This document shows positions 1 through 64,000 of a stretch of 64,000 nt of DNA, one piece after another. The notes under the pieces were generated by a model. The model saw only the letters and a list, made by a program, of their open reading frames with translations. It searched no databases and was not told where the DNA came from. The first letter of the stretch is position 1, and every line of letters begins with the position of its first letter. This stretch comes from an uncultured Oscillospiraceae bacterium (GTDB taxonomy: Bacteria > Bacillota > Clostridia > Oscillospirales > Oscillospiraceae): the NCBI GenBank assembly GCA_904419145.1, contig CAJFQQ010000001.1, forward strand, positions 1 through 64,000, in the 5' to 3' direction. Position numbers and translations under genes: made by a program.

Positions 1-20
1 GGCGGACCGGCAAGCGGAAC

Positions 21-1331
21 TCACCGCAAAATCTCCTCCCGCATGGGCTCCAAAATCTCCAGGCTTCTCTGACTCAGCACCGCGTTCTTGTTCCGCTTGC
101 CCTTGACCTTGTAGCCCAGGGGCGGGATGATACCGAAATTGATGTTCATGGGCTGAAAATTCCCCACGCTGCCGTTGCTGACATACAGCCCCAGGGCGCC
201 GATGGCCGTCTCCTGGGGGAAGTCGATCGGAGGCATGCCCCGCAGGCGCCGTGCGGTCTCAACTCCCACCAAAAAGCCGGAGGCCGTGGATTCCACATAC
301 CCCTCCACGCCGGTCATCTGCCCGGCAAAGGAGATGCGCGGCTCCTTCTTCAGCCGGTAATACCGGTCCAGGAGCCGAGGGGAATCCAGATAGGTGTTCC
401 GGTGCATCACCCCATAGCGGACATACTCCGCGTTTTTCAGGGCCGGGATCATGGAGAACACCCGCTTCTGCTCCCCGAACTTCAGATGGGTCTGGAACCC
501 TACCAGGTTGTAGATGGTGCCCGCGGCGTTGTCCTTGCGCAGCTGCACTACCGCATAGGGCTCCCGGCCGGTCCTGGGGTCCTTGAGGCCCCGGGGCTTC
601 AGCGGGCCGTACCGCAGGGTATCCTCCCCCCGGCGGGCCATGACCTCCACGGGCATGCAGCCCTCAAAGACGTTCTTGTCCTCAAAGCCGTGGACCTCCG
701 CCTCCTGGGCCTCACACAGCTCCCTCCAGAACGCCCGGTAGGTGTCCTCGTCCAGGGCGCAGTTGATGTAGTCCGCGGTGCCCTTGTCGTACCGGGAGGC
801 AAACCAGGCGCAGTCCATGTCGATGCTCTCAAAGGTCACCAGGGGGGCGGCGGCGTCAAAAAAGTTGAGGGTCGTCCCCTCCCCAAAGAGGGCCGCGAGC
901 TTCTCCGCCAGGGCGTCGCTGGTGAGGGGGCCGGTGGCAACGACCACCTCCCCTTCTGCGGGGAGCTCCGTCACCTCCCCCTCCACCACCTGGATGCCCG
1001 GATGGGCGCGGATGGCCTTTGTAATGTACTGGGAGAAGGCGTGGCGGTCCACCGCCAGGGCCCCGCCGGCCTCCACACGGGTGGCGTCCGCCGCCTCCAG
1101 GATCAGGCTCCCCAGGCGGCGCAGTTCCTCCTTCAAAAGGCCCACTGCGTTCTCCAGCCCGGCCCCCCGCAGGGAGTTGGAGCACACCAGCTCCGCAAAG
1201 TCTGAACTGGTGTGGGCGGGGGTCATCTTCTCCGGCTTCATCTCCCGGAGCGTCACCGGGATGCCCCGTCGGGCAAGCTGCCAGGCCGCCTCGCAGCCCG
1301 CCAGCCCCGCGCCGATGACGGTCACACTCAT
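21..1331 (-). CDS. trmFO: tRNA (uracil-5-)-methyltransferase, folate/FAD-dependent (TrmFO)
   Basis: Makes ribothymidine-54 in the tRNA T-loop, using methylenetetrahydrofolate as carbon donor and FADH2 as reductant; cytoplasmic. A GxGxxG dinucleotide-binding motif at the N-terminus (VIGAGLAGCEAAWQL) is followed by the family blocks HTSSDFAELVCSNSLRG and GQMTGVEGYVESTASG. The length of about 436 residues is normal. Three in-frame ATGs lie at 1340, 1337 and 1331. The GAGG of the ribosome site touches the first and stands 9 nt from the third, so 1331 is preferred. The gene follows the XRE regulator with overlapping start and stop, so the two are probably co-transcribed. Identification is secure; only the start is uncertain. 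Confidence 0.95.
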   Translation of the reverse strand: MSVTVIGAGLAGCEAAWQLARRGIPVTLREMKPEKMTPAHTSSDFAELVCSNSLRGAGLENAVGLLKEELRRLGSLILEAADATRVEAGGALAVDRHAFSQYITKAIRAHPGIQVVEGEVTELPAEGEVVVATGPLTSDALAEKLAALFGEGTTLNFFDAAAPLVTFESIDMDCAWFASRYDKGTADYINCALDEDTYRAFWRELCEAQEAEVHGFEDKNVFEGCMPVEVMARRGEDTLRYGPLKPRGLKDPRTGREPYAVVQLRKDNAAGTIYNLVGFQTHLKFGEQKRVFSMIPALKNAEYVRYGVMHRNTYLDSPRLLDRYYRLKKEPRISFAGQMTGVEGYVESTASGFLVGVETARRLRGMPPIDFPQETAIGALGLYVSNGSVGNFQPMNINFGIIPPLGYKVKGKRNKNAVLSQRSLEILEPMREEILR

Positions 1332-1336
1332 ATTCA

Positions 1337-1567
1337 TCATCCTCTATCTTTTTCGTATCCCGGCTCGTCGCTGCGGCCCAGTAGATAATCTGTCGATACC
1401 TGGAAGTAGTCCGCCAAAACCACTAAATTGGGTAGGCTTGGGTCATACTCGCCGCTCTCGTAAAACTGATAGGAGCGCAGGGATACCCCCAGTAATTCGG
1501 CTACTTCCTTTTGCCCGACTTTTTTCTGTTTGCGCAAATCCTTTAATCGCTGTCCTAAAACTTTCAT
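1337..1567 (-). CDS. Small XRE-family (Cro/CI-type) transcriptional regulator
   Basis: 76 residues, almost entirely one helix-turn-helix domain: LKDLRKQKKVGQKEVAELLGVSLRSYQFYESG covers the HTH, and the C-terminus (LADYFQVSTDYLLGRSD) is typical of XRE proteins. There is no sensor domain, so it probably acts as a simple repressor. A GAGGGCGAT ribosome site precedes the ATG. Its stop overlaps the first ATG of trmFO. A near-perfect 19-bp inverted repeat lies 12 bp upstream of its start, over the divergent promoter at 1577-1605, and is the obvious operator candidate. The target and any inducer are unknown; autoregulation plus control of the divergent small gene is inferred from position. Confidence 0.88.
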   Translation of the reverse strand: MKVLGQRLKDLRKQKKVGQKEVAELLGVSLRSYQFYESGEYDPSLPNLVVLADYFQVSTDYLLGRSDEPGYEKDRG

Positions 1568-1576
1568 ATCGCCCTC

Positions 1577-1605
1577 TTGACATGCAAGTTACCTTCATAT
1601 ATAAT
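1577..1605 (+). promoter_or_regulatory. Consensus sigma-A promoter for the 82-residue gene
   Basis: TTGACA at 1577-1582 and TATAAT at 1600-1605 with a 17-bp spacer: both hexamers match consensus fully. The predicted start is near 1612, giving a leader of about 30 nt that contains AGGAG before the ATG at 1642. The inverted repeat at 1580-1626 covers the -10 region and the start. Confidence 0.85.
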
Positions 1606-1626
1606 ACATGAAAGTAACTTGCATGT
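1580..1626. promoter_or_regulatory. Palindromic operator candidate between XRE regulator and divergent gene
   Basis: The arms ACATGCAAGTTACCTTCAT (1580-1598) and ATGAAAGTAACTTGCATGT (1608-1626) are reverse complements except for one base, separated by 9 bp that contain the -10 box. A bound dimer would block the rightward promoter. Position next to an XRE gene supports an operator; binding is inferred. Confidence 0.75.
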
Positions 1627-1641
1627 TTAGGAGTTGATTGT

Positions 1642-1890
1642 ATGTCACCACTGGAACAGGCCCTCTACGATTTCCTCATGGCAAACCGCTATGAGGTCCC
1701 CGACCCGGAGTACCCGGACTTCTGCCGCTGCGCTCAGGGCCGGGAGGAGAGCCTCCGCGCCGCCCTGACGCCAGCGCAGGCCGAGCTGCTGGACAGCTTC
1801 CTGCTGGAGGCGCGGCTGAAAACCGACGCTGAGCAGGAGGCCATGTTCCAGCACGCTCTCCATCTGGGGCTGGAGCTGGGCCGACTGTAA
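1642..1890 (+). CDS. Small helical protein of unknown function (DUF6809-like)
   Basis: 82 residues, acidic, predicted all-helical, with no signal peptide or membrane segment. The pattern of a middle block (LRAALTPAQAELLDSFLLEA) and a closing block (MFQHALHLGLELGRL) resembles small Clostridia proteins grouped as DUF6809; this is from memory and was not searched. The start is clear: AGGAG stands 8 nt before ATG 1642, about 30 nt after the predicted transcription start. It is divergent from the XRE regulator and shares the palindrome, suggesting a regulator-target pair. It ends 4 bp before the stop of convergent topA, with no terminator between them. Confidence 0.75.
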   Translation: MSPLEQALYDFLMANRYEVPDPEYPDFCRCAQGREESLRAALTPAQAELLDSFLLEARLKTDAEQEAMFQHALHLGLELGRL

Positions 1891-1894
1891 GGGG

Positions 1895-4276
1895 TCACGC
1901 CTCCGTTTTGACGGCGGCTTTTTTCGCGGCGGCCGGTTTTTTGGCGGCCGTGGTTTTCTTAGCTGTGGTCTTTTTAGCAGTCGTTTTCTTTTCCGCCGTC
2001 TTGGTGGTCTTGGATTCCCCGGTCTTTTTGGCGGCAGCCGCCGTCTTTTTGGCAGCGGGCTTGGCGCTCTCCGCCTCCTCCGCCGGCGCTGCTTCCGCAG
2101 CTGCGGCGGGATCTGCCCCCCCCACCGCTGCGGGCTCGGTAGCCTTCTTCCGGTAGCCGCCCCGCTGCTCCTCGGGGGTGAAGTTGGAGCACTCGGGGTT
2201 GATACAGAAGGGCTTCTTGAACCCCCGGCCGGACTTCTTGAACATGGTGTGACCGCAGACCGGGCAGTCGTCCTTCACCGGCACGTCCCAGGTCATAAAG
2301 TCGCAGTGCTTGCTCTCATCCTTGCTGGTGTTGTTCTCGCATCCGTAGTAGGCATAGCCCTTTTTGCTGGTCTTTTTCAGGATACGGCCTCCGCACTTGG
2401 GGCAGCGGCCGGGCATCTCCACCACCAGAGGCTTGGTGAAGGTGCACTCCGGGTACCCCGGGCAGGCCAGGAAGCGGCCGAACCGGCCGGACTTAATCAC
2501 CATCTTCCGGCCGCACACGTCGCAGACCTCGTCGCTCTCCTCGTCGGGCACTTTCAGGCGCTGGCCCTCCAGGTCGTGCTCCGCCTTCTCCAGGTTGTCG
2601 TGGAAGGGACCGTAGAACTGCCGGAGCAGCTCCTTCCAAGCGATGTGCCCGTCCTCCACCTCGTCCAGCTCCTTCTCCATGTTGGCGGTGAAGCTGGTGT
2701 CCACAATGTCCTTGAACTTGTCGCACATGAGGCCGTTGACCACCTCCCCCAATGGGGTGGTGCGGAGATACTTGCCGTCCTTCACCACATACTCCCGGTC
2801 CAGAATGGTGGACACGGTGGGGGCGTAGGTGGAGGGGCGGCCGATGCCGTTCTCCTCCAATGCCCGGATGAGGGTGGCATCGGTGTACCGGGCGGGGGGC
2901 TGGGTGAAGTGCTGATCCTTCTCAAAGCCCCGGCAGTGAAGGCCCTGTCCCTCGCTGAGGGGCGGCAGGGCGTGGGGCTTCTCCTCCTTCTCCTCGTCCT
3001 TGCCCTCCTCGTACACGGCGGTGTAGCCGGAGAACTTCAGGTTGCTGCTGGTGGCGCGGAACTCGTGATCCCCCGCCGCCACAGCCACGGAGATGCTGTC
3101 ATAGACGGCGTTGGCCATCTGGCAGGCCAAAAAGCGGCTCCAGATCAGCCGGTAGAGCCGGTACTGCTCGCTGGTGAGGTCTCCCTTGATCTGCTCCGGG
3201 GTCAGCAGGACGTTGCTGGGCCGGATGGCCTCGTGGGCGTCCTGGGCGCCGGCCTTTGTCTTAAAGTGCCGGGCCTGGGCGGGGCAGTAGGCGTCTCCGT
3301 AGCGGCCCTGGATAAACTCCCGGGCGGCGGCGATGGCCTCCTCGCTGATGCGCAGGCTGTCGGTACGCATATAGGTGATAAGGCCCACGGTGCCCTCGCC
3401 GGTGATGTCCACACCCTCATAGAGCTGCTGGGCAATGGCCATGGTGCGCCTGGGGGTCATATTCAGCTTTCGGCTGGCCTCCTGCTGGAGGGTGGATGTG
3501 GTAAAGGGGGGCGAAGGGCTGCGCTGCTTATCCTGCCGCTTGACGGTTTTCACCGTGAAGGGGAGGCTGCTCACCGCCTCCACCAGCTCCTCCACCTCCT
3601 GCTGGGAGGTGAGGTCCCGCTTTTTCCCGTTCTCCCCGTGGTAGCGGGCCAGGAAGGCGGTCTTTTCCGTGCCGTCGGTGTCCAGGTTCACGTCCACCGA
3701 CCAGTACTCCTGGGGCACGAAGTCCCGGATCTCCTTCTCCCGGTCGCAGACCATCCGCACAGCCACGGACTGGACCCGGCCGGCGCTGAGGCCCCGGCGG
3801 ATCTTCTTCCACAGCAGTGGGCTCAGCTGATAGCCCACGATCCGGTCCAGGATGCGCCGGGCCTGCTGGGCGTCCACCAGGTTCTGGTCAATCTCCCGGG
3901 GAGCCTGGATGGACTCCCCCACCACCTTTTTGGTGATCTCGTTGAAGGTCACCCGCTTGGCCTTCTCGTCCCCCAGGTTCAGGAGCTCCTTCAAATGCCA
4001 GCTGATAGCCTCCCCCTCACGGTCCGGGTCGGTGGCGAGATAGACATATTCGCTGCTTTTGGCGGACTTCTTCAGGTCGTTGATGATGTCCTCTTTGCCC
4101 TTGATGGGCTTGTAATTCGGCTCAAAATCGTGGTCGATATCCACGCCAAGGGTGCTCTTGGGCAGGTCCCGCAGGTGACCCATGCAGGCCTTGACCTCGT
4201 AGTCCTTTCCCAGATACTTGCCGATGGTTTTCGCCTTGGCCGGCGACTCCACGATAACCAAGCTCTTTTTTGCCAT
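1895..4276 (-). CDS. topA: DNA topoisomerase I (type IA)
   Basis: Relaxes negative supercoils by cutting and rejoining one strand. 793 residues. The Toprim domain is at the N-terminus (LVIVESPAKAKTI near 5-18; DPDREGEAISW near 83-93). The active-site tyrosine is Y302 in GLITYMRTDS. Three C-terminal zinc fingers start near residue 588 (CDVCG...CPGYPEC; CPKCG...C; CPVCG...CINPEC). A tail of about 60 residues made almost only of Lys, Ala and Thr follows, resembling the basic tails of actinobacterial TopA. A GC-rich hairpin at 4291-4312 sits just before the GGGAGG ribosome site. It lies downstream of dprA on the same strand with a 62-bp gap. Confidence 0.97.
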   Translation of the reverse strand: MAKKSLVIVESPAKAKTIGKYLGKDYEVKACMGHLRDLPKSTLGVDIDHDFEPNYKPIKGKEDIINDLKKSAKSSEYVYLATDPDREGEAISWHLKELLNLGDEKAKRVTFNEITKKVVGESIQAPREIDQNLVDAQQARRILDRIVGYQLSPLLWKKIRRGLSAGRVQSVAVRMVCDREKEIRDFVPQEYWSVDVNLDTDGTEKTAFLARYHGENGKKRDLTSQQEVEELVEAVSSLPFTVKTVKRQDKQRSPSPPFTTSTLQQEASRKLNMTPRRTMAIAQQLYEGVDITGEGTVGLITYMRTDSLRISEEAIAAAREFIQGRYGDAYCPAQARHFKTKAGAQDAHEAIRPSNVLLTPEQIKGDLTSEQYRLYRLIWSRFLACQMANAVYDSISVAVAAGDHEFRATSSNLKFSGYTAVYEEGKDEEKEEKPHALPPLSEGQGLHCRGFEKDQHFTQPPARYTDATLIRALEENGIGRPSTYAPTVSTILDREYVVKDGKYLRTTPLGEVVNGLMCDKFKDIVDTSFTANMEKELDEVEDGHIAWKELLRQFYGPFHDNLEKAEHDLEGQRLKVPDEESDEVCDVCGRKMVIKSGRFGRFLACPGYPECTFTKPLVVEMPGRCPKCGGRILKKTSKKGYAYYGCENNTSKDESKHCDFMTWDVPVKDDCPVCGHTMFKKSGRGFKKPFCINPECSNFTPEEQRGGYRKKATEPAAVGGADPAAAAEAAPAEEAESAKPAAKKTAAAAKKTGESKTTKTAEKKTTAKKTTAKKTTAAKKPAAAKKAAVKTEA

Positions 4277-4338
4277 TGAATCCTCCCAGCGGCAGCAGAG
4301 GCTGCCGCCTTTTTTGATACGATGATATTTGCGAAAAT

Positions 4339-5550
4339 TTATTGCAGAGTGACCGCCAGGGTGAAGCGTTTTCCGCTCTCCTGGCGCACCCGGTCTTCCA
4401 CTTCCAGTAGGGTCAGGGCCGACAGCACCCGCCGGGCGGGGATCTGTGTGGCCTCGATGATATCATCCACCTGCAGGGTTCCGCCCTCCAGGCAGCGGAG
4501 GATCCGGATCTGATCGTCTGTCAGGCCGTGGTCCTCCTTCAGGTCCAGCAGCGGCAGCGCCGGCGGTGCCTCTTCCACTGGTTCTTCCCTGCGGCGTCTG
4601 GCCGAGGTCTCCTCTCTGTGCCGGTTGCCTATGGGCTCCGGCGCTGTCACGGCTCTCAGCCGTAGTTTATGGGGATACTGCGATGCGTATTCCGCCAGGA
4701 TGTTTTCCGCGCTGATGGCGGGGATGGCCCCCTCCAGGAGCAGCTGGTTGGTGCCCTCGCTGTTGTGGGCGTCAATAGGGCCGGGGACGGCAAACACGTC
4801 CCGCCCCTGCTCCAGGGCGGTGTGGGCGGTAATCAGTGCGCCGCTGCGGCGGGGCGCCTCCACCACCACGGTGCCCAGGCACAGGCCGCTGATGATGCGG
4901 TTTCGTACGGGGAAGTGCTCCCCCTTGTGCTCCGTCCCCGGCGGGTACTCCGACAAAATCACGCCGGCGGCGGCAATGTCCCGATAGAGATAGCGGTTCT
5001 CCCAAGGATATTGGATATCGTGGCCGCCGCCAATCACCGCAGCAGTCAATCCGCCGGCCCGCAGGGCCCCCTGATGGCACATAGCATCCAGGCCCTTTGC
5101 CAGGCCCGATACGATCAGGGCACCCTGGCTGGCCAGCTCAAAGCTCAGCTTCTCCGCCGTCTGTTGTCCATAGGGCGTACCATTCCGGGTGCCCACCATG
5201 GCAATGGCCACCTCGTCATCAAATACCGGCATGCGCCCCTGGACGTACAGGAGCATCGGCGGATCGAAGATGCTCCGCAGCCGGTCCGGATACTCCGTGT
5301 CCTCCCGGGTGATGATCCGCACCCCCAGCCGCTGGCAGTCTCCCAGGATCTTGTCCGCATCCTTCAGAGACTTGTCCTCCAGATCATTCAGCTGCCGGGG
5401 CGTGATGCCCTCCACCAGGGCCCGCTCCTCCCGGTCGGCGAAATAGATGGCCTCCGGGTCGTTCTGGAAATGTTCCAGCAGCGCCGTCCGCATGGGGCCG
5501 TTGAGGCTGGGGAGCCGAGACAGCCAGAGCCAATACTTGATGTTCGCCAT
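4339..5550 (-). CDS. dprA: DNA-processing protein DprA/Smf
   Basis: Binds incoming single-stranded DNA and loads RecA during transformation or recombination. 403 residues: an N-terminal SAM-like region (about 1-70), a Rossmann-fold DprA core (about 90-290) with MVGTRNGTPYGQQTAEKL, SGLAKGLDAMCHQGAL, FPVRNRIISGL and GRDVFAVPGPI, and a C-terminal winged helix (about 330-400, LTDDQIRILRCLEGG...). GAAGGAGG precedes ATG 5550. It lies between the rRNA methylase gene and topA on the same strand, a common Clostridia order. No competence pilus genes are in the window, so uptake ability cannot be judged. Confidence 0.95.
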   Translation of the reverse strand: MANIKYWLWLSRLPSLNGPMRTALLEHFQNDPEAIYFADREERALVEGITPRQLNDLEDKSLKDADKILGDCQRLGVRIITREDTEYPDRLRSIFDPPMLLYVQGRMPVFDDEVAIAMVGTRNGTPYGQQTAEKLSFELASQGALIVSGLAKGLDAMCHQGALRAGGLTAAVIGGGHDIQYPWENRYLYRDIAAAGVILSEYPPGTEHKGEHFPVRNRIISGLCLGTVVVEAPRRSGALITAHTALEQGRDVFAVPGPIDAHNSEGTNQLLLEGAIPAISAENILAEYASQYPHKLRLRAVTAPEPIGNRHREETSARRRREEPVEEAPPALPLLDLKEDHGLTDDQIRILRCLEGGTLQVDDIIEATQIPARRVLSALTLLEVEDRVRQESGKRFTLAVTLQ

Positions 5551-5572
5551 GGGGCACCTCCTTCTTTCTCTC

Positions 5573-6328
5573 TCAGCGCCAGCCCTCCCACAGCAAGACA
5601 GCGGCGGCAGCGGCGGCGTTCAGGGACTCACAGCGGGGGTTCATGGGGATTTTCACCGTCGCAGTGCAGGCATCCAGGGCGGCCTGGGAGAGGCCCCGGC
5701 CCTCGCTGCCCACCAGCGCGGCGGAGCGCTTCCAGTCCACTTGCCGCACGTCCAGCGTGTCCTCCCGGAGGGCGGCGCCGTAGAGCGGCAGGTCCGCTCT
5801 CTGCAACAGCCCCGTCAGCTCCTCCAGGGTACAGCGCCACGCCGGGCAGCGGAACACCGCTCCCATGGACGCCCGGACGGTCTTGGGATTATAGAGGTCG
5901 GCGCACCCCTCCAGCAGGAACAGCCCGTCTACCCCAAAGGCGTCGGCTGTGCGGAGGATGGTGCCCACATTGCCCGGATCCTGAACCCCCTCCAGGGCCA
6001 GGTAGCGGCTTCCGGTCAGGCGCTCCGGCGGCCCCAGGTCCGGCTGTTTTGCCACAAACAGCGCGCCCTGGGGGGCCTCCATGGGGCTGATGGCGGCCAT
6101 CAGTCCCTCCGGCACCTCCACCAGACGCACTCCCTCCGGCAGGGACGGCAGGGATGTGCCCTCTGTATAAACCACTGCGGTGAGAGAGGCCCCCCAATGG
6201 GCGGCCTCCTCCAGCAGCTTCACGCCGTCCCCCAAATATTCTCCCGTTTCCCTGCGGTAAGATCGGGAGGAACCCAGTTTTCGGATGTGGGACATCAAAG
6301 GGTTCTGACGGCTGGTGATGCGCTCCAT
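5573..6328 (-). CDS. TrmH/SpoU-family 23S rRNA ribose methyltransferase
   Basis: SAM-dependent 2'-O-methylation of RNA through a trefoil-knot SPOUT fold. 251 residues: an N-terminal substrate-binding domain (ITSRQNPLMSHIRKL...GEYLGDGVKLLEEA) and a C-terminal SpoU domain with the three family motifs: DPGNVGTILRTADAFG, LVGSEGRGLS and NPRCESLNAAAAAAVLLWE. The catalytic Arg of motif 1 is present. The exact target base cannot be told; the N-terminus resembles RlmB-like and TsnR-like methylases. GAGAAGGAGG precedes ATG 6328. It is the first gene after the promoter at 6592-6620 and is probably co-transcribed with dprA and topA. Confidence 0.9.
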   Translation of the reverse strand: MERITSRQNPLMSHIRKLGSSRSYRRETGEYLGDGVKLLEEAAHWGASLTAVVYTEGTSLPSLPEGVRLVEVPEGLMAAISPMEAPQGALFVAKQPDLGPPERLTGSRYLALEGVQDPGNVGTILRTADAFGVDGLFLLEGCADLYNPKTVRASMGAVFRCPAWRCTLEELTGLLQRADLPLYGAALREDTLDVRQVDWKRSAALVGSEGRGLSQAALDACTATVKIPMNPRCESLNAAAAAAVLLWEGWR

Positions 6329-6591
6329 GACAGCCTCCTTCTCCCGAATATCTTTACCATACGCGCTGTATCTTCATCCTGTTTCAGCACAGTCTTTCTA
6401 TTTTGATCTCATAAAATATCTTCCTGCACTCCCCTATTCGGAGCTAAAAATGCATCAATCCGGTACCCCTCACAAACCCGGCACAAAGGGCAATCCCTCT
6501 ATTTTCAACAGCATTGCAGTAAAATGATGCTGCTTTGGGGGAATCCTGCATGGATTTTACCCACTATTTCCAGGCAGATCTATGCAGAGTA

Positions 6592-6620
6592 AGTATAGCA
6601 TAAGCCTCAAAGATGTTCAA
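6592..6620 (-). promoter_or_regulatory. Sigma-A promoter for the rRNA methylase-dprA-topA run
   Basis: Read on the minus strand: TTGAAC (6620-6615), 17-bp spacer, TATACT (6597-6592). The predicted start near 6585 leaves a leader of about 257 nt before ATG 6328. I found no T-box or known riboswitch motif in that leader. Confidence 0.7.
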
Positions 6621-6975
6621 GTCAACGGTTTTTTTCGCGGTCAAGCGCAATTTCATACCTTATATATAAAAAAGGGGATTGCCGTATAGGCTCGCCAATT
6701 GCAAATTCAACAGATTGCGTGCTAACCGCCCAGTCGGTTCTTCCGGAAATTCTCTCCCTTTCTGCAGCGCTTGAAACTGTCGGAAAATGCCGCGCTACGG
6801 AATCTTCAAACTAGTCCGCGCATATATGGATCTCATCTGCAAGCATGGAAAAACCTATCGTTAATAGTTTGTCCAGGTAAAATAATTAGATAGAGCCAAG
6901 ATCCTATGACCTTGGCTCTATCTATCCTGTTGCCGCAAATACATTCCTGACAATATGCAGGGTTTATATTTGCGC
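6621..6975. other. Gene-free AT-richer stretch with one strong hairpin
   Basis: No ORF with a ribosome site or recognisable product. By eye it is clearly less GC-rich than its neighbours. The only clear structure is the inverted repeat at 6888-6923. It may be decayed sequence; nothing identifies its source. Confidence 0.5.
6888..6923 (-). terminator. 13-bp hairpin, possible leftward terminator
   Basis: AGATAGAGCCAAG (6888-6900) pairs perfectly with CTTGGCTCTATCT (6911-6923) around a 10-nt loop. On the minus strand it is followed by TAATTATTTT, a weak U-rich tract; on the plus strand there is none. It lies 61 bp beyond the repeat core at 6985-7007 in the leftward direction. Confidence 0.5.
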
Positions 6976-6984
6976 ATTATGGAT

Positions 6985-7007
6985 GGGCCGGTTAAAATCA
7001 ATATTTT
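6985..7007. repeat. Dispersed repeat core, copy A (downstream of tmRNA)
   Basis: Contains GGTTAAAATCAATATTTT. It matches 21 of 23 bases at 18205-18227, which lies downstream of tRNA-Arg. The flanking 7010-7170 is GC-rich with small hairpins, such as GTTTTGCC/GGCAAAAC around 7080. Copy number elsewhere is unknown. Confidence 0.6.
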
Positions 7008-7175
7008 GAACTCTCGAAAAGGTATAGGAGAACCACACAACCGGCCTTCTGTCCGGCGGCGCCAATGCGCCGTACGAGCGTTTTGCCGCAGGCAAAACCT
7101 CGGCGCAGGCGGAATTCACTTCCGCCGAGCATTTGAATCACTGAAGGTGAAGCGGGGCAGCGGCCCGCGAAACCC

Positions 7176-7215
7176 AAAAAGAAAGACATGACCTGTTGGT
7201 CATGTCTTTCTTTTT
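7176..7215 (-). terminator. tmRNA terminator
   Basis: Perfect 18-bp stem, 7176-7193 with 7198-7215, and a 4-nt loop. On the minus strand the stem ends in CTTTTT, giving the U-tract. It begins at the encoded 3' CCA end of the tmRNA. Confidence 0.85.
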
Positions 7216-7579
7216 GGTGGAGGTGAGGGGAGTCGAACCCCTGTCCGAAAACAATTCCACGGGACCTTCTCCGGGCGCAGACGGTTATCTTGGGCGGCGT
7301 TACCGCCCTGTTCCCCTCCCGCTAGGCAAGCCGTCACGCCTGCGCGGTCAGGTGAGAGTCATGATGCGTGGGCGGGTCAACTCTTTCCCGCCTCACGGAC
7401 GCCACATCAACGACGCCTTCCCCGGTCTGTGGCCCTCCCGGTTCAGACGGCCGCCTACTTAGGCAGCAACAGCAACAGTGTTGTTGTTCTTTAATTTATA
7501 AGTTGCCCATTTTATGGATGCTGGGCGCATCCGCCCGCTTATCCCGCTTCCTCATCCCCGTCGAAACCAGTACACCCCC
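7215..7579 (-). ncRNA. ssrA: Transfer-messenger RNA (tmRNA)
   Basis: Rescues stalled ribosomes with SmpB. On the minus strand the 5' end is GGGGGUGU followed by CUGGUUUCGACGGGGAUG, the invariant tmRNA start. The 3' end carries a T-arm (GGGGUUCGACUCCCC) and an acceptor strand CACCUCC with encoded ACCA, which pairs with the 5' GGGGGUG. About 365 nt, normal size. The tag frame ends at TAA (7461-7459), which sits in the loop of a GCCUA/UAGGC stem. If the resume codon is GCA at 7506, the tag is ATYKLKNNNTVAVAA. The resume codon is inferred; the NNNTVAVAA end is read directly. Confidence 0.95.
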
Positions 7580-7636
7580 ATGTATCGGCGGACTGCTCCA
7601 TCGGGACAGCCCGCCGCGGGAAAACAAGGAACTCGC

Positions 7637-8158
7637 TTACTTCTTCTCCGGTGCCGGATACTCTTCTCCCAGTGTATCCACCCGGATGCTCTGGATCACC
7701 ACCGGCGTCCGGGGCTTATCCCGCATGTCGGTGGGCTGCTCGCTGATGGCGATGGCCGCCTCCACATTGTTCGTGATCTTTCCAAAGGCGGCGTACTGCC
7801 CGTCCAGATGGGGCGCGGCATCCACCATGATGAAGAACTGGCTGCCGGCGCTGTCCGGATGCATGGCACGGGCCATGGAGAGGACACCGGTGGTGTGGCG
7901 GAGGTCGTTCTTAGCAAAGCCGTTGCCGGAGAACTCCCCGCGGATGGAGTAGCCGGGGCCGCCCATGCCGTTGCCGTTGGGGCAGCCGCCCTGGATCATA
8001 AAGCCGGGGATGCAGCGGTGGAAGGTCAGCCCGTCATAGAACCCGCTGTTGGCCAGGGCAATAAAGTTGTTCACCGTGTTGGGGGCCTTCTCCGGATACA
8101 GCTCCCCGGTCATCACCTGGCCGTTTTCCAGTGTAATGGTTACAATCGGATTGGACAT
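7637..8158 (-). CDS. Cyclophilin-type peptidyl-prolyl isomerase
   Basis: Catalyses cis-trans isomerisation of Xaa-Pro bonds. 173 residues, a single cyclophilin domain with no signal peptide, so cytoplasmic. Diagnostic blocks: ANSGFYDGLTFHRCIPGFMIQGGCPNGNGMGGPGY (catalytic Arg and Gln in FHRCIPGFMIQGG) and SAGSQFFIMVDAAPHLDGQYAAFGKI. GAGGAGAATCAAT precedes ATG 8158. It lies between smpB and ssrA on the same strand with short gaps, so it may be read through from smpB. The link to ribosome rescue is positional only. Confidence 0.95.
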   Translation of the reverse strand: MSNPIVTITLENGQVMTGELYPEKAPNTVNNFIALANSGFYDGLTFHRCIPGFMIQGGCPNGNGMGGPGYSIRGEFSGNGFAKNDLRHTTGVLSMARAMHPDSAGSQFFIMVDAAPHLDGQYAAFGKITNNVEAAIAISEQPTDMRDKPRTPVVIQSIRVDTLGEEYPAPEKK

Positions 8159-8204
8159 ATTGATTCTCCTCGATTCATTTCATGGATTCCTGTCGATCTT
8201 GTGT

Positions 8205-8666
8205 TTACCACCGGGATTTCATGGCCCGGTCCATCTCCCGCCGGGCGTCCCGCTTGGCGGCGGCGTCCCGCTTGTCGTAGTTCTTTTTGCCCTTGCACAC
8301 GCCCACTTCAATTTTCACCCTGGAATTCTTGAAGTAGACGCTGAGGGGCACCAGGGCCATGCCGTCCTGCTGGACCAGGGCCTGGAGCTTGCGGATCTCC
8401 CGCTTGTGCATCAGCAGCCGCCGGGGCCGCACCGGGTCTTTGTTGAAGATGTTCCCGTGCTCATAGGGGGAAATATGCATCCCATGAATGTATATCTCCC
8501 CATTCTTGGCGATACAATAGGAGTCCTTCAAATTCAGCGTACCGGCCCGGATGGACTTCACCTCCGTGCCGCACAGCTCAATGCCCGCCTCGTATTTGTC
8601 CTCCACGAAATAGTCGTGGTAGGCCTTGCGGTTCTGGGCCGCAACCTTGATGCCGGACTTTTCCAT
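8205..8666 (-). CDS. smpB: SsrA-binding protein SmpB
   Basis: Binds the tRNA-like domain of tmRNA and mimics the anticodon arm in trans-translation. 153 residues with the SmpB blocks [54 protein letters not shown] and the basic C-terminal tail ([26 protein letters not shown]) that enters the mRNA channel. The frame is open further upstream, but the start is set at ATG 8666, where GGGAGGTCCTCT precedes it and which lies after the promoter at 8700-8728. Together with ssrA 600 bp downstream, the whole rescue system is encoded here. Confidence 0.96.
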
Positions 8667-8699
8667 AGAGGACCTCCCTTCTGCTGGCCTAGGAAATGT

Positions 8700-8728
8700 A
8701 TTATAGCATATCCGCTCCCTTCTTGCAA
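8700..8728 (-). promoter_or_regulatory. Sigma-A promoter of smpB
   Basis: Minus strand: TTGCAA (8728-8723), 17-bp spacer, TATAAT (8705-8700). The start near 8693 gives a leader of about 27 nt. Confidence 0.75.
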
Positions 8729-8789
8729 GGGAACATTGGGAAAAACTGTCGAACCGGCCGGGAACTGGCACCAATGGTGCGAAAAGAAA

Positions 8790-8818
8790 TTGCTTTTCCC
8801 TGCCGGCTTTGCTATAAT
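8790..8818 (+). promoter_or_regulatory. Sigma-A promoter of the GDPD gene and possibly the wal run
   Basis: TTGCTT (8790-8795), 17-bp spacer, TATAAT (8813-8818). The start near 8825 excludes the ATG at 8821 as initiation codon. No other clear promoter was found up to walR, so this may feed the whole rightward run. Confidence 0.7.
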
Positions 8819-8847
8819 AAATGCAATTATGTACAATGTGGTGTAGT

Positions 8848-9759
8848 ATGACGATCTGTAAACAACGCATATCCCCGATCCTTCCAATCCCTGCCGCCGC
8901 CCTGGCGCTTCTGTGTGCGGGGCTGATGCTGGTACTGGCGCTCTTTCCCGCCATGCAGGTGCCGGCCCTGGCCTACGGCGGCGCCTCCGCCCTGATCCCG
9001 ACGCCGGCCGCCTATCCCAACGCCCCTCTGGTGGCCCACGCCATGGGCCAAATCGACGATCGCACCGGCACCAACAGCCTGGAGGCCTTTCAGGCCAACT
9101 ACGCGAAGGGGTATCGCCTGTTTGAGTGCGACCTTGCCATGACCAGCGACGGCCGGGTGGTCCTTCGCCATGACTGGTCCGCCGGTGTCCAGGAGGGCGT
9201 GGACCCGGAGCACATCCCAACGGCGGAGGAGTTTCAGCAGATCCCCATTTACGGGCAGTATACGTCCCTGACCTTTCTGGACCTGCTGGGCCTGCTGGCC
9301 CTCTATCCGGAGGTCTATTTCATCCTGGACGGCAAGGACACTGATGCCGAGAGCGTCACCGCCCAGTACACCGCCATGGTGGAGGAGGCGGAGGCCTGGG
9401 GCATGCTCCACCTGTTTGACCGCCTGATCGTCCAGCTCTATGCCCCGGAAATGCAGGACACCGTGGAGGCGGTCCACCATTTTGACCACTATATGCTGAC
9501 GCTGTACCAAACTCCCTTCTACGGCGAGGCGGACCTGCTGGCGCAGTACGCCGCCGCCTGTGAGGAGCGGGGCATCCAGGACATCGTCATGTGGCACTTT
9601 TTATACAGCGCGGACTTCATCCCCCTGCTGGAGGGCAGCGGGATCCGGGTCTGGCTCCACACCGTCAACGACGCTTCCCAGGCCAACCGCTATCTCGCGG
9701 AGGGCGCCTGGGGGATCTACTCCGACCGGATCGACCCGGCGGAGGTCAACCGAATCTAA
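8848..9759 (+). CDS. Membrane-anchored glycerophosphodiester phosphodiesterase-family protein
   Basis: About 303 residues: an N-terminal hydrophobic segment ([22 protein letters not shown]), then a GDPD TIM barrel facing outwards. Catalytic elements are present: HAMG (first His), [18 protein letters not shown] and VVLRHDW (second His). The usual HRG...EN is HAMG...NS, as in a GDPD subgroup on cell surfaces. The substrate could be a glycerophosphodiester or teichoic-acid-like polymer; not resolvable here. Of three in-frame ATGs (8821, 8836, 8848), the first lies upstream of the predicted transcript start, and 8848 is preferred, although no strong ribosome site is visible. It sits 16 bp before the NUDIX gene. 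Confidence 0.82.
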
Positions 9760-9775
9760 GAGGAGGCCATTTGGA

Positions 9776-10312
9776 ATGGAATTAATTGAAAAAACATTGG
9801 AGCGCCAGCCCATCTTCGAGGGCCGGGTCATCAAGGTCCACGTGGATAAGGTGGAACTGCCCAACGGCAATACCTCTACCCGGGAAATTGTCAACCACCC
9901 CGGCGGGGTTGGGATTTTGGCCCTGGACCAGGATAACAATGTGCTCACGGTCACCCAGTACCGCTACGCCTATCAGCAGACCCTGCTGGAGATCCCCGCC
10001 GGGAAACTGGAGCGGGGCGAGGACCCCTATTTTGCAGCCATGCGGGAGCTGAAGGAGGAGACCGGCGCTTCTACAGAGAAGCTCACTTCTTTGGGTGAGG
10101 TCTATCCCTCCCCCGGCTTCAGCGATGAAATCATCCGCCTGTATCTGGCGAAAAACCTCACCTGGGGGGAAATGCAGCCGGATGAGGACGAATTTTTGGA
10201 CGTGGAGCGGGTACCTTTTCACATCTTGGTGGACCGTATCCTCTCCGGAGAGATCACCGATGCCAAGACCTGCATCGCGGTATTGAAGGCAAAGCTGCTG
10301 CTGGGGCTGTAA
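9776..10312 (+). CDS. NUDIX hydrolase, ADP-ribose pyrophosphatase type
   Basis: Probably hydrolyses ADP-ribose to AMP and ribose-5-phosphate. 178 residues. The NUDIX box is complete: GKLERGEDPYFAAMRELKEETG. The N-terminus (FEGRVIKVHVDKVELPNG) and QYRYAYQQTLLEIPAG are typical of NudF/YqkG-type ADP-ribose pyrophosphatases, as is SPGFSDEIIRLYLA after the box. AAGAGGAGG precedes ATG 9776. It lies 16 bp after the GDPD gene and 32 bp before walR, so co-transcription is likely. No functional link to WalRK is known to me. Confidence 0.92.
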   Translation: MELIEKTLERQPIFEGRVIKVHVDKVELPNGNTSTREIVNHPGGVGILALDQDNNVLTVTQYRYAYQQTLLEIPAGKLERGEDPYFAAMRELKEETGASTEKLTSLGEVYPSPGFSDEIIRLYLAKNLTWGEMQPDEDEFLDVERVPFHILVDRILSGEITDAKTCIAVLKAKLLLGL

Positions 10313-10344
10313 GTTCCTTCCGGCAGTGGACATAGGAGGGTACT

Positions 10345-11049
10345 ATGGAGCAGAAAAAGACCGTCCTCATTGTGGAGGACGAGAAGAATATTGTGGATAT
10401 TCTCCGCTTTAATCTTCAGCGGGAGGGCTATGAGACCCTGGAGGCCTTTGACGGGGATGCCGGGCTGCAGATGGCCCGCACCCGGCATCCGGACATCATC
10501 CTGCTGGATGTAATGCTGCCGAAGATGAACGGCTTTGATGTGTGCCGGGCACTGCGGCAGGACGGGGACAACGTGCCGGTGCTGATCCTCACCGCCCGGG
10601 AGGAGGAGGCGGACAAGGTGCTGGGCCTGGAGATCGGGGCCGACGATTATATTACCAAGCCCTTCTCCATGCGTGAGCTGCTGGCCCGGGTGAAAGCCAA
10701 CATCCGCCGCACCGCCATGCTACATACGGACACTGCGGGCAGCACAATGGACACCGGCACAGATCTGGTTATCAATACCGATACCTACCAGGTCACCAAA
10801 GCGGGCAAGGTAATCGGACTGACCCAGCGGGAATATGAGCTGCTGACCTTTCTCGCCAGCCATCCGGGCAAGGTGTACAGCCGCATCGACCTGATGGAGC
10901 AGGTCTGGAACTACGGCTATGTGGGAGAGGACGTGCGCACCGTGGATGTGACGGTGCGGCGCCTGCGGGAAAAGATCGAGGACGATCCTGCCGCCCCCGC
11001 CTATATCCTGACCCGTCGGGGCGTCGGGTATTACTTTACTGCGGAGTGA
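10345..11049 (+). CDS. walR: WalR (YycF)-type response regulator
   Basis: OmpR/PhoB-type regulator of cell-wall metabolism in Firmicutes. 234 residues: receiver domain with the phospho-acceptor D55 (IILLDVMLP), acidic pocket (VEDE) and Lys in TKPFSMREL; winged-helix DNA-binding domain from about 130 (LTQREYELLTFLASHPGKVYSRIDLMEQVW...RTVDVTVRRLREKIE...YILTRRGVGYYF). TAGGAGGGTACT precedes ATG 10345. The Wal identity rests on the downstream order walK, yycH, yycI, yycJ, rlmH. Two matches to the WalR box lie at 60734-60750 and 60902-60918. Confidence 0.92.
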   Translation: MEQKKTVLIVEDEKNIVDILRFNLQREGYETLEAFDGDAGLQMARTRHPDIILLDVMLPKMNGFDVCRALRQDGDNVPVLILTAREEEADKVLGLEIGADDYITKPFSMRELLARVKANIRRTAMLHTDTAGSTMDTGTDLVINTDTYQVTKAGKVIGLTQREYELLTFLASHPGKVYSRIDLMEQVWNYGYVGEDVRTVDVTVRRLREKIEDDPAAPAYILTRRGVGYYFTAE

Positions 11050-11091
11050 CCGCCCGTGTCCCCGCAAACTCTCTGACAAGGTGGTGCTGCT

Positions 11092-12903
11092 ATGTTTCGA
11101 AGCCTGCACATGAAGCTGGTGCTGATTATGCTGCTGCTCATCACGTCCCTGATGACCATTGTGGGCGCGTTCCTGATGACCAGCATCACCGGCTTTTTTA
11201 TTGACGACTTTTACCAGCAGGTGGACGCCATTTTCGGCTCCTCCAACGCCTCCTTTGTCAACAATCTCCGCACTATGGCGGCCCAGGAGGACGGCCTTGC
11301 AGATATTCAGAATGCAATTGAGGCCAATGCAGCGCCTTTAGGCATCAATTACCGCACCCGCAATTACTATATCCTGGATGGGGAGACAGGTGAATTCCTG
11401 GCCAGCGGCTCGGACAATACCGATGTCCCATACCTCACCGCCACCCCCAATCTTATCACCGCCCGCAACAGCATCGCCCAGGGTACCGACGAGGTGGGCG
11501 ACAGCAGCGACATCACTGCTAGCTACATGGACGTCGCTATTCCCATCACCGGCGGGAACAACAGCTACATCATTTACATCTACGACAACCGCGGCACCGT
11601 CAGCGATCTGAACAGCCAGATGTTCCTCATCATCGTCCAGGCCCTGCTGGTGGGGCTTCTGATCTCGGTGTTGCTGAGCTTCCTTCTCAGCAAGACCATG
11701 ATTACCCCCATCGAACGGCTCACCGAGGGGGCGGAGCGGGTGGCTGCCGGGGATTTCTCCAACCCTATTGATGTGGATTCCTCTGATGAAATCGGCATCC
11801 TGACCACCACCTTTAACGACATGGCCGCCGTGCTGGAGGAGACCCTTCTCACGGTGGAAAATGAACGCAACAAGCTGGACACCCTGTTCCTCCACATGAC
11901 CGACGGCGTGGTAGCCTTCTCCGGGGACGGCTCCATTGTCCACTGCAACCCCGCTGCCAGCGAGATGCTGGAGCGCGCAGTCGGAGAGATGGACTATGAC
12001 AGCATTTTTGGAGAGATCTTCCCTCTGGAGGAATTGACACAGCTGCGCCGCCCTAATTTCAAGGAGGCGGAAATCCACCTCCACGGCAAATTTCTTGAGG
12101 TGTACTTTGCCCCCTTCGATCAGGAGAGCGGCATCGGCGTCATGGCGGTGCTCCACGATGTGACCGCCCAGCGGAAGAACGACGAGATGCGCAAGGAGTT
12201 CGTCGCCAACGTCTCCCATGAGCTGCGCACCCCGCTCACCAATATCCGCAGCTATGCCGAGACCCTTCGGGACACCGATGAGATGCCCCCTGACATCTCC
12301 CACAGCTTCCTTGATATCATCATCGGTGAAACCGACCGGATGACCCATATCGTCCAGGATCTTTTGACACTCAGCCGCCTGGACAGCGGGCAGTCGGAGC
12401 TGCACATGACCCGCTTCCACTTTGGCGACGCCATCGACAGCGTGTGCCGCGCTGTCGAATTGGATGCTCAGCGCCATGGACATACGCTGGAGCGCCTCTA
12501 TCGCTCTGAAGAGCTCCCAATGATCGTAGGTGACCAAGGGCGGCTAGAGCAGGTAATGATGAATGTCATCGGCAACTCCATCAAGTATACCCCCGACGGC
12601 GGCCGCATTCAGGTCAGTGCCGGTTCTACCGAACATCAGGTTTGGATGGAGGTATCCGACACCGGGATCGGCATTCCCAAGCAGGACTGGAACCGTATCT
12701 TTGACCGCTTCTACAGGGTGGACAAAGCCCGCTCCCGTGAAAGCGGCGGCACCGGCCTGGGGCTCTCCATTGCCAGAGAGCTGGTCGAGCGGCATGGCGG
12801 CACGATCGGACTTGTGGCGCATCAAGGCCCCGGCACGACAGTGCGCATTGTATTGCCCATCCGCCAAGAGCGTCCAATGGAGGCAGGAGATGAGAAAGCG
12901 TAA
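11092..12903 (+). CDS. walK: WalK (YycG)-type sensor histidine kinase
   Basis: 603 residues. TM1 about 8-30; extracellular sensor of about 150 residues; TM2 about 180-203; HAMP (TPIERLTEGAERVAAGDF...); PAS (ERNKLDTLFLHMTDGVVAFSGDGSIVHCNPAASEML); HisKA with H376 in EFVANVSHELRTPLTNIRSY; HATPase with NVIGNSIKYTPDGG, VSDTGIGIPKQDWNRIFDRFYR and GGTGLGLSIARELVERHGG. The architecture matches WalK of low-GC Gram-positives, which senses the state of peptidoglycan. It starts 42 bp after walR and overlaps yycH by 14 bp, so translation is coupled. Confidence 0.93.
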   Translation: MFRSLHMKLVLIMLLLITSLMTIVGAFLMTSITGFFIDDFYQQVDAIFGSSNASFVNNLRTMAAQEDGLADIQNAIEANAAPLGINYRTRNYYILDGETGEFLASGSDNTDVPYLTATPNLITARNSIAQGTDEVGDSSDITASYMDVAIPITGGNNSYIIYIYDNRGTVSDLNSQMFLIIVQALLVGLLISVLLSFLLSKTMITPIERLTEGAERVAAGDFSNPIDVDSSDEIGILTTTFNDMAAVLEETLLTVENERNKLDTLFLHMTDGVVAFSGDGSIVHCNPAASEMLERAVGEMDYDSIFGEIFPLEELTQLRRPNFKEAEIHLHGKFLEVYFAPFDQESGIGVMAVLHDVTAQRKNDEMRKEFVANVSHELRTPLTNIRSYAETLRDTDEMPPDISHSFLDIIIGETDRMTHIVQDLLTLSRLDSGQSELHMTRFHFGDAIDSVCRAVELDAQRHGHTLERLYRSEELPMIVGDQGRLEQVMMNVIGNSIKYTPDGGRIQVSAGSTEHQVWMEVSDTGIGIPKQDWNRIFDRFYRVDKARSRESGGTGLGLSIARELVERHGGTIGLVAHQGPGTTVRIVLPIRQERPMEAGDEKA

Positions 12904-14206
12904 CTTGAGTAAAGGGCAGGTCTCCATACTGCAAAATATCTGCATTCTCTGCCTCAGCCTGCTGGCAGGCTTCCTCCTGGTGACGGTATTCTCCTATGAA
13001 GCCGATGGTAACGGTACGATTCCATCCCTCAATACGCTGCTAAATTCTCCACAGGCGGACGAGAGCTCGCAGTCCTCCGACCTGAGCGGTATGGCGGTCC
13101 CCTTCAATCTGGTGGCCACATCAGAGCATGGCCGCTATGGCCGGATGCTGGTCAGCTCAGCTGAGCGTGATCAGCTTCACTCTTCCAGTCTGCTGCTGGA
13201 GGCTCTTGGTTCTGCCAGCAGCCCTGTCGTTGTGCCTGAGGATCAGTTCCAGGACGCGTTGTCCCAGACCAGCCTGTTTTTGGACTATCTTTTTCCTGTT
13301 CCCTCTTCCATACTGGCCGCCTGGTTCGGCGCGGACTTTTCTGCGGACCTGGAGATCCGCTATCTGCTGATCTCTGCCACTAGTTCAGAAAGCGCCAAGC
13401 TCTATCTGTGGGATGGGATCGGCGACATCTACTGCTACGGCACAGCGGTGGAGTATCCTTCGCTGGCAGATCTGGTGCTCTCCTTCCGCCGGGATGATGC
13501 TACTGCCTCCGGGGATGTCGCTTTTGCTTTTGAGGATCCGGAGACTTACGGCCATCTTTCCCCTTATACTGTTCTCAGCAGCGAGGCAGCAACGGCCAGT
13601 GTCCTGACATCCGCATTGCCGGACCTGGCATCAGATGTCGACTCCATCCTTTCCATACTGGACTTCAACCCACACACCATCGCCCGTTATAATCTGACCA
13701 ACGGCATAGAGGTTGTGGAATTTCCCCGGACTCTTCGGGTTTATACCGACGGCAGCATTCAATACAGCGGCAGTGCGGACGCAACCAGCTCTCTTTATGT
13801 TATCCCCACTGCCGGGGAATCCCCCAGCGAAGCGGAAGCCCTGCTGGCTTCTCTCCGTCTTGCTGAACTGCTGCTTCCGGAGGAGGTTCTTTTAGATTCC
13901 GACTTCTATTTTTCGGGTATCCAACCGACCGATACCGGCTATCACATCACATTTGACTATTTGATAGATGGCATTCCCGTCTATCTGGCCAGTGGTGCTT
14001 CCGCCCTTGAAATTGATACCACCGGCGGTACGATCACCTCGTTCCGCCTTCAATACCGGCAGTACACGGTTCAGGAGGACTCCTATCACCTGCTGCCCTT
14101 GCCGCAGGCTGTTCACATGGCAACTGGCTATCAGAACGTTTTCCTGACCAAGGGCTATGTGGATCGCGGCGGTGAAACCGTTACAGCTGAATGGCTGGTC
14201 CGGTGA
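12890..14206 (+). CDS. yycH: YycH-like regulator of WalK
   Basis: 438 residues: one N-terminal membrane segment (ILQNICILCLSLLAGFLLVTVFSY), the rest extracytoplasmic. YycH-family proteins contact WalK in the membrane and tune its activity. Assignment rests on position between walK and a YycI-like gene, on topology and on length; sequence conservation in this family is low. GGAGGCAGGAG stands before ATG 12890, inside the end of walK. By eye the codon use is AT-richer and less biased than that of walRK, common for fast-evolving envelope proteins. Confidence 0.8.
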   Translation: MRKRNLSKGQVSILQNICILCLSLLAGFLLVTVFSYEADGNGTIPSLNTLLNSPQADESSQSSDLSGMAVPFNLVATSEHGRYGRMLVSSAERDQLHSSSLLLEALGSASSPVVVPEDQFQDALSQTSLFLDYLFPVPSSILAAWFGADFSADLEIRYLLISATSSESAKLYLWDGIGDIYCYGTAVEYPSLADLVLSFRRDDATASGDVAFAFEDPETYGHLSPYTVLSSEAATASVLTSALPDLASDVDSILSILDFNPHTIARYNLTNGIEVVEFPRTLRVYTDGSIQYSGSADATSSLYVIPTAGESPSEAEALLASLRLAELLLPEEVLLDSDFYFSGIQPTDTGYHITFDYLIDGIPVYLASGASALEIDTTGGTITSFRLQYRQYTVQEDSYHLLPLPQAVHMATGYQNVFLTKGYVDRGGETVTAEWLVR

Positions 14207-14265
14207 GGATGTGCGAGGTCCACCGGCTTTTCCCCATGTCTCCGCCCCGTGGAAGGAGGGTTTTC

Positions 14266-15072
14266 TTGGAATCTTACCGTCTGAAAAACATCGTTATCAT
14301 CATATTGCTCATACTGAACCTGTTTCTCGCTTCTCTGCTGCTGAATTTCCGCCTCCAAGGCACCCGGGCACGTCAAGAAATGATGGAACAGCTCAATGCG
14401 TTGTTTACGTCCAACGCTATTTCCCTGTCAGACGATCTGGATTTAAATGCAGCGCCCCTTACTTCCCTTTCTGTCCATCGGAATTTGGAGGAAGAGTCCG
14501 CAATTGCAGCTATGCTGCTGGGAGAGGCCGTCACAGCGGAGCACCAGGGCGGCGGAATCTATTCTTATGCCGGCTCCTATGGCACCGTCCATTTCCGCAG
14601 TAATGGGAATTTCGATTATGCCCCGGTCAATCAGCGGATCAATGACCCTGCAGACTTTTGTGAGACATTTTGTGAAACTTACGGCTACGTCCCTACAGAT
14701 CCTCTCTCCAGCAGCACAGACAGTTTTACTGCCACCCAGTATCTTGGGGAACACGCCATATATAATGCCACTGTTACCTTCCAGTTCAATAACGGCTATC
14801 TGATCGCCCTCTCCGGATCGTATATTTCCAGCTCCAACACTACTCCCGTCGCCGCATCCTCCTCCCTCAGCACTGTCGATGCATTGGTGCAGCTTCTGGA
14901 TTATCGCAATGAGACAGGCGTAGTCTGTAACAGCATTCAGGAAATCCTTCCTGTATATGAGCTGCAGTCCGGCCCCTCTGCATCTCTGCAGCTGACAGCC
15001 AAATGGCAGATTACAGCGGATGCATATCAGTATTATGTAGACTGTTCCACCGGAGCTGTTATTCGCGCTTGA
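14266..15072 (+). CDS. yycI: YycI-like regulator of WalK
   Basis: 268 residues when started at TTG 14266: GGAAGGAGG at 14251-14259 stands 6 nt before it, while the upstream ATGs (14191, 14209, 14236) have no ribosome site. One N-terminal membrane helix (LKNIVIIILLILNLFLASLLLNF), then an extracytoplasmic domain of the YycI type. It would form a membrane complex with YycH and WalK. It starts 60 bp after the yycH stop and is followed by a strong terminator, so the walR-to-yycI unit ends here. Function is inferred from synteny and topology. Confidence 0.8.
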   Translation: MESYRLKNIVIIILLILNLFLASLLLNFRLQGTRARQEMMEQLNALFTSNAISLSDDLDLNAAPLTSLSVHRNLEEESAIAAMLLGEAVTAEHQGGGIYSYAGSYGTVHFRSNGNFDYAPVNQRINDPADFCETFCETYGYVPTDPLSSSTDSFTATQYLGEHAIYNATVTFQFNNGYLIALSGSYISSSNTTPVAASSSLSTVDALVQLLDYRNETGVVCNSIQEILPVYELQSGPSASLQLTAKWQITADAYQYYVDCSTGAVIRA

Positions 15073-15095
15073 TCGCACCAGTCAGCCGCATTCTT

Positions 15096-15127
15096 TTCCC
15101 GCCGTATCCCACGGCGGGAAATTTTTT
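15096..15127 (+). terminator. Terminator after yycI
   Basis: TTCCCGCCGT (15096-15105) pairs with ACGGCGGGAA (15111-15120), 5-nt loop, then ATTTTTT. It separates the walRK-yycHI unit from murA. Confidence 0.85.
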
Positions 15128-15137
15128 GAATTTATTA

Positions 15138-15165
15138 TTGATTTTACCGTTTTTTTTGGTATACT
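15138..15165 (+). promoter_or_regulatory. Sigma-A promoter of murA
   Basis: TTGATT (15138-15143), 16-bp spacer, TATACT (15160-15165). The start near 15172 leaves a leader of about 260 nt before the GTG at 15432, with a possible GATCTG/CAGATC stem around 15198-15222 but no known riboswitch. Confidence 0.65.
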
Positions 15166-15431
15166 ACTAGTGATGCCCAGTCTACGTTATGTCGCCGGAT
15201 CTGCGGGGGTCTTACCAGATCAGCGCCGGCTCGTACCATCCCAGTTGGTATGGGGAACTGTTCTGACTGCGGCCTTATTTCAGCTCGTTCTAAACTTTTC
15301 CACAGATCTGTTTTCAGTCTTTTGGTTCATCTGTGATGTGCGTGAAGTTTTTTAGTTCAGGGCGTATGAAGATGTTTACATCGGACAAAATGAAGTTGCC
15401 GATGTTCGACGATATAAGGAGTTGTGTTCTT

Positions 15432-16730
15432 GTGAAGAAATATGTGGTTGAGGGAGGAAACCCCCTTTTTGGTGAAGTCCATATCAGCGGCGCGAAAAAC
15501 GCTGCTGTTGCCATTATTCCTGCTGCTCTGATGGTTAACGGCGTGTGCCGGATTGAAAACATTCCCCAGATCAGCGATGTGTCTCTGTTGTTATCCATCC
15601 TTCAGGATTTGGGTGCCAATGTGCGCAGCATTAATCTCAACACTGTGGAAATTGATTGCTCCCATGTGCACAACGCCCGTGTTCCTTATGACTCTGCCCG
15701 CCGCTGCCGGGCCTCTTATTATCTGATCGGCTCTCTGCTGGGCCGCTTTGGTCTGGCAGATGTTGCTCTCCCCGGAGGCTGTGATTTTGGCGGAACCCGC
15801 CCCATTGATCAGCACTTGAAGGGGTTCAAAGCCCTCGGTGCCGATGTGGAGGTTCAGGGCGGCTTCATCAATGCCCAAGCGGCTCAGGACGGGCGTCTTA
15901 CCGGCGCCAACATCTTCCTGGACAAAGTCTCTGTGGGCGCCACCATCAATATCATGCTGGCTGCCACCCTTGCCGATGGCCTGACTGTGGTGGAGAATGT
16001 GGCCAAGGAGCCCCACATCGTGGATGTGGCCAACTTCCTCAACTCTATGGGCGCGGATATCAAGGGCGCCGGCACGGATGTTATTAAGATTAGGGGTGTC
16101 AAGGAACTTCATGGAGGTACCTATTCGATTATCCCCGATCAGATCGAGGCCGGCACCTATATGGCGGCTGTGGCCGCCTGCGGCGGCCAGATCAAGGTCT
16201 GCAACATCATTCCCAAGCACATGGACTGCATCACCGCCAAGCTCCTGGAGATGGGTGTAGAGGTGGAGGAGATCGACGACAGTCTTCTTGTCCGCCGCAT
16301 TGGCCCGTTGATCCGTGCCAATATCAAAACTATGCCTTATCCCGGATTTCCTACAGACATGCAGCCGCAGGTGGCCGCTGTCCTCTGTCTGGCACAGGGG
16401 ACCAGCATCATCACGGAAAGCGTCTTTTCCAGCCGTTTCCGCTACACAGATGAATTCAAGCGGATGGGGGCACAAATCCAGGTAGATGGGAATCTTGCTA
16501 TTATTGAGGGCGTAGATCATCTGACTGGTGCACAGATCCAGGCATGTGACCTGCGGGCCGGTGCAGCGATGATTATTGCCGCCCTGGCTGCCCACGGCAC
16601 CAGCGAGATTACCGGCGTACAATATATTGAGCGCGGCTATGAAGATGTAATCGAGAAATTCCGTAAGCTGGGCGGCAATATCTACTCGGTGGAGTGTTCC
16701 GAGGAAAGCGAAGTCCTTAACGTGGGATAA
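15432..16730 (+). CDS. murA: UDP-N-acetylglucosamine 1-carboxyvinyltransferase (MurA)
   Basis: First committed step of peptidoglycan precursor synthesis: transfers enolpyruvate from PEP to UDP-GlcNAc. 432 residues from GTG 15432. Blocks: KYVVEGGNPLFGEVHISGAKNAA (substrate Lys-Asn), RCRASYYLIGSLLGRFG, and ALPGGCDFGGTRPID, which contains the catalytic Cys targeted by fosfomycin, plus DMQPQVAAVLCLAQG and DLRAGAAMIIAALAA. The frame is open further upstream, but AAGGAG at 15416-15421 and homology favour GTG 15432. It has its own promoter and terminator, between yycI and yycJ, an insertion relative to the Bacillus wal operon. Confidence 0.96.
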   Translation: MKKYVVEGGNPLFGEVHISGAKNAAVAIIPAALMVNGVCRIENIPQISDVSLLLSILQDLGANVRSINLNTVEIDCSHVHNARVPYDSARRCRASYYLIGSLLGRFGLADVALPGGCDFGGTRPIDQHLKGFKALGADVEVQGGFINAQAAQDGRLTGANIFLDKVSVGATINIMLAATLADGLTVVENVAKEPHIVDVANFLNSMGADIKGAGTDVIKIRGVKELHGGTYSIIPDQIEAGTYMAAVAACGGQIKVCNIIPKHMDCITAKLLEMGVEVEEIDDSLLVRRIGPLIRANIKTMPYPGFPTDMQPQVAAVLCLAQGTSIITESVFSSRFRYTDEFKRMGAQIQVDGNLAIIEGVDHLTGAQIQACDLRAGAAMIIAALAAHGTSEITGVQYIERGYEDVIEKFRKLGGNIYSVECSEESEVLNVG

Positions 16731-16758
16731 GTCCCACAGATAAAGAAAATGGAAACAC

Positions 16759-16787
16759 AAAAACAGGGTAGTACTACCCTGTTTTTT
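16759..16787 (+). terminator. Terminator between murA and yycJ
   Basis: AAAAACAGGGTA pairs with TACCCTGTTTTT around GTAC, and the T-run continues to 16787. The yycJ ribosome site lies 4 bp further on, so some read-through is needed unless another promoter exists. Confidence 0.8.
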
Positions 16788-16803
16788 CTTGGAGAACATT
16801 TGC

Positions 16804-17604
16804 ATGATGCAGTTTTATACTCTAGCCAGTTCTTCTTCAGGCAACGCATCTCTGCTTATCACTGGCGGCACGCGTCTGCTCATAGATGCGGGCATCAGCT
16901 GCATGCGCATCCGCCGCTCCCTGGCGGCGCTGGGCCTTACCATGGATGATCTGGACGGAATTCTGATCACCCATGCCCACACCGATCACATTGCCGGCAT
17001 CGCTACGCTGATCAAACGGCACGCCATCCCCATCCACTGCAGTGAGGAAACCGGCCGTCAGCTATGCTATCAGCTGGCCGGGGTGGAGCGGTATCTCTGC
17101 CCGTTTCCTTTGGGGACGCAGTTTCGCGTAGGGGACTGCCGCGTCACCTCCATCCCCACCAGCCACGACAGCCGGGGCAGCACGGGCTATCGGATCGACA
17201 GCGCCGGGTGCTCCTTCGGCATCCTGACGGATACCGGAGTCCTTCCGGTGGCAGCCCAATCCCTGCTGGGGGTGGATCTGTTGGTACTGGAGAGCAACCA
17301 CGATGTGGAGACCCTGCTGTCCGGCCCCTATCCTTACGCACTCAAGCAGCGGGTTCTGGGGGACTTGGGCCATCTGAGCAACGATCTGGCGGCCCGGTTC
17401 GCCGTGGCCTCCGCCAAGGCGGGCACAGGAACGATCGTTTTAGCCCATCTGAGCAAGGAGAACAACACCCCCCAGATGGCCCTCAACACCGTGGGACGCG
17501 CCCTGGAGGCTGCCGGCTGGACCGGCTCCCTGTCGGTGGCCCCCCGCGACACCTGCAGCCAGCGCTATACTGTGGAGGCACACCTATGCAGCGAATCCTG
17601 GTGA
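16804..17604 (+). CDS. walJ: WalJ/YycJ metallo-beta-lactamase-fold hydrolase
   Basis: 266 residues: SSSSGNASLLITGGTRLLIDAGISCMRIRRSL, then the metal site HAHTDHIAG, then FGILTDTG and LVLESNHDVETL. YycJ proteins of the Wal locus affect coordination of cell wall and division; some homologues have 5'-3' exonuclease activity. GGAG at 16791-16794 stands 9 nt before ATG 16804 (ATG 16807 is next). It overlaps rlmH by 19 bp. The order walRK-yycHI-(murA)-yycJ-rlmH supports the name. Confidence 0.92.
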   Translation: MMQFYTLASSSSGNASLLITGGTRLLIDAGISCMRIRRSLAALGLTMDDLDGILITHAHTDHIAGIATLIKRHAIPIHCSEETGRQLCYQLAGVERYLCPFPLGTQFRVGDCRVTSIPTSHDSRGSTGYRIDSAGCSFGILTDTGVLPVAAQSLLGVDLLVLESNHDVETLLSGPYPYALKQRVLGDLGHLSNDLAARFAVASAKAGTGTIVLAHLSKENNTPQMALNTVGRALEAAGWTGSLSVAPRDTCSQRYTVEAHLCSESW

Positions 17605-18068
17605 TCTGTGTTGGAAAGCTGAAGGAGCGGTTTTACATAGAGGCCGCGGCGGAATACCAAAAGCGCCTGAGCCGCTTCTGCAAGCTGGAGGTCGTGGAGC
17701 TGCCGGAGGTCCGCCTGTCGGACAGCCCCTCCCCCGCTCAAATTGAACAGGCCCTGAAAAAAGAGGCAGAGGCTATCCGAGGAAAGCTCCCTCCAGCCTC
17801 CAGTATCGTGGCCCTTTGTATCGAGGGGCAGACCCGCTCCAGCGAGGAGCTGGCTCAGCTGCTGGCCGACTGGGCACAGCGCGGAGAAAAGTGCCTGGCC
17901 TTTGTCATCGGCAGTTCCTTCGGGCTCCACCCCTCTATCAAGTCGGAGGCCTGGGTGCGCCTGTCCATGTCCCCTATGACCTTCCCCCACCATCTGGCCC
18001 GGGTGATGCTGCTGGAGCAGATCTACCGGGGCTTCCAAATCAACGAGGGCAGCAAATATCACAAATAG
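17586..18068 (+). CDS. rlmH: 23S rRNA pseudouridine-1915 N3-methyltransferase RlmH
   Basis: SPOUT methyltransferase that modifies pseudouridine 1915 in helix 69 of assembled 70S ribosomes. 160 residues, normal length. Blocks: KLKERFYIEAAAEYQKRLSRFCKLEVVELPE, ALCIEGQTRSSEELAQLL, the SAM-binding loop CLAFVIGSSFGLHP and the C-terminal FPHHLARVMLLEQIYRGFQINEGSKYHK, which is nearly invariant. The loop reads IGSSFG where many homologues have IGGA or IGGS. ATG 17586 lies inside walJ. It closes the Wal region, as in Bacillus and Staphylococcus. Confidence 0.96.
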   Translation: MQRILVICVGKLKERFYIEAAAEYQKRLSRFCKLEVVELPEVRLSDSPSPAQIEQALKKEAEAIRGKLPPASSIVALCIEGQTRSSEELAQLLADWAQRGEKCLAFVIGSSFGLHPSIKSEAWVRLSMSPMTFPHHLARVMLLEQIYRGFQINEGSKYHK

Positions 18069-18070
18069 CG

Positions 18071-18113
18071 TGCTCCCGCAGGCCGAAAACGGTCTGCGGG
18101 AGCGTGTTTTTTA
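18071..18113 (+). terminator. Terminator after rlmH
   Basis: GCTCCCGCAGGCC pairs with GGTCTGCGGGAGC (one G-U) around GAAAAC; the T-run follows at 18107-18112. Confidence 0.88.
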
Positions 18114-18159
18114 TTGGAACGGCTCATAGAATGGCGCGCGATGTGCTTTGCAATGAAAC

Positions 18160-18198
18160 GAAAAAGCTCGTCGCAAGCGATATGACGCTTGCGACGAG
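18160..18198 (-). terminator. Leftward hairpin terminator
   Basis: CTCGTCGCAAGCG (18167-18179) pairs perfectly with CGCTTGCGACGAG (18186-18198) around a 6-nt loop. On the minus strand it is followed by CTTTTTCGTTT. It lies 7 bp beyond the repeat core copy B, about 250 bp after the tRNA-Arg gene's own terminator, so it implies a further leftward transcript. Confidence 0.7.
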
Positions 18199-18204
18199 TT
18201 GGAA

Positions 18205-18227
18205 GGGACGGTTAAAATCGATATTTT
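18205..18227. repeat. Dispersed repeat core, copy B (downstream of tRNA-Arg)
   Basis: Contains GGTTAAAATCGATATTTT; 21 of 23 bases match 6985-7007. Adjacent TTTTCG/CGAAA can form a small hairpin, as can the equivalent bases in copy A. The stretch 18230-18400 between this core and the tRNA terminator is GC-rich and carries no credible gene. Confidence 0.6.
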
Positions 18228-18403
18228 CGTTTCAGCGAAATGCCCACCCGCAGGACGGCACACCAACGGCGAACTCAACGCAGCGGGTCGCAGTTGAAAA
18301 GAAGGCGCAAGGGATGGAGCGGGCGGATGTCCCCGCAAGGGGGATGCCGCATCCGTAAGGCAGCAGAGCCGCCAACGGCTGCGCAAACGCCTTTTTTGCC
18401 GCA

Positions 18404-18446
18404 GGTATAAAAAATACGTGGCCGCAAAACAAACTTTGCGACCACG
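18404..18446 (-). terminator. Terminator of tRNA-Arg
   Basis: Minus strand: CACGTGGTCGCAAAG pairs with TTTTGCGGCCACGTA-type bases (two imperfect positions) around TTTG, then TTTTTTAT. It starts right after the encoded CCA of the tRNA. Confidence 0.8.
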
Positions 18447-18523
18447 TGGTACGCCGTGAGGGATTCGAACCCCCGGCCTTCTGGTCCGTAGCCAGACGCT
18501 CTATCCAGCTGAGCTAACGGCGC
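18447..18523 (-). tRNA. tRNA-Arg (anticodon ACG)
   Basis: 77 nt on the minus strand with encoded CCA. The acceptor GCGCCGU pairs with ACGGCGU. D-arm UUAGCUCAGCUGGAUAGAGC; anticodon stem UCUGG/CCAGA with loop CUACGGA, so the anticodon is ACG (A34 would be converted to inosine); T-arm GGGGGUUCGAAUCCCUC. All canonical tRNA features are present. Confidence 0.96.
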
Positions 18524-18547
18524 ATGTCTTTACCAGACAGCCTAGTT

Positions 18548-18576
18548 ATAATACCACACCCAACTGGAAAATGCAA
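18548..18576 (-). promoter_or_regulatory. Sigma-A promoter of tRNA-Arg
   Basis: Minus strand: TTGCAT (18576-18571), 17-bp spacer, TATTAT (18553-18548). The start near 18541 is about 18 nt upstream of the mature tRNA. Confidence 0.75.
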
Positions 18577-18613
18577 GAGGTATTTTCGATTTTTTTGAAA
18601 AAATTTGCCGCCG

Positions 18614-19042
18614 TCAGAGGAAATCCTTCATCTGCTCGATGTTGTTCTCCTCGGTCCGCAGCAGCTTGTGGGCCAGCAGCAGCGCTTCCGCGTCGGCGGC
18701 CTCGCAGCTGTGGAGGCGTCGGGTCATCTGGATGGTCCCCATGGTGCTGCCCTGGATCATCATCTCTGCGATGCGGCTGGGGCTCCGGTCCGTCAGGGTC
18801 TTGGCCCGGATCATCATACCGCTCATGAACTCCCGCATCTCCCCGGCCTCGCTGGGAGCCATGCCCCTCTGCTGCATCAGATGCTCCGCCCGGCCGGCAA
18901 TAGCCTCGTACTCATTCAGCTGGCCCTGGAGCGCACTGCGCAGCCGGGGCTCCTCCACTACCTCCAGCACCTGGGGAATGGTCCCCTTTCCCATCTCTGC
19001 GTTCTTGTGGACAAATTGCAGCAGCGCGTTGCCCTGTTCCAT
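18614..19042 (-). CDS. Helical protein of unknown function (possible ferritin-like bundle)
   Basis: 142 residues from ATG 19042, where GAGGTG stands 6 nt upstream; the ATG at 19048 abuts the ribosome site. No signal peptide or membrane segment. It reads as four long amphipathic helices: EQGNALLQFVHKNAEMG, RSALQGQLNEYEAIAGRAEHLM, AGEMREFMSGMMIRAKTL, and a closing EAADAEALLLAHKLLRTEENNIEQMKDFL. The spacing and Glu content of the first and last helices recall ferritin-like DUF families, but no full metal site can be assigned. Last gene of the leftward run that starts at rpmE. Function unknown. Confidence 0.72.
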   Translation of the reverse strand: MEQGNALLQFVHKNAEMGKGTIPQVLEVVEEPRLRSALQGQLNEYEAIAGRAEHLMQQRGMAPSEAGEMREFMSGMMIRAKTLTDRSPSRIAEMMIQGSTMGTIQMTRRLHSCEAADAEALLLAHKLLRTEENNIEQMKDFL

Positions 19043-19112
19043 CTTCATCACCTCGCGGATAGTCTGTGGAGCAGCGGGCTATTTTATGTACCCCAGCGGC
19101 AATCCATCCACT

Positions 19113-19751
19113 TTATTTTGCATCCTCCCGGGGACCGGGGCGGAATCCCTCCTCCACCAGCAGGGGCTCCAGGGTCCCGGCGGAGAGGTCCGCCACCTGT
19201 CTGGCCAGCTCCGCCTGCCGCTGGGCCGGGAGTGTCACCGTGAGCAGGATATCCGCGCCGTACTCCGTGCCCTCGATGATGCCGCCGCAGCTCTCCACCA
19301 GCAGCTTCATCCGCTCATAGAGGGGGTAGGTACAGGGCACCGCCATGGTGGCCCACAGGCGCATCCGGCTGACGCCGGCGGCGTTGAGCGCCAGCTTGGC
19401 CGTTCCGCCGTAGGCCCGGGTGAGACCGCCGGCTCCCAGAAGGATCCCCCCGAAGTACCGGGTCACCACGCAGCACACGTCCCACACGTCCTCCCGCTCA
19501 AACACGTTGAGCATGGGCTGGCCCGCTGTGCCCTGGGGCTCCCCGTCGTCGCTGTAGCGGAGGAGCTTCCCCTCCCGGATGCGGTAGCACCAGCAGTTGT
19601 GGCGGGCGTCGTGGTACTGCTTTCGCGCGGCCTCGATGCAGGCGCGGGCCCCCTCCTCGCTGTCCACCCGCCAGATGTGGCCGATAAAGCGGGAGCGCTT
19701 CTCCACAACCTCCGCCGTGGCCTCCTGAAAGGGGATCAGGTACTCATCCAT
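19113..19751 (-). CDS. YigZ/IMPACT-family protein
   Basis: 212 residues with the UPF0029/IMPACT N-terminal domain (EKRSRFIGHIWRVDSEEGARACIEAARKQYHDARHNCWCYRI, SDDGEPQGTAGQPML, CVVTRYFGGILLGAGGLTRAYGG) and a C-terminal alpha-beta domain of the YigZ type. Bacterial YigZ may act in translation or proteolysis; the biochemical role is unsettled. The ORF is open further upstream, but ATG 19751 fits the family start MDEYLIPF. It overlaps the GNAT gene by 8 bp, so translation is coupled. Confidence 0.93.
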   Translation of the reverse strand: MDEYLIPFQEATAEVVEKRSRFIGHIWRVDSEEGARACIEAARKQYHDARHNCWCYRIREGKLLRYSDDGEPQGTAGQPMLNVFEREDVWDVCCVVTRYFGGILLGAGGLTRAYGGTAKLALNAAGVSRMRLWATMAVPCTYPLYERMKLLVESCGGIIEGTEYGADILLTVTLPAQRQAELARQVADLSAGTLEPLLVEEGFRPGPREDAK

Positions 19752-20286
19752 GGCCCGCTCCTTTCCACTGCTGCCGCAGCAGGACATAAAATCGGGTTCG
19801 ATGCTCCCCGGTGTGATCCATCAGCGTCTCCTCCGTCACATAGGAGAAGCCGCACTTCTCGATCACCCGGCAGGAGGCGGGATTCTCCACATAGTGGCTG
19901 CACCAGATGGCCTCCAGCTCCCGGTCCATAAAGCCATAGCGGATCAGCTCCCGTACCACCTCTGTCATGATGCCGCGGCCCCACCAGTCCGGGTGGAGGG
20001 CGTAGCCAATCTCATCGGAGGAGGCAAAGCTGCCCCGGGACTGGGCGGTAAACCCGGCGGAACCGATGACCTTGCCACTCCCCTTCTCCACTACAGCGAA
20101 GGTATGGGGAGCGGAGAACACAGAGAGGATCATCTTCTGGCTGTCCTCCACGCTCTTATGGGGCGCCCAGCCGGCGGCGTCCGCCACCCGGCGCTCCCTG
20201 GAGAATTCGTAGAGATCCGCCCCATCCGTGATCTGAAAGGGCCGCAGGATCGTTCTGGCCGTTTCCAACACAATCCGCTCCGCCAT
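19744..20286 (-). CDS. GNAT acetyltransferase, RimJ/RimL type
   Basis: 180 residues. RimJ/RimL pattern: TARTILRPFQITDGADLYEF at the start, then GSAGFTAQ, DEIGYALHPDWWGRGIMTEVVRELIRYGF (acetyl-CoA pyrophosphate loop, WGRGIMTE), and ENPASCRVIEKCGFSYV. Such enzymes acetylate protein N-termini, amino groups of small molecules or antibiotics; the substrate is not predictable here. It starts 1 bp after the hflX stop and overlaps the YigZ gene, so the three probably form one translational unit. Confidence 0.92.
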   Translation of the reverse strand: MAERIVLETARTILRPFQITDGADLYEFSRERRVADAAGWAPHKSVEDSQKMILSVFSAPHTFAVVEKGSGKVIGSAGFTAQSRGSFASSDEIGYALHPDWWGRGIMTEVVRELIRYGFMDRELEAIWCSHYVENPASCRVIEKCGFSYVTEETLMDHTGEHRTRFYVLLRQQWKGAGHG

Positions 20287-20287
20287 G

Positions 20288-21589
20288 TTACTCCCAGTCC
20301 TCCTTGGGCTCCACCCAGCCCTCGATATAGTCCTTCACCTGTCCGATGGCCCGGGGATTGCAGACCGCCACCACGTCGATGGTCTCAGCGTATTCCACGC
20401 TCTCCACCTTGGCATCCCGGTAGAGAAGATCCAGCAGGCCGCCCTTGTCATAGGGCAGGTGGAGCGTCACCCGACGCGTCCCCTTGTCCAGCACCCGGTC
20501 AATGGACGCCAGCAGATCCGAGAGGCCCTCTCCAGTCTTGGCAGAGATATTCACCGCCATCTCCCCGTGAGGCCGTATATCCCCCCAGAAGAGATCGGAC
20601 TTGTTGTATACCCGCAGGCAGGGGGTCTGCTCCGCCCCCAGCTCCCGGATCAGGCTGTCCACGATCTCCGCCTGCTCCAGCCACTCGGGGTTGGAGATGT
20701 CGATGACATGGAGCAGCAAGTCCGCGTACTCCAGCTCCTCCAGGGTGGCCTTGAACGCGTCCACCAGCTGGTGGGGGAGCTTGCGGATAAATCCAACCGT
20801 GTCGGAGATCACCACCTCCAGAGTGTCGCTGACCGTCAGCAGGCGGCTGGTGGTGTCCAGGGTATCAAAGAGGCGGTTGTTGGCGGGGATGCCCGCTCCG
20901 GTGAGGGCGTTCAGGAGGGTGGACTTCCCGGCGTTGGTGTAGCCCACGATAGCCACCACCGGGATCTCATTCTTCATCCGGCGCTGGCGCTGGGTCCCCC
21001 GGACCCGGCGAACCTCCTCCAGCTCCTCCTTCAGCTTGTCGATCTTCCGGCGGATGTGGCGCCGGTCCGTCTCCAGCTGGGTCTCACCGGGGCCCTTGGA
21101 GCCGATGGGCCCCTTGCCGCTGGTGCCTGCCTGCCGCTCCAGATGGGTCCACATGCCGATGAGCCTTGGCAGCAGGTACTGATACTGGGCCAGCTCCACC
21201 TGGAGCCGGCCCTCCCGGGTCTTGGCCCGCTGGGCGAAAATATCCAGGATCAGGGCGCTGCGGTCCAGCACCTGGACACCAAATTCCTCCGTCAGCACAC
21301 GCATCTGGGAGGGCGTCAGGTCGTTGTCAAAAATGACGGTGGTGGCCTCCTGGGTTTTTACCAGCTCCCGGATCTCCTCCACCTTGCCCTCGCCGATAAA
21401 GGTGCGGGGATCCGGCGTGGCCCGGTTCTGCAGCACCATGCCCACCGTCTCACCGCCGGCAGTCTCCACCAGAGCGCCGAGCTCCTCCATGGTGCTCTCG
21501 TCCGCATTGTCCCGGGCGCTGAGCCTGGGGCTGTTGAGCCCCGCCAGCACCGCCCGGTCCCGGACTTCCTCTGTCGTATGATGTTCCAT
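20288..21589 (-). CDS. hflX: Ribosome-associated GTPase HflX
   Basis: 433 residues. The N-terminal HflX domain (AGLNSPRLSARDNADESTMEELGALVETAGG, FIGEGKVEEIRELV, VIFDNDLTPSQMRVL), a Gly-rich linker (GSKGPGETQLETDRRHIRRKI), the G domain with P-loop GYTNAGKSTLLN, DTVGFIRKLPHQLV (G3) and NKSDL (G4), and a short C-terminal domain. It splits or rescues stalled ribosomes, and homologues confer lincosamide or macrolide tolerance. AGCGAGGTACT precedes ATG 21589. It lies directly downstream of three resistance-like genes. Confidence 0.95.
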   Translation of the reverse strand: MEHHTTEEVRDRAVLAGLNSPRLSARDNADESTMEELGALVETAGGETVGMVLQNRATPDPRTFIGEGKVEEIRELVKTQEATTVIFDNDLTPSQMRVLTEEFGVQVLDRSALILDIFAQRAKTREGRLQVELAQYQYLLPRLIGMWTHLERQAGTSGKGPIGSKGPGETQLETDRRHIRRKIDKLKEELEEVRRVRGTQRQRRMKNEIPVVAIVGYTNAGKSTLLNALTGAGIPANNRLFDTLDTTSRLLTVSDTLEVVISDTVGFIRKLPHQLVDAFKATLEELEYADLLLHVIDISNPEWLEQAEIVDSLIRELGAEQTPCLRVYNKSDLFWGDIRPHGEMAVNISAKTGEGLSDLLASIDRVLDKGTRRVTLHLPYDKGGLLDLLYRDAKVESVEYAETIDVVAVCNPRAIGQVKDYIEGWVEPKEDWE

Positions 21590-21639
21590 AGTACCTCGCT
21601 ATCAATAGAAATTGTTTGCGATTTCAGATCAATAAAGTT

Positions 21640-22272
21640 TCAGGTGATATGCAAAAGCTCCTTCACTTTTTGCCGCACCCGCTCCAAATCGCCGCAGGTA
21701 AGCAGCGGAATCAAATCGGCGATCTCCTCTGCCGGCCGATCCCACCACTTCAGCTGTTCCAATAACCCCTGCAGTTCCGGATCAAACCGGCGGCGAACCA
21801 ATCGGGCTGGATTCCCCGCCACAATGGTATATGCCTCAACATTCCCAGACACTACGCTCCGGGCGCCGATGATGGCTCCATCACCAATGTGGGTACCTGG
21901 CAGGATGGTGACATTCTGGCCAATCCACACGTCGTTTCCCACCATGGTGTCCCCCTTGTTGGGGAGGTCCGCCATGTCCGGCGCCTTCTGCTCCCAGCCC
22001 AGAATGTAAAACGGATAGGTGGTGAGGGCATTCATCTGATGGTTGGCACCGTTCATGATGAACTCCACTCCCGCAGCGATCTGGCAGAACTTTCCAATCC
22101 TCAGTTTATCGCCGTAAAAAGGATAATGATGGGTTACATGGCTCTCAAAGTCTCGTCCACTAAAATAAGTGTATTCGCCCACTTCAATATTGGGGCGGGT
22201 GATCGTTGGCCGGATCAACGTCATGTCCGGCACATCCGCCCGAGGAAATATGGCATTGGGATCTGGTATCAT
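21640..22272 (-). CDS. Left-handed beta-helix acetyltransferase, CatB/Vat type
   Basis: 210 residues, hexapeptide-repeat (LbH) trimer type. Blocks: NIEVGEYTYFSGRDFESHVTHHYPFYGDKLRIGKFCQIAAGVEFIMNGANHQMN, where the His of GANH is the catalytic base of xenobiotic acetyltransferases, then GDTMVGNDVWIGQNVTILPGTHIGDGAIIGARSVV and GNPARLVRRRF. Relatives acetylate chloramphenicol (CatB) or streptogramin A (Vat), but many chromosomal members have unknown substrates. GAGGGATCC precedes ATG 22272. It lies 18 bp after the nucleotidyltransferase and 50 bp before hflX. Confidence 0.88.
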   Translation of the reverse strand: MIPDPNAIFPRADVPDMTLIRPTITRPNIEVGEYTYFSGRDFESHVTHHYPFYGDKLRIGKFCQIAAGVEFIMNGANHQMNALTTYPFYILGWEQKAPDMADLPNKGDTMVGNDVWIGQNVTILPGTHIGDGAIIGARSVVSGNVEAYTIVAGNPARLVRRRFDPELQGLLEQLKWWDRPAEEIADLIPLLTCGDLERVRQKVKELLHIT

Positions 22273-22290
22273 TGGATCCCTCCTCTCTGT

Positions 22291-22980
22291 TTACTTTTGG
22301 GCAGGCGCACTCTTCTCTGCATAACCTGCCAGAATCTGCACCGCCCAATCCAGAAGGTGATTGCTGAGGGGTAAAAGCATCTTCTCTGTTATCGCTCCTC
22401 CCGAGCGAATGTCCGCCCTGCGCTCCAGGACAGCCCTGTCCATCCCCTTCAAATGCGCTAGAAGCGTATGGGAATCGGAACAATAGATCTCCTCATCCAG
22501 CCAGCACTTTGCCTGCAGCAGAAAAAGCACCGGCTTATAAAGTTCCCTCAGCACTTCCATACTCTGCGCATGGAGCAGGTTATGGATGCAGCCGTGGTAA
22601 ATGCCGCAGGCACCAGTGTGGAGGGCGCGCGCCACCGCCCGACGGTTCAGCAGAGGCCGAAGAAACTCCAGATTGCCCCAATAGGGCCTGGTATCGTAAT
22701 AAAACTGAAACAGCTCTCCCCGGTCCCAGGCCATGAGTTCTTCCTTCCCGGAGAAAAAACCGCAGGACTTTTCCCGCTCCGGCAGCCGATCCAGGACGCT
22801 GCGGTACCCAAGGATATCCGCCATCTCCACATGGTCCAAAATCACTACCAGGTCAATGTCGCTCCCTTCCGCGGCCTCGCCTCTGGCGTAGCTCCCCTGG
22901 ATGCCCAGGCAGACCAGGCGGTTGGGGAATGCCCCCATCAGCAAGCGCTGCGCCTGCTCCATATACTGAGGAATATCCAT
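22291..22980 (-). CDS. Nucleotidyltransferase-domain protein (aminoglycoside-transferase-like)
   Basis: 229 residues. An N-terminal polymerase-beta-type nucleotidyltransferase fold with GSYARGEAAEGSDIDLVVILD (GS motif and DxD metal ligands), and a C-terminal helical region (about 110-225). This layout fits streptomycin/spectinomycin adenylyltransferase-like and KNTase-like proteins, and also small uncharacterised nucleotidyltransferases. No AadA/AadE-specific signature is firm, so a resistance role is only possible. It lies 12 bp after the P-loop kinase and 18 bp before the acetyltransferase, probably one transcript. Confidence 0.78.
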   Translation of the reverse strand: MDIPQYMEQAQRLLMGAFPNRLVCLGIQGSYARGEAAEGSDIDLVVILDHVEMADILGYRSVLDRLPEREKSCGFFSGKEELMAWDRGELFQFYYDTRPYWGNLEFLRPLLNRRAVARALHTGACGIYHGCIHNLLHAQSMEVLRELYKPVLFLLQAKCWLDEEIYCSDSHTLLAHLKGMDRAVLERRADIRSGGAITEKMLLPLSNHLLDWAVQILAGYAEKSAPAQK

Positions 22981-22992
22981 TTGTCCCCTCCC

Positions 22993-23493
22993 CTATGCAG
23001 TGACATCCAGAATTGACCGCGCCACCTCTTCTATCGTGAGCTTCGTCGTATCCACCTGTGGAAACGGGAGCCTGCGGCAGGCGTTGTCCCGCTGGAGGGC
23101 CCGCTCCACCTCCGCTTCATCCCCGCCCCGGCAGAGAATGCGGCGGCGCAATTCCCCTTCACTGCAGGTCAGAACAACCCCGTTCCATTGCGTCGGCAAC
23201 CCCTCCAGTGCGCTCTGCAGCGCCGCCCAGGTTTCTGGCAGGTGCAGGACCCAAGAGAAAACGATCCGGTCAAAACTAGGATTTTTCACAAAGTTTTGCA
23301 GCAGATAGCAGATATTGTCCAGGGCCATGGCCTTTGTCCACTCATCAAAATGCCAGTCCCGCCCCTGCTGCCAGCACCAATCGCCATCCAGCCACACTGT
23401 CCGTTTCAAATGCGCCATCAGCGCTCTGGCCGCCGCACTCTTCCCTGTACCCATCGCCCCGGCGATGGCAATGACCTTTGTCATCTCGTCCAT
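22993..23493 (-). CDS. P-loop small-molecule kinase-like ATPase
   Basis: 166 residues. The Walker A motif AGAMGTGKSAAARAL opens the protein; WLDGDWCW follows as in shikimate, gluconate or chloramphenicol phosphotransferase-like kinases; a basic lid-like segment RRRILCRGGDEAEVERALQRD lies near 115-135. The substrate is unknown. GGAGGAAA stands 9 nt before ATG 23493 and lies inside the tail of the rpmE terminator, so these genes may depend on read-through from rpmE or on an unseen promoter. Confidence 0.75.
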   Translation of the reverse strand: MDEMTKVIAIAGAMGTGKSAAARALMAHLKRTVWLDGDWCWQQGRDWHFDEWTKAMALDNICYLLQNFVKNPSFDRIVFSWVLHLPETWAALQSALEGLPTQWNGVVLTCSEGELRRRILCRGGDEAEVERALQRDNACRRLPFPQVDTTKLTIEEVARSILDVTA

Positions 23494-23509
23494 ACCGCTG
23501 TTTCCTCCG

Positions 23510-23544
23510 AAAAAAACACCGTGCCGCAGACCACGGCACGGTGC
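23510..23544 (-). terminator. Terminator after rpmE
   Basis: CACCGTGCCG (23518-23527) pairs with CGGCACGGTG (23535-23544); minus-strand T-run of seven follows (23517-23511). Confidence 0.82.
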
Positions 23545-23558
23545 GTTTTGTAATGCAA

Positions 23559-23762
23559 TTACTTGTCCAGACCGAACTTCTTGTTGAACTTGGCCACGCG
23601 TCCGCCGGTGTCAACCAGTTTCTGCTTGCCCGTGAAGAAGGGGTGACACTTAGAGCAGACTTCCACGCGGATATCTTTCTTTGTGGAACCTGTCTCAATT
23701 ACATTACCGCAGGCGCATGTGATTGTAGTCTGCTGATAATTGGGATGGATACCTTCCTTCAT
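23559..23762 (-). CDS. rpmE: 50S ribosomal protein bL31, zinc-binding form
   Basis: 67 residues, full length. Starts [10 protein letters not shown], as in bL31. It has the zinc ligands C16, C18, C36 and C39 (TCACGNV and [14 protein letters not shown]), so it is the C+ form used when zinc is available; no zinc-free paralogue is in the window. GGAGGAAAGAGGTG precedes the ATG. It has its own promoter at 23821-23849 and a terminator. Confidence 0.97.
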
Positions 23763-23820
23763 TGCTCTTGTTCACCTCTTTCCTCCAAAAATTTGAGGAC
23801 TTCCTAAAAAGCCGAATATG

Positions 23821-23849
23821 AGTATACCACGCTCTTCTCTAAAATGCAA
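23821..23849 (-). promoter_or_regulatory. Sigma-A promoter of rpmE
   Basis: Minus strand: TTGCAT (23849-23844), 17-bp spacer, TATACT (23826-23821). Confidence 0.75.
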
Positions 23850-23852
23850 GCA

Positions 23853-24506
23853 CTATTTTGAGAAATTTCTTTTCCTCTGCAGCGTCCCGTAAAATTGATT
23901 CAGTATCTCCGCCAAGGCCTCCGGCGCCTCCCGGTTCACCTCGTGGCCCGCCCCCGGCACCGTCGCAAACCCGGCCTCCGGAATCCCCACCGACATGGCC
24001 CGCGCATCCTTTCGGTTGGCACTGTCCTTCTCCCCGCACAAAACCAGTGTGGGGCATGTGACACGGCCGAGGCCGCCCCGGAGATCCAGTTCTCCCATGG
24101 TACTCATCAGGGCAATGGCGTCTGTCTTGGAGAGGCCCATCTCCCGGAAATTCTTTTCCCCCATCAGGTGAAACAGGGCGTTCTGCACCTTGAGAAGGGC
24201 CTTGGGCGTCCGTACCCGTCCGCCGATGAGCACCAGACTTTTTACAGATTCCGGATGCTCCTGGGCATACTGGAGGGCCAAAACCGCACCCAGAGATAAG
24301 CCGCACAGGTGAAGCCCCTCCCCTTCTTTTTTCCTACTGCACTCCTTTGAGAAACTGTGGTAGAGGGCAGGATAGTCTACGATCCCCCCCTTTACCAGTG
24401 CAAACAGATCCAGGCACACAGCCTTTACCTGTTTATCCAGCGCTTTCATGGTGCTATCCCAGCTGGAAGGGCCCTGTCCCAAGCCATGCAAAAAAATAAC
24501 TTCCAT
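23853..24506 (-). CDS. Alpha/beta-fold hydrolase
   Basis: 217 residues, cytoplasmic. Catalytic triad visible: nucleophile Ser in CGLSLGAVLALQYA, acid Asp in LCGEKDSANR, His in PGAGHEVNREAPEAL. The oxyanion strand reads FLHGLGQGPSSWD. This is the general esterase/lipase or MhpC-like family; the substrate is not predictable. It starts 11 bp after the addA stop, so it may be expressed at the tail of the addBA transcript. Confidence 0.88.
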   Translation of the reverse strand: MEVIFLHGLGQGPSSWDSTMKALDKQVKAVCLDLFALVKGGIVDYPALYHSFSKECSRKKEGEGLHLCGLSLGAVLALQYAQEHPESVKSLVLIGGRVRTPKALLKVQNALFHLMGEKNFREMGLSKTDAIALMSTMGELDLRGGLGRVTCPTLVLCGEKDSANRKDARAMSVGIPEAGFATVPGAGHEVNREAPEALAEILNQFYGTLQRKRNFSK

Positions 24507-24517
24507 CCTTTTCTCCT

Positions 24518-27500
24518 CTATTGGTTACCGGCCGGCAGCTCTACCGCCGTCCCAGTGAAAAAATAATACAATACCCGCCGGCAGACTTTCTCCTGAAAAA
24601 TCTGCTCCAGGGCGGCGCTGTAGGCGGCCACCTGGGAGCGGTACTCCTCCGTGCGGCGCTGCTGGGCCTCACCGGCCACCCGGTCGGTCTTGAAATCCAC
24701 CACCACAAGGCCCTGTTCCGTCTCAAAGAAACAGTCCACCACACCCTGGAGCAGCAGTTCCTCCCCCCGGGCACCCGCGCCCAGATAGTCTCCGCCTTCC
24801 ACCAGGAGGGAAAAGCGGTACTCCCGCCACAGGCGCTTTGCCCCGCGCATCTCCTGGGCCAGGGGGCTGCGCAAAAACCGCTCCACCGCCGCCGTATCCA
24901 CAGCGGCCCCCTGCTGCTGCGTCAGGCGGTGCTGGGCCACCAGCTGCTCCACCTCTCCGGCCACATCGGCACAGTCCAGGGGGATGTACTGCATCAGGGC
25001 ATGGGTGGCAGTGCCCCTCTCCGCGGCGCTGAGAGGCTGCTCCCCGGAGAGGAACCGGGGCCGCTCAAAGCGCACCGGCAGCAGGGCCGGCCAGGTGCCC
25101 TCGGCGATCTCCTGGTCCTTGGGGCGGCCCTTGAGCTGGGTGGCAGTGATTTTCGTCTGGAGCTTTCCCGCCGCCGCATAGGGGTACTGGAATCCCAAAA
25201 TGTCCGGGGCAAAGGGCAGCTCCCGCACCGGCTCTGTCTCCGCCTGTACCAAGCCGCCCCGCCGCCGCAGGTAGGGGGCTGCATCGTGGAGGGCCACCGC
25301 CCAAGGGCTGTCCCCTGTCGGGACGTAGCTCGCCACCTCTGCCCCGGCATAGGAACGTAGCTCCCCCGCCTCCCGGCGGCACAGCAGGGGCAGCAGCACC
25401 CACTCGGCCATGGAGCCCGCCTCCTCCACTGCGTTGGGGGATACGGGACAGGCGGCCAGAGCGGCCAGCTTCCCCAGCTTTTTGGCCGCCCCGTTCATGG
25501 AAGCCACCAGGATGAGCTTCTCCTTGGCCCGGGTCATGGCCACATACAGCACCCGCATCTCCTCGGCCTTGCTCTCCCTCTCCAGGGCTGCTTGGATGGC
25601 CGTTCGGGCGATGGTGGGGTACTGGATGCGCCGCTCCAGGTCGATGCAGACAGGCCCCAGGCCATAGGCCGGGTGCACCAGCACCGGCGTCTGGTAGTCC
25701 TGGCGGTTGAAATCCTTCTGGAGGTCCGCCAGGATCACGATGGGAAATTCCAGACCCTTGGACTTGTGGATGCTCATGATCTGCACCCCGCCGCCGGCGG
25801 ATCCGGCGGCGGTCTCCGGCTGTTCCCCCCGCTCCAGCAATTGGCGCAGATGGGAGACAAAGGCAAACAGGCCCTTGTACCCCGCCGCCTCAAAGGCTCT
25901 TGCGTGCTCATAGAGAGTGATCAGGTTCTCCCGCCGGGCCTCCCCGCCGGCCATGGCCCCGAACACGCCCAACACGTTAAAGGTGTTGTAGATGTGCCAC
26001 AGCAGGCGGTGGACCTCCATGTCCTCCGCCCGGCGTCGAAGGGTGTCCACCGTCTCCAGAAAGGCACAGCTGTCCTCGCTGCCGTCAGCGGCCAGGGCCT
26101 CATAGAAATCCCCGGACGGATGGCTGCCCCGGATGAGGGCCAGCCGATCCGGGGAGAATCCGAAGATAGGGGAGCGGAGGACCGAGATCAGGGGCACGTC
26201 CTGCCGGGGGTTGTCGATGACCTGGAGCAGACTGTAGGTGACCGCGATCTCCATGGTGGAGAAGAAGTCCTCCTGCTCCTGGGTGACGCAGGGGATCCCC
26301 TGCTCCCGGAAGGCTTTTGCGTAGTGCCGGAGCCGCGGCCCCGGCGAACGCATGAGGATGGCAAAATCCTGGGGCACACAGGGCCGCAGGTGGTCCCCCT
26401 CCTGGACGGGGAAGCCATTTTGCAGCATAGCAGCCACCTTCTCCGCCACGAACCGGGCCTCCGCCAGGGGGCGGCTGGCGGTGAAGTCCTCCTCCCGGTC
26501 GATGTCCACGTCCAGGAGATGGAACTCCGGGGCGCAGTCCTCCCGGGGCAGATAGTAGTCCGCGCCGCAGTAGAGGCGCTCGTCGTCGCCGTAGTCCATC
26601 TCCCCCATCTCCTGGGAGAGGATATTGGAGAAGATGAAGTTGGCAGCGTCCAGCACCTGGGAGCGGGAGCGGAAATTTTGGGACAGGAGGATTTTCCGGT
26701 CCTCGCCGTCCCCCGCCGCCTCTCTGGGCCGAAAGGTCTGGTATTTTTTCAGAAAGATGGTGGGGTCCGCCAGGCGGAAGCGGTAGATGGACTGCTTTAC
26801 GTCCCCCACGGTAAAGAGGTTGTGCCGCTGGCGGCTCAGGGCCTCGAAGATGGTGTTCTGCACCTCGTTGGTGTCCTGGTACTCGTCCACCATGATCTCC
26901 CGGTACCGGGCCGCCACCCGGCTGCACAGGTCTGTGGGTTCCCCGTCCTCTCCCAGCAGCAGCCCGATGGCCAGATGCTCCTGGTCGGAGAAGTCCGCCA
27001 CATTCCGCCGCAGCTTCTCCAGGCGGTAGTCCCGGTCGAAGGCCAGCGTCAGGTTCAGCAGGGCCTCCATGGCCGGCGCCATGGACCGGAGGTCCTCCAT
27101 GGCCTCCTCCCCGGCGGTATCAAACACCGACAGGGCCGCCTTGACCTCTTTTTTGCATGCCTCCCACAGGGCCTTCATCCTTGTCTTCAGGTCCCCGCCG
27201 TCGGCGTCCTTTACCGCCCCCAGCCTGGGAAATTCCACCGAGGCGGAGCGAAAGCTCTCCCAGTCCGTCCCCCGGTCCGCCAGATCCAGGAGCGCCTCCC
27301 CGGTGGAGAGGAACCTGGGCAGGTAGCCCTTGGCCAATGCCTCATGGTCCGCCATCTCCTCTCCGGCGGCGCAAAGCGCCTCCCCCCAGTGGCGGAGCTT
27401 CCGCGCCGCAGCTTCCACCAGGATGGCGGCGTAGGGCGTGCCATCCACTGTCCCCGGCAGGTTCTGCCAGAACCCTTTGGCCTCCTCCAGCCACTTCTGA

Positions 27501-28084
27501 GGATAGGCGTGGCTCTGCACCTTGCTGTGGAGGGTCAGCACCAGCTCCTCCAGGTTCCGGTCGTCCCGGCCAAAGCCGAAAGCGTCCGCCAGAAGGGAGC
27601 TGCCGTCCCCGCTCTCCATGTGCTCGTAGAAGGCCCCCATGGCAGAGCGCAGGGCCCGGCGGCGGAGCAGTTCCGCCTCGTTCTCATCCAGCACCCGGAA
27701 GTCTGCCGTCAGGCCGTGGGGCCCCTCGCTCTCCAGCAGGTGGACGTTCTCCCGCAACAGGGCCGTGCAGAAGGCGTCCACGGTCTTGATGTCCGCCCGG
27801 TACACCCGGTAGAGCTGCTGCTGGAGGTGGTAGTCCTCCGTCTCTCCGGCCAGCCGCTCCCCCAGCTCCTGGGCAATGCGGCCCCGGAGCTCCGCCGCCG
27901 CGGCCCGGGTATAGGTGATGATGAGGAAGTCGTCCAGGTGGCAGTGCTCCTCCGTGACATATCGGAACAGCCGCTCTACCAGCACCCGTGTCTTGCCGGA
28001 GCCGGCGGCGGCGGACACCAGCAGGTTCCCGCCCCGGTCCTCCACCGCGGCGCGCTGCTGTCCGGTCAGTCGGATATCGCTCAT
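24518..28084 (-). CDS. addA: ATP-dependent helicase/nuclease subunit A (AddA)
   Basis: Helicase and nuclease of the AddAB enzyme, the Firmicutes counterpart of RecBCD in double-strand break repair. 1188 residues. UvrD-type motor: Walker A VSAAAGSGKTRVLVERL near 23-40, YTRAAAAEL, VDEYQDTNEVQ (motif II), GDVKQSIYRFR, MSIHKSKGLEFPIV and VAMTRAKEKLIL. C-terminal RecB-type nuclease: GVVDCFFETEQGLVVVDFKTD, with catalytic Asp and Lys. Its ATG overlaps the addB stop by 4 bp (ATGA), which couples the two subunits. Confidence 0.97.
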   Translation of the reverse strand: MSDIRLTGQQRAAVEDRGGNLLVSAAAGSGKTRVLVERLFRYVTEEHCHLDDFLIITYTRAAAAELRGRIAQELGERLAGETEDYHLQQQLYRVYRADIKTVDAFCTALLRENVHLLESEGPHGLTADFRVLDENEAELLRRRALRSAMGAFYEHMESGDGSSLLADAFGFGRDDRNLEELVLTLHSKVQSHAYPQKWLEEAKGFWQNLPGTVDGTPYAAILVEAAARKLRHWGEALCAAGEEMADHEALAKGYLPRFLSTGEALLDLADRGTDWESFRSASVEFPRLGAVKDADGGDLKTRMKALWEACKKEVKAALSVFDTAGEEAMEDLRSMAPAMEALLNLTLAFDRDYRLEKLRRNVADFSDQEHLAIGLLLGEDGEPTDLCSRVAARYREIMVDEYQDTNEVQNTIFEALSRQRHNLFTVGDVKQSIYRFRLADPTIFLKKYQTFRPREAAGDGEDRKILLSQNFRSRSQVLDAANFIFSNILSQEMGEMDYGDDERLYCGADYYLPREDCAPEFHLLDVDIDREEDFTASRPLAEARFVAEKVAAMLQNGFPVQEGDHLRPCVPQDFAILMRSPGPRLRHYAKAFREQGIPCVTQEQEDFFSTMEIAVTYSLLQVIDNPRQDVPLISVLRSPIFGFSPDRLALIRGSHPSGDFYEALAADGSEDSCAFLETVDTLRRRAEDMEVHRLLWHIYNTFNVLGVFGAMAGGEARRENLITLYEHARAFEAAGYKGLFAFVSHLRQLLERGEQPETAAGSAGGGVQIMSIHKSKGLEFPIVILADLQKDFNRQDYQTPVLVHPAYGLGPVCIDLERRIQYPTIARTAIQAALERESKAEEMRVLYVAMTRAKEKLILVASMNGAAKKLGKLAALAACPVSPNAVEEAGSMAEWVLLPLLCRREAGELRSYAGAEVASYVPTGDSPWAVALHDAAPYLRRRGGLVQAETEPVRELPFAPDILGFQYPYAAAGKLQTKITATQLKGRPKDQEIAEGTWPALLPVRFERPRFLSGEQPLSAAERGTATHALMQYIPLDCADVAGEVEQLVAQHRLTQQQGAAVDTAAVERFLRSPLAQEMRGAKRLWREYRFSLLVEGGDYLGAGARGEELLLQGVVDCFFETEQGLVVVDFKTDRVAGEAQQRRTEEYRSQVAAYSAALEQIFQEKVCRRVLYYFFTGTAVELPAGNQ

Positions 28085-31000
28085 GGTCTCTCCTCCTCTG
28101 TGCGCTCGTCAATGAACTGCCAAAACGTCTCCGGCTTGATGGGGCGGATGTACTCCAGGTGATCCCGGTCCTGCCCGTCCACAAAGTGGCAGGCTGAGGC
28201 GAACTCGCAGTAGGTGCAGGCGTTGTCCGCTTCCCCCCGCCAGCAGGGGTCGGCGTCGATGTTGCCCTCCCCCACCTCCTGGGCGATCTGGTGGAGAAGG
28301 CTATCCACATACCGGCCAAGCTTCCCCAGCTGCTCCGCCGAGGCGATGCCCCGGGTGATGTTGTGGGAGCGGTCCAGGGACAGCGGCAGGTAGCGCGGCT
28401 CCTCCAAGGCGGTGTGCTCCATGGCGGCGAGGACCCTGGTGTCCCCTAAAAGGAGTCCGCTGCGGCGCAGCTCCCGGTCCACCGCCTTTCTGAGCTGCTC
28501 CGGCGTGGTTCCCCGGTCCATGCGCAAAATCACATCCCGGGCCGGCAGATACAGCACCCCGGCGGGGATGATATCGCGGCCGTACAGCGCCTTCCCCTCC
28601 CGCTCCAGGGTGAAGAGATAGAGCAGCATCTGCACATTCAGGCCGTGGCACACATCCGCCAGATCAAAGGACTTCTTTCCCGTCTTATAGTCCACTACCC
28701 GGAGGTAGAGCCTGTCCCCGTCCAGCCAGCCGTCCACCCGGTCCACCTTGCCGGACACCGACAGGGTGTTCCCGGCCTCCTGGATGGTGATGGCGGGCAG
28801 GTCCCCCTTCTCTCCAAATTCCAGCTCAAAGGACAGCGGCACAAAGTCCGAGTCCATCAGCTCCCCGGCCACATTGTCCATGACCGTGTGGATCGTCCGC
28901 CGCAGCCGCCGGAGCAGATAGCGGAAGCGGGCCTCCTTCCCGTCCAGGGGGCCGATGGTCTGGGCGATATAGTCGTCCATACACTGGTCCACCAGGGCGT
29001 GGAGCTCCCGTTCCGACAGGGCGGCAAACCCGCCCCGTTCCGTGGCCGTCCGGGTGACGTGCTCCATGACATAGTGGAGGAAGGTGCCGATCTGGGAGGG
29101 GTCCAGCCCGGCGGGCCTCCTCTCCTTGGCCCGGAGGCCGTACTGCATGAAGTAGGCGAAGTGGCAGGATTTGACCTTATCGATGCGGCTGGCGGACATG
29201 CGGAAGGACTGGCCGTACAGCGCGCGCACCGCCCCTTCGCTGAGGCCGCCTCGGGTCATGTGCTTGGCCCGGTCCATGGCCGCAAGGGCGTCCCGGCAGT
29301 CCTCCCGCTCCGCCAGGAAATCCCGCAGGGGGCTCGCAGCGCCGCCCGCGGCCTCCAGTGCCGGCTGAATAGCTGTCAAGCGAAATCCCTTGTCAATCTC
29401 TTCCTTTTCAATCTTCAATCCGGGGAACAGCCGCCGCAGCCGCCCCACCACAAAGGCGGGGCGAAGGGCCGTGCCATTCCGGTCGGCGGCGGGATAGGTC
29501 ACCCAAAGAGCCTGTGTGGGCTTCACCAGGGCGGCATAGATGTTCTGGAGCTCCAGCGCCATTTTCTCCATGCCGTGGGGGGCCAGGCGGATGCCGCCCT
29601 CCAGCAGCGCCTCCCGGTCCTCCTCGGTGAGGATCCCCGTCTCCCCGCCGGCAGCCGGCAGGACGTGGTCGTTGGCCCCCAAGAGGAAGAGCACCTTCAC
29701 CTGGTGCCGGTCGTTCATGGACAGCTCCGAGAAGGCCACCTGATCCAGCGCTGCCGGGATGGTGCCTACGCTGTACTGGCTCACCACCAGCTTCAGCAGA
29801 CGCACAAATTCCTCCCGGCCCATAGGGCAATCCCCCAGGATCTCCACAAACTGATCCATGATGCGGCACAGCAGCTCCCAAATCTGCCGGTATTCGTCTG
29901 CCAGCTGCAGCTCTCCCCGCTCCCGGAGCCAGTTCGTTTTGTCCTGCAGCTGCTGGGGAAGTCCGATCTCCTCCAGGAAGGCATAGAGGGCCGCCATTTT
30001 GCCTCCGGCGGTTTCCGCGTCGCGCAGCCCCTCCGCCAGATGGGAGAGGGGGCCGCGCACCTGGGAGCGGATGGCATTCAGCTCCTCCAGCCGCGCCCGC
30101 TGGGCGGCGGTCCAGTCCTGGCTATAGCCGTCGGGATTGCCGTCCCAGTCCTCCTCCTGGAGCCACTGGCGGCCGTGGAGATCCCACTGGATGGCGTAGT
30201 TCTCCAGCAGGTCGCACTGGGCATGGGAGATGCCGGCCAGGCCGGTCTTCAGGTAGCGGAACATGTCCTCGTACTCGTACCCTCCCGTCACCGCGTCCAG
30301 AGCCGAGAGGATCAGCGTCATCACCGGGTGCTCCAGGATGTCGCTGCGGCTGCTGCGGTACACGGGGATCTCATAGCGCTCGAACACGCTCTCCACCGTG
30401 GCGGCGTAGTCCGGGAGGTTGCGCACCGCCACGCCGATCTCCCGGTAGCGGTACTCCCCCGACGCCGCCAGCCGCCGGATCTGGGCAGCCGCATATTCCA
30501 CCTCACTGTAAAGGGAATTTGCTTCATAGATATGAATGGGCAAATGCTCCCCCTCATACGATGCCGGCGTCCCGAAGCAATACCGCTCCAGGTGGCCCAG
30601 CGCCGTCTCTGTCTCCGCGGCGGGCAGCTCCTCCGCCTCGAAGGTACATCCCTCCCGCGCTGCCAACTCGGAGAGCTGATCGAAGGCCCGGTTTCCGGCC
30701 CGGAAACACTCCAGCCTGCTGTTTTTCTCCCCCAGGAGCGTCACCGCGACGCTGTGGGAGCGGCGCAGCAGGATGCGGATGGCCTCCAGCTCCTGGGCAG
30801 TGAAGTGGGCAAAGCCATCCAGATAGATATCCTTCCCGTCGGCGTAGCCGCTCTCCGCCAGGGCGTGGTTGAGACGGGCCATGTAGTCGGTGAGGTTCAC
30901 CCCGTCCCGGCAGAGGCGGCTCAGATAGGCGGCACTGATGAGGGCTACATCCCGGAACTTGTCCGCCGTGTCCCCCTCCATGCTCTCCGCCCGGGCCATC

Positions 31001-31404
31001 AGGTCCTCCGGGGTGACACAGTATCGCTGCAGCTCCTCCGCAAGGTCAATGAAGCCGCGGAGGAAGGAGACCTTCTGGGAGGGGCGGCGGTACACCGTCA
31101 GGACGCTGGACACGTCCTGGATGGCCCGCTGCATCATCAGCACCTTGCCGCCGTTGTCCAGGGCGGGCTCCCCCAGTCCGCCCACGGCCTCCAGAACCCG
31201 CTGGCTCAGCCGCCGGAATGTCAGCACCTCCCCAAACCGGCTGGCCGCAGGGCCGCAGGCGCGGCAGAGATCCACCTCCGCGGCAAAGGAGGCGTGGTCC
31301 GGCACCAGCAGGATCTGGGGACGCAGGGCACCGTTTGTTTGGATGCGCTCCAGCACTGCCCTGGATTTTCCCGTGTTGGCTCGGCCCCGCAGTAGATAGA
31401 GCAT
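28081..31404 (-). CDS. addB: ATP-dependent helicase/nuclease subunit B (AddB)
   Basis: 1107 residues. N-terminal helicase-like fold with Walker A GRANTGKSRAVLERI; C-terminal RecB-type nuclease RVVDYKTGKKSFDLADV. Four Cys for the 4Fe-4S cluster that pins the nuclease domain: one upstream and the trio CTYCEFASAC near the C-terminus (DPCWRGEADNACTYCEFASACHF). AddB also carries the Chi-recognition site in Bacillus. GAGGAGGACCG precedes ATG 31404. It is followed by addA with a 4-bp overlap. Confidence 0.96.
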   Translation of the reverse strand: MLYLLRGRANTGKSRAVLERIQTNGALRPQILLVPDHASFAAEVDLCRACGPAASRFGEVLTFRRLSQRVLEAVGGLGEPALDNGGKVLMMQRAIQDVSSVLTVYRRPSQKVSFLRGFIDLAEELQRYCVTPEDLMARAESMEGDTADKFRDVALISAAYLSRLCRDGVNLTDYMARLNHALAESGYADGKDIYLDGFAHFTAQELEAIRILLRRSHSVAVTLLGEKNSRLECFRAGNRAFDQLSELAAREGCTFEAEELPAAETETALGHLERYCFGTPASYEGEHLPIHIYEANSLYSEVEYAAAQIRRLAASGEYRYREIGVAVRNLPDYAATVESVFERYEIPVYRSSRSDILEHPVMTLILSALDAVTGGYEYEDMFRYLKTGLAGISHAQCDLLENYAIQWDLHGRQWLQEEDWDGNPDGYSQDWTAAQRARLEELNAIRSQVRGPLSHLAEGLRDAETAGGKMAALYAFLEEIGLPQQLQDKTNWLRERGELQLADEYRQIWELLCRIMDQFVEILGDCPMGREEFVRLLKLVVSQYSVGTIPAALDQVAFSELSMNDRHQVKVLFLLGANDHVLPAAGGETGILTEEDREALLEGGIRLAPHGMEKMALELQNIYAALVKPTQALWVTYPAADRNGTALRPAFVVGRLRRLFPGLKIEKEEIDKGFRLTAIQPALEAAGGAASPLRDFLAEREDCRDALAAMDRAKHMTRGGLSEGAVRALYGQSFRMSASRIDKVKSCHFAYFMQYGLRAKERRPAGLDPSQIGTFLHYVMEHVTRTATERGGFAALSERELHALVDQCMDDYIAQTIGPLDGKEARFRYLLRRLRRTIHTVMDNVAGELMDSDFVPLSFELEFGEKGDLPAITIQEAGNTLSVSGKVDRVDGWLDGDRLYLRVVDYKTGKKSFDLADVCHGLNVQMLLYLFTLEREGKALYGRDIIPAGVLYLPARDVILRMDRGTTPEQLRKAVDRELRRSGLLLGDTRVLAAMEHTALEEPRYLPLSLDRSHNITRGIASAEQLGKLGRYVDSLLHQIAQEVGEGNIDADPCWRGEADNACTYCEFASACHFVDGQDRDHLEYIRPIKPETFWQFIDERTEEERP

Positions 31405-31436
31405 CGGTCCTCCTCCTCTCGTTGTTTGCTGGGATT

Positions 31437-31465
31437 ATTGTAGCATAGGGGGAAAAAAAGAACAA
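31437..31465 (-). promoter_or_regulatory. Sigma-A promoter of addBA
   Basis: Minus strand: TTGTTC (31465-31460), 17-bp spacer, TACAAT (31442-31437). The -35 hexamer overlaps the base of the upstream operon's terminator and its T-run fills the spacer. Confidence 0.6.
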
Positions 31466-31498
31466 GAAAGAGGTCACCATTCAGTGACCTCTTTCTTG
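31453..31498 (-). terminator. Terminator of the citrate-to-2-oxoglutarate operon
   Basis: A 15-bp perfect stem, 31463-31477 with 31484-31498 (CAAGAAAGAGGTCAC type), 6-nt loop; minus-strand run of seven T follows. Confidence 0.88.
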
Positions 31499-31520
31499 GA
31501 CAGTGAACTCGACTGGTGGT

Positions 31521-32666
31521 TTACAGACCGGCCAACGTCTCCAACACGTAGTCGCCGTAGGCGGCACAGGTGGCGCCGGACGGATCGCCGGTGACCACGA
31601 TCTTCTTTTCCGTCTGGCCGCAGATCTCCAGGGCCTTCGCCAGCTTGTCGGCAGCAGCGCCCCGGGCGATGTGGCGCAGGAGCAGCTCTGTGGCTTTGAA
31701 GATGCTGGAGGGATTGGCATAGTCCCCCAGGCCCTCCTCGATCATGCGGGGGGCGGAGCCGTGGATGGCCTCGAACATGGCGTACCGGTCGCCGGTGTTG
31801 GCGCTGCCGGCGGTGCCCACGCCGCCCTGGATCTGGGCAGCCTCATCGGTGATGATATCCCCGTAGAGGTTGGGCAGGACAAACACCTGGAACTTGCCCC
31901 GGATGTCCGGGTTCACCAGGTTTGCCGCCATGATGTCGATGTACCAGTCCTCGGCCTCGATGCCCGGGTACTCCGCCGCCACCTCGTGGCAGATGGCGGA
32001 GAACAGGCCGTCGGTCTTTTTCATGATGTTGGCCTTGGTGACGATGGCCACATTGGTCTTGCCGTTGTTTTTGGCATATTCGAAGGCCGCCTGGGCGATG
32101 CGCCGGGTGCCGGGGACGGTGGTGACCTTGAAGTCCATGGCCAGAGAACCGGGCACCTCGATGCCCCGGCTCCCCAGGACATACTCCCCCTCGGTGTTCT
32201 CCCGGAAGAAGATCCAGTCAATGCCCAGCTCCGGCACGGACACCGGACGGACATTGGCAAACAAGTCCAGCTCCCGGCGCAGCGTCACATTGGCGCTCTC
32301 CATGGTGCCTCCCTTGGGGGTGGTGGTGGGGCCCTTCAGCAGTACGTCGCAGGTTTTGATAGCCGAGAGCACCTCTTTCGGCACGGACTGTCCCAGGGCC
32401 AGGCGGTTTTCGATGGTGAGGCCCTCGATGGGCTTGAGGACAATGGACCCGGCAGCGATTTCGTCCTTCAGCAGCGCCTCCAGCACCCGCTTGGCCTCAC
32501 GCATGATGATCGGACCGATGCCGTCGCCGTCAATGAGGCCGATGACCACCTGCTGCTTGGCGGAGAAGTCCGTGGCAGTATGGTCCATATGGGCGCTGCG
32601 CTCCACCTGCTGCTCCAGCAGGGCGCGGAACTGCCGGCAGGCCTGGTCGATGTAGTTGTTATCCAT
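31521..32666 (-). CDS. Isocitrate dehydrogenase, isocitrate/isopropylmalate dehydrogenase family
   Basis: Oxidative decarboxylation of isocitrate to 2-oxoglutarate. 381 residues, with an N-terminal extension of about 40 residues before the Rossmann core (VVIGLIDGDGIGPIIMREA). Substrate loop ESANVTLRRELDLFANVRPV has the Ser-x-Asn-Val pattern of isocitrate dehydrogenases, not the LeuB pattern. Metal and cofactor blocks: NLYGDIITDEAAQIQGGVGTAGSANTG and EAIHGSAPRM. NAD or NADP preference cannot be fixed by eye. Its start shares a base with the aconitase stop. With citrate synthase and aconitase in one operon, the role is 2-oxoglutarate and glutamate supply. Confidence 0.9.
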   Translation of the reverse strand: MDNNYIDQACRQFRALLEQQVERSAHMDHTATDFSAKQQVVIGLIDGDGIGPIIMREAKRVLEALLKDEIAAGSIVLKPIEGLTIENRLALGQSVPKEVLSAIKTCDVLLKGPTTTPKGGTMESANVTLRRELDLFANVRPVSVPELGIDWIFFRENTEGEYVLGSRGIEVPGSLAMDFKVTTVPGTRRIAQAAFEYAKNNGKTNVAIVTKANIMKKTDGLFSAICHEVAAEYPGIEAEDWYIDIMAANLVNPDIRGKFQVFVLPNLYGDIITDEAAQIQGGVGTAGSANTGDRYAMFEAIHGSAPRMIEEGLGDYANPSSIFKATELLLRHIARGAAADKLAKALEICGQTEKKIVVTGDPSGATCAAYGDYVLETLAGL

Positions 32667-34600
32667 TATTTGCCACCCTCCCGTGTGTAGTCCAGCAGCC
32701 CACCGGCGCGGAGGATGGCCTGCTGGCGGTCGGTAAAGTGTCCGGTCAGGGGGATGGTATCGCCGGTGGTCTCATCCAGCAGAGTGAACTGGCCGGATTG
32801 CAAGCCCTTGAACACATTGACCAGTTTCAATTTGTCGTCCTGGCGGAGCTTGTCGTAGTCGTCCGCGTTGGCAAAGGTCAGGGGCAGGATACCGGCGTTC
32901 ACCAGGTTGGCCGCATGGATGCGAGCAAAGCTCTTGGCGATCACGCACCGGACCCCCAGGTACAGGGGCACCAGGGCTGCGTGCTCCCGGCTGGAGCCCT
33001 GGCCGTAGTTGCTGCCGCCCACCACAATGCTGCTGCCGGCGGCCTTGGCACGCTCCGGGAAGGTCTTGTCGCACACGCCGAAGCAGAACTGGGACAGATA
33101 GGGGATATTGGAGCGGTAGGGCAGGATCTTGCTGCCCGCGGGCATGATGTGGTCGGTGGTGATATTGTCCCCCACCTTCAGCACCAGGGGCGCCTCCACC
33201 GTGTCGGTGAGGGGACGGCTCTTGGGGAACTCCTTGATGTTGGGGCCCCGGAGGATCTCCACAGACTCAGCCTCCGCCTCGCTGGCCGGGGGCAGGATGG
33301 CGCTGTCGTCGATCTTGAACCGCTCCGGCAGGGTAATGGCGGGCATCTCCCCCAGGGTGCGGGGATCGGTGATCGCGCCGGTGAGGGCCGCGGCCACAGC
33401 GGTCTCCGGGGACACCAGGTAGACCTTGGCGTCGGCGGTGCCGCTGCGCCCCTCGAAGTTCCGGTTGAAGGTCCGGAGGCTCACGCCGCCGGAGTTTGGC
33501 GAGAAGCCCATACCGATGCAGGGGCCGCAGGCGCACTCCAGGAGCCGGGCGCCGCTGGCGAGAATGTCGCTGAGGGCCCCGCAGTCGGAGAGCATGGCGA
33601 GGACCTGTTTGGACCCCGGGGACACGGACACGCTGACCGAGGGAGCGATGGTCCTGCCCTTCAGCAGTGCCGCCACCTTCAGCAGATCCATGAGGCTGGA
33701 GTTAGTACAGGAGCCGATGCACACCTGATCCACCTTGGTGCCGGCGATGCTGGAAACGGTCACCACATTGTCCGGGCTGTGGGGGCAGGCGATCAGGGGC
33801 TCCAGGGCAGAGAGGTCGATGTCGATGACGGTGTCATAGACCGCATCTGCATCGCTGGCGAGGGGCACATAGTCACCCTCCCGGCCCTGGGCGGCCAGGA
33901 AGGCGCGGGTGATCTCGTCAGAGGGGAAGATAGAGGTGGTGGCTCCCACCTCGGTCCCCATGTTGGTGATGGTGGCCCGCTCCGGCACGGAGAGGGTCGC
34001 CACGCCGGGGCCGCCCCACTCGATGATGGAACCCACACCGCCCTTGACGCTGATGCGTCGGAGCAGCTCCAGGCTCACGTCCTTGGCGGTGACAAAGGGG
34101 CTGAGTTTTCCGGTCAGGTTCACCTTCACCATCTTGGGCATGGTGATATAGTAGGCGCCGCCGCCCATAGCCACCGCCACGTCCAGCCCGCCGGCGCCGA
34201 AGGCCAGCATGCCGATGCCGCCGCCGGTGGGGGTGTGGCTGTCGGAGCCGATGAGGGTCTTGCCGGGGATGCCGAAGCGCTCCAGGTGGACCTGGTGGCA
34301 GATGCCGTTGCCGGGGCGGGAGAAGTACAGGCCGTGCTTCTTTGCCACGGACTGGATGTACCGGTGGTCGTCGGCGTTCTCAAAGCCGGACTGCAGGGTG
34401 TTGTGGTCGATGTAGGCCACGCTGCGCTCCGTCCGCACCCGGGGGATGCCCATGGACTCAAACTCCAGGTAGGCCATGGTGCCCGTGGCGTCCTGGGTCA
34501 GCGTCTGGTCGATGCGCAGGGCTACCTCGCTGCCGGGGGCCATGTCCCCGCTGACCAGATGAGATCGGATGATTTTCTGAGCAATGGTCAAGCCGCTCAT
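32666..34600 (-). CDS. Aconitate hydratase (4Fe-4S)
   Basis: Interconverts citrate and isocitrate. 644 residues, shorter than AcnA-type aconitases and like the compact aconitase/homoaconitase forms of anaerobes. Cluster ligands: CIGSCTNSS and ACGPCIGMG. N-terminal active-site blocks DHNTLQSG and GSDSHTPTGGGIGMLAFGAGG; C-terminal swivel domain GGSNYGQGSSREHAALVPLYLGVRCVIAKSFARIHAANLVNAGILPL. ATG 34600 overlaps the GntR stop (ATGA). The operon partners support citrate as substrate over isopropylmalate or homocitrate. Confidence 0.93.
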   Translation of the reverse strand: MSGLTIAQKIIRSHLVSGDMAPGSEVALRIDQTLTQDATGTMAYLEFESMGIPRVRTERSVAYIDHNTLQSGFENADDHRYIQSVAKKHGLYFSRPGNGICHQVHLERFGIPGKTLIGSDSHTPTGGGIGMLAFGAGGLDVAVAMGGGAYYITMPKMVKVNLTGKLSPFVTAKDVSLELLRRISVKGGVGSIIEWGGPGVATLSVPERATITNMGTEVGATTSIFPSDEITRAFLAAQGREGDYVPLASDADAVYDTVIDIDLSALEPLIACPHSPDNVVTVSSIAGTKVDQVCIGSCTNSSLMDLLKVAALLKGRTIAPSVSVSVSPGSKQVLAMLSDCGALSDILASGARLLECACGPCIGMGFSPNSGGVSLRTFNRNFEGRSGTADAKVYLVSPETAVAAALTGAITDPRTLGEMPAITLPERFKIDDSAILPPASEAEAESVEILRGPNIKEFPKSRPLTDTVEAPLVLKVGDNITTDHIMPAGSKILPYRSNIPYLSQFCFGVCDKTFPERAKAAGSSIVVGGSNYGQGSSREHAALVPLYLGVRCVIAKSFARIHAANLVNAGILPLTFANADDYDKLRQDDKLKLVNVFKGLQSGQFTLLDETTGDTIPLTGHFTDRQQAILRAGGLLDYTREGGK

Positions 34601-35256
34601 TTCGTTTTTCCTCCCATAATACTGTTCATGGCGTGCTGGAGGTGCTCCTCCGTCAGCCGGGCCGCCGCCTCTCCATCATGGGCGGCAATGGCCTCATAGA
34701 TCTTCCGGTGCTCCACGGCGATCTCCTCGCTGCGCTTGGGGTTCTCAATGGAGGCCCGGCGATACTTCTGGATCCGCTTGTGCAGGGGGATCAGGGTGTC
34801 CGCCAGCACGTGGCGGCCGCTCTGGCGGCAGATCTCCACATGGAACTGGTCGTCCATCTCCTTGACATGGGCCGGGTCCTTCTTCTCGGTGTAGAAATTT
34901 TGAAGCTCCACGATGTGCTTGAGCTCCTCCAGCCCCTCGGGCGTGATGTTCTGTGCGGCGTAGTAGCTGGCAAGGCCCTCCAGCCGCAGGCGGATGTTCA
35001 TGATATCCCGCACATCCTCCTCCGTGATCCCCAGCACCACGCTGCCCTTGCCGCTGTCTCCGTCGGCAATCAGGCGCTCCTGGGTCAGGCGGCGCATGGC
35101 CTCCCGCACCGGGGTGCGGCTGACGCCCAGCTCCTCCGCCAGCCCAAGCTCCGTCAGGACCTGGCCCGGGGCGTAGCGGCCAAAGATAATATCGTCCTCC
35201 AGGCGCTCATACACCCGGTCTGCCAGCAGTACATTCTTATATGGTCTCTCAGTCAT
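34597..35256 (-). CDS. GntR-family (FADR/FCD) transcriptional regulator of the citrate operon
   Basis: 219 residues from ATG 35256, which overlaps the preceding stop (TAATG) and has GGAGGAATC before it. N-terminal winged helix: VYERLEDDIIFGRYAPGQVLTELGLAEELGVSRTPVREAMRRLTQERLI. C-terminal FCD helical domain (LEGLASYYAAQNITPEG...) with metal/ligand-type residues in DDQFHVEICRQSGRHVL and the last His block (EEHLQHAM). FCD regulators usually bind organic acids. The gene lies inside the operon it probably controls, via the palindrome at 36696-36705 over the promoter. Confidence 0.9.
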   Translation of the reverse strand: MTERPYKNVLLADRVYERLEDDIIFGRYAPGQVLTELGLAEELGVSRTPVREAMRRLTQERLIADGDSGKGSVVLGITEEDVRDIMNIRLRLEGLASYYAAQNITPEGLEELKHIVELQNFYTEKKDPAHVKEMDDQFHVEICRQSGRHVLADTLIPLHKRIQKYRRASIENPKRSEEIAVEHRKIYEAIAAHDGEAAARLTEEHLQHAMNSIMGGKTK

Positions 35257-36644
35257 TACAGATTCCTCCCCGGCCATTTCAATTCCCCGCCTGTCAGCTC
35301 GCTGATCTTGTGGGCCAGCTCCTGATTGGACAGCACCGACTGGCGGCCGTCCTCATACTCCTGGTCCACCCACTCCTTCAGCGCCACGATGAGCGGGTCC
35401 TTCTTGCTGTACGCCTTCTCCGGCGGCAGCTTATAGGCCTCGTTGATCCAGTAGGCAATACCCGCCAGGCCCGAGGTCTTGCCGATCTGCACGGTGGCAG
35501 GACGGTTGAGCAGCTTCTTGGTGTTGAAGATATTGTAGATCTCCTCGTCCTTCAAAAGGCCGTCGGCGTGGATGCCGGCCTTGGTCACATTGAAGTTCTC
35601 CCCCACAAACGGCGTCATGGGCGGGATCGTGTACCCGATCTCATGGGTGAAGTAGTCCGCGATCTCCGTGATCACCGTGGGGTCTACGCCGTCCAGGCTG
35701 CCCCGGAGGGAGGCGTATTCGAAAATCATGGCCTCCAGGGGGATATTGCCCGTGCGCTCGCCGATGCCCAGCAGGGAGCAGTTCACGGCGCAGGCGCCAT
35801 AGAGCCAGGCGGTGGCGGCATTGGCCACGGCCTTGTAGAAGTCGTTGTGGCCGTGCCACTCCAGCATCTCGCTGGGCAGATCCGTGTAGTGCTGCAGGCC
35901 GTAGATGATGCCGGGAACGCTGCGGGGCAGGGCCACCTCGGTGTAGGGCACGCCGAAGCCCATGGTGTCGCAGGCCCGGATCTTCACCGGGATCCCCGCC
36001 TCCTTGGCCAGATTCTGCAGCTCGTTGACCAGGGGCACCACAAAGCCGTAGAAGTCGGCCCGGGTGATATCCTCCAAATGGCAGCGGGGCACCACCCCGG
36101 CATCAAAGGCGTCCTTCACCGTCCCCAGATACAGATCCATGGCCTGGCGGCGGGTCATCTTCATCTTCTTGAAGATGTGGTAGTCGCTGCAGCTCATGAG
36201 CATGCCGGTCTCCTTGATGCCCAGGGACTTCACCAGCTTGAAGTCCTCCTTGCTGGCACGGATCCAGCTGGTGATCTCCGGGAAGGGCAGGTCCAGCTCC
36301 ATGCACTTCTCGATGGCCTCCCGGTCCTTCTTGCTGTAGACAAAGAACTCGGTCTGGCGGATGATCCCGAAGGGGCCGCCCAGCTTGGAGAGAAACTTGT
36401 AGATCTGCACCACCTGATCCACGGTGTAGGGCTCCACAGACTGCTGTCCATCCCGCAGGGAGGTGTCGGTGATCCAGATATCCTCGGGCATGTTCATGGG
36501 CACCCGGCGATGGTTGAAGGGCACCTTGGGCACAGTGTCATAGCCGTAGATGTCCCGGTACAGGTTGGGCTCTTCCACGTCCTGCAGGGAATATTTATAG
36601 GAGCGGTACTCCAGCAGGTTGGTTTTACTCGATACTTCCAACAT
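35256..36644 (-). CDS. Re-type citrate synthase candidate (isopropylmalate/homocitrate synthase family)
   Basis: 462 residues, DRE-TIM metallolyase fold: DTSLRDGQQSVEPYT (catalytic Asp and Arg), EWHGHNDFYKAVANAATAWLYGACAVNCSLLGIGERTGN (metal His pair), and GIHADGLLKDEEIYNIF. There is no LeuA C-terminal allosteric domain of usual length. The best-known relatives are the Re-citrate synthases first described in Clostridium kluyveri, often labelled isopropylmalate synthase. Followed by GntR, aconitase and isocitrate dehydrogenase genes; no leuC, leuD or leuB is near, favouring acetyl-CoA plus oxaloacetate to citrate. Homocitrate synthase remains possible. Confidence 0.82.
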   Translation of the reverse strand: MLEVSSKTNLLEYRSYKYSLQDVEEPNLYRDIYGYDTVPKVPFNHRRVPMNMPEDIWITDTSLRDGQQSVEPYTVDQVVQIYKFLSKLGGPFGIIRQTEFFVYSKKDREAIEKCMELDLPFPEITSWIRASKEDFKLVKSLGIKETGMLMSCSDYHIFKKMKMTRRQAMDLYLGTVKDAFDAGVVPRCHLEDITRADFYGFVVPLVNELQNLAKEAGIPVKIRACDTMGFGVPYTEVALPRSVPGIIYGLQHYTDLPSEMLEWHGHNDFYKAVANAATAWLYGACAVNCSLLGIGERTGNIPLEAMIFEYASLRGSLDGVDPTVITEIADYFTHEIGYTIPPMTPFVGENFNVTKAGIHADGLLKDEEIYNIFNTKKLLNRPATVQIGKTSGLAGIAYWINEAYKLPPEKAYSKKDPLIVALKEWVDQEYEDGRQSVLSNQELAHKISELTGGELKWPGRNL

Positions 36645-36695
36645 ATGTGTCCCCTCGCTTTGCTCGGCAGATTGGATAACCGTATAATCGTATCC

Positions 36696-36705
36696 TTGTA
36701 TACAA
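36696..36705. promoter_or_regulatory. Palindromic operator candidate for the GntR regulator
   Basis: TTGTATACAA is a perfect palindrome on the predicted start site (about 36698). It is nested in a wider inverted repeat GTATAAT (36682-36688) and ATTATAC (36705-36711). Size and site fit FCD-type GntR operators; repression is inferred. Confidence 0.65.
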
Positions 36706-36732
36706 TTATACGCTGATACATTGTTCTGTCAA
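36705..36732 (-). promoter_or_regulatory. Sigma-A promoter of the citrate-to-2-oxoglutarate operon
   Basis: Minus strand: TTGACA (36732-36727), 16-bp spacer, TATAAT (36710-36705). Both boxes are consensus. The leader is about 55 nt, with GAGGGGACACAT before the ATG. Confidence 0.82.
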
Positions 36733-36744
36733 GTCCATATGCAT

Positions 36745-36775
36745 AAAAAACAGCCCTGTTTTTACAGGGCTGTTT
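36745..36775 (-). terminator. Terminator after spoIIR
   Basis: AAACAGCCCTGT (36748-36759) pairs with ACAGGGCTGTTT (36764-36775); the minus-strand T-run follows at 36750-36745. Confidence 0.85.
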
Positions 36776-36792
36776 CGCCGTTTTGCACAAAT

Positions 36793-37413
36793 TCACTCTC
36801 CCAGTCCGGAGAGCCATTGCTCCACTAACTCAATGATCTTAAAGCGCACCACATACCCCTCGCTCTCCTGGGTAATGAGGGCGACCTCCTCCTCCGTCAT
36901 TCCGGCGGTCTGGGCGCTGTCGGTGAAGTCCTCGGTGGTGGCGGACAGGCACAGGGGCGGGAACACCACGCACCACCAGTTTTGGCCCGCCCCCTCCCCC
37001 AGCCTTACCCGCAAGGACAGATAGCGGCCGGCGGGCAGGGTGAAGGTGTCGTATTCCCGGGTGGGATAGTCCTCCCAGGTGAGCGCCGCCTGGACTGGGT
37101 AGTCAAAGCCGTTCTCTGCCAGCACAGAGGACGCCATCGCCTCCAGCTCCGGCAACAGTTCTGTCAGCTGTGCTTCTGCCGCCTCCACCGTGGCGCAGTC
37201 CTCCAGCTGCGCCTCTGCCGCCTCCAGCACCGCGTCCCGGACCCGGAGCTTCACCGCCTGGTCCGTCTGGCTGTCGGAGTTTGCCAGCACGTGGAGGCGG
37301 ATCAGCTTGCCGGCCAGGTCCTCCTGGGTCTCATGGGCGCCTGCTGCCGCCCATGCGGCGGTGGCCGCCAGGGCAAACAGAAGGGATAACAAACAAATTG
37401 TGGATCTTTTCAT
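36793..37413 (-). CDS. spoIIR: Stage II sporulation protein R
   Basis: Secreted forespore signal that triggers SpoIIGA to process pro-sigma-E in the mother cell. 206 residues with an N-terminal signal peptide (ICLLSLLFALAATAAWAAAGA). Family blocks: LIRLHVLANSDSQTDQAVKLRVRDAVL and NWWCVVFPPLCL. The frame extends upstream, but ATG 37413 gives the proper signal peptide. The ribosome site there is weak. I could not define a sigma-F promoter with confidence. It indicates that the organism sporulates, or recently did. Confidence 0.93.
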   Translation of the reverse strand: MKRSTICLLSLLFALAATAAWAAAGAHETQEDLAGKLIRLHVLANSDSQTDQAVKLRVRDAVLEAAEAQLEDCATVEAAEAQLTELLPELEAMASSVLAENGFDYPVQAALTWEDYPTREYDTFTLPAGRYLSLRVRLGEGAGQNWWCVVFPPLCLSATTEDFTDSAQTAGMTEEEVALITQESEGYVVRFKIIELVEQWLSGLGE

Positions 37414-37541
37414 AGAGAAAGCACCGTCCTTTCCGGGGAATACCTCAGTATGGACAGCGCTTTTCCAAATCATACAGACGATATGGACTTTTTCATGGGT
37501 TCCGCAGTTCCGGCAGGATCGCCATCAAGCGTCTCCCGGCC

Positions 37542-38426
37542 TCAGCCGCACTTGTCCGCCGGGGCGCACCGCCCCACCGGACGGGTCAAAAAGGTCTGGG
37601 GGTACTCCTGCCGCAGCTGCTCAGACGCCTGGCGCGCCATGGCCTCGTCGGTAAACACGCCGAACACGGTGGGCCCGCTGCCGGTCATGCAGGCAGCGGC
37701 GGCGTCCAGGTCCATCAGCTGCCGCTTGATCTCCCCCACCTCCCGGTATTTCCGGGGGAGCATATCCTCAAACACGTTGTATACCCGCCGGCACACCCCC
37801 GACAGATCCCCATTGTACAGAGCCGTCGAAAGCCCCGCCGTGTCCGGATGGCAGCGCAGCTGCCGCAGCCGCACCTGGGCAAAAAGCTCCGGGGTGGAGA
37901 TGGGAAAAGAGGGCTTACAGACCACCAGGAAGCAGTCCGGCAGGGCGGGCAGATCCGTCAGCACCTCGCCCCGCCCCTCGGCCAGGGCCGTGCCGCCCCG
38001 GACGCAGTAAGGCACGTCGCTTCCCACCTGGAGGGCCATGGCCTCCAGCGCCCGATCCGGCAGCTCCGGTGCCAGAGCGCGGCGCAGCAAGCGCAGGACG
38101 GCGGCCCCGTCGCTGCTGCCGCCGGCCATGCCGGCAGCCACCGGGATATGCTTATCCACCCGGATGGTGAGCCCCACCGGGGGGATCCCTGTCTCCTGAA
38201 AGAACAGCTCCGCCGCCTTCACGGCAATATTGCTGTTATCCCGAGGCAGGTAATTGAGATTGGTCACCAGGGTGATGCCCCGCCGCTCCTTGAAGGTGAT
38301 GGACACCATGTCGCACAAGTCGATGCTCTGCATCACCATGCGCAGGTCGTGGTACCCGTCCGGCCGCTTGCCCAGGATATCCAGCGTCAGATTCAGTTTT
38401 GCCCAGGCCGGCTCGGTAATGGTCAT
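37542..38426 (-). CDS. ispE: 4-diphosphocytidyl-2-C-methyl-D-erythritol kinase (IspE)
   Basis: MEP isoprenoid pathway kinase, GHMP superfamily. 294 residues from ATG 38426. Blocks: PAWAKLNLTLDILGKRPDGYHDLRMVMQSIDLCD, ATP loop HIPVAAGMAGGSSDGAAVLRLL, GSDVPYCVRGGTALAEGRGE, and the C-terminal GSGPTVFGVF. The open frame upstream belongs to overlapping genes and is not coding for IspE. Its ATG overlaps the stop of the zinc-ribbon gene before it by 4 bp, so its translation is coupled to three small membrane-protein genes. Confidence 0.95.
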   Translation of the reverse strand: MTITEPAWAKLNLTLDILGKRPDGYHDLRMVMQSIDLCDMVSITFKERRGITLVTNLNYLPRDNSNIAVKAAELFFQETGIPPVGLTIRVDKHIPVAAGMAGGSSDGAAVLRLLRRALAPELPDRALEAMALQVGSDVPYCVRGGTALAEGRGEVLTDLPALPDCFLVVCKPSFPISTPELFAQVRLRQLRCHPDTAGLSTALYNGDLSGVCRRVYNVFEDMLPRKYREVGEIKRQLMDLDAAAACMTGSGPTVFGVFTDEAMARQASEQLRQEYPQTFLTRPVGRCAPADKCG

Positions 38427-38683
38427 AAAAACCCTCTCAAATCCTGATCGTAGTCTAATTCTTCCCCACAGCGGGGGCAGTAGGATGCAAAGAAATTCCG
38501 GTCCAGATACTTGCCGCAGCAGGGGCAGCGCCAAAATATACCATCCAGGATCAGCGCCGCTGCCATCAGCCCCAGCCCCAGCCACAGCGCCCAACCGGCG
38601 TCCCCGATGGTGCCGTACAGAAACAGCGGCGCGCCGACGCCCAGCCCCAGGAAAAACAGGCGGCGCACAAGGCGCAGGGTCAT
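38423..38683 (-). CDS. Small membrane protein with C-terminal zinc ribbon (paralogue 1)
   Basis: 86 residues: two membrane helices (LVRRLFFLGLGVGAPLFLYGTI and WALWLGLGLMAAALILDGIFW), then a zinc ribbon CPCCGKYL...YCPRCGEELD. It shares layout and motifs with the next two genes, so the three look like tandem duplicates. Start ATG 38683 overlaps the previous stop (ATGA), and its stop overlaps the ispE start. Function unknown. Confidence 0.8.
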   Translation of the reverse strand: MTLRLVRRLFFLGLGVGAPLFLYGTIGDAGWALWLGLGLMAAALILDGIFWRCPCCGKYLDRNFFASYCPRCGEELDYDQDLRGFL

Positions 38684-38943
38684 GATCTGCCATCGCTCCT
38701 TTCATCGCAGCCCAGCTCTTTCCCGCAGTGGGGACAATAGGTGAAATGCTGGTCGATCCGCCCCAGGCCCCCGCCGCAATAGGGGCAGCGCCACAGTGCA
38801 GAGAAAAGTGCCACATAACCCACTAATGCCGCTACCAGCACGATCTTTATCCATACTGTCCCAATCAGCATCACCGCCACCGCCAGCAACGCCAGCAGCG
38901 CGATGCAGCCCCCCAGCAGACGGCGCTTCTTCCGCAAGGTCAC
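38680..38943 (-). CDS. Small membrane protein with C-terminal zinc ribbon (paralogue 2)
   Basis: 87 residues from GTG 38943: a basic N-terminus (TLRKKRRL), two membrane helices, then CPYCGGGLGRIDQHFTYCPHCGKELG. The ribbon matches paralogue 3 closely (LGRxDxxxxYCPHCGxxL). The GTGA overlap with the gene upstream and ATGA overlap downstream indicate a tightly coupled block. Function unknown. Confidence 0.8.
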   Translation of the reverse strand: MTLRKKRRLLGGCIALLALLAVAVMLIGTVWIKIVLVAALVGYVALFSALWRCPYCGGGLGRIDQHFTYCPHCGKELGCDERSDGRS

Positions 38944-39203
38944 GATTCTCTCCCGATCCTCTCGTTAAAATCCAGCCGCTCTCCACAGTGGGGACAATAG
39001 TCCGCACCTGCGTCAAAACGACCCAAATGCCAGCCGCAGCGGGGACAAACCCATTTGGTCAGGAAGAAGATCAAACTCCCCACCATCAGAGCACCCCCCA
39101 CGACCACCAGCCAATACGTTTCCGCCAGGGCACCCGCGATTCCAACAAACATGCCGCCGACCAGCATGGCAATGATCAGGATCCTTTTCTGGTTGAGGCT
39201 CAC
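38940..39203 (-). CDS. Small membrane protein with C-terminal zinc ribbon (paralogue 3)
   Basis: 87 residues from GTG 39203, chosen because GGAGGGG stands 8 nt upstream and the length then equals its paralogues; the frame is open to 39260. Basic start (LNQKRI), two membrane helices (LIIAMLVGGMFVGIAGALA; YWLVVVGGALMVGSLIFFLT), then CPRCGWHLGRFDAGADYCPHCGERLD. First gene of the block that ends with ispE; it follows the DUF1015 gene by 59 bp. Function unknown. Confidence 0.78.
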   Translation of the reverse strand: MSLNQKRILIIAMLVGGMFVGIAGALAETYWLVVVGGALMVGSLIFFLTKWVCPRCGWHLGRFDAGADYCPHCGERLDFNERIGRES

Positions 39204-39262
39204 GCTTTCGCCCCTCCTTACCGCATGACTCGGTTCACTGCTCTCACCCGGGCCGGCCACGG

Positions 39263-40543
39263 TTACCGGATCTTTCTGCCCTCCACGTAGTAGCGCTTAT
39301 CCGCCGCATGGCCCATGGAGAAGGTCTTGCGGGGCAGAACGCCGTCGGCCATGACGGTTTTGAACAGCTGGTCCTTGCCCATGGCAGGCAGCAGGAAGCC
39401 CATGTTGCCGCTCTTGCTCCCCAGCTCCCTTGTCACGTCGTCGCCGTGGATGTAGTCCACCTCGCCGCCGTTCTCTTTCAGATAGGCGTCCAGGAAGCCC
39501 TGCAGCGTCCCCACTGCCAGCTGCACCTTGGGATCTGGGACCGTGATGAAGCCGTCGTAGCCGGCCCAGACCACCTCGATGGTGTGGCCCGGCCCCTTCC
39601 CCTCGTGGGCGTTGGGGTAGGCGCGCTTGAACGCCTCCATCAGCCCGGCGGGCTCCACGCCGAACACCACCCGGTGGATGGCCTCGAACTGCAGGGCCTC
39701 GTCGTGGAGGTTCACGATCTCCACCAGAGCGTACCGGGCGGGAAGATCGGCCCACGCCGCCTCCGGCGTCACCTTCTTGAGATTCTCATAGCAGGTCTTG
39801 GCGGTAGCCAGGGAGTGGTTGCCGTCACCCACGGCAAAGAGCAGGGGCGCGGCGTCCTTCAGGCCATACTTCCCCTGCTGGACCGAGGGGTCCATGAGCC
39901 CCGCCAGGGCCGCCGCCAGGGCGTCCATCTGCCCGTCGGTGAGGCGCCAGCCCTTCAGATGGCCGCCGCCCATCATCAGGTCAAAGTCGTAGAGCTTCTC
40001 CATGGAACCGACGGCGGCGGTGATGGGCTCCACGCAGGTCCCCTCCGGGTCGTCGATGAGCAGCATCACATGGGGCAGCTCGATGGGCGCGTCCTTCCGC
40101 ACCCGGACCCGGGGCGGGATGCGCTCCAGCACCGTGCCCTCGGTGGCGCGGATCAGGGAGCCGGAGCCGGGGGTGTAGTCGTATCGCTCCAGGTCCACAG
40201 CGGCCACCAGCCCGTGGCGAACCGCGCCGTCGGACTGGGTGCGCTCAATGTAGAGGATGGAATCCCCATAGGTCCGGAAAATATCCCGGGCCAGGTAGTC
40301 CTCCATGGCGGCGTTGATATCCGCCACATGCTGGTCCACATCCGGGTCATTGAGCTTGCTCTCCGGCAGGATCAGACGCAGCGTGCTGGGCGCTTCCCCC
40401 ACGATCCGGTCCACCTCCTCCCAGTACTCCGGCTGGGAGGTGAACTGGTCGCAGGCCACCACAGCCCACTTGGTCATGTCGCAGTCCCGGGGCAGCAGAA
40501 TGTCGGCGGGAACCATGCCGATGCGCGCAAATCGCTCCTTCAT
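39263..40543 (-). CDS. DUF1015-family protein
   Basis: 426 residues, soluble. DUF1015 (COG4198) blocks: the N-terminal ADILLPRDCDMTKWAVVACDQFTSQPEYWEEV, FAVGDGNHSLATAKTCYE and the C-terminal KSGNMGFLLPAMGKDQLFKTVMADGVLPRKTFSMGHAADKRYYVEGRKI. In many Clostridia such genes sit with serA and serC, which hints at serine metabolism; here a ThrH-type phosphatase gene lies 60 bp upstream on the same strand. The reaction is unknown to me. GGAGAGAGGAT precedes the ATG. Confidence 0.9.
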   Translation of the reverse strand: MKERFARIGMVPADILLPRDCDMTKWAVVACDQFTSQPEYWEEVDRIVGEAPSTLRLILPESKLNDPDVDQHVADINAAMEDYLARDIFRTYGDSILYIERTQSDGAVRHGLVAAVDLERYDYTPGSGSLIRATEGTVLERIPPRVRVRKDAPIELPHVMLLIDDPEGTCVEPITAAVGSMEKLYDFDLMMGGGHLKGWRLTDGQMDALAAALAGLMDPSVQQGKYGLKDAAPLLFAVGDGNHSLATAKTCYENLKKVTPEAAWADLPARYALVEIVNLHDEALQFEAIHRVVFGVEPAGLMEAFKRAYPNAHEGKGPGHTIEVVWAGYDGFITVPDPKVQLAVGTLQGFLDAYLKENGGEVDYIHGDDVTRELGSKSGNMGFLLPAMGKDQLFKTVMADGVLPRKTFSMGHAADKRYYVEGRKIR

Positions 40544-40603
40544 ATCCTCTCTCCTCCATAATTGTATCGGCGGAAACAGCCGGTCCGATTCTTCCTGTGC
40601 GCC

Positions 40604-41203
40604 TTACAGGGCGCCGCGGATCGCCGAGAGCAGCTCGCCGTAGTTCTCAAAGGCGCTCAGCTGGGGGTAGTCGGCCTTGATCTGCTCCGTGGTTCGGAAC
40701 AGGAACCCGGCCTTGCTGGCCAGGATCATATCCAGATCGTTGTAGCTGTCGCCGCAGGCGATGGTATCATATCCGATGGACTGGAGCCCCCGGACGGTGG
40801 TGAGCTTGGACTCCTTGCAGCGCATGCGGAAGCCGGAGATCCTGCCGTCGGGCCGGACCTCCAGGCTGTTGCAGAAGATGGTGGGCCAGCCCAGCTTTTT
40901 CATCAGCGGCATGGCGAACTCCTCAAAGGTGTCGCTGAGGATGATCACCTGGGTGATGGAGCGCAGCTCATCCAGAAACTCCTTGGCGCCGGGCAGGGGA
41001 TCTATGGTTGCAATGGTGTCCTGGATCTCCTTCAGCCCCAGTCCGTGCTCCTCCAGGATGCCGATACGCCACTTCATCAGCTTGTCGTAATCCGGCTCGT
41101 CCCGGGTGGTCCGCGTCAGTTCCGGGATGCCGCTGGCCTGGGCAAAGGCGATCCAGATCTCCGGGACCACCACGCCCTCCATATCCAAACAGACGATATT
41201 CAT
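40604..41203 (-). CDS. thrH: ThrH-type phosphoserine phosphatase/homoserine phosphotransferase
   Basis: HAD-superfamily enzyme, 199 residues. ThrH signature CLDMEGVVVPEIWIAFA (nucleophile Asp; DxE instead of DxD), then ILSDTFEEFAMPLMKKLGWPTIFCN, CKESKLTTVRGLQSIGYDTIACGDSYNDLDMI (Lys and paired Asp of motifs III/IV). It can release Pi from phosphoserine, or pass phosphate to homoserine in Pseudomonas ThrH. AGGAGGAAC precedes the ATG. It has its own promoter and precedes the DUF1015 gene, so both may act in serine synthesis. Confidence 0.9.
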   Translation of the reverse strand: MNIVCLDMEGVVVPEIWIAFAQASGIPELTRTTRDEPDYDKLMKWRIGILEEHGLGLKEIQDTIATIDPLPGAKEFLDELRSITQVIILSDTFEEFAMPLMKKLGWPTIFCNSLEVRPDGRISGFRMRCKESKLTTVRGLQSIGYDTIACGDSYNDLDMILASKAGFLFRTTEQIKADYPQLSAFENYGELLSAIRGAL

Positions 41204-41257
41204 GGAATTTTGTTCCTCCTATCTTCCCGCGCCCGGCAGGAATCTTGACTTGAAGAA

Positions 41258-41286
41258 AGTATACCAAAATTTCTCCTTTATTTCAA
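41258..41286 (-). promoter_or_regulatory. Sigma-A promoter of thrH
   Basis: Minus strand: TTGAAA (41286-41281), 17-bp spacer, TATACT (41263-41258). Confidence 0.75.
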
Positions 41287-41404
41287 TACAAAGCAAAAAA
41301 TACATCAAGATCTGTCAGGAGATCAGAAATTTTTTTGAATTCACATATTTCTGCTCCGATGTGGGAAACTAGGGCATATTCCAAAACGAACTGGAGGGAT
41401 TCCT

Positions 41405-41617
41405 ATGGTTATTGATAAGATCGCACTGGTGCTGGCAATCATCGGCGCGTTGAACTGGGGCTCTATCGGCCTGTTCGGGTTCGACGTGGTGGCCTTCCTG
41501 TGCGGCGGCCAGATGGCGATGGTCAGCCGGATCATCTACGCACTGGTCGGCCTTGCCGGCCTCTGGTGCATCTCCCTGCTCTTCCGCGAAAACGCTACGG
41601 ACGAGAGCACGACCTGA
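41405..41617 (+). CDS. DUF378-family small membrane protein
   Basis: 70 residues with two membrane helices: DKIALVLAIIGALNWGSIGLFGFDVVAFL, whose ALNWG is the DUF378 hallmark, and VSRIIYALVGLAGLWCISLLF. Relatives include Bacillus YuzA. Role unknown. GGAGGGATTCCT precedes the ATG. Monocistronic, closed by the terminator at 41631-41669. Confidence 0.9.
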   Translation: MVIDKIALVLAIIGALNWGSIGLFGFDVVAFLCGGQMAMVSRIIYALVGLAGLWCISLLFRENATDESTT

Positions 41618-41630
41618 GCCTTTTCTGCGT

Positions 41631-41669
41631 GCAGGCTGGGCCGCCGGTTCGGCGGCCCAGCCTGCTTTT
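41631..41669 (+). terminator. Terminator after the DUF378 gene
   Basis: A GC-rich 16-bp stem (41631-41646 with 41650-41665), 3-nt loop, then TTTT. Confidence 0.82.
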
Positions 41670-41718
41670 GCGTCTGCGGACCGTCGCGTCTGGTTTTTTC
41701 GATCCGCGCAATTTTCTC

Positions 41719-41747
41719 TTGAACACGCCTGCAAAAATTGGTACAAT
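41719..41747 (+). promoter_or_regulatory. Sigma-A promoter of azlCD
   Basis: TTGAAC (41719-41724), 17-bp spacer, TACAAT (41742-41747). The predicted start near 41754 coincides with the first ATG of azlC. Confidence 0.7.
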
Positions 41748-41754
41748 CGTTGTG

Positions 41755-42480
41755 ATGAAATCTACCAAAGAAAGAAGACCAGACGTGACAAAGAAAGCGC
41801 TCAAATCTGCCTTCCCGGGAACGTTGCCGGTGATGGCGGGATACCTGGTTCTAGGCGTTGGATTCGGCATCCTGCTTCAGAGCAAGGGGTACTCCTTTCT
41901 CTGGGCCGGCGTGATGAGTCTGACCATCTACGCCGGCTCCATGCAGTATGTGGCTGTGGACCTGCTCTCCAGCGGCGCCGCGGTGCTCTCCGCCGCCCTG
42001 ATGACCCTGGTCATCAACGCCCGCCACCTGTTCTACGGGCTCTCCATGCTGGAGAAGTACCGGGACGTGAAGGGCATCAAAAAGCTCTATCTGATTTTCA
42101 GCCTCACCGACGAGACCTATTCCCTGGTCTGCACCGCCCGGCCGCCCGAGGATGTGGACCCCACGGCCTTCTATTTCTGGACCTCCCTGCTGAACCAGTG
42201 CTATTGGGTGGCGGGCAGCGTCCTGGGCGGCCTTTTGGGACAGGTGCTGCCCTTTGACACCACCGGTGTGGATTTTGCCATGACCGCCCTGTTTGTGGTG
42301 ATCTTTACCGACCAGTGGCTCACCCGGAAGAACCATCTCCCCGCCCTGGTGGGCGTCGGAGTCTCGGTGGTGTGCCTGCTGCTCTTCGGGCCGGACCGCT
42401 TCATCATCCCCGCCATGGTGGGCATTGCCCTGCTGCTGATGCTCCTGCGCCGACAGCTGGAGGAGGTGGCGGAGACATGA
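41755..42480 (+). CDS. azlC: Branched-chain amino-acid exporter, large subunit (AzlC)
   Basis: 241 residues from ATG 41755; several membrane helices of the AzlC type: AFPGTLPVMAGYLVLGVGFGILL, GVMSLTIYAGSMQYVAVDLL, TLVINARHLFYGLSMLEKY, and VDFAMTALFVVIFTDQW. Together with AzlD it exports branched-chain amino acids or analogues such as azaleucine. No ribosome site lies before ATG 41755, and the predicted transcript starts there, so either the mRNA is leaderless or translation begins at GTG 41785 (after AAGAAG), giving 231 residues. ATGA overlap with azlD. Confidence 0.92.
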   Translation: MKSTKERRPDVTKKALKSAFPGTLPVMAGYLVLGVGFGILLQSKGYSFLWAGVMSLTIYAGSMQYVAVDLLSSGAAVLSAALMTLVINARHLFYGLSMLEKYRDVKGIKKLYLIFSLTDETYSLVCTARPPEDVDPTAFYFWTSLLNQCYWVAGSVLGGLLGQVLPFDTTGVDFAMTALFVVIFTDQWLTRKNHLPALVGVGVSVVCLLLFGPDRFIIPAMVGIALLLMLLRRQLEEVAET

Positions 42481-42806
42481 GCGAGTTTGCCTACTCCGCC
42501 GTGCTGGTGGCGGTGATTGTAGCGGTGACCCAGCTGACCCGGTTTCTGCCCTTCCTCCTCTTTGGCGGGAAGAAACAGCCCCCCAAGGCGGTTCTCTATC
42601 TGGGGCGGGTCCTGCCCTGCGCCATTATGGGGATGCTGGTGGTCTACTGCCTGCGCAATGTGACGCCTCTGGCCGCCCCCTATGGCATCCCGGAGCTGAT
42701 CGGCGTGGTTCTTGCGGTGGTCCTCCATGTCTGGAAGCGGAACACCCTGCTGAGCATCGGCGTCAGCACTGTGGCCTACATGGTTCTGGTCCAGGCGGTT
42801 TTTTGA
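42477..42806 (+). CDS. azlD: Branched-chain amino-acid exporter, small subunit (AzlD)
   Basis: 109 residues, four hydrophobic helices, with the AzlD block LVAVIVAVTQLTRFLPFLLFGGKKQPPKAVLYLGRVLPCAIMGMLVVYCLRNV. Small partner of AzlC in the LIV-E exporter family. ATG 42477 overlaps the azlC stop by 4 bp, which fits a 1:1 complex. The VanX-like gene begins 10 bp after its stop and may share the transcript. Confidence 0.93.
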   Translation: MSEFAYSAVLVAVIVAVTQLTRFLPFLLFGGKKQPPKAVLYLGRVLPCAIMGMLVVYCLRNVTPLAAPYGIPELIGVVLAVVLHVWKRNTLLSIGVSTVAYMVLVQAVF

Positions 42807-42816
42807 GGAAGACAGT

Positions 42817-43572
42817 ATGAACATCAAACGACTGTCTGCCCTGTTATCCCTCTGCCTGCTCCTGTACTGCGGCTGCGCCGCACCGGCCTCTCCCGGCCAT
42901 GCAGAGGAAGCGCCCGGTACCGGAAACAGCGCCCCTGCCGACGGCAGGACGCCGGCAGCCCCCTTGGAGGCAAGCGGGCCGCAGGGTGCTCCTTCGGAGG
43001 GTGTCCCCGAAGAGGTGCCTGCACCGGAGCCCGCAGACAGCGATTTTGTCAAAGTAACCGACTACATCCCCACCATCCAGGTGGAGCTGGCTTACGCCGG
43101 GACAGACAACTTCACCGGCCAGGCCATCTATGATTTCACAGAGGCCTATCTCCGCTATGGGACGGCAAAAAAGCTGGCTGCCGTCCAGGAGGCGCTGAAG
43201 GCCCAGGGGCTGGGGCTCCTGATCTGGGATGCCTTCCGCCCCACCGCCGCCCAGTTCAAGCTCTGGGAGGTCTGTCCGGACCCCACCTATGTGGCGAACC
43301 CGGAAACGGGCTTCTCCTCCCATAGCCGTGGCAACACCGTGGATGTGACCCTGGTCTCTTTGGACGGCACGGCTGTGGAGATGCCTACCGGCTTCGATGA
43401 CTTCTCTCCCCTGGCGGATCGGGACTACAGCGATGTGGACGCCCTTCCCGCCGCCAATGCCGCACTGCTGGAGGATGCGATGACCCAGGCCGGCTTTACT
43501 CCCTATCAGGGGGAGTGGTGGCACTTCTCCGACAGCGACGTCTACGAGGTGGAAACGGGGTTTTCCCCGTAA
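42817..43572 (+). CDS. Secreted D-Ala-D-Ala dipeptidase-like protein (VanX/DdpX family)
   Basis: 251 residues: signal sequence with a non-ideal lipobox (LLLYCGC), a Pro/Ala/Glu-rich linker to about residue 75, then a peptidase M15D domain. Zinc and catalytic elements: WDAFRP (transition-state Arg), SSHSRGNTVDVTL (SxHxxGxxxD) and GEWWHF (catalytic Glu and His). VanX cleaves D-Ala-D-Ala in the cytoplasm in vancomycin resistance; an exported form more likely trims peptidoglycan stem peptides or salvages D-Ala. No vanHA or vanRS are in the window, so resistance is not implied. GGAAGACAGT precedes the ATG. Confidence 0.85.
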   Translation: MNIKRLSALLSLCLLLYCGCAAPASPGHAEEAPGTGNSAPADGRTPAAPLEASGPQGAPSEGVPEEVPAPEPADSDFVKVTDYIPTIQVELAYAGTDNFTGQAIYDFTEAYLRYGTAKKLAAVQEALKAQGLGLLIWDAFRPTAAQFKLWEVCPDPTYVANPETGFSSHSRGNTVDVTLVSLDGTAVEMPTGFDDFSPLADRDYSDVDALPAANAALLEDAMTQAGFTPYQGEWWHFSDSDVYEVETGFSP

Positions 43573-43615
43573 TATTTTGCGCGTGATCTCCCAAATGAAA
43601 AGGAGGAATTACAAT

Positions 43616-45343
43616 ATGGATTTTCGACAGGAATACGAGAAATGGCTCAGCAGCCCCTCTCTCAGCGCCGCGGAAAAAGCGGAGCTGGAGGCCATCCGCA
43701 GCGATCCCAAGGAGATCGAGAGCCGGTTCTACGGTCCTCTGGAGTTCGGCACCGCCGGCCTCCGGGGCACCATGTGCGTGGGGCTCCACCACATGAATAT
43801 CCACGTGGTTCGCCACGCCACCCAGGCCTTTGCCGAGGTGATTCTGGCCGAGGGCGGCGACGCGGCCAAGCGCGGGGTGGCAGTTTGCTTCGACTGCCGC
43901 AACAACTCCCCCCAGTTTGCCCGGGAGGCCGCCTGCGTCATGGCCGCCAACGGCATTCACGCCCGTCTCTTTGACGCCCTACGTCCCACCCCGGAACTGA
44001 GCTTTGCCGTCCGGGAGTACGGCTGCATTGCCGGCATCAACGTCACTGCCAGCCACAACCCCAAGGAGTACAACGGCTACAAGGTCTACTGGGAGGACGG
44101 CGCCCAGCTGCCCCCCCACCACGCCGAGGCCATTGCCAAGAAAATGGAGGAGCTGGATATCTTCACCGGCCCCAAGACCATGGACTATGACGCCGCTGTG
44201 GCCCAGGGCCTCATTGAGATCATCGGCGAGGACACGGACCGCCGCTTCATGGAGCACGTCATGGCCCAGGTGGTGGACGCCAATGCCATCCCCGCTGTGG
44301 CGGACACCTTCAAGGTGGTCTACACCCCCTTCCACGGCTGCGGCCACAAGCTGGTTCCCGAGGCCCTGAAGCGGGCCGGCATTAAACACCTGATCCCGGT
44401 GCCGGAGCAGATGGTGATCGACGGCAACTTCCCCACCGTGGTCTCCCCCAACCCGGAGAACCCGGAGGGCTTCGCCCTGGCGGTGGAGCTGGCCAAGCAG
44501 AATGATGTGGACTTCATCCTGGGCACCGACCCGGACAGCGACCGGGTGGGCATCATGATCCGGGACAAAAACGGCGAGTATCAGGTGGTCACCGGCAACC
44601 AGACCGGCGTGGTGCTGCTGGACTACCTGCTGGGGGCCATGCAGCGCTCCGGAAAGCTGCCGGAGAAGCCGGTGGCACTGAAAACCATCGTCACCACCGA
44701 GATGGCCAAGGCCGTGGCGGAGAGCTACGGCGCCGCCTGCTACGACACCTTCACCGGCTTCAAGTTCCTGGCGGAGAAGAAGGACAAGCTGGAGGGGGCC
44801 GGCGAGGGCAAGGTGGTATTTTCCTATGAGGAGAGCTACGGCTACATGTTGGGGGATTTTGTCCGGGACAAGGACGCTGTCACCGCCTCCCTGGCCCTGA
44901 CGGAGATGGCCGCCTACTACGCATCCAAGGGCATGACGGTGCTGGATGCCCTGAACGCCCTGTATGAGAAGCACGGCTACTACGGGGAAAAGACCCACAA
45001 CCTGGTCATGCCCGGCCTGGACGGCCTGAAGGATATGGCGAAGCTCATGGCCTCCCTGCGGCAGACGCCGCCCAGGGAGATCGCCGGGGTCACTGTCAGA
45101 CAGTTCAAGGACTATCAGGACGGCAGCGTGGTGGACTGCGCCACCGGCGAGACCTCCGCTATGGAGCTCTCCGGCTCCAATGTGCTGCGCTTCGAGCTCG
45201 CCGACGGCACCAGCATCATCGTCCGTCCCTCCGGCACCGAGCCCAAAATCAAGGTCTATGTGCTCACCAAGGGCAAGGATGCCGCTGAGCGGGACGCAAA
45301 TCTTGCCAAATATGCCAGCTGGGTGGCAGAGTTGAAGCCATGA
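43616..45343 (+). CDS. Phosphoglucomutase/phosphomannomutase, alpha-D-phosphohexomutase family
   Basis: 575 residues. Interconverts hexose-1-P and hexose-6-P; feeds UDP-glucose and glycolipid or polysaccharide synthesis. Four family motifs: phosphoserine loop GINVTASHNPKEYNG, Mg loop GTDPDSDRVGI, sugar loop FSYEESYGYMLGD, phosphate loop RPSGTEPKIKVY. The length fits Bacillus PgcA. AAAAGGAGGAATTACAAT precedes ATG 43616; the open frame upstream of it lacks a ribosome site. It follows the VanX-like gene by 43 bp. Confidence 0.95.
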   Translation: MDFRQEYEKWLSSPSLSAAEKAELEAIRSDPKEIESRFYGPLEFGTAGLRGTMCVGLHHMNIHVVRHATQAFAEVILAEGGDAAKRGVAVCFDCRNNSPQFAREAACVMAANGIHARLFDALRPTPELSFAVREYGCIAGINVTASHNPKEYNGYKVYWEDGAQLPPHHAEAIAKKMEELDIFTGPKTMDYDAAVAQGLIEIIGEDTDRRFMEHVMAQVVDANAIPAVADTFKVVYTPFHGCGHKLVPEALKRAGIKHLIPVPEQMVIDGNFPTVVSPNPENPEGFALAVELAKQNDVDFILGTDPDSDRVGIMIRDKNGEYQVVTGNQTGVVLLDYLLGAMQRSGKLPEKPVALKTIVTTEMAKAVAESYGAACYDTFTGFKFLAEKKDKLEGAGEGKVVFSYEESYGYMLGDFVRDKDAVTASLALTEMAAYYASKGMTVLDALNALYEKHGYYGEKTHNLVMPGLDGLKDMAKLMASLRQTPPREIAGVTVRQFKDYQDGSVVDCATGETSAMELSGSNVLRFELADGTSIIVRPSGTEPKIKVYVLTKGKDAAERDANLAKYASWVAELKP

Positions 45344-45427
45344 GTACACCCAAGGATTTCCAGTAGAGGCATTTCCCCGGAACTGCTGCCCCTCACCCCC
45401 CAAAAGTGCCGCATCCTGCATATCGCT

Positions 45428-45808
45428 ATGATCTCGATTCTCCTGCTGTTTCCCCCGACATCGTTTCTTGGCCAGGGCGGCGACAAACCCTTTCAAACAC
45501 TGGAAACCGGTCAGGCCGCCAGCGCCCCGATGGAGCTGGACCCCCGGACGCTTCTGCAGCGCTGGATACATAGGCCATTGCGGACCTGGCGAGTGCTGCA
45601 GGCGACAAAGATCTATCAGGAGGACGAGAGCTATCAGACGGCCAGCGGCCAGTTTGTTACCTTCACCTTTACCCTGACCGACGGCACAGAGCACACCGTC
45701 TCCGCCTGCGCCCCCTATGTGGTGATCGACGGCACCGGCTACCGGACAGACTATGAGCCCTGCCAGGCCCTCAACATGCTGGGCAGCCAGCTCGTCGGGA
45801 CGTCGTAA
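45428..45808 (+). pseudogene. Probable frameshifted remnant of a secreted Oscillospiraceae protein
   Basis: The open frame codes for 126 residues, but only the ends look natural: GGDKPFQTLETGQAASAPMELDP and VLQATKIYQEDESYQTASGQFVTFTFTLTDGTEHTV...VVIDGTGYRTDYEPCQALN. These ends resemble a family I recall from related genomes, with a middle like LxPPDxT. The middle fits better in another frame: one extra C in the C-run at 45541-45545 gives PPDASAALD, then a TAG, then IADLAS. So at least two shifts and one stop are suggested. It has no clear ribosome site. An intact, unrelated gene or assembly error cannot be excluded. Confidence 0.45.
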
Positions 45809-45880
45809 GGTCACCTGCTTTGGTGGGAACACCGGCAGTTGCAACCATTTCCGCGTGCTATGCCGCGCAGCAGTCAAATC

Positions 45881-45908
45881 GGCCCTGTCCACTGAAGTGG
45901 ACAGGGCC
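45881..45908 (-). terminator. Hairpin between convergent units
   Basis: GGCCCTGTCCAC pairs perfectly with GTGGACAGGGCC, 4-nt loop. It lies between the remnant at 45.4-45.8 kb and the end of the ABC operon; the U-tract on either side is weak (GATTT on the minus strand). Confidence 0.6.
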
Positions 45909-45930
45909 GATGTCTGTTTCTATGAGAATG

Positions 45931-46653
45931 TTACAGCACCTTGCTGAGGAAGGACTGAGTCCGGGGATTCTGGGGATGGTCGAAAAACTCCTTTGGCGTG
46001 TTCTGCTCCAGGATGTGGCCGCCGTCCATAAAGAGGACCCGGCTGCCCACCTCCCGGGCAAAGCCCATCTCGTGGGTGACCACCACCATAGTCATGCCCT
46101 CCCGGGCCAGCTCCTTCATCACGTCCAGCACCTCCCCCACCATCTCCGGGTCCAGGGCGCTGGTGGGCTCGTCAAAGAGCATCACCTTGGGCCGCATGGC
46201 CAGGGCCCGGACAATGGCAATGCGCTGCTTCTGTCCGCCGGAGAGCTGGGAGGGGTAGGCGTCCGCCTTGTCCTCCAGGCCCACCCGCTTGAGCAGGGCC
46301 GTGGCCGTTTCGTCCGCCTCCGCCTGGCCCATGAGCTTGGTGCGCACCGGAGCCAGGGTGATGTTCTTCCGGATGGTCATATTGGGGAAGAGATTGAAGT
46401 GCTGGAACACCATGCCCATCTGCTGGCGGATCTTGTCGATGTCCGCCTTGGGGTCCGTGACCTCCGCCCCGTCGAAGGTGATGGTGCCCTTGGTCGGGGT
46501 CTCCAGCAGATTCAGGCACCGGAGAAACGTGGACTTGCCGGAGCCGGAGGGCCCGATGATGACCACCTTCTCCCCCGGGGCGATGTGCTCGGAGATATCG
46601 TCCAGCACCAGATTGTCCCCAAAGGACTTGGAGAGATGTTTAACGTCGATCAC
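45931..46653 (-). CDS. Polar amino-acid ABC transporter ATPase (GlnQ type)
   Basis: 240 residues. Walker [20 protein letters not shown]-loop [14 protein letters not shown], signature [17 protein letters not shown], Walker [20 protein letters not shown], switch His in [13 protein letters not shown]. This is the PAAT family of importers (glutamine, arginine, cystine and similar). It overlaps the permease gene by 14 bp. Order on the minus strand: binding protein, permease, ATPase. Confidence 0.95.
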
Positions 46654-47419
46654 TTTGGCGCAGCCTCCTTTCCAGCTTGCCCTGGAGCCAGGTGAAGATC
46701 ATCACCAGGACCAGGTAGATCACCGCCGCGCCTATCAGGGGGAACATAGCGTCAAAGGTGCGGTTGACGATATTCTTGGCGAAGAACACCAGCTCCTGGC
46801 CGCCGATGACGGAGATCATGGAGGTGTCCTTCAGCAGGATGATGAACTCATTGCCCAGGGAGGGCAGAATGGCCTTGAACGCCTGGGGCACCACGATAAA
46901 GCGCATGGTATCCAGATAGTTGAGGCCCAGTGACCGCCCGGCCTCCATCTGTCCGGGGTCCAGGGACATGAGGCCGCCCCGGATGATCTCCGCCACATAG
47001 GCGCCGGAGTTGATGCCCAGGGTCAGGGCGCCCACCATGGTATAGTTCCGGCTGCTGGCAAAGATGACCATGCCCATGATCAAAACCTGTACCAGCATGG
47101 GGGTGCCGCGGATCACCGTGACATAGACCTTACAGATGGCGTTGACCACGCCCAGGAAGAAGTTCCGGGGACGGCCGGGGCGCTGCTGGTCGTGGGCGGT
47201 GCGGACCATGGCCACCAGCACGCCCAGCACCACGCCGATGGCCAGCGCCATGGCCGTGGCCACCAGGGTGATGCCCACGCCCTCCAGATATTGCTGCCAG
47301 CGGTCCCCCTCGATAAAGGCCTGGTAGAACCGGACAAAGAAGGTCTGCCACCAGGCCAGGGGCTCCTCGCCGGACTGCATCCATCCCCGCCATAATTCAT
47401 AGGTTTGCGCCAGATCCAT
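46640..47419 (-). CDS. Polar amino-acid ABC transporter permease
   Basis: 259 residues of the HisM/GlnP type with the family N-terminal block [27 protein letters not shown] and the ATPase-contact loop [43 protein letters not shown]. The protein begins with about 45 extra residues ([23 protein letters not shown]...) before the first helix, predicted soluble. A homodimer with two ATPase subunits is expected, as only one permease gene is present. Confidence 0.93.
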
Positions 47420-47447
47420 GGGCTTTTCTCTCCTTCTCTCAAAGATG

Positions 47448-47486
47448 CCGCAAGAAGGAAGCGGCAGCAGCCGCTCCCTTCTGCGG
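47448..47486 (-). promoter_or_regulatory. Intercistronic hairpin between binding-protein and permease genes
   Basis: A long GC-rich stem, 47448-47465 with 47470-47486, with one bulge and one mismatch and a 4-nt loop; only a weak U-tract follows on the minus strand. It probably stabilises the binding-protein mRNA or acts as a partial terminator, giving more binding protein than permease. Confidence 0.6.
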
Positions 47487-47509
47487 AAAATTTAGGAATC
47501 CAAACGCGC

Positions 47510-48412
47510 TTACTCGGCGCTGATGTACTTGTCCATGATGGCCTGGACGGTGCCGTCGTCAATCAGCTCGTTGAGAGCGGTGTTCACGGCGGTGAGCAGA
47601 GCCTCGTTGCCCTGGTCCACAGCGGCGCAGTAGTCCTCCACCACATAGGCGCCCTCCAGGATCTCCAGACCCGGGGTGGCCTCCACATAGGACTGGGCGG
47701 GGCCGTTGTCGATGACCACGCAGTCCACCTGGCCGTTGAGCAGGGCCTGGACGGCCAGAGAGCCGTTGTCAAGGCTGGTCACATGGTCCACGCCGTGGGC
47801 GCCCTGGCAGTAGTTCTCACCGGTGGTGCCCCGCTGCACGCCGATCTGGATGTCCTCCAGAACGTTGCCCTCGGCGTCCACCAGCTGCAGGTCGTCGTTG
47901 GTGCCGGCGATGGTGGTGTCGCCCTCCCGGACGATGATCACCTGGACGCCGGTGGCGTAGGAGTCGGTGAAGTCCATGACCAGGTCACGGTCCTCGTTGT
48001 AGGTCAAGCCCGCCAGCATCACGTCGGCCCGGTTCTCCTGAACGGCGATCAGGGCGGCGTCGAAGTCGATGTTGTCGATCTGGAGCTCCAGGCCCAGCTT
48101 GTCGGCGATGGCCTGGGCGATCTCCGGGTCGATGCCGATGATGTTGTTGTCGTCGTCGGTCATCTCATAGGGCGGGAAGGAGGCGTTGGTCACCATGATG
48201 AGCTTGCCCTCCTCAATCAGGGAGCCGGCAAAGTCGCCGTAAGCGCTGGTATCGCCGGAAGCAGCATCCTCCCCGGCGGTATCATTGGTTCCGGTGCTGT
48301 TGCCGGTGGTATCTTCGGTGTTATTGGCTGTGGTGTTGTTTCCGCTGCTGCAGGCGGTGAGCATGGCCAGCATCATCGCGGCGGCCAGCAGCATGGCAAA
48401 GAACTTTTTCAT
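47510..48412 (-). CDS. Amino-acid ABC transporter substrate-binding lipoprotein
   Basis: 300 residues. Lipoprotein signal KKFFAMLLAAAMMLAMLTAC (lipobox LTAC), then an Asn/Thr/Asp-rich linker of about 35 residues, then a PBP type II domain of the SBP family 3: LIMVTNASFPPYEMTDDDNNIIGIDPEIAQAIADKLGLEL and FDAALIAVQENRADVMLAGLTYNEDR. The carboxylate-binding Asp/Arg pattern fits polar amino acids. AGGAAG stands 7 nt before ATG 48412. The promoter at 48464-48492 drives the operon. Confidence 0.94.
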   Translation of the reverse strand: MKKFFAMLLAAAMMLAMLTACSSGNNTTANNTEDTTGNSTGTNDTAGEDAASGDTSAYGDFAGSLIEEGKLIMVTNASFPPYEMTDDDNNIIGIDPEIAQAIADKLGLELQIDNIDFDAALIAVQENRADVMLAGLTYNEDRDLVMDFTDSYATGVQVIIVREGDTTIAGTNDDLQLVDAEGNVLEDIQIGVQRGTTGENYCQGAHGVDHVTSLDNGSLAVQALLNGQVDCVVIDNGPAQSYVEATPGLEILEGAYVVEDYCAAVDQGNEALLTAVNTALNELIDDGTVQAIMDKYISAE

Positions 48413-48463
48413 ACCGAATCTTCCTTTCATCCACCGCATGGTGCGGTGTCGTTGTTGTGATGT

Positions 48464-48492
48464 ATTATACTTGTATAAATATTCATTTGCAA
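48464..48492 (-). promoter_or_regulatory. Sigma-A promoter of the amino-acid ABC operon
   Basis: Minus strand: TTGCAA (48492-48487), 17-bp spacer, TATAAT (48469-48464). Confidence 0.78.
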
Positions 48493-48646
48493 TAGGCGTT
48501 CTAGCCAAATTTATCCTAGATTATCTTTTTTGCTTCGTCTCTTTTGCCTCTTTCTATTCGGCATTTCTTACTGATTTGCATATTTTTTGAATATATGCAG
48601 TACAGGCAGGTCATTTCTGCCTGCCCGCGCTGTATATTTCCAAACA

Positions 48647-50581
48647 CTATCCTCCCGCCAGGTTCACACGCCCGGCAATATACTGCTCCCCATAGAGGAT
48701 GTCATAGATCACATCCCCGTAGGCGGAGCGGAACGCCGCGATCTCCGTATTCTCCTCGTCCGCCAGGGACCCGTCCGGGGCCACGGTGAGGATCCCGTAG
48801 TGGAAGGCCATGCAGGACCGCCCCGTCTCCTGGAGCCAGGCAAAGAAGGGCGTGTTGTCCACCCCTGCCAGATCCAGGATCGTGGCCCCCATCATGGTGG
48901 CGCTGTTGGCCTGCTCCCCCTCCCCCTGGGAAAAGTTGGTCCAGATGATGTAATCCGTGGAGAGCATGTCCCGGTAGTTCTCCGCCGACCATCCGGCAGA
49001 GGTGGAGGTGGGCACCCGGCCCAGCTTGGAGTAGATGCTCTCCGTGTCGCTGAGGTAGAGCCCGGGCACGTGGTCCCCGGTAAAGACCAGAATGACCGGC
49101 TCGTCCACCTGGGAGAAGTAGTCCACCAGCTTCCCCAGCATCTGATCCGCGTCGTAAAGGCCGCTGACGTAGCAGTTCAAAACCTCCAGGTCCTCCTGGG
49201 ACAGCAAATCGCTCTCCACCTCCAGGCGCTCCGGGTCGTAGCGCCCGGCGTAGTAGGGCTGGTGGTTCTGCATGGTCATGGCATAGATATAGGTGGGATC
49301 GTCCCGGTGCTCCTCAAACAGGGAGATGATGACGTCAGCCGTGGAATCGTCGTCAAAGTAGCCGCCGGCATAGGTGGCGTCCTCCTGGAACTCCTCGTAA
49401 AACAGCACCTGGTCAAAGCCGATGTGGGGGTAGTTCCTGTCCCGGTTGTACAGCTCACTGGTGTGGGCGTGGAAGGCGATGGTCTCGTATCCGTTGTCAT
49501 CCAGCACCCGGACATAGGAGGGCAGCGCCTCGTACTCCGCCGCTGTCAGCTCGGTGTTGGCGGTGCCTCCGGCCAGCTCCTCCATGGATACCCCGGTAAA
49601 GGTCTCCATCTCCACCCAGCCGGTGCCGCCGCCGCAGGTGATGGTGTAAAACTGGCCATAGGTGCTCTCGCTCTCCAGCCGGTGGTAGTTGGCCAGGGGA
49701 TCCTGGGAAAAGGTCACATTGGGCAGGCGGGTCACGTCGAAAAAGCTCTCGTTCATCACGAAAATGATGTGGGGCTTCTGCTCCGCGGCGTCCTCCTCTG
49801 CCGCCTGCGTCGCCAGATCCTGCTCCATATCCTGGAGGATCTGCTGCATCCGCAGCTCGCTGTATTCCTCCGATCCCTTGGCCTGGGAGCCCACCAGGGT
49901 GCTCAGCAGGCTCAGGGACACGCCGCAGCCGGCGTCCCGGTCCGCCTGCATGGGATACGCCTCGTACTGGGCGACGCAGAAGTTCTCCAGTCCCCCCACA
50001 AAGGCCGCCGCCAAAATCAGCAGGCTCCCGCCGCAGAGCGCCCCGCCCCGCCGGAAGTCCAGCCGCCAGGGGTCCGGGTGCCGCCAAATCAGGACATCCA
50101 GCACCACCAGCACGGCAATCAGAAGCAGTACCCAGGTCAGCGCCCAGCCGGTAGCGGCTGAGATGGTGATGCGGTCCATGGCAAAGCCCGCCACATTGGC
50201 GATATTCCCCGCCAGGGAGAAGTCCGTGAGCATCAGGGGCTCGCCATTGATAATGGTCTTGTAGTAGCTCACCAGCGTGAGCCCCAGAGGCAGCACCGCC
50301 GTCAGAAAGCAGGAGAGGCTCCCCAGGCGGGTCAATCCAAAGACCGCCAGCTCCGCCAGCACCAGGATCAACCAGGCCACGGCCACGGCAGCGCCGTGGT
50401 TCCCCATCCAGGCCGCCGCCTCTCCGCCGCCCTGGAGGCTGATGGTCTGGCAGGCCAGCACCGTCAGAAGCGGCGCCAGCACCAGCAGCACAGCCCGCAG
50501 GATCAGCTGGATTCTGGACCAGGGCCAGTCTTTGATACATTTCCAGCTCTTTTTCAGGATTTCCAGATACTTTCTGTCCAA
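48647..50581 (-). CDS. LTA-synthase-family membrane sulfatase
   Basis: 644 residues. Five hydrophobic helices within the first 215 residues, then an extracellular sulfatase-fold domain: HIIFVMNESFFDV (metal Glu), GGGTGWVEMETFTGVS (region of the catalytic Thr), HAHTSELYNRDRNYPHIGFDQ and VLVFTGDHVPG. Members polymerise glycerol-phosphate from phosphatidylglycerol or transfer phosphoglycerol to surface glycans. The start is set at TTG 50581: TAGGAGG stands 7 nt upstream, and the promoter at 50628-50656 starts transcription near 50622, which excludes the upstream ATGs at 50656 and 50632. ATG 50614 lacks a ribosome site. Confidence 0.9.
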   Translation of the reverse strand: MDRKYLEILKKSWKCIKDWPWSRIQLILRAVLLVLAPLLTVLACQTISLQGGGEAAAWMGNHGAAVAVAWLILVLAELAVFGLTRLGSLSCFLTAVLPLGLTLVSYYKTIINGEPLMLTDFSLAGNIANVAGFAMDRITISAATGWALTWVLLLIAVLVVLDVLIWRHPDPWRLDFRRGGALCGGSLLILAAAFVGGLENFCVAQYEAYPMQADRDAGCGVSLSLLSTLVGSQAKGSEEYSELRMQQILQDMEQDLATQAAEEDAAEQKPHIIFVMNESFFDVTRLPNVTFSQDPLANYHRLESESTYGQFYTITCGGGTGWVEMETFTGVSMEELAGGTANTELTAAEYEALPSYVRVLDDNGYETIAFHAHTSELYNRDRNYPHIGFDQVLFYEEFQEDATYAGGYFDDDSTADVIISLFEEHRDDPTYIYAMTMQNHQPYYAGRYDPERLEVESDLLSQEDLEVLNCYVSGLYDADQMLGKLVDYFSQVDEPVILVFTGDHVPGLYLSDTESIYSKLGRVPTSTSAGWSAENYRDMLSTDYIIWTNFSQGEGEQANSATMMGATILDLAGVDNTPFFAWLQETGRSCMAFHYGILTVAPDGSLADEENTEIAAFRSAYGDVIYDILYGEQYIAGRVNLAGG

Positions 50582-50627
50582 AAGGATGCCTCCTACCGGG
50601 GAATATGCTTCCATGTACAATAGAAGT

Positions 50628-50656
50628 ATCATACCGCCATGGCAGGGATTTGTCAA
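50628..50656 (-). promoter_or_regulatory. Sigma-A promoter of the LtaS-like gene
   Basis: Minus strand: TTGACA (50656-50651), 17-bp spacer, TATGAT (50633-50628). Confidence 0.8.
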
Positions 50657-50720
50657 TTTGGGATTGCGTATTTTGCATCGCGCTGGTCTCGCCCGTAGGA
50701 CCGCCGGCCGCCCCCTGGCA

Positions 50721-50749
50721 TTGTCGGAAGGTGCGGTCTATGCTATAAT
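50721..50749 (+). promoter_or_regulatory. Sigma-A promoter of the cytidine deaminase gene
   Basis: TTGTCG (50721-50726), 17-bp spacer, TATAAT (50744-50749). The start near 50756 gives a 25-nt leader with TAGGAGGCGG. Confidence 0.75.
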
Positions 50750-50780
50750 AAGTTCACTATTTTGATAGGAGGCGGAAACC

Positions 50781-51179
50781 ATGCACATGCTTACCGATCT
50801 GGATGCAGAATTGATCGCAGCGGCCCAGGACGCCATCCGCGCCAACTATGATGCGCTGCACTGCAACCATACGGTGGGAGCGGCAGTCCGGTGCAAAAAC
50901 GGACGCGTCTACGTCGGCGTCAACGTCTACTCCATCCACGGCGCGTGCGCCGAGCAGATCGCCATAGGAACGGCCATCACCCAGGGGGAGCGGGACTTCG
51001 AGACGATTGTCGCCGTCCGGGGAAAGGATGGCGAGGAGGTTATTCCCCCTTGCGGAAACTGCCGGCAGATGCTGTGCGATTACATGCCGGCGTGTGAAGT
51101 CATTCTCGCCACAGACCAGGGACTGCGGAAAATCCCCGCGGCGGACCTGCTGCCCTTTGCCTACCATGTGGAGGAATAG
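50781..51179 (+). CDS. Cytidine deaminase-like zinc hydrolase
   Basis: 132 residues. Zinc and proton-shuttle motif GACAE (C-A-E) and PPCGNCRQM give three Cys ligands, as in small tetrameric deaminases. The sequence VGAAVRCKNGRVYVGVNV is typical. The group includes cytidine deaminases and blasticidin-S deaminase-like enzymes; the latter also have cytidine-like folds, so the substrate could be either. TAGGAGGCGGAAACC precedes the ATG. Monocistronic. Confidence 0.9.
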   Translation: MHMLTDLDAELIAAAQDAIRANYDALHCNHTVGAAVRCKNGRVYVGVNVYSIHGACAEQIAIGTAITQGERDFETIVAVRGKDGEEVIPPCGNCRQMLCDYMPACEVILATDQGLRKIPAADLLPFAYHVEE

Positions 51180-51300
51180 ACCGCTTTGGGGGCAATAGCG
51201 GCGGGCCGGGTCTCTGCCGGTTTTACGTCCCTCTCCCCCTTTACTTTTTCGAACAAACGATCTATAATGATAGTAACCACGACGAAAGGAGGCGGTACCC

Positions 51301-51813
51301 GTGCGGGGACGGCCCATCACTTGCTGCTTCACCGGCCACAGGCCGGGAAAGCTGCCCTGGGGATTCAACGAAGCGGATCCCCGATGCACGGCACTGAAAC
51401 GGAAGATCGCCGACGCAGTGGACTCCGCCTACCAGTCCGGATACCGCCATTTCATCTGCGGTATGGCCCAGGGGTGTGACTTTTACTTTGCCGAGGCGGT
51501 GCTGGCCTTGCGGGCACGCTGCGGCGGCGTGACGCTGGAGGCCGCTGTCCCCTGCCCGGAGCAGGCCGCCTCCTGGCCCCGGAGGGACCGGGAGCGCTAT
51601 CGGGCCCTCCTCGACGCCTGCGACTTTGAGACCCTGGTCCAGGACCACTACAGTCCCGGCTGCATGCAGCGGCGCAACCGCTACATGGTGGACCACAGCG
51701 CCCTCATCATTGCCGTCTATGACGGTCTGCCCGGCGGCACCCGGCAGACCCTGGAGTACGCCATCCGGCAGAAGGTGGACTTTGTGGACATCCACCCGGA
51801 GGGCACGCCATGA
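51301..51813 (+). CDS. SLOG-domain (DUF1273/YpsA-like) protein
   Basis: 170 residues from GTG 51301, preceded by AAAGGAGGCGGTACCC. Rossmann-like SLOG fold: CCFTGHRPGKLPWGFNEADPRC at the start, YRHFICGMAQGCDFYFAEAVLAL, and RNRYMVDHSALIIAVYDGLPGGTRQTLEYA, a nucleotide-ligand loop. SLOG proteins bind nucleotide-derived ligands such as ADP-ribose or cyclic signals; YpsA influences division and stress in Bacillus. Its stop overlaps the dinB-like start by 4 bp, so the two are made together. Confidence 0.88.
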   Translation: MRGRPITCCFTGHRPGKLPWGFNEADPRCTALKRKIADAVDSAYQSGYRHFICGMAQGCDFYFAEAVLALRARCGGVTLEAAVPCPEQAASWPRRDRERYRALLDACDFETLVQDHYSPGCMQRRNRYMVDHSALIIAVYDGLPGGTRQTLEYAIRQKVDFVDIHPEGTP

Positions 51814-53048
51814 GCCGGGTCATTCTCCACTGCGACATGAACAGCTTCTACGCCTCCGTGGAGCTGCTGACCCTGCCGCAGCTGCGGCAGCTCCCGGTGG
51901 CGGTCTGCGGCGATCCGGACAGCCGCCACGGCATCGTGCTGGCAAAAAACGAGCAGGCCAAGGCCTTTGGCGTCAAGACCGCGGAGACCATCTGGCAGGC
52001 CCGCAGGAAGTGTCCGACGCTGGTCTGTATCCCGCCTCACCACAAGCGGTACGCCGCGTATTCCAAGCTGGTCAATCAGATCTACTACCGCTTTACGGAC
52101 CTGGTGGAGCCCTTCAGCATTGACGAGAGCTGGCTGGATATCACCGGCTCCATGCATCTGTTCGGCGGCGACGCGGTGGCCATCGCCGACCGCATCCGCG
52201 CCACGGTCCGGGAGGAACTGGGGCTCACGCTCAGCGTGGGCGTCAGCTTCAACAAGGTGTTCGCCAAGCTGGGCAGCGACTATAAAAAGCCTGACGCCAC
52301 CACCCTGATCTCCCGGGAAAACTGGCAGGAGATCCTCTTCCCCCTGCCGGTGGGGGATATGCTGTTTGTGGGAAAGGCGGCCCGCACCGCGCTGGAAAAA
52401 ATCGGCGTTACCACCATCGGCCAGCTGGCGCAGACCGATCCGGAGGTACTGGAGCACCTGCTGGGGAAGCTGGGGCGCCAGCTCCACACCTATGCCAACG
52501 GGCTGGACCGCTCCCCTGTCCGCCCCATGGGAGAGCGGGAACCGATCAAAAGCGTCGGCAACAGCACCACCTTTCCCCAGAACCTCACCACCCGGGATCA
52601 GGTGCGCACCGGCGTGGCCCTGCTGTGCGACAGCGTGGCCATGCGCCTGCGCCGCCACGGCCTCTACTGCGGCGGCGTCCAGGTGACGGTGAAGGACCCC
52701 CAGTTCAAGACCATCTCCCGGCAAAAGCAGCTGCCCCACAGCACCCACCTGATGAAGGAGCTGATGGCAGCGGCCATGGAGCTCATTGAGAGCGCCTGGA
52801 AATATCCCAACCCCATCCGCCTCCTCAGCGTCACCGCCATCCACCTGACCACAGAGGCGGAGGCCTATGAGCAGGTGGACCTGTTTGGACAGGCCGCAGA
52901 GCAGAAAAGCGAGAAGCAGGAAAAAATCGAGCAGGCCATGGACGCCATCCGGGGCAAATATGGCAGCCGGGCCATCTCCTATGGGGCGGCGGATCGGGAA
53001 ATCGGCAAAATTCGTCTGATTGACAAGGAACCAAATGAAAAGGGCTGA
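51810..53048 (+). CDS. dinB: DNA polymerase IV (Y-family, translesion)
   Basis: 412 residues. Palm motifs HCDMNSFYASVELL (metal Asp and steric-gate region) and PFSIDESWLDITG (catalytic Asp-Glu); finger and thumb with GVSFNKVFAKLGSDYKKP and HhH VGKAARTALEKIGVTTIGQLA; little-finger domain about 240-350. Near the C-terminus QVDLF is a sliding-clamp binding motif. Error-prone bypass of lesions. No LexA-type operator was recognised upstream of the SLOG gene. ATG 51810 overlaps the SLOG gene by 4 bp. Confidence 0.95.
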   Translation: MSRVILHCDMNSFYASVELLTLPQLRQLPVAVCGDPDSRHGIVLAKNEQAKAFGVKTAETIWQARRKCPTLVCIPPHHKRYAAYSKLVNQIYYRFTDLVEPFSIDESWLDITGSMHLFGGDAVAIADRIRATVREELGLTLSVGVSFNKVFAKLGSDYKKPDATTLISRENWQEILFPLPVGDMLFVGKAARTALEKIGVTTIGQLAQTDPEVLEHLLGKLGRQLHTYANGLDRSPVRPMGEREPIKSVGNSTTFPQNLTTRDQVRTGVALLCDSVAMRLRRHGLYCGGVQVTVKDPQFKTISRQKQLPHSTHLMKELMAAAMELIESAWKYPNPIRLLSVTAIHLTTEAEAYEQVDLFGQAAEQKSEKQEKIEQAMDAIRGKYGSRAISYGAADREIGKIRLIDKEPNEKG

Positions 53049-53070
53049 CGACAATTCGTCAGCCCTTTTC
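53037..53070. terminator. Bidirectional terminator between dinB and the GNAT gene
   Basis: A 15-bp perfect stem (53037-53051 with 53056-53070) with a 4-nt loop, flanked by A-tract and T-tract, so it works in both directions. It overlaps the dinB stop codon. Confidence 0.85.
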
Positions 53071-53556
53071 GTCTTTCCGGAGAAGCGGCGCCTGAGGCCC
53101 CGGCTTCTCCATCACAAAATTCGTGAGAAGCACCCCGCGGCAGTCCACCTGCTGCTCCCGCACCACCCGGTAGCCCCGGCTCTGGAAAAACGGGCGGGCC
53201 GTGATAGAGGCATGGGTGGTGTAGCGCAGGCAGGAGCATCCCGCCTCCAGCGCCTCGCACAGCGCCGTGGCAACCCCCCGACGCTGAAAGTCCCGGTGGA
53301 CAAACAGGTGGTCCAGATAGCCGCTATCATCCATGTCGGCAAACCCTACGATCTGGCCACCCGACTCCGCTACCAGGGTGGTGTTGGCCCGGAACGAACG
53401 GTCCCAGGTATCCAGCGGCTTTTTCCCTGTGGCCCAGGCGTCCAGCTGTTCGGGCGTATAGTCCGCCGCGTTCACCGTGTGGACCGTCTCATAGAACAGC
53501 CGGGCCAGTTCGCCGCAGTCCTCGGAATGATAGGGGCGGATCGTCATGGAATCCAT
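53059..53556 (-). CDS. GNAT acetyltransferase, PhnO/YafP-like
   Basis: 165 residues from ATG 53556, with CAGGAGGAGAACCAT before it. GNAT fold: TIRPYHSEDCGELARLFYETVHTV at the start; acetyl-CoA loop YLDHLFVHRDFQRRGVATALCEALE; C-terminal FFQSRGYRVVREQQVDCRGVLLTNFVMEK. The pattern with VNAADY near residue 30 and a Cys-rich RYTTHASITARPFF is shared with YafP-like acetyltransferases. The substrate is unknown. The frame is open upstream into the gap after the IclR gene. Confidence 0.9.
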   Translation of the reverse strand: MDSMTIRPYHSEDCGELARLFYETVHTVNAADYTPEQLDAWATGKKPLDTWDRSFRANTTLVAESGGQIVGFADMDDSGYLDHLFVHRDFQRRGVATALCEALEAGCSCLRYTTHASITARPFFQSRGYRVVREQQVDCRGVLLTNFVMEKPGPQAPLLRKDEKG

Positions 53557-53573
53557 ATGGTTCTCCTCCTGAT

Positions 53574-54359
53574 TTACTGCGTTTCCCTCCGGTAGCCCAT
53601 GTCGTAGGAGATCCGCTCCGCCGCCCGGCATACCAGCTCCCTGGCCTGCTGGAACTCCTCCGAGGATACCCGGCGGAACATCCCCACAATGCCGATGGCC
53701 CAGCGGACCTGTCCCTCCACGGAGAAGATGGGCGCCGCCACAGACCGCAGCCCCACCCGGTACTCTCCGTCCTCCACTGCGTAGCCCTGCCGGCGGATAT
53801 GCTCCAGCTCCAGCTCCAGGCGCTCCCGGTCGCTGATGGTATGGGGCGTATAGGCGGTAAAGTCCAGCGCGCCCAGCAGGCGCCGCTGTTCTCCCGCCGG
53901 AAGGTAGGCCAGGAGCAGCTTGCCCTGGGAGGTGCAGTGCAGCGGCACCCTGCTCCCCTTTTCCGACACCACGCGAAAGGCGCCGGTGGCCTCCACCATC
54001 TCCAGCACGATGGCCTCCTGCTCCTGGAGGCTGGACAGGATCACATTGCTGCCGGTCTGAATGGCGATGTGGTTCATCTGCTCCCGGCTGCGGCTCACCA
54101 CATCCCAGGAGGCACTGACGGCACAGCCGTATTCAAACAGCCGCACCCCCAGGCGGTATTTCCCATCCACCCCACTCTGCTCCACCGCGCCGCCCAGGCG
54201 CAGCGAAGCCAGCAGGCCGTGTGCCGTAGCCTTTGGCAGGTCCAACGCCTGCGCCAGCTCCCCCAGCGCCATGGGGCGGCGCTGCTGGGCCAGGCAGTCC
54301 AACAGCGCCAGCGCCTTCACCACCGACTGGACGTGCCGTCCCTCTGTCCGCTCAGCCAT
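53574..54359 (-). CDS. IclR-family transcriptional regulator
   Basis: 261 residues. N-terminal winged helix: VQSVVKALALLDCLAQQRRPMALGELAQALDLPKATAHGLLASLRLGGAVEQ; C-terminal effector domain of the IclR type with LHCTSQGKLLLAYLP and YAVEDGEYRVGLRSVAAPIFSVEGQVRWAIGIVG. IclR proteins control catabolic genes. Its start overlaps the xdhC stop by 8 bp, so it probably controls or follows purine or aldehyde oxidoreductase maturation genes; no such enzyme is in the window. Confidence 0.93.
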   Translation of the reverse strand: MAERTEGRHVQSVVKALALLDCLAQQRRPMALGELAQALDLPKATAHGLLASLRLGGAVEQSGVDGKYRLGVRLFEYGCAVSASWDVVSRSREQMNHIAIQTGSNVILSSLQEQEAIVLEMVEATGAFRVVSEKGSRVPLHCTSQGKLLLAYLPAGEQRRLLGALDFTAYTPHTISDRERLELELEHIRRQGYAVEDGEYRVGLRSVAAPIFSVEGQVRWAIGIVGMFRRVSSEEFQQARELVCRAAERISYDMGYRRETQ

Positions 54360-55359
54360 AGCGGAGCTCCTTCCCCGCCCGGTGGGCGATCAATTCCGCC
54401 GCAATGGAGACTGCGATCTCCTGCGGCGTCTCCCCGCCGATCGGCAATCCAATAGGCGAATGAATTCTCTTAATGTCAGCCTCTGTAAATCCGTTTTCCT
54501 TTAGATATTCCCGGGCAAAGGCAGCTTTCTTCCGGCTGCCGATACAGCCGATATAGGTCACCGGCGCCGTCAAAAGCTGCTGCAGGATCGCCAGATCCCC
54601 CTGGTGGCCGGCGGTCATAATGACCACATAGTCCGACTCCGTCAGCGGAAGGTCGATCCGCCCGAAATCCCCCTGGATCAGCTGTACCCCCGTTGGAAAC
54701 TGCTCCGCTTCCAGGGCCTCCATCCGGTCGTCAAATAGTGCCAGGCGGAATCCGACCCGATCCAAAAGCCACGCCAGCTCCCGTCCCACATGGCCGGCGC
54801 CGAAAATATACACCGTCCCCTGCCGCGTCAGGGGCTCCACAAACAGCGCGGGCTCCCCCCACTGCAGCACGGCCCGGCTGCCCATGAGGGGACGGACCGC
54901 CTCCGGTGAGGCCGCCATCTGCCAGGGCGTATCCTTCTCCCAGAGTGCCATGGTCCAGGGGCCGTGCTCTGACAGCGCCGTCACCAGCCAGGCCGGCCGC
55001 TCCGCCTCCAGAAGGGCGCAGATCCGCTCCATGAGGGGCAGCTCTTCCTTACCAAGCGGCTGGAACATCACCGTGACGGTGCCGCCGCAGATCATGCCGA
55101 TATCCTCCGTCCCATTGGGGTGGAGCTGAAAGGTCCGCACGGCGGGCCTCCCCTCCTCCAGAACCGTCCGGGCGTAGTTCTGTGCCAGCCGCTCCACACT
55201 GCCGCCGCCGATGGTGCCCGCAAATCCGCCGTCGGCAAACACAGCCATCCGTGCTCCGGCCCCCCTGGGCGTGGAGCCGGAGCTGGCGATGACGCCGCAC
55301 AGCACTACCCGCTCTCCCCTTCGGATATGGTCCCGCACTGCCGGAAAAACCGTACGCAT
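54352..55359 (-). CDS. XdhC/CoxI-family molybdenum-enzyme maturation factor
   Basis: 335 residues. The N-terminal XdhC domain (VVLCGVIASSGSTPRGAGARMAVFADGGFAGTIGGGSVE) and C-terminal Rossmann domain (VYIFGAGHVGRELAWLLDRVGFRLALFDDR, TYIGCIGSRKKAAFAREYL, IGGETPQEIAVSIAAEL). XdhC binds the molybdenum cofactor and helps its sulfuration and insertion into xanthine-dehydrogenase-type enzymes. It is normally beside hydroxylase or selenium-dependent molybdenum hydroxylase genes; here only the IclR gene is adjacent, so the client lies elsewhere. Confidence 0.92.
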   Translation of the reverse strand: MRTVFPAVRDHIRRGERVVLCGVIASSGSTPRGAGARMAVFADGGFAGTIGGGSVERLAQNYARTVLEEGRPAVRTFQLHPNGTEDIGMICGGTVTVMFQPLGKEELPLMERICALLEAERPAWLVTALSEHGPWTMALWEKDTPWQMAASPEAVRPLMGSRAVLQWGEPALFVEPLTRQGTVYIFGAGHVGRELAWLLDRVGFRLALFDDRMEALEAEQFPTGVQLIQGDFGRIDLPLTESDYVVIMTAGHQGDLAILQQLLTAPVTYIGCIGSRKKAAFAREYLKENGFTEADIKRIHSPIGLPIGGETPQEIAVSIAAELIAHRAGKELRYG

Positions 55360-55453
55360 AGCGCTCCCTCCTTGTCTCCTGTTTTCTTCAGCCTACCACA
55401 GTCTGTCCGGACCGTCAACAGAAATTCGGCATAATCGAATCACAATTCAATCT

Positions 55454-55481
55454 TTGCATTGCCTGCGGCCTATGTTACAAT
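55454..55481 (+). promoter_or_regulatory. Sigma-A promoter of the second two-component system
   Basis: TTGCAT (55454-55459), 16-bp spacer, TACAAT (55476-55481). The start near 55488 gives a 24-nt leader with AAGGAGACGCC. Confidence 0.65.
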
Positions 55482-55511
55482 AGGCGGCAGATGAAACAAG
55501 GAGACGCCGCC

Positions 55512-56168
55512 ATGAAAACCATTTTAATCGTAGAGGATGACCGCCCCCTGGCCCAGGGGATCCAGATGGCCCTGAGCCAGGGCGACCGGACTATCCGTTT
55601 GGCCCACACCCTCTCCGAGGCCAGGGCGCATCTGGCCGCAGAGCCCTTTGACCTGATGGTCCTGGACCTGAACCTGCCGGATGGCAACGGGCTGACACTG
55701 CTGGAGGAGCTGCGCCGGACCAGCGACCTGCCGGTGCTGATCCTCTCCGCCAACGATATGGAGATGGATCAGGTCACCGGGCTGGAGCGGGGCGCCGACG
55801 ACTATGTGACCAAGCCCTTCTCCCTGGCGATCCTCCGGGCCAGAGTCAGCAACCTGCTCCGGGAGCGGAGGAAAAGCGGGGTAATCGACCTGCCCCCCTT
55901 CTCCTTTGACTTCCAGCAGATGGTATTTACCCGGGAGGGCAGCCCCCTGGAGCTGTCCAAGACCGAGCAGCGGCTGCTGCGGCTGCTGGTGGAGAACCGG
56001 GGCAGGACCCTGTCCCGGGAGGTGCTGCTGGATCGTGTCTGGGACAGCGGGGAGTTTGTGGATGAGAACGCCCTGTCCGTTGCGGTAAAGCGGCTGCGCA
56101 GCAAGTTGGTGGACGCCCCCATCAAAACCGTCTACGGCGTGGGCTACACCTGGTCGGAGGAGAAATAG
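55512..56168 (+). CDS. OmpR-family response regulator (Bce-like module)
   Basis: 218 residues. Receiver: VEDDRPLAQGIQMAL, phospho-acceptor D52 in LMVLDLNLPDGNGL, TKPFSLAIL. Winged helix from about 125: LSKTEQRLLRLLVENRGRTLSREVLLDRVWDSGEFVDENALSVAVKRLRSKL...TVYGVGYTW. AAGGAGACGCCGCC precedes ATG 55512. The kinase gene follows with no gap, then an ABC ATPase and large permease: the layout of BceRS-AB peptide-antibiotic sensing and detoxification modules. Its probable site is the direct repeat at 57145-57173. Confidence 0.93.
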   Translation: MKTILIVEDDRPLAQGIQMALSQGDRTIRLAHTLSEARAHLAAEPFDLMVLDLNLPDGNGLTLLEELRRTSDLPVLILSANDMEMDQVTGLERGADDYVTKPFSLAILRARVSNLLRERRKSGVIDLPPFSFDFQQMVFTREGSPLELSKTEQRLLRLLVENRGRTLSREVLLDRVWDSGEFVDENALSVAVKRLRSKLVDAPIKTVYGVGYTWSEEK

Positions 56169-57071
56169 ATGGGTTTCTATGGATATTTGATCGGTGCGGC
56201 TGGGCTGATAGGTCTGGCTGTTGGACTTTGTCTGGCCCTTCGCAGCCGCCGCACCCTCCGCCGTCTGGACAGCATGCTCACCGCCGCCATCGACGGCGGC
56301 TTTTCCGAGGACACCTTTGACGAGAGCGCCCTCTCCGCGGTGGAGACCAAAATGAGCCGTTTCCTCAGCGGCTGCGCCGCCGCCAACCGGGACTTGTCCA
56401 CGGAAAAGGAATCAATCAAATCTCTGATCGCCGACATCTCCCACCAGACCAAGACCCCCATTGCCAATATCCTGCTCTACGCCTCCCTGCTCTCCGAGGG
56501 GGACCTCTCCCCGGCCCAACAGGCACAGGTCCAGGCCCTCTCCGCCCAGGCGGAGAAGCTCTCTTTCCTGGTCCAGGCGCTGGTCAAGGCCTCCCGGCTG
56601 GAGACAGGGATCCTTACCATGACGCCGGCGCGTCATGGCGTCCAGCAGCTGCTGGACGCTGCGGCGGGCCAGGCCGCCGAAACCGCCCGCAGCAAGGGCG
56701 TGGCTCTCGCCGTGGAGGAGACAGGCTGCGCCGTGCTGTGCGACGGGAAGTGGACGGCGGAGGCCCTCTATAATGTGGTGGACAACGCGGTGAAGTACAC
56801 CCCCTTCGGCGGCAGCGTCCGCCTGGCTGCCACAGCCCTGGGCCAGTTCTGCCGCATCGACGTCTCCGACACCGGCATCGGCATCCCCGAGGTGGAGCAG
56901 GCCAGCATCTTCCAGCGGTTCTACCGGGGGCAGGCGGTCCGGGAGCAGGAGGGGCTGGGCATCGGGCTCTACCTCACCCGGGAGATCCTCAGCGGCCAGG
57001 GCGGTTTTGTCAAGGTCTCCTCCAAGGTCGGACAGGGGAGCACCTTCTCCCTCTACCTGCCCCGGGGCTGA
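56169..57071 (+). CDS. Sensor histidine kinase partner of the Bce-like module
   Basis: 300 residues. A single N-terminal membrane helix (YLIGAAGLIGLAVGLCLAL) with almost no extracellular part, so it cannot sense a ligand alone. HisKA: H92 in LIADISHQTKTPIANILLYASLL. HATPase: NVVDNAVKYTPFGG, VSDTGIGIPEVEQASIFQRFYR, GLGIGLYLTREIL. Such intramembrane-type kinases usually read the state of their ABC transporter. ATG follows the regulator stop directly. Classic BceS has two helices; here only one is visible. Confidence 0.92.
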   Translation: MGFYGYLIGAAGLIGLAVGLCLALRSRRTLRRLDSMLTAAIDGGFSEDTFDESALSAVETKMSRFLSGCAAANRDLSTEKESIKSLIADISHQTKTPIANILLYASLLSEGDLSPAQQAQVQALSAQAEKLSFLVQALVKASRLETGILTMTPARHGVQQLLDAAAGQAAETARSKGVALAVEETGCAVLCDGKWTAEALYNVVDNAVKYTPFGGSVRLAATALGQFCRIDVSDTGIGIPEVEQASIFQRFYRGQAVREQEGLGIGLYLTREILSGQGGFVKVSSKVGQGSTFSLYLPRG

Positions 57072-57144
57072 GGCAGCAATATCGCGGCAAAAACAGGGGC
57101 CGGGCGCCGTCTTGGCGTCCGGCCTCTGACCATGGAACAGTGAG

Positions 57145-57173
57145 ATTCTTTCCAGCCCGGCTGGAATTCTTTC
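57145..57173 (+). promoter_or_regulatory. Candidate response-regulator site before the ABC genes
   Basis: ATTCTTTC occurs at 57145-57152 and again at 57166-57173, 21 bp apart (two helical turns), with an inverted-like GAATTCAGAAAG at 57184-57195. A possible -10 TATCCT lies at 57217-57222 with no good -35, as expected for an activated promoter. Inference only. Confidence 0.45.
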
Positions 57174-57270
57174 AAAACTGATAGAATTCAGAAAGAGTGT
57201 GGAAAGATTTGTCTGGTATCCTGTTTCCTGTGAGCCGGGCAGGGGCCCGGCAGAAAGGAGCATCCCAGTT

Positions 57271-57939
57271 ATGGCGATTTTGGAAACCAAGGATTTGAAG
57301 AAATACTACGGCAGCGGCGATACGCTGGTGAAGGCCCTGGACGGGGTCAATTTGAGCGTGGAGAACGGGGAGTTTGTGGCCATTGTCGGCACCTCCGGCT
57401 CCGGCAAGTCCACCCTGCTCCACATGCTGGGCGGGCTGGACCGGCCCACCAGCGGCACCGTCACCGTGGGCGGGAAGGACATCTTCTCCCTGAAGGATGA
57501 GGAACTAACCATCTTCCGCCGCCGGAAGATCGGCTTCGTGTTCCAGGCCTACAACCTGGTGCCGGTGCTCAGCGTGTATGAGAACATCGTCCTCCCCATC
57601 CAGCTGGACGGCGGCAAGGTGGATGAGGCGTATGTCAACCAGGTCATCCACACCCTGGGGCTGGAGGCCAAGCTGCAAAACCTCCCCAATCAGCTCTCCG
57701 GCGGCCAGCAGCAGCGGGTAGCCATTGCCCGGGCTCTGGCCACCAAGCCCGCCATCATCCTGGCCGACGAGCCCACGGGCAACCTGGACTCCAAAACCAG
57801 CCAGGACGTCCTCTCCCTGATGAAGGTCACCAGCCAGAAGTTTGCCCAGACCATGGTGATGATCACCCACAACGAGGAGATCGCCCAGCTCTCCGACCGG
57901 ATCGTCCGCATCGAGGACGGCCGGATCGTCAGCCGCTGA
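57271..57939 (+). CDS. ABC transporter ATPase (MacB/BceA type)
   Basis: 222 residues from ATG 57271, with AAAGGAG before it. Walker A GTSGSGKSTLLHMLGGLD, Q-loop FVFQAYNLVPVLSVYENI, signature LSGGQQQRVAIARALATKP, Walker B IILADEPTGNLDSKTSQDV, switch MVMITHNEEIAQLSDRIVRIEDGRI. The family serves FtsX-type permeases in mechanotransmission and peptide detoxification. It lies 200 bp after the kinase, with a likely inducible promoter between. Confidence 0.94.
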   Translation: MAILETKDLKKYYGSGDTLVKALDGVNLSVENGEFVAIVGTSGSGKSTLLHMLGGLDRPTSGTVTVGGKDIFSLKDEELTIFRRRKIGFVFQAYNLVPVLSVYENIVLPIQLDGGKVDEAYVNQVIHTLGLEAKLQNLPNQLSGGQQQRVAIARALATKPAIILADEPTGNLDSKTSQDVLSLMKVTSQKFAQTMVMITHNEEIAQLSDRIVRIEDGRIVSR

Positions 57940-57954
57940 GGGAGGGGACGGACC

Positions 57955-60618
57955 ATGAAAGTCTCCAACCGCAAGTGCGTGCGCCATCTGAGTCTCCGGA
58001 GCCTCCGGGCCAACAAGTCCCGGAACATTGTGGCGGTGCTGGCCATCGCCCTGACTACGGTGCTGTTTACCTCTCTCTTTACCATTGCCATGTCCATCAA
58101 CGACGGGTTCCAGCAGTCCAACTTTCGCCAGGTGGGCGGCTTCTCCCACGGTGGGTTCAAGTACCTGACCGAGGAGCAGTTTGAGGATCTGCGAGACGAC
58201 CCCCTCATCGACCAGTGGGGCGTCCGGCGCTTCCTGGGCATGCCCACGGATGTGCCCTTCAACAAGTCCCATGTGGAGGTGAGCTGGTGCGACGCCAATG
58301 ACGCCCACTGGATGTACTGCGACCCGGTGGAGGGCCGCCTGCCGGAGGAGGGAACCAATGAGGCCGCCACGGACACCCATGTGCTGGAGCTGCTGGGCAT
58401 CCAGCCGGAGATCGGGGCGGAATTCACCATCACCTTCGATGTGGACGGCCATACCACCACCCAGACCTTCACCCTCTCCGGCTGGTGGGAGTACGACGAG
58501 GCCATTGTGGCTAACCACGTGCTGATCCCGGAGAGCCGGGTGGACGCCATCCTGGCCGAGGCGGGGGTGACCCCGCCCGGCAGCAACGGCATGATCGGCA
58601 CCTGGAACCTGGATGTGATGCTGAAAAGCGGTGCCCGCCACATTGAGCAGGACCTGGATCAGATCCTGGAAAACCACGGCTACCAGAGTGAGACCGCCGG
58701 GGACAACTACATCGACACCGGCGTCAACTGGGGCTACACCGGCGCTCAGCTTAGCGACAATATTGACCCCACAGTGGTGATCGCCATTGCCGCCATGCTG
58801 CTGCTCATCATCTTCACCGGCTACCTCATTATCTATAATGTGTTCCAGATCTCCGTAGCTGGGGATATCCGGTTCTACGGCCTGCTGAAAACCATCGGCA
58901 CCACCCCCCGGCAGCTGCGGCGGATCATCCGTCTCCAGGCTCTGCTGCTCAGTGCGGTGGGCATCCCCCTGGGACTCATCGTCGGGTGGTTTATCGGCGG
59001 ATGGCTGACACCGGTGATCGTCTCCCGCCTGGACGGGATCACCAGCGTGGTGTCCCTGAGCCCTATCATCTTCCTGGGTGCGGCGGCGTTCTCCCTGGCG
59101 ACGGTGCTGCTCTCCTGCCGCAAGCCTGGGCGGATGGCGGCGAAGGTCTCCCCCATCGAGGCGGTGCGCTACACCGAGGGCGGCGGCCGGAAACAGGGCA
59201 GTAAGACCCGCCGGACGAAGCGGGGGGCCTCTCTCTTCGCCATGGCCTGGGCCAACCTGGGCCGCAGCCGGAGCAAGACCGTGGTGACGGTGCTGTCGCT
59301 GTCCCTGGCGGTGGTGCTGCTGACGGTGACAGTGAATCTCACGGGCGGCTTTGACATGGACAAATACGTCTCCAACTTCACCGCCAGCGACTTCATCGTG
59401 GCGAACGCTGGGAAGTTCCAGAACAGCGTTCTGGATTTCACCACGGACATGGCCGTGCCCCAGTCCGCCATCGACGCTATTGCGGCCCAGGGCGGCATCA
59501 CTGACAGCGGTGTTGTCTACGGCCAGACGTTCGGGGCGCTGGAATATGTCACCGAGGACTGGTTCCGGCAGAACAAACAGCGCTTCTACACCCCGGAGCA
59601 GATGGATAACCTGGTCCGGCTGACCGAGCGGAATGAAGAAGGACTGCTGGCTGACCGGATCCAGCTCTCCGGCATGAGCGACTTCGCCCTGGACCATTTG
59701 ACCGTGCTGGAGGGGGATCTCTCCAAACTCCGGGAGGACGGTGGGCGGTATGTAGCCGCCGTGTATGCCGCCGACGAAACCGGCAACGCAGACATGGACT
59801 CCCACTGGGCCCGTCTGGGGGACACCGTCACCGTCCGGTACGTGGAGGAGACGGAATATGTGGACCCGGACACCGGCATCGCCTATCCCAGCGTGGAGGA
59901 CGTGCCCGCCTGGGCCAACTATGTGGCGCGGCCGGTGAAGTACCGGGATGTGGACTATGAGGTGGCCGCCCTGGTAACGGTGCCCTCCGCCCTCTCCTAC
60001 CGCTACTACGGCGCGGACGAGTTCATCCTCAACGACCAGACTTTTATCCAGGACAGCGGCACGTCGGACGTGATGTACTACGCCTTCGACACCACCGAGG
60101 AGGCCAACGCCTCCATGGAATCCTTCCTCCAGGACTACACGGAGAACGGTAACCCGGAACTGGACTATGAGAGCAAGGCCATCTACGCCGCGGAGTTTGA
60201 GAGCATGCGCTCCATGTTCCTGATCCTGGGGGCGGCGCTGAGCTTCATCGTGGGTCTGGTGGGCATCCTGAACTTCTTCAACGCCATCTTCACCGGCATC
60301 ATCACCCGCCGGAGGGAGTTCGCCGTCCTTCAATCCATCGGCATGACGGGGCGGCAGCTCAAGCGGATGCTGATGCTGGAGGGCCTGCTGTACACCCTGG
60401 GGGCGGTGGCTGCCTCCCTGGTGCTGGCGGTGGTGCTGGGCCCCCTGGCCTTTACCGCCATCGAGAGCCTGTTCTGGTTCTTCACCTACCGCTTTACCCT
60501 GGCCCCCTTCCTCATTATCACCCCCATTTTTATCCTGCTGGGGCTTGAGATCCCGCTGTTCACCTACCGCTCCGCCGCCAAGCACACTATTGTGGAGCGG
60601 CTGCGGGAGAGTGAGTAA
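57955..60618 (+). CDS. Large FtsX/MacB-type ABC permease
   Basis: 887 residues with two FtsX domains. TM1 near 25-45 (RNIVAVLAIALTTVLFTSLFTIAMSI); an extracellular domain to about 275; three helices about 278-400 (VVIAIAAMLLLIIFTGYLIIYNVFQISV...); cytoplasmic linker; fifth helix near 440 (SKTVVTVLSLSLAVVLLTVTVNL); a second extracellular domain about 460-750; the last three helices to the end (FLILGAALSFIVGLVGILNFFNAIF...). This eight-helix layout fits macrolide/peptide exporters more than BceB (ten helices). A 15-bp gap to the ATPase. A hairpin without T-run at 60637-60666 follows. Confidence 0.92.
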   Translation: MKVSNRKCVRHLSLRSLRANKSRNIVAVLAIALTTVLFTSLFTIAMSINDGFQQSNFRQVGGFSHGGFKYLTEEQFEDLRDDPLIDQWGVRRFLGMPTDVPFNKSHVEVSWCDANDAHWMYCDPVEGRLPEEGTNEAATDTHVLELLGIQPEIGAEFTITFDVDGHTTTQTFTLSGWWEYDEAIVANHVLIPESRVDAILAEAGVTPPGSNGMIGTWNLDVMLKSGARHIEQDLDQILENHGYQSETAGDNYIDTGVNWGYTGAQLSDNIDPTVVIAIAAMLLLIIFTGYLIIYNVFQISVAGDIRFYGLLKTIGTTPRQLRRIIRLQALLLSAVGIPLGLIVGWFIGGWLTPVIVSRLDGITSVVSLSPIIFLGAAAFSLATVLLSCRKPGRMAAKVSPIEAVRYTEGGGRKQGSKTRRTKRGASLFAMAWANLGRSRSKTVVTVLSLSLAVVLLTVTVNLTGGFDMDKYVSNFTASDFIVANAGKFQNSVLDFTTDMAVPQSAIDAIAAQGGITDSGVVYGQTFGALEYVTEDWFRQNKQRFYTPEQMDNLVRLTERNEEGLLADRIQLSGMSDFALDHLTVLEGDLSKLREDGGRYVAAVYAADETGNADMDSHWARLGDTVTVRYVEETEYVDPDTGIAYPSVEDVPAWANYVARPVKYRDVDYEVAALVTVPSALSYRYYGADEFILNDQTFIQDSGTSDVMYYAFDTTEEANASMESFLQDYTENGNPELDYESKAIYAAEFESMRSMFLILGAALSFIVGLVGILNFFNAIFTGIITRRREFAVLQSIGMTGRQLKRMLMLEGLLYTLGAVAASLVLAVVLGPLAFTAIESLFWFFTYRFTLAPFLIITPIFILLGLEIPLFTYRSAAKHTIVERLRESE

Positions 60619-60636
60619 CCCTCTACCAAATTTTAT

Positions 60637-60666
60637 GAGAGGCGACGCGGTATCGCGTCGTCTCTC
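60637..60666. terminator. Hairpin after the ABC permease gene
   Basis: GAGAGGCGACGCG pairs with CGCGTCGTCTCTC (one G-T), 4-nt loop. No T-run on the plus strand; on the minus strand ATAAAATTT follows. Weak or factor-dependent terminator. Confidence 0.5.
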
Positions 60667-60733
60667 AGTATGTTCCGAGGTCTCCTTTTCCCTCCCTTTC
60701 CCGGTCCAAAGCGGTGACAAAACGGGGTTAGTA

Positions 60734-60750
60734 GTTACAAATCGGTAACA
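60734..60750 (-). promoter_or_regulatory. WalR-box match 1
   Basis: On the minus strand TGTTAC-CGATT-TGTAAC, a full match to TGTWAH-N5-TGTWAH, the published Bacillus/Staphylococcus WalR consensus. It lies about 100 bp upstream of the promoter of the G5/3D gene. Confidence 0.65.
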
Positions 60751-60853
60751 AGATTTGTTTCCAGTTTCCCTGTTTTTTTCGTAAAACTGTACCGTCGAAA
60801 CAGAGAACTTTCTCCAAAAAGTTTGGACAATCCCACTAATTTTGGGCAAAAAC

Positions 60854-60882
60854 TTGACAAACCTCCCATTCTGCGTTATACT
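60854..60882 (+). promoter_or_regulatory. Sigma-A promoter of the G5/3D-domain gene
   Basis: TTGACA (60854-60859), 17-bp spacer, TATACT (60877-60882). The start near 60889 gives a leader of about 97 nt that contains WalR-box match 2. Confidence 0.82.
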
Positions 60883-60901
60883 ACACGAAGTTTTTCAAAT
60901 G

Positions 60902-60927
60902 GTAACAAAAGAGTAACAATCGTAACA
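60902..60927 (-). promoter_or_regulatory. WalR-box match 2 with a third half-site
   Basis: On the minus strand TGTTAC-TCTTT-TGTTAC (60918-60902), again a full match to TGTWAH-N5-TGTWAH. One more TGTTAC at 60927-60922 is spaced by 3 bp. Its position about +14 to +39 after the predicted start would suit repression or a road-block. Confidence 0.65.
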
Positions 60928-60985
60928 AGAATGTCTTGTGCCATACGGCACCGGCTGTTGCCAAATGAAACTAGGAGGTTTTATC

Positions 60986-62008
60986 ATGCATACCCAAGGC
61001 AAACATCTGCTCTGGAAGAGCAAGCGCCTGTGGGCCCTCTCCGCTTTATCCATCTGTTTGTTCGTGTTGACCCTGATGCGCTCCGCGTCCACCGACGCGG
61101 CAGCCGTGGAGGTGGAGGCCAAGGACGCCCCCATCCCCATCACCAGCGTTGACGACAACGTCCTCATCGCCACCGCGGTCAGCATGTCCAATGGCGACGA
61201 CAGCGCCCTTCAACTGGAGGAGGGGGTTCCTGTTGTCATCCACTATCTGGATGCAGATATCACTGCTACAGCTGAAGATGAGACTGTTTCCAAGCTGCTT
61301 GACCGTTTGAAGATCGAGCCCAGTCCTCTGGACATGGTTGCAGTGGACTCCTCCGCTGAGCCGGTGGAAATCACTATCGGCACCCAGTTTGTCTATTATG
61401 ACACCGTGGAAGAGATCACCGAGAGTCCCGTCCGCTATGTGGACAACAGCATCCTCCCCACCTGGAGCGAGCAGGTCATCACCCAGGGGCAGAACGGCGT
61501 CCACCGCAAGGTCTATGAAGTCGTCTATGAAAACGGCCAGGAGATCTCCCGTCACTTGGTGGAATCTGTGGATACTGAACCAACAGAGACGGTCATTGAG
61601 CGGGGCACACTGGAAAACTTCGCTCCCAATGACGCGGAGGTGGTGGACATCATCACCAATGCCGATGGCTCCGGCAAGCTGGTGCTGGCAAACGGCCAGG
61701 AGGTCACCTTCTCCAAGACCATGACCATGAGGGCCACCGCCTACACCACCGGCGATCCCGGCGTGGGCACGGTTACTGCCTCCGGCTCCACCGTCCATCT
61801 GGGTACGGTGGGAGTGGACCGCAGCCAGCTCCCCTTCGGGACGAAAATGTATATCGTCTCCAACGACGGCGCCTATACCTACGGTTTTTCCATTGCGGAG
61901 GACACCGGCGGCGCCATCCGGAAAAACCGGATTGACCTGTACTACTACACCTACGAGGAGTGCATTCAGTTTGGCGTGCGTGACTGCACAGTATACATTC
62001 TGGACTAA
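60986..62008 (+). CDS. Secreted G5- and 3D-domain cell-wall protein (YabE/YocH-like)
   Basis: 340 residues from ATG 60986, with TAGGAGG before it. Signal or anchor helix (LWALSALSICLFVLTLM); a DUF348-like repeat (VPVVIHYLDADITATAEDETVSKLLDRLKI); a G5 domain (VVYENGQEISRHLVESVDTEPTETVIERGT); a C-terminal 3D domain with its three Asp (MRATAYTTGDPGVGT, GVDRSQLPFGTKMYI, AEDTGGAIRKNRIDLYY), the lytic transglycosylase fold of MltA/RpfB. Bacillus YocH, also 3D-type, is a classic WalR target. Probable peptidoglycan remodelling outside the membrane. Confidence 0.92.
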   Translation: MHTQGKHLLWKSKRLWALSALSICLFVLTLMRSASTDAAAVEVEAKDAPIPITSVDDNVLIATAVSMSNGDDSALQLEEGVPVVIHYLDADITATAEDETVSKLLDRLKIEPSPLDMVAVDSSAEPVEITIGTQFVYYDTVEEITESPVRYVDNSILPTWSEQVITQGQNGVHRKVYEVVYENGQEISRHLVESVDTEPTETVIERGTLENFAPNDAEVVDIITNADGSGKLVLANGQEVTFSKTMTMRATAYTTGDPGVGTVTASGSTVHLGTVGVDRSQLPFGTKMYIVSNDGAYTYGFSIAEDTGGAIRKNRIDLYYYTYEECIQFGVRDCTVYILD

Positions 62009-62044
62009 ACTTCGGATTGGATGATAAAGCGGATTGACCTACAG

Positions 62045-62086
62045 AAGGACGGACTGCCGCAGCAGCGGCGGTCCGTCCTTTTTTGA
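62045..62086 (+). terminator. Terminator after the G5/3D gene
   Basis: AAGGACGGAC pairs with GTCCGTCCTT, and CCGC/GCGG extends the stem in part; TTTTTT follows. Confidence 0.82.
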
Positions 62087-62124
62087 AACAGCCTGTCCTT
62101 TCCAAAAACTTAACAGTCTTTTGC

Positions 62125-62153
62125 TTTACAATTCCGCCGGTTCCGATTATAAT
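62125..62153 (+). promoter_or_regulatory. Sigma-A promoter of pyk
   Basis: TTTACA (62125-62130), 17-bp spacer, TATAAT (62148-62153). Start near 62160; AAAAGGAGAATGTACC precedes the ATG. Confidence 0.8.
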
Positions 62154-62200
62154 AAATTTTGAATATGCAATTTTGAGATTTTGGAAAAGGAGAATGTACC

Positions 62201-63616
62201 ATGAGAAAAACCAAGATCATCTGTACTATCGGGCCAGCCTCTGATAATGAAGAAACTTTGACTGCCATGTGCCGGGCCGGCATGAATGTTGCCCGGATCA
62301 ATTTTTCCCATGGCACCCACGCAGAGCACCAAGCCAAAATGGATCTCATTAAAAAGATCCGCAAAAAGTTAAATCTGCCCATTGCTATTATGCTGGACAC
62401 CAAGGGCCCTGAGTATCGTATCCGTACGTTCGCCCAGGGGAAAGTCGTCCTGAAAGAGGGCGATCAGTTTACTTTTACGACAGAGCAAATTGTTGGCGAT
62501 GAGCACCGCGTTTCTGTGAGCTACGCCGGACTGATCCACGACTTGTCCGTCGGGGATAAAATACTTTTGAATAACGGCCTGCTGGCCTTCCAGGTGGAGA
62601 AGCTGACGGATACCGATGCCATCTGCCGGGTTCTGGTGGGGGGCGAGACCTCCAACAACAAGAGCATGAGCTTCCCCAACAAGATCCTCAATCAGGTCTA
62701 TCTCAGCGAGCAGGACAAGAAGGATATCCTCTTCGGCGTCCAGAACGACGTGGATTATATTGCCTGCTCCTTCGTCTCCCGCCGGCAGGATCTGGATGAT
62801 ATTCACGCCTTCCTCAAGGAGCAGGGGCGGGACGACATCGGCCTTATCGCCAAGATCGAAAACCAGCCGGGCATCGACAATATTGAGGAAATCTGCCAGG
62901 CCTGTGAAGGCATCATGATCGGCCGGGGCGATCTGGGCGTGGAGGTCCCCTTTGAGCAGCTGCCCGCCATCCAGAAGCAGCTTATCACCAAGTGCCGTCT
63001 GCTGGGCAAGCGGGTCATCACCGCCACGGAGATGCTGGAGAGCATGATCCACAATGCACGGCCCACCCGTGCAGAAATTTCCGACGTGGCAAACGCCGTG
63101 TACGATGGCTCCAGCGCCATTATGCTCTCCGGTGAAACCGCCGCGGGCAAGTACCCGGTGGAGACGGTTGCCACCATGTCCCGCATCGCGGAGGAGACGG
63201 AAAAGAGCATCCACTATGCAGGCCGCTTCCACAGCACCACCGATTTCCAGATCAAGGACACTGTGGACGCCATCTCCCACGCCACCTGCGGCGTGGCTAT
63301 CGACATCGGCGCCAACGCCATCGTGGCCTGTTCCCTGTCCGGCATGACCGTCCGTATGGTATCCCGGTTCCGCCCTCCCATGGACATCCTGGGCCTCACC
63401 ACAAACGAGCGGACCTGGCGCCGTCTGGCGCTCAGCTGGGGCGTGACTCCCGCCCTGTGCGACGAGTTTACCTCCACCGACGTGCTGTTCTACAACGCTC
63501 AGCAGGTGGCAAAAAGGACCTTCAACCTCAAGAAGGGGGATAAGATCGTCATTACCGGCGGCGTTACCAACGGAAAGTCCGGCAACACCAACCTCATCAA
63601 GGTGGAGAACATCTGA
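62201..63616 (+). CDS. pyk: Pyruvate kinase
   Basis: Last step of glycolysis: PEP plus ADP to pyruvate plus ATP. 471 residues, PykF size, lacking the extra C-terminal PEP-utiliser domain of Bacillus Pyk. Blocks: KIICTIGPASDNEETLTAMCRAGMNVARINFSHG, MLDTKGPEYRIRTF, active site LIAKIENQPGIDNIEEI (catalytic Lys) and MIGRGDLGVEVPFEQLPAIQKQLI, then TEMLESMIHNARPTRAEISDVANAVYDGSSAIMLSGETAAGKYPVE. By eye the first 400 bp use AT-richer codons than the rest. Monocistronic. Confidence 0.97.
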   Translation: MRKTKIICTIGPASDNEETLTAMCRAGMNVARINFSHGTHAEHQAKMDLIKKIRKKLNLPIAIMLDTKGPEYRIRTFAQGKVVLKEGDQFTFTTEQIVGDEHRVSVSYAGLIHDLSVGDKILLNNGLLAFQVEKLTDTDAICRVLVGGETSNNKSMSFPNKILNQVYLSEQDKKDILFGVQNDVDYIACSFVSRRQDLDDIHAFLKEQGRDDIGLIAKIENQPGIDNIEEICQACEGIMIGRGDLGVEVPFEQLPAIQKQLITKCRLLGKRVITATEMLESMIHNARPTRAEISDVANAVYDGSSAIMLSGETAAGKYPVETVATMSRIAEETEKSIHYAGRFHSTTDFQIKDTVDAISHATCGVAIDIGANAIVACSLSGMTVRMVSRFRPPMDILGLTTNERTWRRLALSWGVTPALCDEFTSTDVLFYNAQQVAKRTFNLKKGDKIVITGGVTNGKSGNTNLIKVENI

Positions 63617-63648
63617 TCGCCTCCTCCCTGTCCTTCAAAATCCATTGT

Positions 63649-63682
63649 GCCGGGCCGCAAAATGCGGCCCGGCGTCCTTTTT
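63649..63682 (+). terminator. Terminator after pyk
   Basis: GCCGGGCCGCA pairs perfectly with TGCGGCCCGGC, 3-nt loop; GTCCTTTTTC follows. Confidence 0.85.
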
Positions 63683-63800
63683 CTCTGCAGGTGCCTGCCT
63701 ATGTTAAAAAAGCGTGCGGAATTGGATGCTTTTCCAGATAGACTTTTCGCCCCTGCCCAGGTATCATAGACGGGAAGAAACGAAAGAAGGGAGCCTATCT

Positions 63801-64000
63801 ATGCAGTTAGGAAACAGCCTTGCCTCGGCCCGGAAAAAAAACGGATTTTCTCAGGAGGAGGTTGCGGAACGATTGGGTGTCAGCCGGCAGACGATCTCAA
63901 AATGGGAGTCCAGCGAGACGCTGCCGGATATCCGACAATCCAAGCAGCTGGCGGTACTGTATCATCTCACGCTGGATGCGCTGATCGACTTCGACCTGGA
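63801..64000 (+). CDS. XRE-family transcriptional regulator (partial, cut by the window end)
   Basis: The first 66 codons are visible. The HTH is complete: LGNSLASARKKNGFSQEEVAERLGVSRQTISKWESSETLPDIRQSKQLAVLYHLTLDALIDFD, the pattern of XRE regulators that carry a further domain. AAGAAGGGAGCC precedes ATG 63801. What follows the HTH lies outside the window. Target unknown. Confidence 0.88.
   Translation, partial: MQLGNSLASARKKNGFSQEEVAERLGVSRQTISKWESSETLPDIRQSKQLAVLYHLTLDALIDFDL

Follow-up and report, generated by a model that had tools for sequence, protein, structure and literature searches.

The window, that is, the whole stretch of 64,000 nucleotides (64 kb) of Oscillospiraceae DNA analysed here, contains a gene for a protein of 340 amino acids (60986-62008, plus strand) with G5 and 3D domains (PF07501 and PF06725, both over the cut-offs), a presumed peptidoglycan hydrolase. 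Directly upstream of this G5-3D gene, at 55491-60618, stands a Bce-like set composed of a response regulator, a kinase, an ABC ATPase (by our own reading) and an FtsX-type permease. The gene is preceded by a predicted sigma-A promoter, TTGACA-N17-TATACT, on the plus strand at 60854-60882, with 11 of the 12 consensus bases, and by a ribosome-binding site, AGGAGG (60973-60978, plus strand), ahead of the ATG at 60986. The promoter is located between two boxes, both on the minus strand: TGTTACCGATTTGTAAC at 60734-60750 (TGTTAC-N5-TGTAAC) and TGTTACTCTTTTGTTAC at 60902-60918 (TGTTAC-N5-TGTTAC). A transcription start inferred from the promoter falls near 60889, so that the upstream box covers approximately positions -155 to -139, and the downstream box begins at approximately +13 and extends to +29, inside the untranslated leader. 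Three bases from the latter box a third half-site, TGTTAC (GTAACA on the plus strand), occupies 60922-60927 of the minus strand. The original prediction had placed one box far upstream and the other after the predicted start, which is right for the transcription start but not for the start codon. A search with Rfam for a known riboswitch gave no match around the gene with gathering scores, and none in locus L017 with E 0.1.

These two boxes are the only matches to TGTWAH-N5-TGTWAH in the 64-kb window, and both agree with the definition of the WalR box, two consensus hexamers with a 5-bp spacing, the spacing in relatives being often N3 or N4. Dinucleotide shuffles of the window gave a mean of 0.01 matches, and two matches were reached in none of 100 shuffles; a chance origin was rejected on these shuffles and on the controls with the pattern read backwards given below. 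The two full boxes and the third half-site were thus borne out exactly as they had been described. The label "YocH-like" that the gene had received is a loose one. YocH has LysM and 3D domains, and YabE of Bacillus subtilis has a G5 followed by a 3D domain. The 3D domain is common to the three proteins and the G5-3D order is that of YabE; Pfam found no LysM in the protein studied here, only its G5 and 3D domains, and hence, as far as the relation can be judged by domains only, it is not YocH by architecture.

An orthologue of the G5-3D gene is present in all 11 genus genomes searched, that of the window included, and all of them keep TTGACA-N17-TATACT, a pair with the GTWAC core beginning at +13 and a second pair 130-155 bp upstream, whose second half is TGTAAT in two genomes. 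The conservation in relatives that the original prediction had called for is therefore found throughout the genus genomes searched; L018, too, has the third half-site in the same position. Between the upstream pair and the -35 element, measured in ten genus genomes (L026, left out here, was read at promoter level), the DNA is only 50-68% identical in 40 of the 45 pairwise comparisons, and its length is 91-93 bp in eight genomes and 104 bp in the species of the window and its nearest relative. From core to core the pairs are 157 bp apart in two genus genomes and 144-146 bp apart in the other nine. Loci outside the genus were the best-scoring 30 (28 of them new in the order sample) and not a random draw, which holds for the searches with the G5-3D, 98-aa and M23 proteins alike. 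From 19 G5-3D loci taken, L041 and L042 were dropped as no start was found, and a box pair stands at nine of the 17 promoters read (backwards control 0; mean of 200 shuffles 0.04). Both pairs were found in four of ten promoters read, at 143, 145, 167 and 167 bp, while the other six were without one pair. The distances (143-146, 157 and 167 bp) cluster near whole helical turns, with R of 0.63, 0.79 and 0.88 for repeats of 10, 10.5 and 11 bp, values equalled in 10%, 2% and 0.5% of uniform draws, respectively; the statistics rest on six classes that are not fully independent, and L044, with upstream sites and no downstream pair, was left out of them. A repression loop between both pairs is plausible, the helical spacing being compatible with it without proving it.

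Scanning the whole genome for boxes before envelope hydrolase genes gave a divided answer. The plain consensus was weakly enriched, with 16 matches against nine for the pattern read backwards, and for this reason the search moved to the half-site conserved in relatives, TGTWAC, with 3-5 bp between the halves. This refined motif, TGTWAC-N3-5-TGTWAC, was chosen after the boxes of the window and the relatives had been seen; it has nine matches in the genome of the window (backwards control 4), and all nine fall at the promoters of five surface genes, namely the G5-3D gene, an operon of a 98-aa gene and an SH3-NlpC/P60 gene, a LysM-G5-M23 gene, an SGNH/GDSL hydrolase gene and an SLH-type gene. Over the 11 genus genomes the motif has 84 matches (backwards control 40), 63 of which, by our own sorting of the match list, are at the same five promoter groups: G5-3D 22, NlpC 11, M23 10, SLH 16, a count that takes both strands of a near-palindrome, and SGNH 4. 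The other 21 include matches at BlaI-type genes and at genes for Big_2 proteins, solute-binding proteins and a LysM-CAP protein, and some without a clear target. Names were checked by running Pfam on one representative each of the SLH, M23, Big_2, solute-binding, LysM-CAP and BlaI-type proteins of the relatives, the last of which matched Penicillinase_R. In L112, L129 and L138 (relatives G001, G002 and G010), TGTWAC pairs precede the gene for a BlaI-type repressor by approximately 95-109 bp, the identity of the gene resting on the scan of L112 and on our reading of the other two. The boxes of the G5-3D gene are predicted to belong to a small regulon.

In 37 of the 41 rows of the NlpC operon the box contains TACAAT, separated by 17 bp (in one case 18) from TTGACA or TTGACG; two genus places are held twice (L139/L090 and L140/L105), so that the count corresponds to 35 of 39 places. 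Given this spacing, the box itself would be the -10 element, running on over the start. The NlpC/P60 gene lies downstream of the 98-aa gene, on the same strand, in 29 of the 30 best-scoring loci of the family sample, and the 98-aa gene is present in 96 of 101 family-sample and 128 of 147 order-sample genomes. Outside the genus the pair stands at 36 of 55 98-aa/NlpC promoters read (backwards control 1; mean of 200 shuffles 0.13), one of 56 loci having been dropped for too little upstream DNA. In family f13, tandem sites of the TGTAAY type lie downstream of TTGACA in the other orientation in all seven loci read; the pair at the 98-aa gene is absent in seven of nine f2 loci and in all four loci read from f3, f8 and f11. 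The 98-aa protein (L090:1935-2231, contig C9 of the genome of the window) has no Pfam or NCBIfam match, and its PDB matches are all insignificant.

The LysM-G5-M23 gene carries its pair shortly after the -10, within approximately 20 bases, in all ten genus loci. Of 30 family loci fetched, 19 near-full-length ones were read, own genome included, and 15 of these have the pair after the -10, a count that takes in L211 despite halves of mixed orientation. Of the four others, L225 has one imperfect half, and L212, L213 and L224, without a box, probably have wrong starts. In the genome of the window the M23 protein is named by 65% identity to the Pfam-scanned L099, and the intergenic region also serves a divergent gene that we read as pta-like. 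At the SLH-type gene, by contrast, the boxes are upstream of the -35 in all eight loci, and at the SGNH gene a triple box is upstream of the -35 in both loci. The own SLH-type gene runs off its contig after some ten codons and was named by its N-terminal peptide, the SLH domain having been found by Pfam in relative L107. Hence two positions can be distinguished: boxes of the G5-3D, NlpC/P60 and M23 genes overlap or follow the predicted -10, a repressor position, in many members of the family and in some other families read, whereas those of the SLH and SGNH genes stand before the predicted -35, an activator position. As far as sequence can tell, a conserved operator layout of the WalR type on surface-gene promoters is real.

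The 5' leader of the SLH-type gene (L092:4348-4577, contig C20 of the own genome) and those of seven genus relatives contain near-invariant blocks, CAGATACGGGACCGGC..GCCACGGTATGTG and AAAAAGATAAGGGGAG, the rest being divergent. No Rfam match was obtained at E 0.1 in L092, L101, L107 and L117, and since in the consensus fold of 36 pairs only two have changes on both sides, the structure is unproven.

The window also contains walR and walK, as had been stated. The walR gene (10345-11049, plus strand) encodes an OmpR-type response regulator, the leading candidate for the reader of the boxes, whose best NCBIfam model is YycF (301.6 bits, below the cut-off of 340). It is followed by walK (11092-12903, plus strand), a histidine kinase with HAMP and PAS domains in Pfam that matches HK_WalK over residues 1-590 with 456 bits, below the cut-off of 725. 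The reading frames after walK (12563-14206 and 14191-15072) have no Pfam match, and yycH, yycI or yycJ were not confirmed in them; the region 32666-35277 was rejected as walRK, as it encodes, by our reading, a GntR-type regulator and an aconitase-like protein. Among the 15 PF00486 matches of the genome, 14 of which matched in the comparison with solved WalR/VicR, one falling short of the cut-off, the DNA-binding domain of WalR is the closest, with 60.9% identity to B. subtilis 2d1v against 48.4% for the next regulator, and its recognition helix, DVRTVDVTVRRLREKIED, is identical to that of 2d1v. Its five best PDB matches lead all others by over 30 bits; three of them carry the name VicR, WalR or YycF, the other two only that of a DNA-binding response regulator.

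From the sites seen, how they are conserved, where they stand with respect to conserved promoter-like sequences and which gene families they precede, we infer a binding protein, a sign of regulation and a loop, and propose, with a probability of roughly 60%, that a WalR-type regulator represses the G5-3D gene via the conserved paired sites flanking its sigma-A promoter. The phosphorylated regulator would bind both pairs; bound at the downstream pair it would block RNA polymerase, and at the upstream pair it would probably strengthen the block via a phased DNA loop. As the boxes stand on or just after the predicted starts of the three presumed peptidoglycan-hydrolase genes (G5-3D, SH3-NlpC/P60 and LysM-G5-M23), a WalR-type regulator likely switches all three off, the SLH-type and SGNH genes having their boxes in activator position. 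From the earlier suggestion of a loop or a mode of repression unlike that of Bacillus yocH, repression fits the positions found, while the loop is compatible with the helical spacing, which does not prove it; moreover, most of the G5-3D promoters read outside the genus lack the upstream pair, and with it the means of forming a loop.

The protein reading the boxes might not be the walR product of the window alone. A second WalR-like response regulator, the S-type (G000:C39:7085-7759, locus L047), is the runner-up with 48.4% identity and occurs in all 11 genus genomes. Its recognition helix has the same RRLREK stretch as WalR, preceded by H instead of T, and after it lies a HAMP-HisKA kinase without a PAS match, whose best NCBIfam match is also WalK, but partial. 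In a tree of 83 regulators, unrooted and with some own-genome rows on long branches, the S clade (30 rows, 100/99) is apart from the WalR clade (33 rows, 100/99). Of the two regulators, only the S-type was found in ten relatives that bear boxes (G112, G120, G127, G088, G228, G099, G023, G030, G028 and G037) and also in G152, whose 98-aa gene lacks a box pair; with the WalR query the box-bearing G128 and G031 (63% complete) had no hit at 1e-58, and in at least eight relatives from f2, f3 and f8 WalR is present while the 98-aa gene lacks such a pair. The presence or absence of WalR shows no clear correlation with the boxes, which weakens a reading by WalR only. On the other side, seven f13 genomes, whose regulators fall inside the WalR clade, and G022 bear boxes and only a WalR-clade regulator was found in them, the same protein being the best match to the S-type query; furthermore, the DNA-binding domain of the S-type and its wing, TKWGVGY, are further from solved WalR/VicR. 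Since box-bearing relatives carry a WalR-clade regulator, an S-type one or both, neither alone explains all boxes, and since some lack one or the other, the S-type is a serious rival. That it is the main reader, or that both regulators read the boxes, is nevertheless a somewhat unlikely alternative to our proposal. The original identification of the boxes as WalR sites is upheld in so far as they match the WalR type and WalR is closest to solved WalR/VicR, though WalR is not the sole candidate; in the genome of the window it is the first and most likely one, with the S-type, or both, close behind.

The sign of regulation is a separate matter, as boxes of the WalR type that overlap or follow the promoter could still serve to activate the hydrolase genes. 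VicR of Streptococcus mutans footprints over promoter elements of gtfB and gtfC, both positively regulated (PMC4168254), so the position of a box does not fix the sign, and B. subtilis WalR activates lytE, cwlO and yocH (PMC7299342). Against activation, in the genus the conserved G5-3D pair lies past the predicted transcription start over its whole length, upstream positions are used by the same genome at the SLH and SGNH genes, and a Clostridioides difficile NlpC/P60 gene is lowered by WalR overproduction (PMC9210968). We consider activation improbable. The weakest of the alternatives would do without an OmpR-type regulator, the half-sites belonging to an unrelated regulator or to a hairpin of the leader RNA (GTAAC..GTTAC). 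GTWAC is nearly self-complementary, in several relatives the downstream pair might, by our reading, fold into a short hairpin, and the refined motif also precedes a BlaI-type repressor gene in three of them; however, such pairs are also seen at a great distance upstream of this promoter and, at other genes, upstream of the -35, where they would be outside these transcripts. The repeats are mostly direct, with steps of 9-11 bp, and dimers of OmpR-type regulators need direct repeats at such steps. Such an origin is very unlikely.

Repression by a WalR-type regulator could be part of a broader scheme, which we regard as tentative and rather doubtful: a sign-inverted Wal regulon of Oscillospiraceae and related families, in which NlpC/P60, M23 and G5-3D hydrolases would be shut off, with a helically phased DNA loop in the case of G5-3D, S-layer and SGNH genes would be switched on, and two sister WalR-like regulators, sharing one operator code, would replace each other between lineages. 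Two WalR-like systems may share targets.

The logic of WalRK regulons is known mostly from Bacilli, and judging by titles and the beginnings of abstracts we found no report of WalR boxes in Oscillospiraceae in the open-access literature. B. subtilis WalR (YycF) activates yocH, lytE and cwlO and represses iseA (PMC7299342), and it also represses sasA (PMC6853874). The B. subtilis regulon has the same TGTWA direct-repeat half-sites, targets among wall hydrolases and walRK in the genome (PMC7299342). It differs in that here the boxes of the presumed hydrolases are in repressor position, the half-sites step by 9-11 bp start to start, not always by 11 (N5), and the sites may be shared with a sister regulator. 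In Bacillus, hydrolase genes of this kind are mostly switched on by WalR, and repression here would likely be the opposite. The S. mutans system resembles ours in box position, VicR binding in vitro to boxes that overlap promoter elements or lie downstream of the promoter, with the difference that some of the overlapped genes are activated by VicR (PMC4168254). In Firmicutes the WalRK system has been called essential and a potential drug target (PMC9210968); in C. difficile it shows a split similar to that proposed here, NlpC/P60 down versus S-layer up. When WalR is overproduced there, cd630_27680, an NlpC/P60 gene before which two boxes are predicted, goes down, six S-layer genes go up and autolysis becomes slower, some Wal phenotypes being inverted relative to other Firmicutes, which was reported as unexpected (PMC9210968). 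Two S-layer amidases are raised as well, so that the decrease does not extend to all hydrolases there; one hydrolase gene under mild repression by Wal shares its transcript with a BlaI-BlaR pair, and WalK is described as being without a PAS domain, like the sister kinase here (PMC9210968). The likeness is limited in that, in the part of this source available, box positions are not given relative to promoters and no orthology is established between its targets and those described here. The operator layout thus offers a promoter-level hypothesis for the inversion of phenotypes in C. difficile, together with promoters on which to test it, and a sign-inverted Wal regulon, if true, would explain why these phenotypes are the inverse of those of Bacillus.
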